From Allacma fusca (lineage: Eukaryota > Arthropoda > Collembola > Symphypleona > Sminthuridae): DNA of 64,000 nucleotides. Positions 1 through 64,000 of the stretch are shown in pieces. The DNA lies in the NCBI GenBank assembly GCA_947179485.1, contig OX359249.1, positions 36,070,250 through 36,134,249 on the forward strand. The letters are read 5' to 3'. The notes beneath the pieces are model-generated. The model was not told the origin of the DNA, made no database searches, and saw only the letters and a program-made list of their open reading frames with translations. Position 1 is the stretch's first letter; every line of letters begins with the position of its first letter. The translations under genes were made by a program, and so were the position numbers.

Positions 1-1348
1 TAAATACTATATAGCTATGTAGTAGCAAACAAGCAAACACATGAAATGACGATGATATGCTCAAGCTGTCAATCTGGCAATGCAAGTTACAACCAACATA
101 AAGATTAGAGATAAAGGAGCCAATTAATACTTTTTGCAAAAGATATTGAACAAGAAAACTCTTTTGAAATATGATTATCGCATTTTCCTCACCAAAGGCT
201 GTAGATTGTGACGCTGCGGAGAAGTGGAGAATGCCTACTTTTACGCCGCTATTCATGATTGCATCACCAAGGGAACCATGAGTTTTAGGCCATGTGCATA
301 AATAATGGATAGCCTTACCTAAGGTAGGATTTACCTGCAAATCTAGTCACAGTAATGACTCAGAGAATCAATAAATCCCTTGTTGTAAACAAAGAAAAAC
401 AATATTAGCACTACACTCACAGTAGGTATTTTATGTGTAAAAGGCATTCGGTCCAAAGCGTCCTTCGTTCATCTCGCTAAGACGTGCACTCTCAAAAGTG
501 CAAATAATACAATCCGGCCCGAGGCAAATTAGCCAATAATGACTTTTCAAGCAAGGAAATTTAATTTCTTTATGTACTTGTAAACAATGATCAATGCTAC
601 TCGGAAAATCAACAGCTAATGGCTAATTATCAACCCAAGTCCTCAATTGATTTCAGCTTGTGCGCATTCTTCATTACTTATCATTTTCTATTTTGTGTAT
701 CTATCAGCTTGATTTACTCCCGAGTCTGCTCTTGTGGAATTTAAATGGTTCTCATGTAACGAATCCACCTTGGGTGTGCAGAACAGGACTGGAATTATTA
801 TCAATAGTCAGAGGCAAGAATTAAAATCAAAGCAATGAGTCAACAGGAGTTAATTCATTAAGCCAAATGAACGGTGGGAAGTCGGCATGTAAAAGGAAGG
901 AGAGACTCGGAGTGTGCAGACAGATCAAAATGTAAATGTGTGCATAGCATGGGTACTCAGGCCTGCTCATCGACCAGCAACATGATCCTTTGTTAGACAT
1001 TATTTCATTATATTTTATTATTATTGGTTCTTCAGGCTCTCGCATTACCCACTGATGTAGTCAGACACGTCACTCTCACAGACTCTACTGCCAAGTTACG
1101 CCTCTGCAACTCAATGAACCTCGCGAGAACTTTGCAATTAATCTCGACTTTGCAGGTCAAAATGCAACGTATCTACATACTTCCCTGCGGGTTCAGATTC
1201 TTCCCTACTGATACAGGCACATATACGCATATAGGTATAGATACTAAATACCTACAACTCTATTGTCAACCCATTCGAACTTGTTAGCCATCAACAGAGA
1301 GCTGGGTAAGCTGCTAATAGGGAAGAGAGTCAGTAATTAGTCCTGTGA

Positions 1349-2077
1349 TTAGAAATCTGCCTTACCTATGTAAACCTGGTGAGGTACCAGTTGTGACCCC
1401 TGGCATACACACAGGATGGTATTGCAGTCATGGGTTAAAAATTCAAATGCAGAACTTTTCCACTGCAACTGTGAGAGACAGTTGAACACCGCACCGGAGT
1501 AGCTCACTTCAGTGTCCATTTCAACTTTTAAAAAACTCTTTGGGTCCATTACCAGATTAGGTTTTGCTATAATGTTATAATGCTGACTCTTCTGCAGCCC
1601 AAGTTTGAGTTTGAGAGAAGGATTTAATTTAATTTTGATGTAGCCGTGCCCTTGCTTGCTCGCATATGTACATACATACATACAAATGCACATAGACTGT
1701 GACTCCGCATCAGGCACCACTGATGCCGTGAGGGAAGTTAAAAGAACAACTTGGAGGCATTCCTTATTAAAACCAGTGCTATACACATTCCCCGCCGTAG
1801 TTTTGTGCATAAATGGAAATAAACAAATGCTGTAGGCAGTAAGTATAGAACGGAGTTTAAAATAATCGGCACCGAGAGGATTTAAATTAGACAGGAAAAA
1901 AAAACAACTTTCAGAAATTGGTTTGTAACATCCGTCCAGAGTGGGATTAGCGAAGGGCATAAACTGAAAGGAGAGCCGGAGCTCAAGTGGGAGAAAAAGC
2001 ATAGAAAATACGTAAAAAAAACTGGCTATGGCCAAACCAGTCCTGGGATTATACAATTTATACACCCATCTCCTCAT
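1349..2077 (-). CDS. Unexplained 242-codon open frame, hypothetical
   Basis: An ATG-started frame of 242 codons is open in an otherwise stop-rich region. The predicted protein starts with a basic, then strongly hydrophobic stretch (about residues 12-35, including SFFYVFSMLFLPLEL), which could be a signal anchor. The rest resembles no family I know. Residues around 130-140 (CICMYVCTYASK) come from a local TACA microsatellite, which argues against an old conserved protein. No introns are needed to keep it open. It may be a chance frame, a lineage-specific gene or part of a non-coding transcript. Length is the only evidence for coding. Confidence 0.18.
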   Translation of the reverse strand: MRRWVYKLYNPRTGLAIASFFYVFSMLFLPLELRLSFQFMPFANPTLDGCYKPISESCFFFLSNLNPLGADYFKLRSILTAYSICLFPFMHKTTAGNVYSTGFNKECLQVVLLTSLTASVVPDAESQSMCICMYVCTYASKQGHGYIKIKLNPSLKLKLGLQKSQHYNIIAKPNLVMDPKSFLKVEMDTEVSYSGAVFNCLSQLQWKSSAFEFLTHDCNTILCVCQGSQLVPHQVYIGKADF

Positions 2078-2701
2078 TGAGAATGTTGAAAAGTAAGACC
2101 AGGTTTACCGCTGCAGAGGAGCGTAAGAATGGAAGTGAAACCATGAAAAGTCACATACCTCCAATGTTTTCTTCGACCTTCAGGAGTGATGAAGGCAATA
2201 TGCACAAGTATTCCCTTTCATATTATTTGACAAGATCATTTTTCTCATCTCCCTGAAATTGCAAGCAAGTTTTGATACACCCTTCCTACACATATGTATG
2301 TAGGAAGGATTTATGAAACAGTACTGGACTTTGAATCCACTCCGAAATTCCAGTTCTTCCTCATGAATGTATGTATTCTGATTATCTTTGCAAAAATCCA
2401 ACTCTTACTGTCAAGCACTCGCTCAGCCCCCAACACACATTACTGATGCATGGCTTTATGTTAATACTCAGTGATGTAACAAGTCATCTTACAGGATTCC
2501 ACTGCCGAATGAATTAAAGACGGAGAGCAATTAAGTAACTACTACATACAGAAAAGTAATAATACATCTCCCGTGTAAGAAAGTTCACTTGGAGTTGACT
2601 AGTGACAGTGAATAGATATAGTTGGGTCTTGGACGACGGAAAAGGGTAACATAAGGTCGCTCGTAATTTATTTGACTAATTAATGTACAGTTAAATGAGA
2701 G

Positions 2702-2732
2702 GAGCTCCCAGTCCTAGAGAGTCTGGGAGCTC
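2702..2732. repeat. Short perfect inverted repeat (hairpin)
   Basis: Ten-base arms GAGCTCCCAG (2702-2711) and CTGGGAGCTC (2723-2732) are exact reverse complements around an 11-base spacer. The stem is too short for a typical miRNA precursor. No T-run or gene end lies beside it. Confidence 0.6.
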
Positions 2733-4497
2733 TAACTTACTTCTAAGATTGACAGTGGGATTAAATTTAAATCTCTCCTTCAACTTTTGTGCAAACTTTT
2801 CCAACGATCATAATCAATCTTCGCAGCACATTTTCGACACAAGTAATCAAATTAAAGCACACACATAATTACATACACATACGAGTCAACTTTCTAGTAA
2901 TTCCTACAAATTAACAGGAATTCCCGGTATTTAAAAACACTCGAAATCATTCCATACTTTAGTTTGAGCATTATATACAGCTCCGTCCCTCCTCCTCCTC
3001 CTCCTTAGTCAACTTGATCGCTGAGATATTAATGTTTTCAAATCTGTCACGGCAATGCAGATGTATGCACATCCCAAACTTACTTACGAGCCCCTGTCAG
3101 CTGGATATATCGGCAGCACTTCCAGATAAGCATCTTCACTTGTGTTCATTGGCATTTCCCTATCACTCTTTATCCGTCACTCCATCTCACATGCACCTAC
3201 TTGTGTAAAACCTCCTTTGATTAGTTTTTTTTCCTGAGGATGTAACCCTGCTCCTCTTCCATGCTGATTAAATCTGAGCCGATAGCCACATTAATAATTA
3301 TCTGCAGCACTCTCCTCCTTCAAAATAACATTCATTTTTCTTTGTCAATAACAAAGATGTACGCAGGGGCAGAAAACTGAAGCTTTTTTGAAGGAAAACA
3401 CGGGAAAATGAACAAGCGTGCCCTAAATATTTGATAGTATGGATGTTGGAGGATAAATCATGGAATGTTGTTTACCGAATAAAATACAAATAATACACCA
3501 AAGCGTAGGAGATTTTCCTTTAACTGATTTCATTCCTGGGGCCCATTTCCTCCTTATGCTTGGGTTTTTTTTTTCTCTCGCATCTTTTCCCACTTTTCCT
3601 TCCACGGTCATTTAAAATGTAAGAGCGGAAACTATTGTGTAATCAAGCCACGTTTTCCAGTTGAAACTTTGCAATTCTCGAAGCGTCAAACGAATGTAAG
3701 GAAATGCATGTATATGTGTGAAATTATTTGTGTTTTGAAGTGGATGCCGCTAGCCTGACCTGCCTAAAAGACAAGAGGCAAAGAGAGAGAGAGCATACAT
3801 ACAGAACGTACGAAACAGAAGGTTCATGTGTGAAAAATTCAGCGTAAGGAAAGCGCTTGGCTATTCTTTTGATGATACTTCACACGATTTGTGCTCAAAG
3901 ACATGATACGTGAGCTTCAAGCCAATGTTTGCCCATTGATTTCCACATACTTGGAAAATAATATAAGTAGGTTTTAATACATACTTGTACAACTGGAATG
4001 TAGCGGCAGTTGTTTCTGCCTGCGTTCATAGCAAAAGGGTTTTTTTCTAATATGCAGGTAAAAGGGGTTTTTTTTTTTCGTACGTGCTGTGGTCCATGAC
4101 GAATGAAAAACCCCGAGGTAGCACAGTACGGGGAAACATGTGCTAAAGCTCTGAATCAATAAACGTGGTAAGATAGATACTTATATTTATGAAATTATGT
4201 ATGTAATTATGCCATGTCATTGGTCATGCAAATTTAGTTTCACATTGATCAAGCGTGTCAAGTGCGTACATTGTTTAACAACTTTTATTACAATCAGCAG
4301 GATACCAAAAGATAAACCCTGTACTAAACACGTATCTATATTCCAATTGTTTCAGAGGATTCCTCGTACTGAAAAAGTCTAAACATGATTTCTTCATTGT
4401 GCAAGCAGGAGACGTAATGTTAAACATACGTTGATACAGTTAGGCTGAACGTAACATGTGATTACAGAATTATTCTTTTGATGGTAATTGAACCTTG

Positions 4498-4519
4498 GTG
4501 AGTGAGTGAGTGAGTGAGT
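4498..4519. repeat. GTGA tetranucleotide microsatellite
   Basis: About five uninterrupted tandem copies of GTGA, ending in GTAG. It is an ordinary simple repeat. Confidence 0.85.
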
Positions 4520-7285
4520 AGCGTGGATGTGTAAAAGTCAAAGTTTCAAAAGGGTGTTTCTATATGTACTCATACACAATGGGAATATGAGTCAGTAGGT
4601 AATAAGGAGAGGAGCACTCGAGCAGGTGCATTTTGTTATCCTACCCATAAGTCAGCCATAAACTACGGAATGTACATACAAGCAAACAAACAAACAAGCA
4701 TGCACCCAAGGTATGAGCTGCAGGGGTTGGAAGATCCACTGGATGAGGATGAACTACAAGGTAACAAAAAAAGACTGAAAATGATTTTTGTCAAGGTTGA
4801 GCAGACCCTTGGGCAGATTTTTAATTTGAGCATTTAACTCAACGGCCACAATTTTTGCATTTCCATCGCCCAGTTTAAAAAGGATCTTTCAAATGAAACC
4901 TTAAGCCCTTTTCACATAGGGAGTGATTTTAGCAATCCGCCTAGTGACTACGGTTTTTGATACTCCTGCTCCTGTGAGAGGAAGTTACTTAGCTATTGCT
5001 TGCTTTGAGAAAAACCAGTCCTTGATGGAGGAGCTGGCTACGTTGCTACTCAATTTGCAAAATAACTCCTATTATTTTCTTACTGCTGAATGGGATTCAA
5101 CTAGTCATATCATCTTAATCCGGCTTCATGTCCTTATTAATCCTTGATCTTATATTCCTGACACTTAATTTTATACAACATTTTTAACTTCTGTATTCCG
5201 GATATTTTCCCCCCTTGATGACATGTATTCCGGTCATTTGGAGAAGCACAGGTGTAAACGATTTGTTCAAGTGGGTGGGAAGTGGGTTTCTCAAGAAGGA
5301 AATCCAACCAAAAAACTTGTAGGTCGTCATGTGTAAACTGACACTTACAGGGGAAACGTAAACATGCGTGTACATTAACGAACTGACAATTAGCTGGGAG
5401 TTCCCCCAAAATGCCATAAATGACATTTTTACAAACATGATTTTTGTGAATCAATCTGTATTCTAAATGCTGTAGCTCCTAAAATTTTTTTTTTAAACCC
5501 CTCTAGAATTTCCTTGTTTCATAAGCCTACGACAGTATTTGTATTCAAGGAATTCCTTCTCATCCCATTGTTCATAAAATATCTTGGAGGAAGAAAAATA
5601 TGTAAATCCCTTTCTACTGTAGCTGTATCATAAATCCTAGACATTTTCAAGAAAAATGTGCCACGAGTAATCCCATAATTAGACATGAAACGCTAATTAA
5701 TTATGTCAGTTTATTTAAATACACAAATAAACTCACTCTAACGCTTTTGTCAATCATCCCTTTTTCAGTTAATGTTTTGGGAAAAGTGAGAAAGTTTGGA
5801 GGAAGTGTGCTCGCATGTTGGCTTCGAGGTTTCCTTTCTTGACTGCCATTGCCAGTAAATGTAATTAATTTGAGGCTTGTTGTGATTATTCATTTCTGTC
5901 ACTACTCTAATGGGTGGAAGGATGTGTTTATTAGGGTGCTTTTTTTTTAAGAAAGACGAACTTTCGTCACGCAATGGAAACAATAATGATAATTATACTG
6001 TAACCATACATATCCTCAGATTTAAGTTACTCTGTCCAACCCAGAAATCCATGACAGTTCCCAACTTATCAAGTTCCACCGCAATAAGTGAGAATGAGAC
6101 TTGTTGGGGATTCAATAGAAAACCCCGTAATCGCGCAACATCCCCATTCACAGATTGATACTTGAATGTGTAACAGACACAGAAGTAAACAATTTATGAT
6201 TTGAAAAGTTTCAAACCAAAATACAAAGAGTGAGACCGCAAAGAAAAACAAATTGAAAGTTTTTCAAGAATGTGCTCTCCTCCAATATCAACGCATTGTT
6301 TCTTGTTCTGGTATCTTCTGCGTAATCCCGTTGGCGGGCCCATAGCCCCTGCAGTATGCATGGAATCACTTCCCAACATCCCAACTGTAACCAACCCACT
6401 TTAAAAGTCATTTAAAATACAAAAGTATTGATGCGGCCAAGTTGGTTTTACCTGACTGAATTTCTTATATTCTCTCACTGCGGTGACGACTAACCAAAGC
6501 ACAGATTTCAAAACGGAGTGTCCAAATTCCTTCCACAAGAGAAGGAATCCATTGTTGCTTCAGACTTTTTAAACTCAATTTAGATAGCTAAAAGGATATT
6601 AATATAGTCCAGAGAGCTGTATGAGTAATGACATGAAAAATACATAAGAGAATTATGCAGTAGAGAAATATCTTCCCAGAGCAACTCATTTAGTTGCTGC
6701 TAATGCCACAACAGCCTATGCAAAACACTTGTAAGTATTCACGGCATTGTTTGATATTCTAATTATAGCTGAAAGTGCTGAAGCTAACTACGTTTTAGAA
6801 ATGACATGAGATCCCATACTGGCCTCATGCTGAATATCTCATGCATACCTAAGGACGTGACAGTAGCAAGAATTTCAGGAACGGTTTCAGGGTACGACTG
6901 ACGGAAAGGAAAAGTTGGAGCGGAGGGTTGGAGATCAAAATGGCAGTGTAGCCTTTCCCCCCCACTATCGGGAGAGCTCTGACTTGTGTAATAGAAGGTT
7001 GGATTAGAAGCCAGGAGACTGCTTACGATCCCGTGTTTTTGTTCTGAATAAGCCTAAACGACAGTATATCATGTGCTGGAAATTAATTTGTCACTAATGA
7101 TCTACACTATTTCAAGAATGAGAGGGCTACAGTCTCACATAATGACATTTTATGACTGCTCATGTGAGCACCTCGTATACAGATTGCAAGTCTCCCCACA
7201 CTAGTGCTCCAACAAGATTATTTCCATTTGAGGTGGCATTTATTAGAAGATGCAGTGACACTTGAGATCAATACTCAGTCCTGGA

Positions 7286-7306
7286 CTCTCTCTCTCTCTC
7301 TCTCTC
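7286..7306. repeat. CT dinucleotide microsatellite
   Basis: About ten tandem CT units, followed by a C/T-rich tail. Confidence 0.85.
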
Positions 7307-8843
7307 CTCCCTTCATTCTCTTTGCCACGGAGGAGACAAATCCTTAAACTAGGCAAAGAATACCGGAGTTCCTAATGAAGCATCTCTTGTTAAAAGTGGT
7401 AGGAAAATTAGCAACAAAAGGAAAGTGGCAAAGGAGAATTTCCGTGTTCCAAAAACTAATCATGGACTCCTACGATAATTGATAGCAGAGAGTAATTGGT
7501 ACGTATTATATATCATGGAGACAGTTTCATCAAGTGCGTGCAAGGAAGCAAGGGGATGATTAATAGTGTCTGTGTGTTCAGCATAGATGTAGGGAGCTTA
7601 AGGAAGTGGAAAACATGAGACTAAAAAATACAAGAATCAACACTGCTTTTACTACGACTACTACTGGAAAAAAAGGGGCTAAACCAAGTCGGGAACCAAC
7701 CTTGTAGACTCCATCAATCACTTTAGTAATTTCGGTAGCCTCCATGTTGATAAGGGTTGTTGTGAACTCAGTTAAATCAGAATATTTTGAAACAGTTTAG
7801 AGTCTTGCACTTGCACTTGGTTTTTTTTTTTTTTCTTCGTTCAAAATATGTTTTGCAGCACAGAAACAATCAAATGAATAGAATGGAGTTCAAAAATGTA
7901 ATGATTCTCTCGCACCAATGTAAACAATGTTCCAATCCTAGGCTACTTTTGGTAACTTTCGGAATTTAAAACTTTTGCTGAACAGTTGCCAACCGTCGAA
8001 ACTTTGACAATTAGTTTGCTCGCGTGGAGGTGGTGGTAGGGAAATTGTACCAGGGAACAGATTCGAGAAATGCTCATTTATCCCCACGGATGAGTAAGGA
8101 TCAGTTCAATTATCTTCCTATCAATAAACATTTCTCATGTACTTTCAGTTCTTTTATAAAATGATCACCTTTAAAAATGGTAATTGGGAGTTACTAGTAG
8201 TAAGTAAACATTAAAGCCTCGTGGGGGATGAAGCACATTCCGGTCCATTAACGTAGTCACACAAGTATACAGATCCCGGGATTTCTCACTTAAACGACTC
8301 TCCTCTCAAAATCCAAATTGTCCTGATGAATATGGAAAACAGTAGTGTATTCAGGCAGTGACAATCCCTTCATGTTGAACTTCCGACTCTGTTGACGTCC
8401 TCGACACGAGCTCTGTGCAATAAGTGTGCAAATGAGTGGCTTGTTATCCACTTATAGGAAAATGGCTTCGGAAACCGTTGACGTGAAGGGAAAAAAAAAT
8501 ACTCGGGATACTATAATTTAATACTTTCGAATACCCACCACTATAAAATTGGTAGTTAAATACCCAAAGTAAGACTTTTGGTCACGACGCCCCACCGCAC
8601 AATGTATAGTTACGGTTAAAAACTAATATATCAGGAGTAAAATGTGAGCATCTGCGGTTTTACTCAAATGGTGCTTCACTTCACTTTCAAGTTTTTATGG
8701 AAAAAACTCTGCTTCAGCTGATCCGTCAGACTCCTAGAACTGCATTCCACTGACTGCAGCTGAGATAGCAGACACAAGACTTACAAATCGCCGTGGAGAG
8801 AGAAAGAGAGAGGTGAGTCTTGAGTCAAGACAGCGTGTGAGCA

Positions 8844-8972
8844 ATGCACAGTGTTCCTCTCATTCTTGCCCATGCTGCTGGCTGGTGGTTCCTTCGCGCT
8901 TTTGCTCTGGCTGTATATGAAGTTGCCGTACCCGAGTATGTTGTCTTCAGCAGCGTTCTTGTAAAAGGTTAA
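8844..8972 (+). CDS. Candidate small ORF or first coding exon, unknown
   Basis: An ATG opens 42 codons whose product is mostly hydrophobic (it begins MHSVPLILAHAAGWWFLRAF), like a signal sequence or a single membrane segment. A second overlapping frame with ATG at 8871 also gives a hydrophobic peptide, so the composition alone is weak evidence. Just upstream (about 8797-8812) is a GAGA-rich stretch ending in a GTGAGT donor-like hexamer, so this could be the 5' end of a gene with a long first intron. I cannot link it to a later exon. Treat as speculative. Confidence 0.12.
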   Translation: MHSVPLILAHAAGWWFLRAFALAVYEVAVPEYVVFSSVLVKG

Positions 8973-8989
8973 CAGCTACATATTACGGA

Positions 8990-11900
8990 GGGAGGAGGTA
9001 AAGCCCAACCTTCTTCTTTTTCCTCTTGGTCTTTTGCTATGAATTTTCCGTCTCTTGACGGTTCATACTGTATGTATGTACGTAAACAGGATTATGAATG
9101 AAGGCGCACTTTTTTTTAGAGAGGAAAATCCGTAGACTTGCCTTCAGAATGGTTCATCTGTATCTACTTCGTCCCTTCCATAATCATTCTGTAGGGACGT
9201 ATCTGTAATTTGTATCTCCAAGATAGGGTTTGTTTCGAAGGTATTTAGTAGCAAGTGGAGTCCTGCTAATGTGTGTGTAGTATGCTGAGGTAACTATTAT
9301 AAAGGCTGGCTGTGGTTCCCCAGGGTGACGAAGTTCTTGTCCATTTAAACCAAGTAAAAGTTTTCTTGTTTCTCTCATTCTCGTGTCCATTTCCATATTT
9401 TGTGTGTGTATGTGTTTGTGTGTGTGTGTGTGTCTGTGTGTGTGTATCTGTTGTGTATGTGTGGACGATGTTCACCTGAATACTAGTTGTTAAACCTGCA
9501 ATTTAGCTTGTAATAATTCAACTCGCATGATTACATACCCTGGAGAAAAAGAACCACATTTACTAATGTACAGGAACGGCTGAACTACTTTCCCAACGAT
9601 TAAGCATCAGATGCAACATTATTATTGATGCGAACTTATCTCTTTCTTGCAGATTTCTCACAATAATGTGAACCAACAACTTTGGGACAAAAATCAATTT
9701 GCAGTTTGCATTGTAAATTTGAGCAGTGGGTCTGTAGCGTATCGTCTATACTCTGGAGATAGGCCGTTCGAGCCCATACCCATGCATGAGCTCAAATTGC
9801 ATCTTACTAATGATGACAGACTGTCTGGCTGATTTCAGGTGATTCCTCATTCTACACACTTTGGAAAAGTCATGCTGTCTAGACTGGGCCTCAAACCGAT
9901 TCAATGTTTGTTACTACAGCCATAAGTTTGTAAACAACTGCCAGGAAAAGATGCACTTTTTTTTCTCTCCTCTGATTTCAGCAGTATTGTTTATGGGCTG
10001 GTTTAGGAGGAGTCTCACTCGACTGACAGTTTAAAGTAAAAGTTGCTATCCAAATACTCGTTTAATTTATGACAAATCTGAAATGTAAGTAAAGGCATAT
10101 ATCATCTAATTCTTAGCCTAATGATAGCACAATGAGGGGATGAATAATAAAATACTATTGGATCCTTTCCTAGCATGTTTAAAGTGGGTGATGGTGTGAG
10201 AAATTAAGCTGACGAAAGTAAGCAATCTTCAAGTCTCAATTAAGCGTAATCACAAGGGTCATGTTTTCTCGTTAGTAATTGTTCCTATCAACAGGCTGGC
10301 ATTAGATGTCAGGGAACAATAGAATGTCGCATCATATCCATTATTATTCTTCCTTGCTCTTGTACAGTATTTGTGATTACAATTATAAACATCCCCTGCT
10401 CCCCCTCGGCGACATTAACTTCATGTCCAGGCTCCATCCGTCGTAGCAAACAATCATTAACTACACATTAAGTATTTTTGAGGGATTTCCTAATTTGATG
10501 ATGCCCTATATAATTTGAAACTTATGAGAAACAGTGTTTCCTCGGGTTGGACTAACGTATACCTAACTATAATAGCAAGCCCCATCATATTTTATCCGCA
10601 TGAAAGGATACAGGGCTCGTTGGCAATGAACTTCATCTCAGCGGCTCAGAAGTTTGGTCGGTCAAGATTACAATCATTTTTATGAACCTTAAATTATAAG
10701 ATCTATATCTAGGTTTTTGTTCTGTAAGAATTTTCTAACCGGACCCCAGCATTGTAACTCCCCACAGGAACTCTTTTAGGATGTTATACAGTCATTGCGT
10801 TGAAAGTACGACATTGTACTGAATGCATGACAATTTTATGTAAAAGTTTTATTTTGGAGAAAAACACTTTAATGTTCTTTACAACTTCTTCTAACCCTAA
10901 TAGATGTACTTTTATTCATGGGGAAGATAGAATTATATGGGGAAAGAAACGCACCCCCTTTCTCCAAGTTTGCTCCTGAATTGTAATGACCTTTTGTTTG
11001 AGAGCTAGAACGGATGTATTTACAAAAAAAACTTATGGCCCTGGATCCTCCCTAGTATCGGTTCAGTGTTGGGAGTACAGAATATGAGTCCGCATCGTCC
11101 TCACTTCATGAATGTGTTACGCTGTCTGGGTAAAAGACCGGGATTCCTATCCATACGCTGGTACAAGACAAGAGACGAGGGTGAAAACTGTGAGGAGGAA
11201 GAGAGAGTCGTAAGGAAAAAGAGAAGTAAGTACAAGTGAGTTGTCTTATTTTGGGGTAAAGTACTTCTGAATGAACGTATTCATAAAGAAAGGAAATGAA
11301 TTGAACTGGAGACGCAGGGTAACTAACCGTTGCTTATGGGGTGCACTTACACGCGTACATTTGTATGCATTATGCAGGGAGACTACCCACACCCGAAGTA
11401 CTTTTCGGTGGACGGAGTGAGTTCAACCAAGGCAAGTTGATGACTGGGAAACGTGCACCAATACATATTAAATGTGGAGGAACTTCTCTCAAAGGAAACC
11501 ACTGCTATTCTTTTCTCATGGTGAGTGTAAGTATTTCATAATATTCCAACTTTTTGTTGCCAAAAGAAAACAAGCAAAATATCTGATCCTAGGGTAGATC
11601 GAATGAACTATAGTGCTTTTAGGAAAATCCGTTCGTAGCTCCAGAAACTACTGGATACATTTGCAAAGGGGAGAAAATGCAGAAACATGTAGAGTAAGTG
11701 CCTTCCTCTTTTACATGTTTCGTCTTCCGAGGCTCTTCTTCTTGTCTCCCATCGTTCCATTCATACCCGGCTTTTTCCCTTGTACTTCCCACAGACACAC
11801 TTATATTTTGCCGGTTTTGATTTTCTTCTCTTCTCTTCTCTTCCCTTTTTTTATATTTTTTTACTTCAACTTTATTTCCACCCTGGGAGCTTTCGACTCT

Positions 11901-14900
11901 CCTGTCATTGTATTTTATACGATTCTCTTGAATCGTTTCAACCTTGTTTCTCAGTTTTGACGCTCATGTCATTATTTAAGTCCACAATGGGAGTACTATT
12001 TAATGTAAAAATGAAAACCATTTTCCCTTGAGCATTCCCTTGAAATTTTTCCTCTAAAAGGACTTCCTAACAACTTTTAATGACACCATTACATCTGTAC
12101 ATTTTTATCTAAGAACAAAATTAAGATCTATTGGATTTTGAAACCTGTCTGTAATCATTTACTTTAAACTAATTAGTTTCTGATACTCGAATGACTGTCA
12201 AAGCTAAATCTCTACAGCTAAGAGATGTGACTACTGGTCCCGTGCTTGAACCAGATTCGTCTTCCATTATTTACTCTCTATTTGTAATGTGTATTCCTTC
12301 TCAGGCCCCTTCATCCAATAAAAATACCGCTCTCTACAGAGATTCCCAAGACGAAAATCAATACGAGCGAAACCAATAAAGTTGTCGTTAAGAAACTTTG
12401 AAAAAATCATGTCTCTCATAAAGACCTGGCAGTAAATATTTGCTGTAGTAAATCTACCCAGGCTCAAGTCTTAAAATGTATTCAAAGCCAACAATGTACT
12501 CATGCTTTGTACAAACACATTGGCAATATAAAATGTCCTGGCTGTAGATTTATTCTGCCTTTACAGCATCCCTGAAATGTTCCCTGAAATGTATCTCTAT
12601 TCCAACTCCATGTATTTCCTAGTGTACAAGAATCTACACCCAAAACCTCCATTCTGAATAGTCACTTTGATTTTATGTTCAAAACTAGAAAGGAATCCTG
12701 GAAATGATTTAAGTAAGTTGTAACTTTCCTGTTTGTACAGTGACAGTCAGTCTCAACAACGATTTCAAGATCGATTTCCCATCCACGTTTTTGTAATTCT
12801 GCTTTCATAATAATTATTTTCAAAACAGATCATTCAGAGAACAGTATGGTACCGTGTGGAGTTCTGTGTGCTACTGAAATAGCTGGACGCAGGAGGAGTT
12901 GATGTCGGTCACAGGAAAGTAGAGCCTCCATAAAAATTATTAATGACTGCCAAATCAGCATTCAGGGGAGCTTTGAAAGCATTGGAATCGGGAGTAGGGG
13001 AGCATTGTATGGAGGAAAGTATTTTAGCTTCAATTATCAAGCCAATTAGCAGCTGGAGTACTGAGAAAGGCTGAGGTGTGAGGTAGCCTGTACAGGTCTG
13101 AAAGGTGCAGTGTTTATTTATTTTTAGACTGCAAAAGGCAAAAGAAACACGACGGCAGTACAGGTAGGAGATGAAGCTCCCACAAATGGATATTGACAGT
13201 GCAAACAATGTTAATGATACTAGTTATATGCAGTTCAATGTGTCAAGAAAGTTGTTTTCAGATACCGCACTCGAGTGTCAAAAGGTAAATTTAAATTGAA
13301 ATGTAAACAGCTTGAACCGGAGGAGATAAATGCTTTGTTCGAGGCTCCTTCCATGTGCTTGATTCCCTAGGATTTCCCGTACAGTTCAGTTAGAGATAGA
13401 GAGACACATATTGGAAAAGAAAAGACATAAAACCGAATGCTGATGAGTAATATACTGATGAAATTAATGCTAGCTAAATAGGACGCTCAGCGGGTGCACA
13501 TGAGTGAGAAGCCACACGTGGTGAACAAAGACCTCGTTGACTTTGGAAACGACGAGAAAATTGATTGTGAATTCATCAAATGATGTTGGAGTTGGTAACT
13601 TACTACAATTTTATTCCGATGTCTGGCGGTACAAGATTGTTTTATGATTGGAATCCCAACATAAGTCGGTCATCAGTTTCAAAAACAATTAATAAAACTA
13701 TTTACACATTAAACTAAATGTTCAAAAGTTAATACCTTGTTTGTCTGCCACTGCTGCGTTTACAAAAAGGGTATGGCAGAGTACTCTGTACAAACTGTCT
13801 GACTCATTTTTCCTTACGCATGTTATCTGGTCTGTAGTAAATAATATAAAAGAACAGACCAGCATGGAGTTCATGCCACAGTGGTTCAGTAGTGCCAATG
13901 TCAGTTTCCTTGAGAGCGTTTCCGTTTCCCCATCGTCATTTCAATAAAACCATATAATTTCAAACGTGAATTTAATGCTAATTCAATATTTATGAGAGAG
14001 AAATTGAACCTCACAACAGGAGAAAAATCAATAAACGATTGTAATTTTTATTCCCTTTGGTATTCCTCTCGATTTTTTTTCGTCTGCTCAAGCACACCCT
14101 GTAATGGCTTGAGCTTCAAGTTGTAAATTGTTCTTTGTCGGCACAAGAATTAGACTACATCTGTTCAATCTGTTGTACCTACACTTGAGGAAATCAAGTG
14201 GCGCAGAACCAAGAGTAAGAGCAAGTCTCCGTATGTAAATACAGCGGAGCTCAATAAGTCACTAGCATTATGGGGAGGATTATGACACATTTTTTAAGCA
14301 AAAGAGGAAAGATAATCTGACAATGAATGGAGTCAGGGGTTCATGCTGAGCGTACATACAAGTAAAAGCGTTCCACCTACATAGAGAAACTTGAGTAACA
14401 AATTAGTTGCTACTCAAATTATTAGAACTAGGTAAAACTTTTAAATAAATCTCTCCAATCGGAAAGAATATTGATGACAAGAATACATCAGTCGGTGATC
14501 ATGGCTTTGGAAATGGGAAGAGGAGATTTCACGAATATGTAAATCTTGTGCCTTTGTAATGACTTTACGGTCCATATAACAATCGAATACTTTACAAGAG
14601 AATAAAAGCGCTATTAGGGTATGTTTATGTGTGCAAATTTTTTATATCATAAAAGAAGAAGTTTGATTATAAATTGGAATGTGCTCATGTGAAGGTATAA
14701 AGTGACCTCATTTCGGCGTACTACAATATGACTTGGGTTCTCTGATTGTCTGATCGATGCACAAGTCCATTGCAAGGGGGAAGTGCACACAAGATTTTGT
14801 AGTCATAACTATAGAAGAGCTGTTGGGCTCGTCATCGGCGGTCTCAATGGAAAATGAACAACAGCAGACTAGTTTCTTTCAAGATCAAGCTCAGGAGCGA

Positions 14901-16740
14901 GCAAAGTTTGTTTTATCTCGTTTCTTCCAGTCATATTCCATTCATGTCAATTCAAGTTCACATTTGCTTAATAATTATAAGCATATTATACTAGTAAAAA
15001 TTATTCTTCCTTTCAAATTGTAAATGAGACTCAGCCGACATCCTATCAAGTTCATGAGACTAGATTCAGATAGTCGTTCATATCACAATACAATTAGTTC
15101 AATATCTGCTTTTGCTAGCATCACATCTCAAAATTTACATTCCGTATCGATGCTCACACTCCCTGCCCATTTCAATTTTTTCAACAGACTGGCTCATAAA
15201 CAACCGGGGAATCATAATTGTAGCATCATAAAAATGAAAGTTCGAGTCATACCCCCACTAATTACACGCGTTGTTTCGCATAACATAATATTAATGAAAG
15301 TTACTAAATTTTCTGGTTGCTGAAAACCCGCTAATTTGTCTCGTACCGGTATGTAAATATTCCATTTGCAGACAAGTTTTCTGCCCCTTAATTGCTCTCT
15401 TTTTAATGTCTTCAGTCTTCCTTTCCAATGACATACTGTGCATTTCTTGGAGGCACTCCACAACTTCCACAAGCCTAATTTGCTTATTCTTGCCCTCACA
15501 AAAAAAAATTCAGTACGACTGGGGTATCGAAGTAAATGTAGAAATGACTATAGAATTTACACTATATTCAGAAAGTGAGCAGTATATCAAGGGTTAATAT
15601 AATCGCGTGTCAATTTTTATTTAGAATTCTGAGCATATTCTTCTCTGGGATTATTGATGAAATATGCTGGAGGGTGAAATGATAAAAATGTACGTACTAA
15701 AAGATCCCAGTGACTGTATGTTTCATCAGAACGTGACGTACGTATTCAATGTTCGAAAATAGCGATTGCTAAACTGAGAAATGAATTAGTTACCATTCAG
15801 GAATCCTGACATGACCTTAATGATTTTGAGTGGTATGTTGCAGTGTGGAGGAAAACATATAAAATTAATTATATGGCTTTCATGGCAAAGTCTCTTTCGG
15901 TATGCCAACGAGAGGGTTTCCGTGAATGTGTAAAGAGCTTGATGGAGAACATCAGGACGAGTTTTCTTTAATGCTCTAACGAATTCTTGAGACACTGAGT
16001 AAGAGAAATCAATAGTGGTTTGTTTTCTCCCTCACCCCTCTGGGTCTAATTATCTTGATTGTCTCATACTTATTGCACCATATTTGCTAAAGAAAATTAA
16101 TCTTTTTTGTCTTCACGTCTGCACCGAGCTTAGGAGCAATCTTCCGACGGATTCCACGTTCAGACTCCTCCATTTATCTCGTGTTCCGAAATCCGCTGAG
16201 GCAGCTGTAAACTGCTGAGGATCCAAGTTATCTCCGTGTAAAATCTTGAGGAGACTGCTCTCGTGCATTTGATTCACTGTCAGTGACAGTATGGTAGTAA
16301 CTGCTCTTGTGACAAGGATGATTTGGTTGTCGTAGCCGCAATATGCTCATAATTTTTTACTTGGCCAAAATTAAAGTACAATATGAGACATAATAAATTA
16401 CACTTGTTTTCTACAATCAAGAATGTGCTTGACCATGGCGAATGGAAGGTAATAACAACTGACACGTACGAGCCTGAGCATCTGAGCTTGTACATATACC
16501 TCTGTCAATCAGTTGGTGAGGTTCATATGAGAAAGAATAAGTCATATTGATGTGTTTTATTTATGAAGAAAGTTGGTTCATTGCGTAAGCGATGCGGTAT
16601 TAAACCCAAGATAAGTTTGTTGGTTAAGTTTTATTATCCTCAAACAAGATTCATGAGAGGAAAAAAGTCAAGAGTATAGCATCAAATGAATCTACTGCAG
16701 CTTCTCCCCTCTTTCTCTCCCTCTTAATTTCCTTGCTTTT
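8990..16740. other. Gene-poor region, no confident gene
   Basis: Only short frames are present. Apart from the TG tract I see no large repeat, RNA gene or family-level protein similarity. A frame at 14,757-15,023 (plus, 88 codons, ATG start) has a mildly protein-like first half with a Glu/Gln-rich stretch, but no splice context or homology that I recognise. A segment from 9653 follows a good acceptor (TTTCTTGCAG) but ends in a stop without a clear partner exon. Confidence 0.55.
9395..9470. repeat. TG/GTGT-rich microsatellite
   Basis: An imperfect TG-repeat tract with interruptions (TATG, TCTG, TTTG). It opens the opposite-strand frame as a Thr-His repeat, which is an artefact of the simple repeat. 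Confidence 0.8.
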
Positions 16741-16747
16741 ATTCCAG

Positions 16748-16882
16748 GGTTAAAGCAGTCAGACAGCTGGAGAAACTTTGCAGATCCAACAGGATTTTCC
16801 CCTGCGTCCTTTTACAAATGCGTCGTTGTCGCTACATCCTTACCAGTAGCAGGGACATAGTAAAAAGAAAACCTCTACCTTG
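16748..16882 (+). other. Exon-like segment, unknown
   Basis: A long C/T-rich tract ending TTTTATTCCAG makes one of the best acceptor sites in the left half of the window. The segment ends at a possible GTATGT donor. Two frames are readable: one stays open to the donor, the other stops at 16,858 (TAG) and would make this a terminal exon. Neither gives a product I recognise. Joining the open frame to the next exon-like segment (18,008) creates a stop, so the two do not form a simple gene together. Confidence 0.15.
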
Positions 16883-18007
16883 GTATGTACGCAAGTAGAG
16901 TTTAATATCAAAACGTACAGATCACGCTGAGCATAATGCTCTTATGAAATAGAACAAGAAATCTGGATGGAAGTCCAGGCATCAATTTACTTGGTTGCAT
17001 GTGATCACGGAAGGCTTTCAGAGATTAACCAAACTGTGAGCATTGTGAAAGTATTCTCGACAATCCTTGACAGCATATGGTGACAAAAGAAAAAGAAAAG
17101 GAAAATCTTTTTCCAATCAAAAAAAAATTCATTTAATAAGCCATTTTTGAAATAAATGAACTACGTTAACAAGTACATTCAACCTTTGCTCTTATTATTT
17201 CTATGAATGTCACAAAGGTACCGAAGACTGTACACAATGAATTAAACTTGTTAGCCCGTACGTGTGGTATGCAGAGACATATAGAGGTACACAAACGTGC
17301 ACAATTGATCCAGCTAATCGAGTAAAGTCAAATATTTGAATTGTAATCTGATCGATTTCCCAAATAATAAACAGTCAAGACTTACTTTCACTAAACATGT
17401 TCGTTGAAATTAGTGCATCTAGGGATTCAGCAAGAGGCCACAGGCCAGCCTTGAGAAGCCAAGGTTAATTAGATGGTTGCAGTCACCTCCTACACGGTAT
17501 GAGTTACAGATGTAAATGCAGTATGCGGTTCTGAGTTCACTGCTAATCAATAATTAGAACGATTTGATTGGTACTCATAACTGCTCCTTTGTTTTCCCTT
17601 TTACACTAGATTCGTTCCATGCAATTTTCAATTCTCTAATGCTAAGTAGTCATTACCCTCAAGAAGCTCAACTTGCTAAGCAGCTAGGCTTCACGACTAG
17701 GTTGGAAAAAGTTAAGAATATTTTTGCAAACCTTTCTCTAAATTATGAAAATTAGTTATCGAATCAAGAATTACTTGCTCCAAATTGAGGTTTATTACAT
17801 GGAGGAATCAGAAGAATAAAAATCGTAGCGCCAGTCGGCTCTTGCCTAACGATATACTCCAAAGCGCTCTACACTACTGATACCGACAGAGAACGTGTAC
17901 GGTACCATTTTGAGGGGAGTGAAAACCAGAGTAATAATTATTGCAGCAGTGGACATTGGTACTGTGAGCATTTTACCAGCCAGTAATTTACTCTTTTACA
18001 ATCTCAG

Positions 18008-18083
18008 ATCCAAGTCAGTGGTGCAAGTGCCCAAAAGAAAGGGACGAGAAGGACGCGCCTCTCAGTTCGTACAAAAGGTGAAG
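18008..18083 (+). other. Exon-like segment, basic peptide
   Basis: Bounded by a pyrimidine-rich acceptor (TTTTACAATCTCAG) and an AAG|GTATGA donor. The open frame reads SKSVVQVPKRKGREGRASQF and is rich in Lys and Arg, like a nuclear-localisation stretch. A further fragment ending at a GTGAGT donor lies at about 18,267-18,329. No complete gene can be assembled from these, and chance is a real possibility. Confidence 0.15.
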
Positions 18084-21000
18084 GTATGAATAAGATGGTA
18101 TAAGTAAAATGTCATACTACTATATTTTAAGATAAGTGTTGCTGATCCAACGAAAAGCCTTTGTGTTTCCTAAGGGAGAGCATAAGAATTTTAATTGAGC
18201 AGATAAAGCAGGACATTTTCTAAAATCACGTCCCTACGATAACTTATGTGCACATATGGTAAGGACGTGTACGTGGACTGTAGAGAGGATTTACGTTGGA
18301 AAGGTTTACAACAACGGCTGCTACAAGGTGAGTACGACTACGACGGCTACCTTAGTAAAGCTATAGATAGCGCAAGCTATTCCTCATTTGATAGTTAAGA
18401 ACTGTGAACCTCTTTGGTAGCGTTAATGAACGTTATCAGAATCATCGGAATAATTACACCCTATCAGGGACGTCACTATATACCTGATAGAGGATACATT
18501 AAGAGTTGTGAGCAAAGGAAAAGTCAAATGTGTATATGCTACCGGTCAGTCACGTGTATGTTGTGCCGTATGCAGGATGTGGAGATTGTGCTAGTTTATT
18601 ATGATCTGTATGTATTCCCTCCACTGTATACAGAGTCACACACACACATGCATTTCACTCTCAAGTCAGTCAGATCTACTATCATAAGTTTTGCTTGATT
18701 TATTATTGATTTTTATCAGACACTGATATTGATTCTACAAGTGGGACACAATAGAATAATAACTATATAATACTGAACCACAAAGAGGCGAATCCAATCA
18801 TGTGTATCAAATTCTTTGCACATACCCCATCGTCTATAGATAAAGAGAAAGTTGTACTTGCTCAGCATGTAAGAACAGATGAGGCGATTACTTGGTGAGG
18901 AACTCCATATGAACTTTATGAATGTAACTTGTGGGGAGAACATCACAAATCATCATTGTGGGATTTGTTGAGATAAGTAAAGCAGTTTGAAATTTCTATC
19001 ACTTTGAGGATTGGCGTACATTTTTATTGCAGATTATCACTATCATGACATTTTCTGTCATTAAGTGTATGCATCTGCACTTGAAAGGAACTTTGTTGTG
19101 AGGAAATATTCAAGTCAAAATGAATGAAACCAGCATTAATCATACGAGTACATCTCATCTCAATGCATGTGGTGGGAATTACTTAAACCTTTTTACCTGC
19201 CGAATGAAGTTGGAGAGATGACGATGTCAAGAGAATAAGACCGTGACATCGTCCCCCGTCAATCATTTCCGCTATTTGTAGTGCAATTCAAATATACATA
19301 TTACATATTACATTTTACCTGATGAGCGTCAAGTCAAATGAGTGCGGAAAGGAAAAAAATTATTTGTTTCAAAAATTGCTAATATCTACATGTGTATCTA
19401 CTTACTTCAATTTAAAATATGTTAGTACTCGTATCATTTTGGACAAATTTCTACTACATGATTAATTTTGTTCAAATTCATGTCGATCACAATCTGCAGA
19501 GCTATATGTAATTAATTATATACAGTATATCCCCATCGATTCCAATTTGTTAGGTTTTGTCTTGCCTCTAATAGAAATTTGTTCAATTTACCTTTGAGAG
19601 AGGAACTTCAGCTGGGTATGCATACATACAATTGTAGGATTATCGATAATTATTACTTTTGCTGAGTAAACTTTCGCACGCTCACAGCATGTTACAAATT
19701 GTAAATCCAAAGAAGGTTGAATGGTAAGTGTCAATCAGTTGAACATTCAGGGGTATATTCAGATACCAATACTGTGTAAGGTGTTGGTGCTACTGTGCTT
19801 TAGGCTGTTATGTGTATTTCGACTTATACGGTAGTCGGATCATCGATAATAATTAAGGCTAGATAACTTTTTGGTGCATGCAAATGTTAAAATGACACTG
19901 ACCAACAATGCAGTTTGAGGTTTGAGTCTGACAATGCATTTAAATGCAATGATAAATGCAGTTCCCGTGCACGTTATCTTATTAACACGGTCCTCTCCTA
20001 GAGATGAAATATATGACACGGTGCAAGAATTATTTAGGCTAATTAAATGAAAAGTATCCTCATCGTGGATAAAAGGGAGTAATTACAAAGCAACAATTGA
20101 GCGAGTGACTTTGTAACAGGAGCGATCTTGATTATAAAAATCCATGTTTTTAGTCACCACTGACATACTAATCTCTGATTTAGGGCCTTGAAAACGTCGC
20201 CGTCAATCACCTGTGGCAAATAATTCAACTTTACTGGAGTCAAAATCTGCATGCGATGTCAAATGGATTGAATAAATGATTATACATAAAAACACAAAAA
20301 TATGTAAGCTTTAACTCATTGGATGTTTTATCATAACGGGCTTGTCCTCGTTGCTACATTTGCAATAGCAGTAAATTGGATTGTACGCAATAGTCATATA
20401 TGTTGGAAGGTGTTTTCAACCTTTTTCACTTTCTGGGCTTGCCTTTTAGAATTAACCTGAGTCAAATTATTTGATTTTGTATTTTATGTATACACATTTT
20501 CCAGGTTATGTTTCGTCTGAATGAAATTTTTATTTAAAAAAAAACTACATACTGCCGTGCATGTAATGTCTACATGGTATGATATTACAGAGTGGACAGA
20601 CGCACCCAATAAATAAATGTGAGTTTCTGCTGGGGAGAATTCTCTTTTAATTGTTTGGTGCTACGAACCCCTCGTATATAGAAAGTGAAAGAAAAAGAAG
20701 ACGTCATTTATGCTTCCTGCATGCTGTTGTCGGCCAAGTTCTTTCTGGGAAACGTATTTTTGCTGCATGTTAATGTGTACACTGTATGGGTAAAAATGTA
20801 CCTAAGTAGGTAATAACGTCCCTACATTATCTGCTACTGACTGAGTGAGCTTGTATAGAGTTCTCTGTAGGTGTACTTCCGTTGTGTGTGAGTAAATGAA
20901 GATTTATTACTTACATGCATTAGCAATTATTTCCCTGGGCCTCTACTCTGTTCTTATTTACGCTACTTGCTGTTACTACCGCATTTTATTAATAATACAA

Positions 21001-23440
21001 TTGATTTGGTTTACATGTTCGTATTTATATCATGTAATTAGGAGGGAGCTGAATTGTAAGTATGCAAAATAATTTGTTTAAAAAAACTTGTTGCTGTAGA
21101 GTCACCTCACCGGAAATGTATACGACCTGATGAGGGAATGCTTACTAACCTGTTCTTATTTACACTTGCCCATACCTCAGTATTTCTGCTATATTTTTAC
21201 ATTTTCTCAATTTAGGCTAATGATCTTCTAAAGGAAATTTTCACTGCAGAAAAATTAAATAAAGGTACGCCTAAAATCACACAATCATGTCAATTGACTC
21301 GAGGAGTATACATGCAGAGAAACAAGCTATTTCCAGGATATAAGTATTTCAGTGCAGGCACTGTACACTCACAATTAGAACACAATTAGAATTTTTCATT
21401 CAAATGATTCAATAATATTAGTTTTTCTGCTACAGGTGACTCCTAAAGGTGTTCCACCTCATGTATATTTTTTCATACAAAATCTGACTCGCATATTAAT
21501 CATAAATTCATTAAATCTAAACTATAAATAGCACAATCTAAGCTGAATTATCATCACGAGCAGGCAGGGATTCATCCATGGTGTTATTGTGCAGATAAAA
21601 TAACATCCTTTTTGAACGTCCACCTTTTATTTTTAGCAATATTTCATTTGAAATATAAACATGGTATATTTTTGGGATAGAATTTAGATAACATCAACTT
21701 TAATGCAAATACAACAGCACGTGTACGTAATTACACTCATCCTTCCTTTGTAGGATACCTCAATACCTGCAGTCCCAGCTTAGGCTCGGCTACTGAGGGA
21801 TATAATTAATACCTACAAAACAAAGTTTAGCAAAATTACATTCTTGCAATCTGCCACTACCGTAAAAAATGATGAACGTCTGTATATCCTAGTGCTTTTA
21901 CTTTTTACCACATTGCCATGCTAACTTTTGCCCCATGGCCCACATTATGTGCATTGACTTGCAGCAAGTGCATGCTTATGACCCGAACTGCAATAAAGGT
22001 TTTTTTAAAACATGACATTTTGATTACTGATGAGGACGATTTGAAACTCTATGGGTTAAAAGTCAGCCCAAAATCCTGAAGTTTCAGTACAGTATTGAAT
22101 ATCACTGTGCCCATACTTATGTACCCTGTTTTAAAATATTTTGTCCTCATACATAGTTCAGCTCACAACTCTACTCCCATACACGCACGTACTACATAAC
22201 GGATCCGCCTTCCTCGGGATGAAAAGTGATTTGAAGTTACATTTATCTTACAAAGCGTGAGAGCAAGAGAAAAATCACACGTTTTAGAAGATTATTCACC
22301 TTCATAATGCGGATCATTCAATCATCAACCGATCATTCATGCAAGGCAATATAGGTGTGCAGTGGTAATGCTCAAGATAATTCTAGTACTTACATACATA
22401 AGTGAGCAAGATATTAAGCACGCTTAAGCCCGCTTTTGGCAGCTTCCCTAAATGGGGAAACTGGATTGATGGCATGTGATTATTTCGATTGAGCTACTAG
22501 GCCAGGGAACTTAATGACATGAAAAGTAGCTCGTTCAGTAATATTTCTTCCTTAAAAAAAACCTCACCATGAACCTAAATGCCCTATACGAATCCTCACT
22601 GTCGGTGTCCACAAATTAAAAAACTTTTCCTACCTCCACCTATGCACACACAAAAATAATCTTCCTACAACTCCCTGAATTTAAAATTAAAAGAATCTTC
22701 AATTATTCAATATATAATTACAGATATATGCATTGAAACAAAACAAGAAAAACTTTTACTATTTTCCCTCAATGAGCTAACATTTACTACACAAACCAAT
22801 TATAACATATACCCAAACCCCCAAAAAAAAACCCATGCACTCCCAGACCCCAGCTTATTTGGAGCCCACAAAAGCCAATGAATGAAATGTCCTGCGTGTT
22901 CACCAGCCCACAGAACAGAACCTCAGCTTTAGACCGGAAGAAACACCAAACCGCTTGAGGATTCCTGAACAATCATTAAACATAACGACTGACTGTCCCC
23001 TCATAGAATTGACCTACTTCCTAATAAGACAATCAACCACACAGGAAAGTTAAATGACATCCCAGTAAAGTGTATTGCATTGCCCCAGCCATCCCTATAC
23101 ATAACTCCCCGCTCCTCTACATACTTCACAATAATTAATGTATGAATTATTAACCATTCAAAAAATTACTCATCAGCCCTTTGCTCACTACTACAATACA
23201 GAGTTGTCATATGAGCCGAAAGTTTAGCTCAGGCTTTTAAATATCCTCCTGGTGACATTGAGCAGGTGACAGGTACTCCGGGAACTCAGGTGCATTCATT
23301 TCATACACCCGGACCAACTGTGCAGAGGCATCTCTACATACAAAGTAACCTCGGGTCCTGTTACCCATGTAACTACATCCCCTGATCGATGGCAACTATC
23401 GCAAGTACCAATAAGCATTAGCTGATAAATCCTCATCCCA

Positions 23441-23464
23441 GGGTATTATAGGCCTATAATACCC
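23441..23464. repeat. Perfect 24-bp palindrome
   Basis: The 24 bases are identical to their reverse complement. The left half is GGGTATTATAGG and its mirror follows with no spacer, centred on GGCC. No gene end or transposon boundary was recognised beside it. It lies about 1.5 kb upstream of the start codon at 24,964, so a dimeric protein-binding site is possible but not shown. Confidence 0.75.
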
Positions 23465-23751
23465 CCGTATACAGTATGTGTCGAAGATGGTCCGGAGTAC
23501 TACTGTGTAATACCCCGTAACCAGTCCGGACTATTGTTTCGCTAAAGCAAGGTTATATATCACCTCTTTCTTTCCATGAAATAAATGTAGCCCATTAAAA
23601 CCTCCAACAGATATCAATAACTCTATATGCGAATCTTACAGGGACCGAGGGACCCAATATAATCATATTAATAATTTGAGGGAGTAGGAAATAATATGAG
23701 GACTGTGGACGTGGACTTCATTTAGTAAATGACTATACTATATGGATTAAG

Positions 23752-23752
23752 C

Positions 23753-23785
<33 letters not shown>
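23752..23785. repeat. TG then TA dinucleotide microsatellite
   Basis: About twelve TG units run straight into four TA units, a common compound microsatellite. A second TG tract lies at about 24,284-24,308 in the presumed 5' region of the downstream gene. Confidence 0.8.
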
Positions 23786-24539
23786 GTGTGTGTCTAGTGC
23801 TGTTATTATTTTGTTCGGACTTTTTGCGGTATGATTTTGAGCAATGTTCGTTTCGTGTATGGGTCGTATGAAGTAGTACTAAGTAAGTAGTTGTGTATAT
23901 GCAGACGGTGTGAGTGTGAATGTGAATGCTCTGGAACGGAGAGCTGTTCTTTCGAAGCCCTGTGAGCTTTGGGGAGGTACACAATGCGGTTGCGGACGCC
24001 GCTTCTGCATCAGCTGATTTTGGGCTGGGCTCCTGGTTTATTTCAATTTTATATTTCTCCTTGTCAGACCCAGGGAACTTCTTGACTTGTGTGACTTTCG
24101 AAAGTATTTTAAGGGAAGGAGTGAATTGAGACCATTATTATAAATATTTTGTGGAGGTGATCTTTTTACATGATCTTTGGAATATTTAATTGTTACAATC
24201 TGAGGGAAATTATCATATTTGGGGACACCAGGTGAGGAGAGGCAGCCGAGTAATTCAACGGACTGTGTTATTGTGTTTTGTTGTGTTTGTGTGTGTGTGT
24301 GTGTGTGTTTGTGACACTATTCTCGAGTAATAAGAGGAATAGAGTGGACAACAAATATTATAGTGTGTGTATATGTAATCAGTGAGTAGAAAAATACAGT
24401 GAGGACACTGGGCAAGTGGTAAGATCTGTGTAGTGAGGAAGATTCTTGATGACTGTCTCGGTCACTGATTGAGTTGAATGATGTTGACATGGTTGAAAAA
24501 AGGACATGTAGGGAAAAGACGCTAAGTAAACTCTCCTCT

Positions 24540-24592
24540 GACTCTAACTTTGGCTCTGACTCTGACTCTGGCTCTGGCTCTGGCTCTAGATT
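24540..24592 (+). repeat. Degenerate GGCTCT hexamer repeat upstream of gene
   Basis: About eight tandem hexamers of the form GACTCT or GGCTCT occur some 400 bp upstream of the membrane-protein start codon, in what is probably promoter or 5' UTR. The unit length of six would keep a frame, but no coding role is visible. Confidence 0.7.
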
Positions 24593-24963
24593 ACGTCACG
24601 TTGTGTAAGTCACAAAGAAGATGATGTTAGTAACGTGCGGCTGGGATCAGATCACCTCCACTGATATTTTTTGCTCTGTTGTTTTGTGAAGCATTTTTGT
24701 GGTGAGTCAATTCTGCAGCTGCAGCTGCTGGGTCTCAACAGAAGAAAAAGAAAAGTCGATGTTAGTTTGTTGGAGTGGAGTTTGGGAATATTAGTGGAGA
24801 TGGAAGAGAATTGGCTGGCGCTGAGCTGAATTGTCTCACTTGTTCTTGGTGATTATCTCGGCTCATCTGACTCAAGGTGATAATTAGTGATTACAGTGAA
24901 GGAGGAAGTCTCAAATCCTATCCTCTCAGAAGCTCGTCTGGTTGAAAAAGCAATGACGGAGAG

Positions 24964-27900
24964 ATGACCAGTAGAGAACCTGTGGTATGGATTTTTGGGA
25001 GTTTTTTTTTTTAGGTTTTATTATTGATTTTTGAAAAATTGGATCTGTTGGGATTTTTATTTGGATGATTTTTTGGGTGTTTTAGAGAGGTAAACTTGAC
25101 TTAGAAATTAAATTGGACACAGTCTCTAACGGCAATGTTCGGGAGGTCATTGAGAAGATACAGTCGGTGGCGGAGAAGGTCCTTTTCCATTGGAGATCAT
25201 TTCCTATACATCTTCCAGCATCAGTAGTTGATAACAAGACGGTGTTCGTCAAAAATTTATTTAAGTTGCCAACCTTTGATGAACTGGATGCACTAACGAC
25301 GGACTGTAAAGGAAATCCAAAATTTCTCAGTCATAATCAGCTGCAGTCGATCAAACGAAAGGGGTAATGATGTTGTATTAAAAGCTGGGTTTGGGAATTG
25401 TGTACATTTTTTGTAAGTTTTTTTTTTTTAATTTTGGTGATTTACAGACAGTTTAATGTTCCGAGCGTCAATTTTCCTGGACAGATACATGTTTGGAAGT
25501 TGAATACGTTCTTTCAGAAGGGCATTGATACTGCGAGGGAAGAATATTTGGATGGATTGGCATTTGCTTTGAGGTTCTTCGTAGTGTTTGCACCCCGGCT
25601 GTTGATTGGGGATACCCTAAGTGTTAAAGATTCACTGCGTTCCATTAAAACGGATCTTTTTGAGCTACTTGGTAATCATTTTTGCCTACTACGTAGTGTT
25701 ACTAGATATAAATGATTAGTATTGGTAGTGAAGCTAATAGAAGTATATTTTTTACTAGATTTGCTTGTTGGACTTGGTAAAGTTTATGCTCCAAATTTGG
25801 AACGGAGAATACAAGAAGAACGATGCAAGTTTCTGGTTGCGGAACTCAAATGCAAGGTAAGTAATTCTTCGGAAAAGTAGGATAATCATTTTAGTCATTA
25901 CTAGCCATGGGAAATATTTAGCAAGCTTTATCTGTTTCCAAACTTTCGATAGTTAACAGTCTGTCATCGTCAGGATGTAATATTAAACAATGTTTGAATT
26001 TAATTTAATTGAAGGACTAGTGTTAGTTGTTCTGTTTTTTCGTGTAAAAAGCGAGTCCTAACTTTTTATTTCACAGACTTTTTCAAGTAGCAATTTTTTT
26101 TCAATATTTCCGTGTCCGAAATATTTTTACAGGTGTTCTAGTATTGCGGGAGCAGTTGTATTTGCTGTGCAATGTAATATTTCCTTTGAATAAAGGACTC
26201 ATTTTTCGGTTTACGTGGATAATAGTCAAGTATTTTATTTTCCGCAAGCTTTCAAGTACAATCAGTACTCTTTTTGTATTGTACTCAATTTTCTTTGAAC
26301 TTTTTAACATGCTTTCTGATCCTGTCATGAACTTAATCATAAATGATACCGTAATGCCCTTAAGTTTTGATGAAAAAGCTTTATCATTTAATTGCTGCAT
26401 GTTGTCGTGTTAAGAAGAGTGGTTGACAAATTCCGTTGCTTTTGTTTTCTCAGGGGGATGGTGCCAAGGAAGTTGGTCGATACGTGCGAAACCAAGCAAA
26501 CAAGGCAATGCGGGAAAAAGTAACGATGGCCATGGAAAGACCTCCACCCATTCCGTATCGATTCACAACTCCCGTGTCCTTAGATGTTGATCTACGCTTA
26601 TTTGATAGGCAAGCCGTTTATTGAACTAATTCTCATGCTCCGGATGCATCTTGTAATGCAATTTTAATGTTTTGACCCGAATATAACTCCAGCTGCTCCT
26701 AATGAATACTTAATTACACAGTACTCCAACAAATTACGAACTAAAATTAATTAGTCATGAAAGTCACGACAGAATTTCCAACTTTATGTTTGACTTGCGA
26801 CCGCTTATACAAACGACAAACAACTTTGAAATCCAGTTTCACAATATTTTTGCATTTTTAGGGATATATTCCGCAAAGTTGGTCCTCCATTGGCAAGAAT
26901 TTTGGAAAAATCTGGTCGCGGTTGGTTTTTATCGTTTCGAGAGAAAGTCATAGCTGAACTGCGAACAAGAAAAATGATGGAAAATGAAATAGAGATGGTA
27001 AGTTTCCACTTGATAATTTTCACAAACGGTGTAAATTTTTAGCACGTGTAGTTGACGTTGTTATTTATTTTTATTGCACCGTGCATTAGTCGTTATGCAT
27101 GCTCCGTTCTCAAACTGACCCGTAACTCGGGGTTTACTAAATGCAGTTCGATGTAATGAAATCATTAAACTTCATGACTCTCTGTATCCATTATCTAATC
27201 AGCAAATGTTACAAGCGCCGGGTACTGTATTATTAAGCTAGAATGCGCAATTATCGGTAAATTACTTGTCATCTAATTCGACTTTTCCATTGCATATATG
27301 TAACCAACGTTTCCTGCTTTGACGTTCTGCAAAAATGTTAAATTTGATTTCTAGGAAGCAAACATTATGGTGATGGACGAATATCTGAAACGGGTGTACA
27401 ATGCAATTCGATCTTGTGATGAAATCCAAACTGTGGGTCCAGATATAGACCGGTTACTTATTGAACAAGCTCAACTTTATATTCTTATGCACAGGTAATG
27501 CACGTTTGGAGTGATGGCGGTGTTACGTTACTATTTATCGATTTCCCAATAATGACGCTTGCTCTTGTTGTTACTAACCAAAGATTTGAGCATACCAACC
27601 CCATTTCCTTGGAATTATTTAAAACACAATTAATTAAAATTAAATTTAAATAGCTTATCGAAAAACAAAAATTTTTAACGCAATTTTATTGTGTATCCAC
27701 ATAGGGCTGTGGATACGGTGGCTTTAAAAATGGATGCAGTTCTACGGGATATCAAAAAGTTTTTGGTTGGAAACTACCCGATCTTGAGTAGAGATCCTGT
27801 GTGGATGAAAGTCCAAATGGAAAAAGCCCAGGTAAGTCGTTTATTATTAGCGATTGGTTGTTTGCTCCTCGTCTGTTGTAGCAAATGATCCATAAATTAC

Positions 27901-30900
27901 GTTCAAGTTCTGTGTAATTTTATGTTCTTCTGGCATGTACCGATTTGTAGGCAAAGTTTTGCGAAGAAAACCGATGGCTACCTCATGAGATCTCCTTAGA
28001 ATTATTCAAGCAGCATTTTCTCAAACAGCACACGTATTTTATATCTCGAGATCTGGCTTTTATGAGAGATGTAAGTACCACAGTTTTCAGCTATTAATTG
28101 GCAACATTCACATTTTTTAATTCTGCAATTTATCAGCTATGCCATAACAATATTACTGTTACGAATGTAGACGGAACCTGTACTCCGAAAAGAACTGGAG
28201 GCTGATAAAATTCCTTGTAGGGTGTTTGAATGGAAAAGTCGCATTTGGAAGCCAGAAAATTATGTGATAACAAGATGTCTCCACGGGCAAACCGAAACCA
28301 TTCCGACAATCGTGAGTCGTGTATCAACCACAATCACCAGTCCACGTTCCGATCCTTATCATGTAATTTCAAGCACCAAACAGTTAGCCATTTTTGGAAC
28401 TGAAAATGAACAATGTGGATGCGATTATGGTTTTATTATTTTCCCACAGCCGGTATACAATGTAAAACGCATGACAACTCGTGTGACAACGACGCGATGG
28501 CCCCTTTGGCGTCTTACGAACCTAATCTTGCGAACTGTGACGTGGATACTGAACGTTATGTACTTTCTAGGCTACATTGTACCGTGGTGCAGTCCATTAA
28601 GTATTCAAGCATTGATTTCCAAACGACCATTTTTATGTGACCTGGAATTGTCTCAAGTGAATGGAACCCTTTGTCCTAAAAAATCTTCTGTAACGTTGAC
28701 TCTAATCTCAAGACTGATAGGAATATGGAGACGAGTTGCTAAAGCTCGAACGCGTTTCGAGTCTCAACCCGATACCGGTTTCCTGGGTAAAGGCTGCAAT
28801 CGATTCTTAAATCGACTATGGAATTACGTCTTTAAGGGAGGTTTGCCCTCTCTTCTACTTCTTGTGTTTTTTCCTTTGGGAAGTATCGTTGTTTGCTTGC
28901 TCAGCCTCGTTTTAGCAGCTACGGCTCCTGTTTGGTAAGTTTTATATTTTTGTGAGTTGTTAAGCGATTTTCGTTAGATTGGATTTTAAATAATATCAAG
29001 TGTTTCATCAATGTGTTGCACGATCTTGAAAACATTGCGACTTGCGGCAACCCTATGATTGATTTATTTGCAATATTTTTCCTTAGAGAAATGTTTGTTA
29101 AATATTGTAGTTTTGCTATGAGTACATAGATATAATTCCTACTGCTGTTTCTTTTTATACTAGTTACGTACCTACTGAAAGATTATTCAGTGGTGTGGGT
29201 GGAGTGTGTGTAAGTTTTGGTGTGTGGAATTTTGACAGGATGCCGCTGGTAGTGTTGGTCTTCCACCTATTATGTGTGACGACCTACGATTTTGACTGTC
29301 CCGTTCCAGATCGCCCACGTGTCGGTCCTCTCTTTTTTACTGTTGCATCTCTTCTTGTTCAAGGAATTTTACAACTGATTTTTTGTATTATGGGAGCTTT
29401 AATTGTCTGTCCTGTAATTTCTACCTTCATCACTCTATGTGAGTTTGGAATTATTAATTATCAAAGCTTTGTACTGTGTATACTTGTGGATTTGTATTCT
29501 ATGTCATACCTAAACTGTTTATAGCAAGGTATTTTATGGGTTGATTGAATCTTTAGCAAAAATTTCTGCTGGTTTTTAGGGACTGTTTGTAACTACGCTG
29601 TGAGATTAGGTTGGGACTCGCTCATGTTTTATTCGTTAATAAAACCGAAAGGACGCCTTCCATCAGGAAATAGCTGGATTGTTAAACGAATTATGGGACC
29701 CGGACTTGCGCCTGACTTTTTCTTTGAGGCAAGTTTTTCTTTCTGCATTTCTTTCACGTTAAGTCAAGGTAAATCGAAATCTGTTGAAGGAATGAGCGTG
29801 ACAAACTTTCGATTGTGTTGCAGATCTGTGCTGAGCAAGCATTGATAGCCTTTCAGATACGACTTGAACTAGAAGAGCTGAATATTTTCTATCAGAAGAC
29901 TAACCAATTGATTACACAGCCACAGACGGAGTTTAAGTTATTCTTTCAAGCTTGTTTTCAACCTTTTTCTGCAAAACTCGTGGAGACAGAGGGTCGTTAT
30001 TCTGATTTAATACGTGAAACTGTTGCCATTCGAACTTCTTTGGAAGATAAAGTAATGAAGAGACGTCGGGAATTAGAAACTGGTCTCAATGTTTCCACTA
30101 GATCAAGGATCAGAATGAGAAAGCCGCAGTTAGAGCGGACGCTGTTAGCCGCCTGTAAAATGGCACAAAGTTTTTACCCGGAAAGAATATTTTCCCGAAT
30201 GGTCAGCGCTGAAGAAATAAGAACTTTTTGGGAAAGTCGGGGTTTAGATCCTGATGATTGGATGAATCTATGCATTCTACTTATGTGTGAAATTTTTTGT
30301 CAAGATTTTTTGACGCCTTTAGAAGATGGTGATGTATATTTTAATCTGCAGGTACACGCAACAAATTTGTTGTATATCTCGATAAAATTCCAATATAAAT
30401 AATTATTATTTTATTTGGCAGTTGGCTCACCGTTGAATACAAATTGGTTTGCATTTTCTTTAACTTTTAGATGACTATGAAAGGAAGTCCCATTCCAACT
30501 GATATGTTCATCAGCAGCATTGAAGATGAGTTTTGGGCTGGAGATGTACCTGTGACCATGTCTAAAGTGAAGTATCAAATTCATTCTCCGTTTTTAGATA
30601 TATCTGCCTTTAATCCAATGACACGGTCACCATACATGTAAGATTACTTTTCATGGGAATTTCTAAAATTCTAAGAAACTTTGAGTAAGTTTTAAGTTAT
30701 GTTTCTATCATGCAGTGTGGAGGATAATATTAGTATACACCTGCCGATTCCACTTCCCATCCTTCATCCAGCTTATATATCTGTCATCATACACAACCGG
30801 GAAACCGACAATCCTTTTACAGTGGACAATCCGATATGTCAAGCAATACTTAAAGCATTACAAGTAAGTCAGTGAGCTTTAACTTTGAACTGTTTACTTT

Positions 30901-31434
30901 GCGGCGTTAATCTGACCACAAATTTCTTCGCAGGACTCCGGTCCAATGCTTAATCAGGATTGCATAAGCTTGGATATTGAAAGTTCTTTATCATCATCGG
31001 AAGATACGAATGCTCGGAGTACGCCCACAAGAGAAGACGTAATAGGAATTGATTCTCCTTCACCATTGTCTCTAGGCCAGCCACTTCAGCAGCAGCATAC
31101 ACATTTGCACTCACAAAGAAGTCAAAGTCAGCATATTCCTATTCCAAGTCCGATTCCGATTCCAACTGCTGCAGCGTCTGCTTCACCTTCAATCACACAC
31201 CAATTCCCAAGTTCTTCCTCGCCTGTAAGGCAATTGCCACTGCATAAAAGTAGACACCGGCGGACTAGCGGTAGCAGTGGTGACATCCTCGGGCATTCAA
31301 GTTCAAGCATGTCGGGAAATAATATTCACGGTAGCGGCAACAATAATGGACACTCTTCAAAAGCTAGTCTTGCCTCACCGGAGGAAATTAATCTAGAAGA
31401 AGTAGTATTAGCTACGTATGGTACTTCTGTATAA
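24964..31434 (+). CDS. Large multi-pass membrane protein, unknown family, 16 exons
   Basis: Exons: 24964-24984, 25086-25363, 25448-25671, 25759-25856, 26454-26608, 26862-26997, 27355-27494, 27705-27831, 27951-28070, 28171-28934, 29239-29438, 29580-29728, 29824-30351, 30471-30637, 30716-30863, 30934-31434. They join without a frame break into 1251 residues. The start was chosen because exon 2 has no in-frame ATG, while the short exon 1 (MTSREPV, donor GTATGG) joins it in phase 0. Residues 1-433 look soluble and charged (contains FREKVIAELRTRKMM). Hydrophobic segments lie near residues 550-571, 658-685, 689-703 and 718-750, all encoded by exons 10 to 12. A long hydrophilic stretch follows, and residues 1086-1251 form a Ser/Gln/His/Pro-rich tail with an Ile-Pro repeat (HIPIPSPIPIPT), probably disordered. 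I do not recognise the family and assign no function. Two introns are GC-AG. The gene model is strong and the function unknown. Confidence 0.88.
26609..26861 (+). other. GC-AG intron (intron 5 of membrane-protein gene)
   Basis: The donor reads GATAG|GCAAGC and the acceptor TTTTTAG. Splicing here joins AG|G to give LFD-R-DIFRKVGPP in frame. No GT donor near the exon end keeps the frame, because reading on hits a stop 16 bases later. GC donors normally need a near-consensus AG|GCAAG context, as seen here. Confidence 0.85.
29729..29823 (+). other. GC-AG intron (intron 12 of membrane-protein gene)
   Basis: The donor is GAG|GCAAGT, the ideal GC-donor consensus, and the acceptor is GTGTTGCAG. It joins FFFE to ICAEQALIAF in phase 0. 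The nearest GT alternative (29,769, AAG|GTAAAT) would end in phase 1 and create an immediate stop in the next exon, so the GC donor is preferred. Confidence 0.85.
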
Positions 31435-34400
31435 TGTTAACAACTGCACGGTCGGTTTACAGTTTGCCTAACAAAAACCTGTTGAGGGCAGGGAGTCGAC
31501 TATCCCACGTTTATGTAATTGTAGTGATTAAGAGTTTAGATCTTTGATGATTAACATTTTTACAATTACTACGCATATTAATAAATTCACGCTTAGTGCA
31601 CATACATACTTTTTCGCAAGATTGTGTGGATAAATTGTTGTTTTCTTCGTGGTTTATTTTTATTCTGTTTAATTTTTTATTCATGCTGTTGTATTTCTGA
31701 TTTCTTTAGGAAGTAACAAGTTTCGAAATGAAAATATCTCTTGTAACGTGTAAGACTTTTTATGTGTTAAACATTTTTTATTTAATTTTTTACACTAATA
31801 ACGATTGCAAGTATATTTTTTTCTCAAACCACTGAATAATTTAAATGTGTTGATATTTTATTGTAACTTAAAAGATGATAATTGAATCTCAAACAATTGT
31901 TTGAAATCACCGTTTCTAGCATTGAGTAGCTTACCTGTTTACATTAATGTACAACTTCTAACTGATTGTAGTCACTAGTGAATAACTTTTCGTGATTCAA
32001 ACAAACATTGCTACCCTCACAGGATAGTTGTAAAATCCCAGAGAGAAAGGTTGTACAAGCACATACATGTAGATCCATAGGAAATTACACGTTACGAATT
32101 GCTTATAATGAAGTAATTATTACAGTCCTCTATTAGATAGACTCCATAAAAGAGTAACAAGAAATACATAACACAAGTTCAATTTTCATACCTAAATCTA
32201 AATCTAATGGAGCCAAAAGGCGTTTAAGCTTCATTACTATTGCACACTCTCTTAAAATGGGAAAACAACTTTTTAACGTGGTTAAACTTTTAATTTGCCT
32301 GATCTAAATATGAAATTATTATGTGCATGAACTTAATGCAACTACATTTTTTATGTTCTGATTTTATTCATTCCCATTCTGAGTAGAGATAGACATAACG
32401 TATTACAAAAATCTAGAAGAATATTGAAGTTTATCGGAATATTTTCTTGTGATGGAAATTTTTCAAGGCCCACTACTCACTTGATAAATTACATCAGGTC
32501 TCCAGAAAATGTATGGCGTAAACATCGGTCAACGTCTAGTTTTTTAACAACACCCCGCTTCTATTGCAAGGAGAAAGTGCGTCTGATTTTGGCTAATACG
32601 TTATAAAAGTGTTCAAGTTATTTTGAAGATTCATAGGGAGTCTTCATGCAGGACAAGTTCGTGTGGTTACTGGTTGGTATTAATGATCAAAGACTAAGAA
32701 GGAATGTTCATGGTAAAATGCAAGTGCAACTATAAAAGTTCAATAATAATATTATCAATGATTTAAAATGTAGGAAACCATGAGTGATAGTTATATAACC
32801 TTACACTTGAGTTAAGCTAATGATTTTTCCGTAGATTTTACAAAAGTTGCGTTGTACTGTATAGAGAAAATTTCCGTACTTAACAATGCATGCAATTTAA
32901 ATATCTACACTAAATAGTGCTAATTGTTAATACCTGCAGCCACTTACAAATACATATTATTTAAGTAGACTGTCATGTATATGATAAGTGTAAATTCCCA
33001 CTGCCCACGAATGGAGTAACTTTCAAAATCTTCTACATTTTAATAATTTCCATTTATGAAATATTACACGTTTTATGATCACGTTACCTGGGGTCCCGAT
33101 AGCACGTATATTTATAGGTCATGTTTTTACATAAAAGAACAGGAGATTCCTAAAAAATGATATTACCTATTTACGTGCGACTTTGTCACTTAACGTCTAA
33201 ATGTAGACTTGCAGCGTTATGTTGAAAATGCTGTCGCACCAGTTACTCTTTTCGTTTGGTGCTAGTCTCAGCTATTAATATGGGTCATAGTAATTATTAG
33301 TCATGGTGCTGCAAAATTACTAGATAAAAAGCCTAGTAAATCAATGTCTTGCTAATGTAATTTTTTTATTTTCAAAATCTTCGTATAATGTATGTAAGTA
33401 CAACACTACGTTTTTAATTATCTGTATAATCATATAGACCTAAGGGAGTTCTTTATCGAATAACCATAAATCTTGTAATGTAGAACTTATTCCATTATAT
33501 TTAATGAGTGGAGTATAAAATAGTGCAAGAAAGGGGCTATTGTTGCTGAAAAAACTTGTTTCCAAGAATACGTTTTTATTTACCACCAAGAAATCCTGTG
33601 GAAGCGAAACAGGAGATTTCCAATGTGAACTTAAGGTATCTCTATAATTTCAAAGCAGATATGTGGCAACGTTAGTTGCTAAGTGTGATTCCACAGGAAA
33701 TAATATTTTGTTAGTGAATTATTAAGTTAGTGCTATATACATATTTGCTGCTACAGTATTTGCGCTACAATGTTTTTACAATTAATTAAAATAATTTTTT
33801 ATTATTTCCTATAGTTTACTTATATAGAACTTGTGCTTGTTCCTTTGTAATGTAACCAAGTCGCTTTCAAATTATTTTAATCTTTACTGTGACCTGTGAC
33901 CTTATTTTTGTACTTAAATTCTTTAAAGAAGACTCAAGTACCAATGGAGGTGCGCACGAAATTTTTTCAGTTACATGTATTTGTCTTTTCCTTTTTATAA
34001 ATTACACGATTTCCATTCCGGAATGTTTCTCAAATTAAATAACCACTAAATTTGTTTCCATACGGGGAAAACATCTCAAATTTAATGTCAACGTTATTGT
34101 GAAGTGTAATTTAAAGTATAGCAGTTTTAGTTACACTGACAATGAGTTCGCGAAAATGTTGTAACACTTCATTGAATTAGTATCCAGCATTTACAGGAAT
34201 AGGTTTTTTGCCTCAGAAAAATAGGCCTTTAAAAACGTATGTATAAGTGTTCTTTAGTTATAAAATGTAATGACCGATGAAGTGATGAAAGATGATTTCT
34301 TATTAAGATGTTAACTTCACATCATAGAAGTCGGATGCTTAGACTATAAACACATTCACTAAATTATCTAAGTATAACTTACTTGTGCTATTCAGTAATC

Positions 34401-34940
34401 TGTAATATTATACCAGTAAATAGTAAATATTGAGTGCGTACCGCATTATCTCAGTATTTATTTCAATGGACTCACAACTAATGTACGGACAGTTGTATAT
34501 AGATAGTAATAAAAATGAATACATTAATCTCCATTCTTTCATTGGTTCCCAAGAAAGCATCAGTACTTTTATTAACGTGAGAAACAACATTATCTCAATC
34601 TCACTCACAATCAGATTGCATTACTTAAAAGTAGGACTTTGGGGTACAGTGTGACAGATATACACACAGACCACAGGACCATGTACCATACCAAATGCCA
34701 AATACAGCTAACTTTAAACCCAAGAATACCCGTACTCTCGCTCGCTCGTAAAATTTATTTGGTTAGTGGACAAAGTTGGACTCATTTTTGTCCAAAATAG
34801 TTCTTCTAAGTTCTTCTCGGGTATTCTAAGAAATTTCCAAAATTCGTATTTATTACCTAATTTAGGCAGGTATGAAACCAAAATATTAGAAAGAATAATA
34901 AAAAAAATACTTCATGTGTATGAATATCTGTACACAAAAT
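31435..34940. other. 3' UTR and intergenic region
   Basis: AT-rich non-coding sequence follows the stop codon of the membrane-protein gene. An AATAAA hexamer about 145 bp after the stop (near 31,580) is a plausible polyadenylation signal. No gene, RNA or large repeat was found in the rest. Frames near 32,424 and 34,430 (60 to 74 codons) show no splice or family support. Confidence 0.6.
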
Positions 34941-35531
34941 GTTCATAGTTTCCACTCTGCCAATTTATTTATCAGGTTTGATCCTTCTCAATAACACTAA
35001 AATGCCCTGGAGATGGATGCGATCCAATAGTCTCCCCGCGAGGATAATTAAAAGCATGAGTAACATAATATGCAGTCCTAATACTGACCTTCAGGTCACC
35101 TGATCACCAGTTGCAAAAATTACCAAAAGGCGCTTATACTTTTAATGACAAAGTAAACAGATTATAGCAAGTAAATTACATGGAATTGCCTGAAAGGCAG
35201 GCATTTTACAACAGGCAGAGGCACTTACAGTATATTTTTCTAGCTACTTTTTTTAACTTTATAAACTAAATGTAGGAGCTTTCATTTACAATCAGAGCCT
35301 AATATTATGCAATTCGTCACGCCCCTACCTGGGTACTATGTATCTGTAGTTTCCTCATTGCCAGTAAATAAGTTCATAGCTAAAATTGACATACTCGTGA
35401 TGACATTAATGGGACCTAAGCACATGAGACATCCGAATGCGTTGCAATTACAGCTTCTAATGACATAATAATACGCAAGCAACGAAAGCTCCGCAGACAA
35501 GGCATAATTAGGAACAAATCCTGAAACCACG

Positions 35532-35537
35532 TTTATT
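35532..35537 (-). promoter_or_regulatory. Polyadenylation signal AATAAA, RNase H copy A
   Basis: AATAAA on the minus strand, about 350 bases after the stop codon. Its surroundings align with the AATAAA at 44,624-44,629 of the sister gene, which supports it as a retained signal. Confidence 0.45.
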
Positions 35538-35886
35538 CAATCAAGAAAATCAATGACAAAGAAATGTTTCCATAAACGACTACAAATAATACTACAGACT
35601 TTAGATACCAAAAATAATAACGTTAAACTTGTGTTAAATGAGATTAACAATGAACAAAAACTGTGCCTTCTAATAATCACTGCTATCTTCAATACTACTA
35701 CCTGTGACTGACACAAACTAATGGTGGTAGTGTTGTGTATGCAATCAAGTGAATAAATCATTATATAAAGATTGATGTATTGACTGGCATTCGAATGGTT
35801 ACAGTCACCTGAATCAGAAGTGAAGCGTCTCAGGTAACAATGATCTTTCAGAGCCGCTGTATTATGTTATCCCGGTAATACAGACA

Positions 35887-37710
35887 CTAGTAGCGCTTCG
35901 ACGCTCCTTGGCGTGCAAGTTTGTCGGCTTGCTCGTTTCCGGGGTCACCTTGGTGACCTCGAACATGTTCCTGATGAACATCAAATGCATCATTTTTATT
36001 GCACGATTAAAACTTCAAAATAAATCAAATGACTCATTCTTTTATTACTTCATCAAAAGTGGGGTTGAGAAAAAATGAGGATAGTGACAGGTGGTACGTA
36101 AGGAGAGGGGGGATGTGCTTACATAAATGAATCATTCTCAAGTCCAAAATCAGAGCTTAAATTCATTGAATTTTGGTGACGGTGTTATTAATATAGGGAG
36201 CTTCTTGCTCTGCTTGCTATAGGAGGGATCGCTCAAAATATGATGAAGGAAAAAAGAATGACCCCTGGTAGCAAATTGATGAGGTTATATGGATTATAGA
36301 CAAAATACTTGTCCTAGATCACGAAAATCGAAACCAATCAATTGAGTTGCTAAATCTAATTTAAATCCGTATCTGTGAGGAGATGCAGCATGGTTTTAAC
36401 GAGCAAAATTAGCATGTAAAATGTTTTGGTACTTACAAAGCGAACTTCTACTCCTTCTCTGGCTTCGTTAAGGCGCTCAAAATCTTCTCGATTTTCGACT
36501 GGGCCACCATTCGACTTTGTCCAACCATTTGTTTTCCATTTATCCATCCATTCGTTAGCAGCTTTCACCAAAAATTCAGAATCCGTTTTAATCGTGATTT
36601 TAGAGAAACCTATAATATGAATTACAAGAAGTCACTTTTACTTACAAAATAACAGTCACTATGAATATTAAGGAAAAATATATTCAAAAACCTCTGGAGT
36701 TAATGATGTCTATATCTATTCATCCTATATATCATTCGCACTCTTTTCCAAAATAACTTTACTAACTTACTTAATAACATTACTTTTGCGTAAACATAAA
36801 GTGTACTTAACATGGTCCTTTGCAATTCGAATGGCACGTTCGGCTGCTTGAATTTCTGCTGTGTTATTTGTCTGCCTTCCTTCGGCCGGCTCAGAAAAGT
36901 CCCTACGGAAAATTATTAACTACTATATAAACAACTCACAATTTAATATAATTATTTTTCCAAGAAATGGTAATGAATTTACAATTTAGGATTGTCTGGA
37001 AAATGTCCTCCAATACCAGCCTGAGCTCCTGCCTGCCCATTGTTAGAACAAGCCCCATCAGTGTACACTACAACGGACGGGTCCGGGTCACTGCCGTTGC
37101 CATCTTCAGTGTGAAATTCAATGGACCGGTCCGGGTCACTATCATTGCTATCACCATTGTGAATTTTAAAGGATTGGTCAGGGTCACTATCGTTGCTATC
37201 ACCGTTGTGAACTTCAAAGGATTGGTCCGGGTCACTGTCGTTGCCATCATCAGTGTAAGCTTCAATGGATCGGTCCTGGTCACTACCGTTGCCATCATCA
37301 GTGTAAACTTCAATGGATTGGTCCTGATCACTGTCGTTACCATCATCAGTGTAAACTTCAATGAACCCGTCCGGGTCATTATCATCGCCGTCAGTGGCGT
37401 CGGAGTACATTGCAATGAGCCCCTCCGGGTCATTATAGTTGCCGTCAGTGCACATGTCATTAAACCCCTCCGGGTCATTATCGTTGCCTTCGGTGTACAT
37501 TTCAATGAAGCCCTCCGGGTCATTACCGTTGCCGTCGGAGTACATTTCAATAAAGCCCTCCGGGTCATTGTCGTTGTCGTCGGTGTACATTTCAATGAAC
37601 CCCTCCGGGTCATAATCGTTGCCGTCGGCGTACATTTCAATGAACCCGCCCGGGTCACAGTCGTTGTAGTAGTCGTTGGAATTGTCCGAGTTGCCTTCTT
37701 GGTATGACAT
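35887..37710 (-). CDS. RNase H1-type protein with acidic N-terminal repeat array; intron 2 donor damaged
   Basis: Exons by analogy with the sister gene: 36983-37710, 36811-36902, 36437-36609, 35887-35970 (358 residues if spliced at the ancestral sites). Residues 1-207 are a start peptide plus about twelve acidic repeats. The RNase H fold begins at DPDPSVVVYTDGACSNN, with its first catalytic Asp near residue 218. The other catalytic residues are kept: Glu in NNTAEIQAAE, Asp in IKTDSEFL, and His and Asp in VRGHQG and NEQADKL. RNase H cuts the RNA strand of RNA-DNA hybrids. Odd point: the exon 2 donor, G|GTAAGT in the sister, reads G|TTAAGT here. The GT one base earlier (CAT|GTTAAG) would shift exon 3 out of frame, and a strong GTAAGT 37 bases into the intron leads to a stop just after the junction. 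The gene may be a recent pseudogene, may make a truncated acidic protein, or may contain a sequence error. Confidence 0.72.
37090..37656 (-). repeat. Coding minisatellite: about 12 acidic 15-18-residue repeats
   Basis: Tandem units in exon 1 of RNase H copy A. Six distal units follow DPEGFIEMYTDDNDN (15 residues, one enlarged to 18) and six proximal units follow DPDQSIEVYTDDGNDS (16 residues). The following native RNase H sequence, DPDPSVVVYTDGACSNN, has the same pattern, so the units look like copies of beta strand 1 with its YTDG motif. All length changes are multiples of three bases. The opposite strand is also open over most of this span as a by-product. Confidence 0.9.
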
Positions 37711-39426
37711 GACGTAGAAAGTGTCCTCTAGAATCCTGTTTCGTTTTCAGTACTTATATTTTCCTTTCTCAATTACCACCTTTTAGGAGACTTCAAATCT
37801 GGAAATGATGTTGCTCACTCAGGACTTTGGGGATGTGAATTAAAGCCTTTTGACTTTTTCCCTCAAAGAAAAAAAGTTAAAACGAATATCTGATCGTCTG
37901 AAACGTTCGTATTTTATTTCTCCTACAAGTTGCTTTGACAATTCGAATATAGTTTCTGGAGGAATTTGTATGCACTGCAAAATATTTTAAACTCAAATGT
38001 ATAATTAAGCGTGCACTATGCCCCAATACTGTAGTTCTACGCCTACCCTTTTCATACCCCAGTACACAAGTTTCAGGACAATTTAAGACGAGATAGTAAT
38101 AACCTGGACTGGTTCTTGTTCCATATAGTTTCTATGCCAACAAAGGTATTAACATATTTACTAAATGTAAAAATGACCTTCACTATCTCATCAATGGATG
38201 ATTGTGCCCGAATCAACCTTTCAGCTTCAGCTTAAAAACTTGAGAACTCGTTTACATTTTTAATATTTGTATAAATGCACATTTGAGTGACACTTTACTT
38301 CGGATTACTGAACCTTTAGCATCCATAGTTACAGTTAAGCAAATTTATTTAAATTTTTTAATTACAGTGTATCTACACTTAGCGGGATTACAGTCAAAGG
38401 GATAGCCGTTGGTTGGACTTTCTCACAAGTAGTATTTTGATAGGATTAAATAAAGCCTTGGGATTTTTGTGGAGGGAATAATTTTGTTGTGAAAGATTAT
38501 ACTGCAAAACCGCACGTACTATACTGCAAGTCGGTTAGTTTTGAAAAATAAAGATTTTTAATCCATTAATAAAGTAATATAAAAATCGCTAATATTGTAG
38601 CATAACCAAATTAAGAAGCTGAGCAACATGCTTGCGAAATGTTGCGCCCAAAATTTCTAAATTTCAAAATATACATTCAGTTTGCCAATATGGGTAACAA
38701 TAAAAACATTTCGGATTTTTGTACTGATTGTTACATGCGTCATAACCCGACGGAGATGTATACGAGGAAATCGTTATGTTAAATGCCGAGCACTCTGTTC
38801 TTGAACTATGAACACATTCAGTTTACTCAAAGCTTGTAAAATGCAACCTGCCTTGAAAAAATTACCTTCTCTGGTGGAAATTGTTTGTTTTTTTTTTTCG
38901 AAAACAGACAATGTTTGTTGTGTTTCGTTCAAAAATAATTACTGAACAAAAAAAAATAGCGGACAATATTACAGCACCATGTACGAGCATGTACACATAC
39001 TTGAGTGTAATTATACACGTATGCATGATCCCACCCAATAATTTGTGTATATGTACATAGATACCTAACCACTGATAAGAAAAATATGATTCTTCTTAAA
39101 ATGCTTTCATGCTTCTGGCGTTCAGTTCTTCCAATATTAGTTCTAAATGTTCGATGTTACTCCAAAAGCAGTAAACATACTACTAAGTACAGTCTCTCAT
39201 TCGAGCCAAATTTTGGTTTTATTAGACGGGTTTTCAAAATTTTGACAGCGCTTGTTTTAGAAAAAGTGATAATGTCTGTTTTTGGCAACCCTGGCGCGAC
39301 CAGGGTAAAAACAATTATTAACAACGTCATTAAGTTAAAGTCAAAGCTATAAAACATGTACCATCACAGCTTCGGGACACGATAACAATTTGTTATTAAT
39401 CCACCCATGCGATTTTTTTATTTAGC
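37711..39426. other. Non-coding spacer between RNase H copy A and secreted-peptide gene
   Basis: AT-rich sequence with no supported gene. A plus-strand frame at 39,086-39,352 (88 codons, ATG start, Lys-rich end) overlaps an open frame on the other strand and has no family resemblance or splice context, so I do not call it. Confidence 0.55.
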
Positions 39427-39972
39427 CTATCCGCCTTGAATTGCCCCTGCGATGATCTTCGCGGCTAGAGTTCTGGGATCAAGGAGTTGATTTGCTTTAT
39501 CTTTCGCTTCATGGTAGAAACTGTGTACACCTGCAAAATATTTTAACCAATTATTGGACCACGTATAGCCAAGGAACATAAATGGTTGGTAGGTACTTCT
39601 GAAGTATTTTCAGTCAATTATAAATTAATATGTGCCAATATTCAAGCAATCCATAAGTAAAGTATGGAAAAAATATTTCGTATGACATACGGTTCACCAA
39701 ATCCGGCTTCGCAGTTGTAGTTGTTGTTATCCCTAGTTGGTCCTCTGATAAATTACATATGGAAAGTTTAAGTAAATTTATTTTCACTGTCTGTTTATAC
39801 CTGAATTATTTTATTGGTAGCATTAAAAATCTAAATCGAGTGTATCGAAATTGAATGTCAACTTACTCAGCCAATTACGAAATCCGCCCTGTTTTGGAGT
39901 CGCCGTCTCCTCTTCAGCTTGCGACGTAATCAAGACCAAACAAAAAATCCCAAATATCAATGCCACTTTCAT
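39427..39972 (-). CDS. Small secreted peptide precursor, 87 residues, three exons
   Basis: Exons 39867-39972, 39691-39744 and 39427-39530 join in frame with good sites (donors GTAAGT and GTATGT; acceptors TTTATCAG and TTTTGCAG). The product begins MKVALIFGIFCLVLITSQA, a classic signal peptide with likely cleavage before EEETATPKQ. A Thr-rich linker (GITTTTTAKP) follows, then a C-terminal half that looks helical (HSFYHEAKDKANQLLD, then AAKIIAGAIQGG). There are no cysteines in the mature part. I do not recognise the family. The plan (signal, acidic pro-region, amphipathic C-terminus) would fit a secreted effector, antimicrobial or neuropeptide-like precursor, but none of these is shown. No dibasic cleavage or amidation site is evident. 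Confidence 0.75.
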
Positions 39973-40503
39973 GTTGTTGGAAAGTTAAACTTTCGGCTTA
40001 ACTTTTTAAGTACGGCTGTGTCTTGCCAGCGTTGGAAGCTATTTGGTCGGCGTCCTCAGAAAGTCCAAGAATGATGCACCTCAGTAGCCTTGTGCATTAT
40101 TTATTTAAATGTTTATGAGTAATTTACATCTTCTCTTGTGGTTTTTCCTATGATTGTGATTCATTAATTGCAATGATATTCTTAACTCTTAACACCTCAA
40201 GAAAAATAAACAGAGAGTCATTGCAAGATGTGTTTTCCTTCATTATAATAATTATTGCAATCATCCATTATGTACGAGCAAAGACTAGAATAACACACAT
40301 GTACGTACATTTTTTCTATAATATGAAGTCATCGTAATAAAAAGGTCACAACAAGCTCAGCGTCAGGTGAGCCCATTCGTTGTTTTCCAATAATAACAAT
40401 TTCATATTAATAAATTGCTCTACGCTTACATCAAGTAAAGGAGCATCCCCTGCAGCAGACTACGTGTATTAATGAGTTGGGTGTGCACGTAAGCACTTAT
40501 AAT

Positions 40504-40771
40504 TAGGGTACGTTCCAAAAAATCATAATACATTCATAGGTACCATTCCACAAAAATCATTATTCATACTTAGGTACCATTCCACAAAAATCACTATGCA
40601 TACTTAGGTACCATTCCACAAAAATCACTATGCATACTTAGGTACCATTCCACAAAAATCACTATGCATACTTAGGTACCATTCCACAAAAATCACTATG
40701 CATACTTAGGTACCATTCCACAAAAATCACTATGCATACTTAGGTACCATTCCACAAAACTCATAATACAT
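40504..40771. repeat. 34-bp minisatellite, about 8 units
   Basis: Units begin AGGTACCATTCCACAAAAAT at 40538, 40572, 40606, 40640, 40674, 40708 and 40742. A degenerate unit starts at 40504 and a shortened one ends near 40771. The central units are identical, which points to recent amplification, while the edge units are diverged. Each unit holds the palindrome GGTACC, and the central ones also hold ATGCAT. It is directly tandem without unique spacers, so it is not a CRISPR array. Confidence 0.95.
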
Positions 40772-42429
40772 AGGTAAATAAGTACAATTACAAGCTATTA
40801 TATTACTGTAGAATCACACACAAATTCTGCCTCTCTTGTTAACGAATGATTTATAACCCACGGCTCCTGCCGTTGAAAATTGGCTTCCCCATACGCGCAA
40901 ATATTGTATCGCAATAATTTATTATGCGACATCCCTTAATTCATTGACAGGCAAATTGTTTGTGATTTTACAGTACGTTTATTTTAATTGAAAGCCTACT
41001 AGTTAGTATGTGAAGACGGGAACATTTGCATAAAAACATTTAATGTACAAAGTCTAGAAGGCTGGACCTGTTCGTTTTATGTGTTTATATTTAATCTCTT
41101 TTAATTTTTAGAGATCAAACGGTTGACCCCAGCTTCTCTAAAAACTTATCAATTTCTTACTTTTAATCTATCATTTAACTACCAAAAATGTCAATTCACT
41201 AGTATCGTTGGTTCGTCAATTATTGTGTGCAACACGACAACCACAAGGGGAACTCCGTTTCACGTCGCCCCTAAGACGCAGACTACCCATGCAGACTACC
41301 CATAATGTGTCGATTGTTTTCTTCTGTAAAGTGTATGAACAAAATAATGAACAGTAATATATACATATATATGCAGTGGGACAACAAAATTGTTCCCAGT
41401 AGAAGCCCTATCCAGTAGACTTCCCAAGCGCAATTTCCTCTATTAAATCCAGAACGTCGTGTCTCTCATTGTCAGTCTGTGTCGACATTCAAACCTACAG
41501 CGAATGTTGTACTCGTATGTATGTGCCATGGTTATGGAATTCAATTCTATCTTCATGTATTACGATTGCAATCTGATTATTTTGTCAAATAGAAACCGAA
41601 AGGTCACTATGCTCTATAATTCAAACTAAATGTGCTTTCTAATTTTCCAGACATTAAGAATTTGAGGAGAGGAGAATTTTAGTGATTGAACTTTGTACGC
41701 ATAAGTGTGGATTTTTTTTCATGGAAAATTCAATGGAATTGAATTTTTTAAAATTACAAACCTTAACATCCACATTTGATCTTTATAGCCATTAAAAATA
41801 TCATTAAGCAATAAGGATTGATTTGTAGGAACCATAAATTTTAGTGACTGTAGCACGTGAAACGTGTTGCGCTACTACGAATTCCTTTCATTTTTCCTAT
41901 TTTATATAATCAGTGCGTCCAATGTCGGGGACTTCAGTTACATTATTACGGTAGAATTGAGCTATATACAAATTATAATAAAATTATAAAAAATTATATT
42001 TAATCAGCACGGTCAGCAATGTCAACTAGCTTTATGAAACGAATTGTTAGTCTTACAATTAATAGTTCACATCGAAGCGAGCTACTAACATTAAGCCTTC
42101 TCAAAAGGCCTTGATATGGGATCTATGGACATTTACGGTAGGTCTTACATTTGTGTACTATCACAATTCTCACTCAAGTACTTGCCCCTGTGAACTGTGA
42201 AGCACAGGGCTTTTACTAGTTTAATCACTAAATACTATAATTTGGCCGTGCCATAAGAGAGTTTTTTAAATCTTCGCTCTCTCTTCTAAGCGCGCTTTAT
42301 AGATTCGCAAGTACACACTACAAAATTGCTAAACGGTTTATGCATATGACATACATATGTAGTTTCCATTGGCGAAGCCGATGGCTGTTTACGCTAGTTT
42401 AATTAAATTAATTAGAGGCGCCTTTTAAA

Positions 42430-43000
42430 ATTGGCGCGGTATGTACGCATGCGCGCGCAGCGCGTGAGATTGACTGGGATTGACTATCAGGAGTGTGTGT
42501 GTGCATCAGAGGGATTGGGAGTTTTCTCTATGGTACATAGAGTGTTTGGGACGGAGTGTGAAATGAGGTATTGAGATTGATTAGGGATTGGGAGTGTAAG
42601 AAGAGAGATTTCCCTAACGTTACCAAACGGGACTCAGCTTATTTGGACTCGGCGAAAACAGGGAGTGGAGTGAGAGTGGGACTGATATGTATGAAAACGG
42701 TATGTATGAAACTCATGCGCAGGGACTGAGCGGGACCAATGCACCAATGCGCGTACAATATTAAGCAATTTTAATTTTTAGCGCCATATATTAAAGCCCA
42801 AGAATGGAAATTAGCGCCATTTTGTATCCTTGGAGACTGGGAGTTTGACCCAAGACTTTCAATGGGACAGGGACTGAGCTGGACTGTCATTGTTGATAGG
42901 ATAGGACTGCGTGTTCCACAGCGCTTCTGGGACTGATTGGGAATGACAAATTGAGACTTTACTAAAAACATTATAGGCCAGGAGAGTGGGAGTACCTACG
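42430..43000 (+). other. G-rich strand-asymmetric stretch with repeated GGGACTG-like words
   Basis: The plus strand carries at least ten dispersed copies of words such as GGGACTGA, GGGATTGG and GGACTG, unlike the AT-rich surroundings. It opens with an alternating purine-pyrimidine run (TACGCATGCGCGCGCAGCG near 42,444) that could favour Z-DNA. No open frame or RNA gene was recognised. It may be a decayed repeat or a transposon remnant. Confidence 0.5.
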
Positions 43001-44303
43001 GAAGATAGGGAGAGCTGTGTAGATTAAAGCGAAAGCACAGCACTCCAGCGGTGCGTCGTGGGAACTCTTCGTCGATGTTAACTTGTTTTACGATGATAAG
43101 TAAATACTGTTACATATAAGGAATGTCAATAATGAAATATAATGCAAAAATGTAATACGAGCATGTGTAAGAATAATGTTAAAAGGATAAAATACAATAG
43201 GAGGCATATATACATACAATAATTGAAATTGAAAAGTCGATTTTTTGTTTTAAAGTACACGCATAATGCTACTAAAACATACGTATCTATCAATAAGCTA
43301 ATTTCATGCATAAAACGTAACCGAAGTGACAACATTCTTCCTCCTCCCATTTCCTTCAGCAGGAAAAATGTAATTTCTGTATTGTATAGGCGCTTGAAAA
43401 TTAGACATTGCTCAAAGTAGTTTCACTACATATGTACTTATTGGCTAAATTTAGATACATTCGTGATCATACCGTTACTATGTGTAATCAGCAAAAAAGT
43501 ATGTATAAAAAATACGCAAGTTAATGGGCCTACTTGTTTAAGGTGAAGACCTGTCTGTATAGTTTTATTGTCATAGTTTCCACTCTGTCAACTTAATAGG
43601 TAACATTCCTTTCAGGTGTTCCTTCATCCGTCTCAATAAAATTAACATGCTCTGGAGATGATCCTTCGTTTGAAAACTATTCGGTATCCGAAATTATTTA
43701 AAATAAGATTAAAACGCCAAAGAAGCTTTAAGGAGTCACGTCACTATACATTCGTCATCGATTGACTATGACAGGGTTACAGCTTGAGGTCGTCTCAATT
43801 TAACTAGTCCTGTAGTGTTACCAAACCTGACCTAAAATGCGTTTCCGTCTTAAAACATTGATATTAGACAGTCGTAAGTTGAAATGTTCTAATGCGTTCG
43901 CGAATACAAATGTAAAATATCAGGGGGAGCTATCCAACAGCCGCCCCAGTGAGGGCAGTGGTATCTGAATATGATAAATAATGTCATTTTGATTCCATGG
44001 TAGCTTCAAGAAGATGGTTGTGGATGGGCTACCCAGCTTTTAAAAAATATCTTCTAATATTTAGCGAGAAAATATTGAAATTACTTCAGTATCTTTCATA
44101 ACTACTGCAGTACGCAGCATATGTAATACATATGTACACAATAAGTTTTAGATGAAACCCTTAACGGTGGAAGTACATGCGGAGTAAATGGGATATACTT
44201 TCACCCTAAAAATTTCGACAAAATTTGGAATTCAGATATTTCACGGTGTACTTGCTTACAGTAACGTCTTGGGAGAAGGAGTAAATACATAACAGCCAGG
44301 CAC

Positions 44304-44612
44304 ATGAAGACATTTTTAAGCAGGCCAAATGACTTCTTAGGGTTATCATTGCGATTTTATTTACACCCGAAGTTACTTTTTTCAACTTTACATGAATGTG
44401 GGTCTTACAATCCAAATTACCTAACATTATGCAAATCGCCCGAGGGTGCTGAGTTGCTGAGTAGTTTTCTTGGTGAATATGCCCAAGCTTACATTGGTAT
44501 AAACGTGACTACTATATTTAATGATCCTTGCGGTGCAGTTATAGCTTTTAATAATAAAACAAGCAATATGAAAGCTTTACAAAAAGGAGTGTACTTTACG
44601 CGCAATTTCTAA
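44304..44612 (+). CDS. Hypothetical 102-codon ORF
   Basis: An ATG-started frame, opposite in strand to the RNase H gene and lying beyond its end. The product is 102 residues with no obvious signal peptide or known motif. The segment seems absent from the matching place in copy A, so it may sit in inserted DNA. Chance is a real possibility at this length. Confidence 0.15.
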   Translation: MKTFLSRPNDFLGLSLRFYLHPKLLFSTLHECGSYNPNYLTLCKSPEGAELLSSFLGEYAQAYIGINVTTIFNDPCGAVIAFNNKTSNMKALQKGVYFTRNF

Positions 44613-44623
44613 AGGAACCTACG

Positions 44624-44629
44624 TTTATT
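44624..44629 (-). promoter_or_regulatory. Polyadenylation signal AATAAA, RNase H copy B
   Basis: AATAAA on the minus strand about 240 bases past the stop codon of the intact RNase H gene. The flanking sequence matches the corresponding site of copy A. Confidence 0.5.
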
Positions 44630-44863
44630 CAGTTAAGAAAATGAGTGACTTGCAAAATAGGAACCACTCGTGATCCGCGACTACAAATACATTAATACAA
44701 TAGATAGCAAGAATAATAATAATCCTAAACATGTACACGTAACGCGTTACATTATGATGTACGGAGTAGCGCTGCAGTGTAATGATTGGATTGAATGAAA
44801 ACTTGAGAAGTGCAAAGTGAACCATCTTTCAGAGCCAGTTCGCTGCATTTTCTCCTGTGAATA

Positions 44864-45804
44864 TTAGTAGCGCCTGCTCGCTCCTTGGCGAGCAAGTTTA
44901 TCAGCTTGCTCATTTCCGGGGTTACCTTGGTGACCTCGAACGTGTTCCTGATGAACATAAAATGCAATTATTGTCATTAATACACGATTAAAATTCCATA
45001 ACAGAACAAATAATATCTAGTTAAGTATAAATTGGGTGCGGGGGAAGCACTTGTCCTCCAATGTTATCAAAATTATGCGGTCAAAGCCGTACATCAGGGA
45101 TGTTAAATCATACCCAAACCCTGCCTTTATGATGAAAAGAACTCGACAAATTGACATGTGAAATGCTTTAAATAATTTTGGAGCTTACAAAGCGGACATC
45201 CATTCCTTCTCTGGCTCTGTCCAGTCGTTGAAAATCCTCTCGATTTTTTACTGGGCCCCCATCAGCCTTTGTCCAACCCTTCGACTTCCAATTACCCATC
45301 CATTCGTTAGCAGCTTTCGTCAAAAATTCCGAATCTGTTTTAACCTTTACTCCAGAGTAGCCTGCAAACCAAGTGACACATGTTAGGGCGTTTATGCTTT
45401 GCGTCCAATCCATTATTAGTACTCATTAGTAGTAAATGCAGTACTTTTAAAGTACTCTTGTCGAATTTATTTGTTATGACCACTAATTCCACAAACAGAA
45501 GTATACTTACCATGTTCCTTTGCTCTCTCAATGGCTTCTGCGGCAGCTTGAATTTCTGCTGAGTTGTTCGTCTGTCTCCCTGCGGCTGGTTTAGAAAAGT
45601 CCCTACGGAAAAATATTAGTTACTATATAAACATCATACAATTAATAGAAATTATTTTTTCAAGAAATGACACTGAATTTACATTCTAGGATTGTCTGGA
45701 AAATGTCCTCCAATGCCCGCTTGAGCTCCTTCTCGTCCATTGTTAGGACAAGCCCCGTCAGTGTACACTTCAATGGAACGGTTGCCTTGACCTCGGCTTG
45801 CCAT
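44864..45804 (-). CDS. Ribonuclease H1 domain protein, intact, 156 residues
   Basis: Exons 45683-45804, 45511-45602, 45189-45361 and 44864-44947 join in frame to 156 residues, about the size of a minimal bacterial-type RNase HI. The product begins MASRGQGNRSIEVYTDGACP. Catalytic positions expected in RNase H1 are present: Asp16 (YTDGAC), Glu57 (NNSAEI), Asp81 (KTDSEF), His135 (VRGHQG) and Asp145 (NEQADKL). The basic handle region lies around NWKSKGWTK. The usual eukaryotic N-terminal hybrid-binding domain and a clear mitochondrial signal are absent. The enzyme degrades RNA in RNA-DNA hybrids such as R-loops and primers. Three introns argue for a cellular gene rather than a fresh retroelement fragment. 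It is the unexpanded sister of the gene at 35,887-37,710, and its intron 2 donor (CATG|GTAAGT) is intact. An unseen upstream exon could add a targeting sequence. Confidence 0.9.
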
Positions 45805-48800
45805 GATGGATAAAGTAGCCTGCAGTAAAGTACGCCTCTATTGGGTATCCAAGTTTCCGTTTTGAGTTCACCACCGCAACGTCGTCACGCATCGACTGGA
45901 AATGATGGGCTACAGGTCGGAGGTCTTTATATAGGGAAATAAAAATATTAATTATGTTGACATTTTCCTTCAAACCGTCTAAGAAAACGAATATTTATTG
46001 GTCTAAAACGTCCACCCCATAATTTTTACTTCTACATTGTTATCTTTTCATTCCTTCTACATACTTACCAGTACGTATAATGTTGTCTTGGTAATTAGAA
46101 TAGGTATATGTACTCAAAATGTAGAAATTGTATTTACAATTGGTTTGTCAAAACATTCAAACGCAATAAGTAAAATATTCAGTGCGGTCAGTATGTCCCA
46201 AAAGTTATACCTACCCTTTATACTACACATGTCCCCATAATAGTAAACAAAGTAATTAAATATGCTGACCCTGTAAATGTACTCTTATCTTAACGCTGAT
46301 TGTACTTATTTCAAAAGGATGTAGTATAATTATGCTTTGTAGAAGTAAGTATATGTTAAGGAAAAAATATCAACTTGGAGAGAAAGAACGGGAAGACTAA
46401 GTGTGGGAACAAATGTTAAATCATTGAGATGGTCTAGCAATCAGCATCCGTTTTTATAGGGAAGACTACGACCATGAGTGTGTGCAGCCGCTGTCGGAAG
46501 CGAATGAGGACAAGTCGAGACCTGGACGAGTCTGCACAGGATGAGACAGGATGAGACAGGATGAGAATGGGAATACTCCGACTCCAAGCAGGCTCCTTAC
46601 TTTAATACCATCATCTACGAAGTTTTGTTGTCGAAGACAATTTCACTTTCGGGCCACTAATACCATCACTAGTGTTCATTATATGTGCATCTAAACTTTG
46701 AGAGCATAACACGTGATATTTTTTGGACTCGTAACCCCTACTGACCCAGAATGTTATGTAATGTTCTGGAGGAGGGCTGGTTGACAAGAGAATCATGATG
46801 CGTGACGCGGTTCGGGAGAAACCTCCGTGCAGCGCCAGGATATGTGACATGTCAGTTACGCTAGGTTAGGTTCCAATTGTTCTGCCATAATTTTACACGT
46901 GAATTCTTATGGCACGGAGCTTTCACCATCGGCGTCGGCGGAGTAATCTGGTCTAATAAGTCTGTGCTTGTATGATGTAGACAAATGATATGCACATCAT
47001 ACCATAATTTGTGATCTCATATGGGTGCGAGATCGTAACTAATCTTAAAATTAAATTAGCCATTATTCGTTGACCGTATTGAATAAAGTCACAGTTCGTT
47101 CCTTTCTGTTACATATCAGTTCAAGACTGTTTATTAGCATGAAAGCGAAGTACTTGTACACGTACTTAAAAACCAAAACAACGCTATAAAAGTCCGTTGG
47201 GTGGTTGGGTCACATGCTCGGTTGAGTTTGTAAACAACGGACGGTCAAAATACCATAAAGTCAACGACAGGATGTCATACCAAGTTGTAAAATCGGCATG
47301 GAAGGAACAGGGGTACCTATTTAAATTTTTTTGCTTATCCATTATACTGTATCCTACCTACATTCAGTTTTCTGTTTAACAGTTGAACCTTCATACATGC
47401 CTATTTGTGCAATCGCTAGTGCTTATACCCTATGCCTACAAGTAACTATATAGGCATTTCACAATGCCTGCATTTCTTAATAATAAGGGTAGCGCCACTA
47501 TTAAACCTGAACCCCTTGATGCTACATACATACAACACATGCCTACATTGCATAATTAAATGAAAAAATTTTTTGCCGGGTCTTCCCGTCATTCGACAAT
47601 TGTTTTGGTTTGCATTTGGAGAAAACTTTCATATAATATACAATTTGGTTATGATTTGGCAAGTCCTCACAATCAGTCCTCAATAAGCCCTGCATACTTC
47701 CATATATACCATATTGAAAGGAGACTGCACAATACATAATAATTTTTATGTACATCCTACCTATATTCCTGCATGTAACCGTGTTTTTGTGCCGAATACA
47801 TATTTGCCTACAAGACAATGTCAATGTAGGCTAACATTCCCTATTTTCTAAACATTTTTTCCACTAAAGCCAGTGCTCCATATTTGTCTCTATAAAATTG
47901 TCTGAAAATCACTAGAACCCTATAAATAGGCGTACATGTAGGTTAGGCTGGCACCTTTGCGAAGTAATGCGAAAGGCTCGATAAAATAAGTACTAATTTC
48001 TTTGTGCTTACTGGTTACCCGAAGGATTAGCAATTTGAATATGCATTGTAGTTTTTGCATTTTGAGCAAAAACGTTTTACAGACATTTTCAACCTCATTA
48101 TGTTATATCGGTTAGTGATTATTTTTTTTTCAAAACTATTCTAACTTTTATCATCACAGTAGTAATGACAATGAGCATTCACTGACTGTGAGTCACCGTA
48201 GTTTTCGTGTTAAAGTAACGCGTTGTAAGAACGCCGGTTTCTGAAATCTTAATAGACTATGCCCTTATGACCTATTTTGAATGTCGAATGCCTGAAATTT
48301 TCCAAATGTGGTATTTTCATTTGGTCTGACAGATGTAATACTGAGTATCTTCGATGGTCGGCACTTTAAAGACAAGAAATAAAAACATTTTTACTCGCAA
48401 TTCCACAACCACGCCAAGTGGATTCATTTCGGTTTCCCCGAAGCCCGGAAGACAATACATTTCCAATAATTTCAAGACTTATTAATTTTTCCCACTGCAT
48501 CAGTTGTACTGCTGTCAGCATGTTTGTGGTCTGGTATATTGCTGATGGTGCTTTTTAATGGGTATGGTCGTATGGTGTGACCCCAGACCAGTAGAATAAA
48601 GACTCAATAGGTTAAGATGCACTTTTTTTGTAGTTTGTTATATCCTCAAAGCGTAATACATTATTAGTAGTGCGGGTGATATCTTTTATTATGTTTCATG
48701 TATTATTCGTAACAATAACAGACACCCCATCAATAAATATACCTGTAGTGCATGTGCATAAGTAACTATAGAACTATTGCTGAGAAAAATTCTTATGAAA

Positions 48801-49777
48801 ATGTTGCTTAGCTTCAACTTCATTTAATTATTTGTTTGCTAGTTTTTTTTAGATATTCGCCAGTTTTCACTTTGTATAAGAACAAAGCTTCATTTTGTGT
48901 ATTAATGGGACTTGACACTGACTCTTGTAAACATCCCGTAACTGCATTATTATTATTCAGCAACGTACTTATAGCCTTGCCATCCTGTCAAAAATTATTC
49001 ATATTATTATTCACACCTGAAATGCAACCGAACGATGGTTTGTTTGACACATGCTTAATTTGCGAAAATGCTTCAGTGATTTCGGTAAATCTAGCTAAAA
49101 AGATTTATTGCAGACATAATTTAAACAATACTGGAAGCCATTAGTTAAGTTTTAAACCATTCAGTATTTAATGCTCAAAAAAATCAACTAAAATTATTTT
49201 ACAGTGGACTAATCATAATAATAATAAGTAAATAAATTCTGCAGACAAAAATCCAGGGATATTTTCGAGAAAACAAACTAAACCAGACTGAATCTTGTGT
49301 AACAGCTCCAATTAGAAAATGCAAAACATAGGGACAAAAAATCTCGGTCCACTGGTGTCACTTATTTCGACAGCTGAAAGAAGATTTAGCTTCTCCTATT
49401 AGTGACACCGTTTTGCTGAAAATTCAGGAGGTTTAGAAAATTAAATTTTGGACCTCAAAACTAATTTTAAAAATAACCACACAATCTCAGAATGAAAATT
49501 CAAAACCACACTTAAATCTTTTTAAGGGGCCTTCATAATGTAACCTGGCAAACAAAGTTCTGCATAGCACTCTTTGTTAATTCTGCTTATAAAATAAATT
49601 CAAATGATGACCAGTTTAAATTTAACATATGGAGGGTTAACTCTGAGCCATTAAAAGGAACCAGCTCGTGCATACCATATTACTGTGCGCACACGTATAG
49701 TCCCATAAATGGCTCAGGTTATACCTTCCTAGTACAAACATTATAAAAGGATCAGCGGTGTTAGCTATTACGTTATA
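45805..49777. other. Intergenic region
   Basis: No supported gene. It contains a short three-copy 10-bp direct repeat at 46,536-46,565. Frames at 47,543-47,824 (minus) and 48,836-49,144 (plus, up to 102 codons) lack splice context and family resemblance. The part just above 45,804 should include the promoter of the intact RNase H gene. Confidence 0.55.
46536..46565. repeat. Three tandem copies of ACAGGATGAG
   Basis: Three exact head-to-tail copies of a 10-base unit, followed by a partial degenerate copy (AATGGGAATAC). A short tandem duplication with no evident function. Confidence 0.85.
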
Positions 49778-51040
49778 TTACAAAACTCCAATTGTCTCTT
49801 TCTTGACATCCCAAACATGAAATAAATGGCTGTCGAAGTAACATGATGCAATGGTGAAGGATTTATCGTCTTGATTTACTCGGATATCAAATCCGTAAGC
49901 TAAAGGACCCAAGTGTTCATTGCAAGAAAGCACTACTCCTGAAGACCAATCTGTAGTATTGATGCGGACAATGTGAATTCCATTTCGAGCACAGGCCGCC
50001 CCAATAATTAAATACTCATCTTGTTCTTCGGATGAATTTCCCGGAAGAAAAACTTTTTCAGGAATCCAAATAGTTCTCCACACCGCCCCGCCCAAATTGA
50101 TTACAGTCTTCATAGTTAAAGTTGGTTTCATCTCACCAGCAACTTGGGAGTACACTCGAAGATTGTCATCATAGCTACGTGTACAAACGTAAAACATTCC
50201 AGCATTAATGACATGAAACATCTGAATTGAACTGAAGCGATACCTCACAAAATCTTAAAAATACAACAAAAATGCAATTCCTTACCAACCAACTGCAAGA
50301 TAGTCCTTGTAAGTCGTTATAGAGGTAACACCGACGTCAAATTTTTTTACTACATGCTTCGCGCTGGTATTGATATCTTTTGAGTAAAACGCGAAAAATT
50401 TCCCATCGTCGGCCCCAGAGTATATAGTATCGGTTCTAGAATCATAGTGAATGACCCAAACTAAGTATTCGTGAAACTTTTTAGACTCCATGCAGACTAA
50501 GCTGTCGCTATCTGTCAATCCATAGATTTGGACGCTTCCGCCAGAATCTCCGATCAGAACTCTGTTCGGTCTGATCCATTCAATGTATAGTGCCATGATG
50601 TTATCCTCCAAGATGACCTCTTTATGCTTTTCTAAAATTGGAAGCCCATTTTCAAAATCGAGACGAAATATGGTAATTGAGCTAGATGTAGCAACTCCCA
50701 ACAAATTTTCTTCAAGCGGTTCCCACTTCAAGTCTAAAACGCCAGAAGTACTGACTTCTTCTAGTACTGACGTTACATATTCATGTTCCCCACTTTCCCT
50801 ATCCCCATTCGGTTTCAGTACAAGTAGGTAAACTCTGCCCACCCTGTTGGAGCTATTGCCGGCATCCAGTTGGTAAGCACCGATGGCCACGACCCATCGT
50901 AACTTCCGACACCAAGCGACACAGTCAACTTGCATGGGAAGAACTGTCTCAACTAAAGTTGTGTAACCATAGGCACAATCACTGCTACTTTGAGCCTCAT
51001 CTCCCTGTCCGTCACCGTAGACTAAACTTCGGCCGTTCAT
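49778..51040 (-). CDS. DPH7: Diphthine methyltransferase/methylesterase homologue, WD40 protein
   Basis: Exons 50286-51040 and 49778-50174 join in phase 2 to 383 residues. DPH7 family proteins are WD40 propellers that remove the methyl ester from the diphthine intermediate on elongation factor 2, allowing the final amidation of diphthamide. Family-like blocks appear in order: VDCVAWCRKLRWVVAIGAYQ (38-57), VLDLKWEP (101-108), the YSGADDGKF strand (207-215), LAVGCYDDNLRVY (248-260), GGAVWRTIWIP (280-290), IIGAACARNGIHIV (308-321) and ASCYFDSHLFHVWDV (361-375). The acceptor at CACGTAG|CTATGATG was chosen because it restores the GxYDD motif; an earlier AG would insert about 25 extra residues there. 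The start has an in-frame stop shortly upstream. The gene lies 197 bp after CDK2AP on the same strand. Confidence 0.88.
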
Positions 51041-51237
51041 TTTGGCCCAATTAAATTATTAACTACGCACCACTCGCAAAACTTATCAAGTCTAGAAATC
51101 TAAGTTTTCAAGAAACACACTAAAACCGTAATCAAAATTATCATTGGTAAACAAAGATCGAAATAGTTTTCAAACAAGAAAAACAGTAGTCCACAACGTA
51201 ATCTGAGTGTAAAAACATAGATAAAATTCAGCTGTAA

Positions 51238-51774
51238 CTACTGCCGAGCACTACGTTCAGTTTCCATCAAGCATTCACGGACAAGAATTCGAGCATGAAC
51301 GATACTTCTTTTCAAACGCTCAGCACTGCTTTTGCTTCCAGCATACGTCGGGCGGATGTCCTTCCCTAATAATAATAATCAAACAACAAATTAGCGAACA
51401 AAAATTGACAGGAACCATAAAACACCGAAATGAATAATGACACATTTCCAGCAACAAATCCTGCCACTGCCAACCTATACACCATCACCCTGACAGTCAT
51501 CTAATGAATCACCAAAAAACACGAACATGTTCTATCATAAACATCTCATACCACACTGCTGGATCATACACGAACAAACCAACCTGCTAATTACAAAAAT
51601 ATTGAACAATTAAATATGATTCCATAACTTACCCATTTCCTCCAAAACGGCTAGAAGCTGAGCATACTTCGACTGTGGGACAGATTGCTGTCGGAGATAA
51701 GCTGTGCTTAAATATTCAAGACTTGGGTTATTAGCACTGGTTGGGGAATCAATTGACATGAAATCGTCTTCCAT
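51238..51774 (-). CDS. CDK2AP1: Cyclin-dependent kinase 2-associated protein (CDK2AP1/2, DOC-1 family)
   Basis: Exons 51633-51774 and 51238-51365 join in phase 1 to 89 residues. The C-terminal part matches the conserved DOC-1 domain closely: [19 protein letters not shown], then [18 protein letters not shown] and [20 protein letters not shown]. The domain dimerises as a helical hairpin. In vertebrates it binds CDK2 and is a subunit of the NuRD chromatin complex. The N-terminus ([20 protein letters not shown]) is shorter than in human CDK2AP1 and not conserved. An in-frame stop lies just upstream of the ATG, so this start is well placed. The sequence does not separate CDK2AP1 from CDK2AP2, so the symbol is approximate. 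Confidence 0.93.
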
Positions 51775-54700
51775 GACTAAATTATATCAATCAATCACAA
51801 GCACATGAATCAATGAACCCGCGTTCGACGGATTCAATTTCCGGGAGATGAAACCTTTTAAGTTTGGTCTGGAACAGTAAATACTATTACAAAAACTTAA
51901 ACAATTTATTAAAACTAGTTTTATAAGGAACTTCAATCCCACTTTGAACCTCCACTTACGACTGCAATACACTTTGCCTGCACCGTGGTAGTTTAAGACA
52001 ACAACTGCACTAAACCACACGGCACACAGGGAGCCAGATGCGTTCCACACTCGCAGGTCGGAGGCATGCAAAAACATTTATTTTAGCCTCACATACCTCT
52101 ATGGCGTGTCATTGAGCAAGGAGCTAACAAACCAATGAGCAGAGCAGAGCAGTACAATCAGTGCATTCACCGTATTCAATAAGATCTACACAACATCAGA
52201 GATAATATCCCTTTAATAATAAGGATAATTTATTATTACTAACCAATTAATACAAGCCAGTAGTAACTTACTCATTGTTAATTAACTGTGTATGTAAGTA
52301 CACTAAGTCACCTTCCATTCCATATTCCACGATAAATGGGGATGTTGTTGTAATGTGAAGTACATACTCGGAAGTATTTAATCTAGTAATTAACAAATTA
52401 AAAATCAGGATCTTCCACCAGCGTAAAAAATCCTGACCTGATTTGTAATGTAACCGTATAGCGTGGAAAAATTTATGATTATAGTCTCCTGTATATATGC
52501 AACTTTTGAGTGTTACACATAATATTTAAGTCTTTAATGGAAGGAGCATGGAGCAAAAAAAGGGGTATCATGAGAATCAAAGGGTATGTACTTAAGTAAG
52601 TACATACTGTAAGTACTTGCAGATTACAGATGTATTTACTTTGGACCACCTAGTAACTACTATATGTATATTGCAAATAATTAATCGTAAAATACTTCAA
52701 AACAGTGAACCTCAAGTTGTGTTCTTGTACTTACTTATTAATGTGATCATTAAGTAGATTTAATGTAAGCTGCGCAAATAAATACTTGACTTCAGAAATG
52801 TTTTTTTTGCAACAATGTCCATATTCGTTAGGTAACTTATTGTGTATAATATGAGAGCTTTATTAGAATCCCATGTAGAATATGAAGGATATTTAAGGAT
52901 GTGAGGAGAGTTGGATGCAAGAGGGAATGTGTTTGATTTTTTAAAGGGTTGCTTTCTAAATGGGGACAAAAGTTGGTTGACATGGCATATTCTAGATGAT
53001 TACGACCGTAAAATATAGTAATAAAATAATGAAATGGAATAAATTGGTAACGAGGATTTATTTGAGATATATGTAATCTGAAAGCTCATATAAGAATCTT
53101 TCGGAATCTTGATTTTCTGCTGTTTCTTGGGATACGTGTATCTGTGGTTCAAATGATTGTAGGGTTGTTCAGTTGAGGTTCTCAGGCGATTTTTCTGAGA
53201 TATTTTTTAAAATGTTGAAAGCCTTTGAAAGTAGATACCGTCTAGCTATCTATTTGTAGATACTTACTTATAAGTTAATATACAAATCCACAGTACTGAA
53301 AGCAAGCTCTCACTAATTACAAGTGAAAATGTAGAAACTTTGAAAAAATAAATATGGAAAGGAATCATCCTGAGGGGTAAATTTTTGCGCATCTGTGTTG
53401 TTACAATTTTGTATTTGTAGACACATATTTAAAAATTTAAACTTATACTTTACTTTACATAAGTACTACATTTTATTATAAGGAATTATTCTTGAAAACA
53501 TATCTACAGTTGATTTAGGAATAGTCATGAAAACTGCACTAACTGTCTAACACAAGTGAGCTGACAGTGACATATTATGCTGTGCATGGTGATATTAGGT
53601 AGGATTTCTATACATTTTTTATGTCCAATATGCTGCGGAAAGTTAGGGACGAACTGATGTTTAATGTACAACTGTAGGACAACGGACCACATGTTTATCA
53701 TTTGCAATTATCGAATCTGTCTTTGCGAAGATGAGGTAAAAAAATTCTATTAATGAACAGTCATTCCATAAATTATTTTTAATTGAACAAAGTCAGAAAA
53801 ATAAATTACTGACAGTAATAATATGACAATTAAAAGAAGGCAGGACTTGGAGAGAATATATAATTGATACTATTCCTTATCTATAGTATGTGCATTTTTA
53901 TTAAGTCGGTGTCCCTCTGTTTTTTTTATTATGTGTAAGCACCTGTGCGAACTCACAATCATGTATTGTGCAACATGCATAATTACTGTACTTTTGTACA
54001 TCTGAAATAATATATCTAGGGTTTTGAGTTGTGAATATAATTATGGTAATCGGTCCGTTTCTAACATTCTATTGAATAAACTTACAACTAAACACTCTTA
54101 CCGTAATACATCTATAATAATTACTTAACAAGAATATACGGTGAGTTTTTTTAATATGACTACCAACTATATATAAAGCCTCAAAATTTACATGTAATTA
54201 TTAATTTGACATATATTTACTACAAATTATTGTAAATTTATCACTTTACCTCAGAGTCCCCTCTAAGATTATTTACCTCACCTCTGATGATCCACCCACA
54301 AAAGATAGACGCAATCAACCATTTACAGCTAACTTTACAGGCACATTTACAATTTACAATGCACTTTATTCAGAAAGATGCCACTCCATACCCCAGCATT
54401 TTCAAGAAGGGCGCAGCAGATTGTAAAAGGAGAGAAGGAACAAGGCTTGCTCATCATTAAAACGGTTCTATTACTGTCGTTTTGATACCACAATTTTTGG
54501 TTGGGATTGGAAGTGAAAGACCCTGTGACGTTACCCATAAGCCTCACCACCAAACATGAAGAAAGAAAAAGCGGACTCTAAAGTTCAAGGTTCCGAAATT
54601 TTTGAAACATTGTTCTTGATATTGTCTATCTTTATGCCATTTATTTAATTCTTAGCAGGGTTAATACAATCTAGGGAAGGCAATCGCTGAGATTTCACAA

Positions 54701-56700
54701 CAATAACGGTGTGGTTTACAAGATCATTCGAGCGAAGATAACAGTTATTTTATCACTATAGGAGAAGAACATTTCCTTAAGTACACTTTTTCCCAACCCT
54801 TGTGTAACTTGAGAACACATTCATGCGAACCAAAACATTCTGTGATAAAGTTACATGGAAAGAAAGAATTCATTATAATCTTAAATAGTAACTACTAACT
54901 ACACATATACCAAGAGGTCTCTACCCCAACTTAACTTGGTCGAAAAAGGGTTCCGTTGTTCCTTATTGCATGTCCCCGCAAAAGAACAGCAAATGCTACA
55001 GGAGTTACAAAATAGAGTTAAAATGTATTTATGTGCACTCATTTGCATTTCTTTGGATTACAATGTAATCATTACCTGGAGAATAGTACAACAAACTTTA
55101 TACATTTTGCAAACTTTTGACTTTTACATCTAACAGCCTGCCATTCACTTGCCAAACAACAAGTGAAAGTATGCATAAGCACCTACAATTATTAAATTGT
55201 AAAAAAGGATTTCCTGTATTAAGTTATACATTACACAGGCATTAGTAATAACTTCCGTCTCAGCAACCAACTGCCAGGATGAATTTCCCGTTGAGCCTAG
55301 CATAAAGTTATTTTTGAAAATTCCAAATAATGTCCAGGAAAATATTTCAAGTTGAAATAAAATCTCTAAATCTTTCCAGTGATTTCAAAGCTATGCTACT
55401 GCCTGGAGTAAAAAAAAGAGTACACAAAAATGTCCTCTATCGAATATTTACGTATAAATACAATTATTTTAGTTTAATTTTTGCCTACTTCAAGAATTCT
55501 TAATTATCCTTAAACGCACATCGTATGAGCACACACAAATATATCTGATTGGGAACAATAAAAAGCATTGAGGAAGCGAACAACTTGCGGAAAGCATTCA
55601 CAAAGGGAAAGCCTATACGACATTATTCCTTCCTCATTTGCTGATTCCATCCAAAATTAATGCTACATGCATATCAACTCCATTCCCATCTTCCTACAAC
55701 CTATCTAATCAGTATTTTTTTTTGCCGTTTTTGCAAAAATAAAAATTCCTAATGACATTGCACGCCGCAATAAATCAGTAGCAGAGATAAGAATATAATA
55801 CAAAAAATACCGGGAGCAAAACATTCCCCTTCCAACTCCATATCCTATGAAAGTTACATTAATTTCTAGTTAATATCCTAATTAACTAGCATATTAATCC
55901 TGACACCATGAAAGATCAACGATGAGATCCCAATACTAGAAATTAATTTTTATGTCCAGTCCCATTACCATATATGTACTCCTCCGTCTTATACTATTCT
56001 ATTACAATTTAATACATACTTAAATAATAATTAAATCCTCTTAAATTTCTGTTTTAAAACTTGTTAAAAAAACTAGCAATTTACTATTAAGAATTATTAA
56101 GAAACAAGGGATTTAACCCGGCACTTGTTCTTGTCTTCGTACATACGCCCAGACCTAGTACAAAGGTAGTCCTCACAAATACATACATACATACATACAT
56201 AGTACAAAAGTAAGAGTCTGCGTGGATGTGAAGTCAAATGTCAAGAGCCAGTCATCGGCTCAATCATAGGGGTAAGCTGAAGTTTGATTGAGTTGTGGGA
56301 CTTGTACTGACAACTACATGAGACTAGTTTGAGCCGACAGGTTGGGATGTCGCCTAGCTTGACGCCTTGACTGAGACTGGTGCTCGTGGCCAGGTTCTAT
56401 TGGATATTGTATTCTAATCATTCTGCTGCAGTTCATCTGCATTCGTGTAGGACTCTTCATGTGTTTGTTTCCTGACTAATTGACTGTGCAATTAATCGGC
56501 AGAAGCAAAATAGCAGATACCGCAGAATTTTTTTACGCGAGTCTCTCTACTGCCTAACTATTAATCCACAATCAAATACTTCCTATGTAGTTAGTTATTT
56601 TTTGTAGTTAAGATTAGCTTCCTGTCTGGATCTAGTGTTCTATCAAGTACGGGACTCTTGACAATTTGGCACGTCTTGTATTTCTTCGTGTGTATAGTTT
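51775..56700. other. Intergenic region upstream of CDK2AP and ERGIC1
   Basis: The first few hundred bases (about 51,775-52,100) probably hold the 5' UTR and promoter of the minus-strand CDK2AP gene; a 96-codon frame there is likely incidental. The rest is AT-rich with no supported gene. A 65-codon frame at 54,936-55,133 shows nothing familiar. An ACAT microsatellite occurs at 56,180-56,200. Confidence 0.55.
56180..56200. repeat. ACAT tetranucleotide microsatellite
   Basis: Five tandem ACAT units. The same motif recurs in shorter runs elsewhere in the window (for example near 1668). Confidence 0.85.
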
Positions 56701-56817
56701 ATTTCAATTTAATGCAACTAGTGGTTGCGTGGTGGTTGTTAAAGCTGTCGGGAATTATCGTTATTTGAAGTTATTGCGGGTGTGTTGGTATTTTATTTAT
56801 TTCGTGTGGAATTCCAG

Positions 56818-57532
56818 GTAAAGATCAAGGGGTTACGTAGCTCTCTCTGTATATTATAATTATATATTTTTTGGAATTTTTGTGTATTTGAGACAATGTC
56901 AGGGGATGTGTGTTAAGAGTTAAAAAAATATTTTAACCGAGGTATTTTTTCCGGTGACGTTGCCGGCTACTGGCTATAAAATAAGCCTGTTTGTTTTAAT
57001 TGGATAAATTAAACGATTGTTCGACAATTGACACGTCGGCAATCATACGTCACAACGTCAGTTTGGATGTCCTATGATCTAGTCGTGTCTTATCCCGTGT
57101 GTGTAGTTCCTTGATGTGTTGTGTTAATTGAGGAAGATTTTTTTGACACTTCATTAAGAGGAGTTAATATTCATGTGTAGAGTAGTAATTTATATTATAT
57201 AGTGGATGGTTAATAGTGAGGGGACGTACTGTCGCTGATTCTGATAATATGTGTAAATCCCTAATTACTTGACGACTGCGGCATAATCTAGATCCGCTTG
57301 TGTCATCTTCAGTTTCTTAAGTAGCTTGGAAGGTAGGGAATGGTCGAGGGTAAAAATGTGACTGAATGTGTGACAGGACAGAGTTGGTGGGGTGTGTTTT
57401 GTTGTGTTGTGACTGTCAGGAGCATTTGATTTAGTTTGTATTATTAAGCATACGGTATTGTTTGTGTACATTTGGGCTTATGTAAATTGACCATTGAACG
57501 AGCTAATTATTTTTTTTTTCTGATTTTCCCAG
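56818..57532 (+). promoter_or_regulatory. Probable 5' UTR intron of ERGIC1
   Basis: A good donor (TTCCAG|GTAAAG) at 56,818 and a strong acceptor (T-run then GATTTTCCCAG) ending at 57,532 lie just before the ERGIC1 start codon. The first coding exon would then begin 12 bases upstream of ATG. The transcription start would lie before 56,817. This is inferred from splice signals only. Confidence 0.45.
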
Positions 57533-57544
57533 GAGTAGTAAACA

Positions 57545-59463
57545 ATGGCATTCGATGTGAGAAGGTAAGTTGAACTCTTTGGGTTCATGTTTTGATGTTT
57601 TGTATGAAACTTGGAAGGTGTGGAGTGGAGTTGTAAAGTGTAGTGCTCATGATAAGATATTGTTTTTTTTTCAGACTGGATATTTACCGGAAAGTTCCCA
57701 AAGATTTAACACAGCCCACATTAACCGGTGCTCTAATTTCCGTTCTTTGCTGTTTTGCCATTCTGGTCCTGTTAGTTTCCGAGTTATTCCGCTATCTTCA
57801 GACAGATTTGTAAGTTGTTCTTGTTCCACTGAAATGACTATCTTATCATTTATTGTCAATTTGATGCCTCGTGGTGATCTACTTGTTGAAGTAGTGACAC
57901 AGTTTCAAGCCATGAAATATCATTCGTATCGTGCTAATCGTGATATCTTGGATTGTGGGTTGTTTCTTTTATTTTACGTTAAATGAAATCGAATGCCGTA
58001 GGGGCTTTCGGTGGAGTGGAGAAGTCCTGCTTGTGAAGTCACTTGTATGCCAAAAAATGAGATCCTGATGAAGCTCTTACTATAAATCTTTTCCTAGGCC
58101 CCTGTTGGAAGCCTCTGTAGCTCAGTGGTTAGAGCACTGGTCTTGTAAACCAGGGGTCGGGAGTTCGATTCTCTCCAGGGGCAGACTTTTTTTAAATTTT
58201 TCCTGGATATTTTATTGTTAATGGGTTTATTGTTCGTCATAAACAAACGCAATTATAATAACGTTTATATGTAAATATTTCCTAAAATTTGCCGCTGGGT
58301 AATGAAACTTGATTTTGCTCTGAAAGTCATTATTATTGAAGATAGCAGACTGTTTTTATTCTACATGTTTGTGCAAGGAGATTACTTTTAGCAATGTATG
58401 GTTTTCAATTACGTCAATGAATTTTAACAATGCGTGAGAAAATCACAGTTAATTTTTATGTAATTTTTTTTGGTTTTTGTAGAGTATCAGAAGTATATGT
58501 AGATAATCCCGGGGGCGACTCCGACAGAGTTCCTGTCAGTGTGACAGTGGAACTTCCGAATCTGAAATGCGAGTGTAAGGAATTATTTCTGGTATTTCTA
58601 ACTTAATTTTATAGTTCACATACAATTTTCCTTATTTTCCAAAAAATGAAATTGGAATTTGGTTGTTTTTGTGCTGTGTAGATGTTGGATTAGACATTCA
58701 AGATGACATGGGCAGGCATGAGGTTGGATTTGTCGAAAATACTGAAAAAACTCCATTGGGAGAAAATGATAAAGGTTGTGTGTTCCATGCTTTGTTCCAA
58801 ATAAATAAAGTCCCTGGAAATTTCCACGTCTCAACACATTCTGCTAAAGAGCAACCTGAAAACCCAGATTTTTCTCACCGTATTGTAGAAGTTCGTCTAG
58901 GTGATAAAATTGTAGCCAAAAATGTAATCGGTTCGTTCAATCCCTTAGCTGGTGTCGAAAATAAAGCCGAATATGGTAAATTCACACAAAAATATATTTG
59001 TTTCGTTAACTCTGAAGTCATAGTAATGTTTCTTTATCGATAGATTTTTTTTCTTTTCAGGTATTGAATCGCATGACTACATAATGAAGATTGTACCAAC
59101 AATTTATGAGGGCTATGATGGAAGTACTACAATTTCGTACCAGTATACCTATGCGCATAGGGTAAGTTTGTTTTTTGATTGCTTATCTTATTTTTAGGTG
59201 TGTTCGGTAGTGGAGGAAATTGATTCTTATTTTTAAACCGTTCGCAGAGTTTTCTTGGGAGAGGATCTGCCGCTTTGTGGTTCCGATATGATTTAAGTCC
59301 ACTGACCGTCCGGTACAAAGAAAAAGGAGAGCCAATATTTTCATTCCTAACTGCCGTATGTGCTGTTGTCGGTGGAGTTTTTACCGTTGCTGGCATTATC
59401 GACGGTCTAGTATTTTCCGCTTCAGAGATTTATAAGAAACTTGAAATCGGTAAACTCAACTAA
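57545..59463 (+). CDS. ERGIC1: ER-Golgi intermediate compartment protein 1 (ERGIC-32)
   Basis: Exons 57545-57564, 57675-57809, 58483-58574, 58682-58975, 59061-59161 and 59248-59463 join in frame to 285 residues, close to the human length of about 290. ERGIC1 cycles between the ER and Golgi with ERGIC2 and ERGIC3 and helps cargo transport. Conserved blocks: FDVRRLDIYRKVPKDLTQPT (3-22), first membrane segment about 24-45, VGLDIQDDMGRHEVG, INKVPGNFHVSTHSA, SHDYIMKIVPTIYEG, LWFRYDLSPLTVRY, and the second membrane segment about 245-270 (TAVCAVVGGVFTVAGIIDG). The large loop between them is lumenal and the short tail ends KLEIGKLN. Intron 2 (57810-58482) contains a tRNA-Thr gene on the same strand. 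All introns are GT-AG. Confidence 0.97.
58111..58183 (+). tRNA. tRNA-Thr (anticodon TGT), inside ERGIC1 intron 2
   Basis: A complete cloverleaf is visible. The acceptor stem is GCCTCTG with CAGGGGC (one G-T pair) plus discriminator A. The D arm contains the A box (TAGCTCAGTGGTTAGAG). The anticodon stem is CTGGT/ACCAG with loop CTTGTAA and anticodon TGT at 58,144-58,146. The T arm holds GTTCGATTC, the B box, at 58,163-58,171. There is no intron. TGT reads ACA and related Thr codons. A T-run follows at once. Confidence 0.96.
58187..58193 (+). terminator. Pol III terminator of tRNA-Thr
   Basis: Seven consecutive T residues begin four bases after the tRNA discriminator base, the normal RNA polymerase III stop signal. 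It would end the tRNA transcript without stopping Pol II transcription of ERGIC1. Confidence 0.85.
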
Positions 59464-62400
59464 CTTATTTTAATTGTAGGCATCAGTGCTTTCAACTATC
59501 TCGTGCAAGAGATTTTTCCATCGTATTAGAGAATTCGTTGTTTAAAATCGATTTGATCAAAATGAATGAAATTTAGTTGGTCTTCCCTTCGTATGATTAC
59601 GCAAGAGCGAAACTAAAATTTTATTGTTTAGAACTATCCTGTTTATGTGTGCGTACGAATCAGGCCGTGTTCTTGACTACGACTGCAGTCAAGTACATAA
59701 AACATTTTTGACAGCAGTTTATTATAAGTTCATATTTCTATTTGCAGGTAGCATGTAGTTAGTTTCCAGCTTATTACGACTTAAATTATATCACAAAATA
59801 TCACAAAATTTGTAACAAACGCTCCTTTTAGATCCCGTTGAATGACTTATTTATATCCCCAGAAACAAATTTACACGCTTGTAGTAGAATAATATATTAA
59901 TTTGAATCCCCAGCTACATAATCGTTGGTAATTTATACTTCAACTCCAGTGAATGACTCTAGGTGATATTTTTATCGTACTTTAGTTTTTTTAACCTAAA
60001 AATGACCAAAATGGAACATAATGCTCATGTTCTTTCGTCTATACCATTACTGTTACAATATTATGCTACTGATTGCATCAGAAGATCAATGTTAGAATTT
60101 ATTCTGAGAAACGAGTGCTTCTAATTAGGAATAGTCACGAGTGTGTTTTTAATTTTTGTGAGTAATTTTTAAAACTGGATAATTGGTATTCCTAATTTGT
60201 ATTTCCATCATGTGATTAAAAGACAAATTATAACAATTTGGTCAAGCTGGTCGATTCTTTACAATTTCATTACTTTTTGGCAGCATAAAATAATATTTAC
60301 CCTGGCCCTAAGCTTCGGCTTTGTGGGCCTTTCCACTTACAATCTGAGGGCCTTCGATAATTTTTTAACCCTAGCCCTAATTTTTTTACCCACACTGTAA
60401 ATCCGCTCATACGTTTTGGAATTTCATTAGTTCATATGCTCTAATTGTTTGTCAATTTATTACGTCCGGCAACATCACAAACTATTTTACCTGAAAGCAA
60501 GTCCCTATCTATGTATATTGTTGCACTATCATATTTGTACCACAAAGTTTATAATTAACATCCTGTAATGAGTTTTGCCTTTGCCAATGAACTGTTCTTT
60601 GTAATTATCAGAGGTATTTAACACCACATGATTAACGGACCTTCAACCTAACAAGCTTTTTACTTTCATCCTGTAATTCCGTCCTTAAGAGTTCATTTTT
60701 ACTAATGAGTATGTTGTAAACACTACTAGGATAACAAAATCTATAGAACAACCAGTAAAATCTGCTAATTCTTTGGATACTGCACGTGCACAGTACATAG
60801 GCATTTCAGCTCCTTGTAAATAAAGACCAGAGCAACGACAAAATCGTGAATTCTGTTCTTACATTACAGTCTGTACTGTTTAGGCAACTATAGTCCTCGG
60901 TTGTGCACCTGTCACGAAAGAACCACATGATTGATGCGGTTTCTCATTTTTTAGATTGACAAAGGGCAAGTTCATTACTGCTGGTGTTCGCAAACTGAAT
61001 TATCCTCCATGTAGTATAATTTACTTGATGTTAGTTAACGCCGTATGTATATAAGTAAAGGAAAGAATTGATGCACCATATTTTCATTGGAAGGAGTGCG
61101 TGGGCTGACGGAGTATGCTACTACATTATTTCCTTTTAATTGCTCGCCCAGTTGTTTTACAAAAAGATTATTTTAGAATTGCACGGTATCACACTTTGGC
61201 TCTTCCTTGACCATTCAGTAGCACTAATTGCGAGCTTTTTCCGTCATGAAGTCCCACATCGAAGTTTGCGAACAATATTGCATTTGCTAAATAATCCTTA
61301 TGATGAAAGCAAAAGAAGTTTAGAAAATTTGGTATTCTTACAATTAGTCAACGTTCATAGTTGCTCTCATCGGCCATGGACAACTTGTTTTAAAGTGCCA
61401 GAGTTATTGTAGATGAAAGTGTCAAAAATACTAGTTAACTCCCATGTGGGGCTCAAAGTCATCCTTAGTCTGCTTACTCGTAATATGTTCCTGCGTAAAA
61501 GTCAGCATTGTTTATTAAAATACCAATGGCTGGATAATTATTTCGTCATATGTAAAGGTACTTACGTACTGATGATAGATCATTCAGGCAAGTCTCTTTG
61601 AATGAGTCCTGAGGGTATAAAAATTAGAGGAGCAAACGACTGACACTTGTAGAGCATGCACAGTGACATGACGTGTTCTTAGATACCTACGTAACAGCTA
61701 CTTATGAAGTCAGAACAACATTCCCAGCATACATTTAATTTAATCACTTAAATATGACCAGTTCGCGTTAAAACATGTACGCTCTGCATTTAAATGCGTT
61801 GTGTATAAATGACGAACCTAAAGCTAAAATTAGCATATTCTTAATCTAATTTGGTATCATTACCAGAAGTATTTCTGATATCTTATTTTCCCTTTATGAA
61901 CATAATATTAAAAAAAATTTAATGTATGTGGTAATATTTCATGGAGAAATCTAACGCTTCAATTTTCTATCGTTTTTGCCCCGAACATGTTATACTTAAA
62001 CCTGAATCTCAGCAGACCCTCTTCAAAATCTATGAGGAAACCTGTATTTATGATAAAAATTCTAAATTTTAAAACATAGTTGTGCTGAGAGGCACTCTTT
62101 GTAAATTTTATCCACGTTTTTATTTGGAATTCGCTATGTTGTAAATTACAATATAATATAGAAGTGTATCATGACAGAAGGGCATATATAATGCAGTAAT
62201 TCAATTCCATTCAATAATGATTACACAATCCTATATAAATGTCACAGCTGTATTGTTAAGGGAGGACTGTTTGTTAAGGACTCTTGACACATTTTCAAAC
62301 TCCGTATCGACGACAATCAATGCGATTAATGGTTGTTCTAACATAATTTTGAAGGCTGTGTGATTAAATTCTTTCGTGTTGCTCTCTCGGCGTTAAATGA

Positions 62401-63300
62401 CACACGATTTCATTACTCATCAGGTCATTCAAGGTATGGTGCAGAGTTTCTTGAAATTAACGTGAAAATTTATTTTAGAATTTAAAAAAATGTCTAACGA
62501 GGATGCTCACGATCTTGTACTAAACTTTTATTCAACTCATGTATAATGCATGCGGGGGGACAATAAAATTATCATAAATAAAAATGTAAAAGCTTAACAA
62601 CGAAACCAATTATTACTTCTTCCACGTAATCCCTGGGTTCCCTTTCAGCGCTTGCACAAATATCTAACAAAGTAACAAGTACTGCATTGGGGTTAATAGA
62701 AATTAATTTTTAGTAATAATAATTATTAGAGACTCCGCTATCTAAAAATTGAAAATACAATATGCTATACATGCAAGGCAGAAGGAATGAAAAATGAGAG
62801 TAGATTACTCCCCAGCGTGTCTTGTTCAATCGGAATAATATTGACCTCAAATAATCTTGTTGTCGGTTAAATAAAAAGTACCACATCCACAGGAGATCCA
62901 TTTAAAAAGCATGGTTTACAAAATGCAAATGGGAAGAACTTTTTAAAACTGACAATGAGCTGACCGTATGCTGCACTGTTGGAAAAGAAAGGTTCAAGGG
63001 TTATTTTTAGCTGCAAGCAAGTTGCAACCGTAAGCAAAACAAACGAAGGGTGCGCGCAAGTTACTATCAGTAAGTAAAAAAAAACGTCTGCTATATTTAG
63101 TTTTTAACCATGGTGTTACATACTATTTGTAGTCCCTGATGAAATCTTATAAATCATTAATTTGCTGCACTGTGGTGCATTGAGAAGGCCGAATTAGATA
63201 TGCACCAAGTATTCTGGATCTTTTTTAAGACACACGAAGAGTAACTTCTTTTTAAGATTTTAATGCGTAAGTCAAATGATTATGCAACACAATCATTTGT
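59464..63300. other. ERGIC1 3' region and intergenic DNA
   Basis: Non-coding AT-rich sequence. The ERGIC1 3' UTR must start here, but I could not fix a unique polyadenylation site; an AATAAA near 60,820-60,830 is one candidate. Frames at 61,140-61,412 and 61,413-61,601 (plus, up to 90 codons) lie end to end but lack family resemblance. Confidence 0.5.
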
Positions 63301-63303
63301 TGT

Positions 63304-63470
63304 TTTTGTTGGGTGTTTTTCTAGTACCCATACCCAAGTTATTTACGGGTACTAGACACTATAGAACAACAAAGTAGTAACTATACTATAAGTAAGCTTG
63401 GGTACTTACATACGCGAAACAATTAAATATTACGCGCAACGCGCACTGCCAAAAAAAACACCCAACAAAA
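63304..63470. mobile_element. MITE-like inverted-repeat element, 167 bp
   Basis: Terminal inverted repeats of 17 bases, TTTTGTTGGGTGTTTTT (63,304-63,320) and its reverse complement (63,454-63,470), bound a 167-bp segment. A second inverted pair lies inside: TACCCAAG near 63,332 and CTTGGGTA near 63,398. There is no open frame, so it would be non-autonomous. I could not identify a clear target-site duplication, and only this one copy was seen, so the mobile assignment is tentative. Confidence 0.45.
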
Positions 63471-64000
63471 TAGTATGCTTGAGCATTGGGAAGTTATAAG
63501 AAGGTAAAGTTGTATTTTTATTCCATTGAAACTTTTGAAAAAAATTGTACTTACTTTGCATTGCATGACGCTACTGTAGTTGTTTGATTGCAATTAAGCA
63601 AGCAGTTACACTGAGACATGAAGTTTAATATAATTGTACGCTAACAATGTGAGGATGTATGATTGAATTGTGGATGCGTTAGTTTATTATAATATATCAG
63701 GGAAGCAACTTTGTTGTAGTACATATGGAAAGTGTGAATACCATTGAAAGTTGGATAGTTACATATGCATATGAGGGGGAGCAGGTAGCAGGTTAAGCAA
63801 AGAATGTACAGAAGAAAGCGGAAGATGAAGTAATTATTTACGATGTAAGGAAACAAGGAAATCCACCATTGTAGGTAAGAAACCACAGGAAAACAAAAGA
63901 GTATGTTTCTAAATAATTTTCCAACTTTATTCATCCAGTAAAAGGTACCTGATTTGAAGTTTTTGCTACGTTCATTTTAAGACAATGTTTCACACACAAA
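63471..64000. other. Non-coding right end of window
   Basis: No supported feature. A 97-codon minus-strand frame (63,641-63,934) encodes a Tyr/Phe/Ile-rich hydrophobic string typical of AT-rich chance frames. Confidence 0.5.

Follow-up and report, generated by a model that had tools for sequence, protein, structure and literature searches.

A coding minisatellite probably seeded by the catalytic strand of an RNase H1 duplicate in the springtail Allacma fusca

Coding minisatellites, or exonic VNTRs, consist of tandem units inside an exon with lengths in multiples of three, as exemplified by the zinc-finger array of Prdm9 and the 48-bp repeat of DRD4. The gene described here has units of this kind in its first exon, but it differs from these two in that the array appears to have been seeded by the catalytic strand of the same enzyme, while the copies no longer form that domain. 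It shares the domain and the active-site residues with eukaryotic RNase H1 (RNASEH1; human catalytic domain, 2qk9). In contrast to full-length RNASEH1, it has no Cauli_VI domain detected in exon 1, carries an acidic array there and has an altered intron-2 donor. A third comparison is with the D/E-rich autoinhibitory tails, such as that of HMGB1, in which, according to a published account (PMC10250230), a large negative charge lies beside a nucleic-acid-binding domain, as it does in the array gene. Compared to the HMGB1-type tails described there, the array is periodic, has a hydrophobic strand-like core and is N-terminal. In literature searches covering few subscription journals, nothing was found on RNase H1 with an acidic repeat, on RNase H1 in springtails, on RNASEH1 duplication in arthropods, or on RNase H1 with three catalytic residue numbers; the query for ribonuclease H1 with tandem repeats and an N-terminal extension returned only yeast PIF1 helicases.

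The tandem pair and its paralogs

The window, i.e. the whole stretch of 64,000 nucleotides analyzed, contains a tandem pair of RNase H1 genes, both short and domain-only, on chromosome X1 of Allacma fusca: the array gene and, 8 kb away, an unexpanded duplicate, the sister gene (45804-44864), which has an identical four-exon layout (Table 1). The exons were located by tblastn, with one exon-3 query having three wrong leading residues, and the exon-1 donor of the array gene (AATT/GTAAAT) aligns with that of the sister (GAAT/GTAAAT). The genome searched comprised 392.74 Mb in 91 contigs. The published assembly description (PMC10427803) gives 392.8 Mb in 95 scaffolds and states that the sequenced animal was a single male, males being X1X2/00; on that account the array locus should be a single haploid copy.

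Table 1. Features of the array gene and the sister gene (window positions)
Feature	Positions	Strand	Basis
Array gene exon 1: 18-aa leader, 12 units, native beta-1, start of RNase H domain	36983..37710	-	translation; donor alignment
Units 1-6, 45-bp type, e.g. DPEGFIEMYTDDNDN; unit 6 is 54 bp	37378..37656	-	unit lengths, TRF
Units 7-12, 48-bp type, e.g. DQDQSIEVYTDDGNGS	37090..37377	-	unit lengths, TRF
Native strand beta-1 with catalytic Asp (SVVVYTDGAC...) and remainder of exon 1	36985..37077	-	tblastn with sister exon 1, 78% identical
Array gene exon 2 (catalytic Glu, AEIQ)	36811..36902	-	tblastn; end placed by sister's donor position
Array gene intron-2 donor position, CATG/TTAAGT vs CATG/GTAAGT in sister	36805..36810	-	splice-site comparison
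Array gene exon 3 (catalytic Asp, KTDS)	36437..36609	-	tblastn; acceptor position
Array gene exon 4 (His and last catalytic Asp, GHQG / EQAD; stop codon)	35887..35970	-	tblastn; sequence
Exon 1 of the sister gene, lacking the array; no sequence nearer to the units than its strand 1 was found	45683..45804	-	sequence comparison
Sister gene exons 2-4 (45511-45602, 45189-45361, 44864-44947)	44864..45602	-	tblastn; splice sites

Intron 1 of the array gene (36905-36984) is 80% identical, without gaps, to that of the sister (45605-45684), whereas introns 2 and 3 align poorly; the likeness of intron 1 is possibly the product of gene conversion at the 5' end. Between both RNase H genes lies a 34-bp tandem repeat (40513-40763; 7.4 copies, 96% matches). 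A WD40-type gene on the minus strand (49778-51055), which we take to be possibly that of a DPH7-like protein, gave WD40-type Pfam matches below the cut-offs in one of its two exon pieces.

A genome search with the sister protein (the query carrying one superfluous R between exons 1 and 2) yielded 28 exon matches, which were grouped into at least 11 RNase H1 genes. This count is a lower bound, with 30 candidates scored and the 119 RNase_H matches of the genome not sorted singly. The array is absent from the first exons of the sister and of the nine paralogs outside the window (L038-L046); since all 10 other genes found lack it, it is a derived feature of one copy, and the original prediction, which took the sister exon 1 at 45804 as the ancestral state, is borne out. 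One of the paralogs (L041, C12:55.25 Mb) carries the hybrid-binding domain (Cauli_VI, Pfam) and is the canonical RNase H1 gene.

The expansion of RNase H1 to at least 11 genes comprises the window pair and the nine paralogs on C5, C8, C10 and C12, with the four-exon layout largely common. The first exons of the other paralogs look domain-only; the Pfam scan covered the L041 exon, the array gene and the sister. In L044 (C12:15468000-15477500, about 4174-5720), none of the four catalytic carboxylates nor the His seems to be retained (presumably D10N, E48Q, D70N, D134M and H124N in E. coli numbering), the exon pieces are stop-free, the domain is strongly basic with a charge of +13.1 and exon 4 was placed by a weak match (E 0.054). 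This gene looks like a pseudoenzyme, and its product may bind hybrids without cutting them. L046 (C12:14511500-14521000) has His in place of the last catalytic Asp and a GC donor at intron 2. Active-site scoring of L042, L043 and L045 covered all but the last exon, leaving the His and the last Asp unscored; these genes show NKQAD or NKEAD motifs.

Composition and origin of the array

Translation of exon 1 gives the 242-residue product originally predicted, with 12 tandem units before the RNase H1 domain: a leader of 18 aa (MSYQEGNSDNSNDYYNDC), the units, and then the native strand (DPDPSVVVYTDGACSNN). Units 1 to 5 are 45 bp, unit 6 is 54 bp and units 7 to 12 are 48 bp in length, with pairwise identities of 53-91%. 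Tandem Repeats Finder reported a period of 48 at 37056-37383 (81% matches) and a period of 45 at 37398-37657 (85% matches), both with 0% indels. The array thus consists of tandem units of 10-100 bp within an open frame, as expected of a coding minisatellite. Leader and array together (207 residues) contain 64 D/E and 3 K/R, giving a charge of -61.2 at pH 7; the D/E residues are interspersed with others and form no consecutive run. At the position equivalent to the catalytic Asp of strand 1, the residue is D in 8 units, E in 2 and G in 2. AlphaFold2, run on exon 1 alone with no alignment, predicted a low-confidence strand of 5-8 residues in 11 of the 12 units (mean pLDDT 45.8), a model too weak for claiming either disorder or a beta fold.

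It had also been proposed that all indels are multiples of three and that the frame was therefore kept. The length differences are indeed multiples of three, but they comprise only two kinds of length change, and the second half of the proposal is further weakened by the pN/pS values among the units, which were 0.46 against a neutral median of 0.79 (P 0.08) and 0.54 against 0.86 (P 0.05) under a simple star-shaped null, with the 9-nt insert of unit 6 left out. Being below the neutral median, these values hint at weak constraint rather than full neutrality. The openness of the frame is itself weak evidence, since two other long open frames exist, one of 251 aa on the opposite strand and one of 219 aa in a second frame of the minus strand.

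The only Pfam domain returned for the array was DUF7369 (22.9 against a cut-off of 27 bits, best stretch 15 residues), which was taken as chance. A PDB search with the array part (the query having P for Q in the first unit) matched a chain of SAKeCEref, presumably a designed protein, at E 0.0018, and this was taken as an effect of composition. The DxDxD spacing of the array recalls the calcium repeats of the EF-hand, RTX and thrombospondin-3 types, but none of these is supported by a family match. A search of phage records gave no match at E 1e-5.

The source of the units was sought by aligning each of them to 297 kb (both strands counted), made up of the window with the array masked and the nine paralog loci. 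The sister exon-1 region was the best place for 7 units (1, 2, 4, 7, 8, 9 and 12) and ranked third for unit 3; it was outside the five best places for units 5, 6, 10 and 11. When compared with dinucleotide shuffles against sister exon 1, 7 of the 12 units were reached by 0 of 2000 shuffles and units 3, 5 and 6 by 1, 7 and 17, respectively, whereas units 10 and 11 were reached by 122 and 652 and have no clear match to strand 1. Unit 8 shares 19 of 20 nt with the sister strand, and the 48-bp consensus, composed by eye, shares 23 of 25. Over a 24-nt core, 10 units are nearer to the sister strand than to the gene's own, and units 10 and 11 are equally near to both; the IE of the sister strand corresponds to VV in the gene's own. 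In none of the units does the linker half clearly match strand 1.

A 20-base core (TCCATTGAAGTNTACACTGANG) was then matched against 393 Mb. Exact matches lie at two places, in unit 8 and in strand 1 of the sister; allowing one mismatch adds two further places, both of them array units; and with two mismatches there are six, namely unit 12, the array gene's own strand 1 and four elsewhere. Up to three mismatches there were 61 places, compared to 63 for a reversed control pattern, so that only the closest matches carry weight. As the pattern was composed from unit and sister sequences, its exact matches exist by construction, and the result lies in the absence of others. In searches of the whole genome, the array DNA matched itself alone (very common words being skipped), and the array protein likewise, apart from one match at E 1.35. 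The derivation of the units from the strand-1 segment of the RNase H1 gene itself, as first proposed, is thus well supported at the sequence level, with the shuffle test, the best places and the genome-wide core matches in agreement, and the closer unrelated acidic repeat that would have spoken against it was not found by either the DNA or the protein search.

The RNase H domain and the intron-2 donor

The active-site residues D, E, D, H and D are kept in both the array copy and the sister. The Pfam RNase_H scores are 135.5 bits for the array copy (its exons linked by an X where the junction is altered) and 132.2 for the sister, against a cut-off of 25.8, and the nearest solved relative of the sister is human RNase H1 (2qk9). 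A Pfam scan confined to exon 1 of the array gene gave no match to the Cauli_VI hybrid-binding domain. Neither a stop nor a frameshift is found in the array or in exons 2 to 4, although for the domain the absence of stops is by itself weak (P 0.18-0.31). The domain charge of the array copy, -3.2, is the lowest of the 8 springtail domains scored, three partial ones being omitted, and the next is -2.5.

Between the array gene and the sister, dN is 0.14 and dS 0.50 over 139 codons, and the ratio is 0.29 over 146 codons. When changes were polarized with L038, non-synonymous and synonymous changes numbered 15 and 11 on the array branch, 21 and 16 on the sister branch, and 5 and 8 among those unresolved. 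Overall, 41 of 76 changes are non-synonymous, compared to a neutral expectation of 74% (P = 1e-4); the corresponding values are P 0.016 for the sister branch and P = 0.05 for the array branch (15 of 26). The pairwise ratio shows that the divergence of the domain exons took place under purifying selection, with the array branch taken alone being borderline. Constraint thus acted on the domain and is at most weak on the array itself. In the protein tree the domain branch of the array copy is 0.029, compared to 0.31 for the sister, and at the 35 sites where the two differ, the array copy agrees better with four paralogs at 15 and the sister at 8; both observations fit continued function better than decay. 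The tree leaves the fork with the two genes open (81/83), and the pair at C12:16.7 Mb falls within it as well; that the array gene and its neighbour are sisters is therefore concluded from position, layout and low DNA divergence, not from the tree.

Besides exons 2 to 4, the original prediction lacked the change at the donor of intron 2 (36810), which reads TT in the array gene, compared to GT in 9 of the 10 other genes and GC in L046. A full-length enzyme therefore cannot be assumed; the gene may be losing a splice site, and the full-length enzyme may no longer be made. A shift by one base gives a GT but the wrong frame (phase 0, where 1 is needed). Splicing to the full domain would need a weak in-frame donor: the GT sites 36783 (adding 9 residues), 36795 and 36837 preserve the frame across exon 3 when the usual acceptor is used, and all of them are weak. 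The score of 36783 is 3.2, compared to 11.4 for the sister site, in a scoring set of 26 sites of which we judge three, those for the exon-1 donors of L042-L044, to be wrongly placed at the first GT; 36795 and 36837 have scores only from a faulty table with misplaced training sites. Among the downstream donors with better scores, 36770 does not keep the frame (phase 2) and 36645 comes after an in-frame TAA. The donor of intron 1 in L045 seems to be GTAATG, and as 36783 has the identical six bases, its use is not absurd.

Readings of the locus

We consider it probable that the array is a coding minisatellite seeded by the catalytic strand in an RNase H1 duplicate, that its product is a tolerated acidic tail and that the donor was later lost. 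A stretch around the start of beta-1 (SIEVYTD) with a short acidic linker would have been tandemly duplicated in one copy, presumably by slippage or unequal crossing-over, and would then have grown into 12 units. The protein, if made, would bear at its N-terminus some 207 residues of tail, charged at about -61, before an otherwise standard RNase H1 domain. This tail would most likely be flexible, near-neutral and tolerated, and any electrostatic influence on the binding of nucleic acid would be modest at most. With the intron-2 donor lost afterwards, the present product could be either the full-length protein with 9 additional residues, made via a weak cryptic donor, or one truncated after the first helix. 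Counted against this explanation are units 10 and 11, which have no clear match to strand 1, and units 5 and 6, for which the sister is outside the five best places. Further points against it are the pN/pS values below the neutral medians, the short domain branch and the paralog agreement of the array copy, the lack of a supported pairing of the two genes in the tree, and the parity of core and control pattern at three mismatches. Units 10 and 11, together with the linker halves, would also be expected if an unrelated acidic repeat had converged on strand 1 or been inserted beside it, but this is very improbable, as the only exact genomic matches of the core are unit 8 and the sister strand 1 and the genome searches, with very common words skipped at the DNA level, found no other similar repeat. 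An error of assembly in the array or at the donor is extremely improbable: tandem arrays in general are prone to misassembly, but these units are diverged (53-91% identical) and hence easy to place, and the assembly description (PMC10427803) reports a HiFi assembly of QV 58.7 and a male karyotype under which this chromosome should be haploid.

A reading somewhat unlikely in our judgement is that the gene is freshly dead, the loss of the donor having ended the enzyme and the array being a relic or a symptom of relaxed constraint. It would account for the TT donor where the 10 other genes found have GT or GC and for the lack of a good replacement among the donors nearby, but exons 2 to 4 and the array are without stop or frameshift (an absence that alone carries little weight), the share of non-synonymous changes on the array lineage lies under the neutral one at borderline significance, and the bases of 36783 are apparently used as a donor in L045. 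A regulatory role of the array, by autoinhibition or nucleic-acid mimicry, is possible. That it is a selected regulatory tail, i.e. an acidic mimic of nucleic acid competing with RNA/DNA hybrid for the active-site face or a device tuning substrate search in the manner of HMGB1, is unlikely. The large negative charge, the weak constraint among units, the conserved domain next to the array and the most negative domain charge among those scored are consistent with it, although that charge is near the value of the array-free paralog L039 (-2.5). Negatively charged disordered regions can autoinhibit and can speed target search, but the D/E repeats described in that source (PMC10250230) are consecutive runs, which the array does not have. 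It is quite doubtful that the self-copied strands form an acidic, strand-forming array acting in cis, as spare or decoy first strands in competition for completing the RNase H sheet or as a nucleic-acid mimic gating the active site.

The coding minisatellite favored here belongs to a kind already known, with a seed that is unusually well traced: the repeat can be followed back to one particular structural element of its own enzyme, and the unexpanded duplicate at a distance of 8 kb serves as a control. Should the array be expressed, the locus would make it possible to test directly whether a nuclease can be regulated by an acidic repeat derived from itself; should it not be, the locus would be an example of repeat expansion and splice-site loss combining in a duplicated gene.
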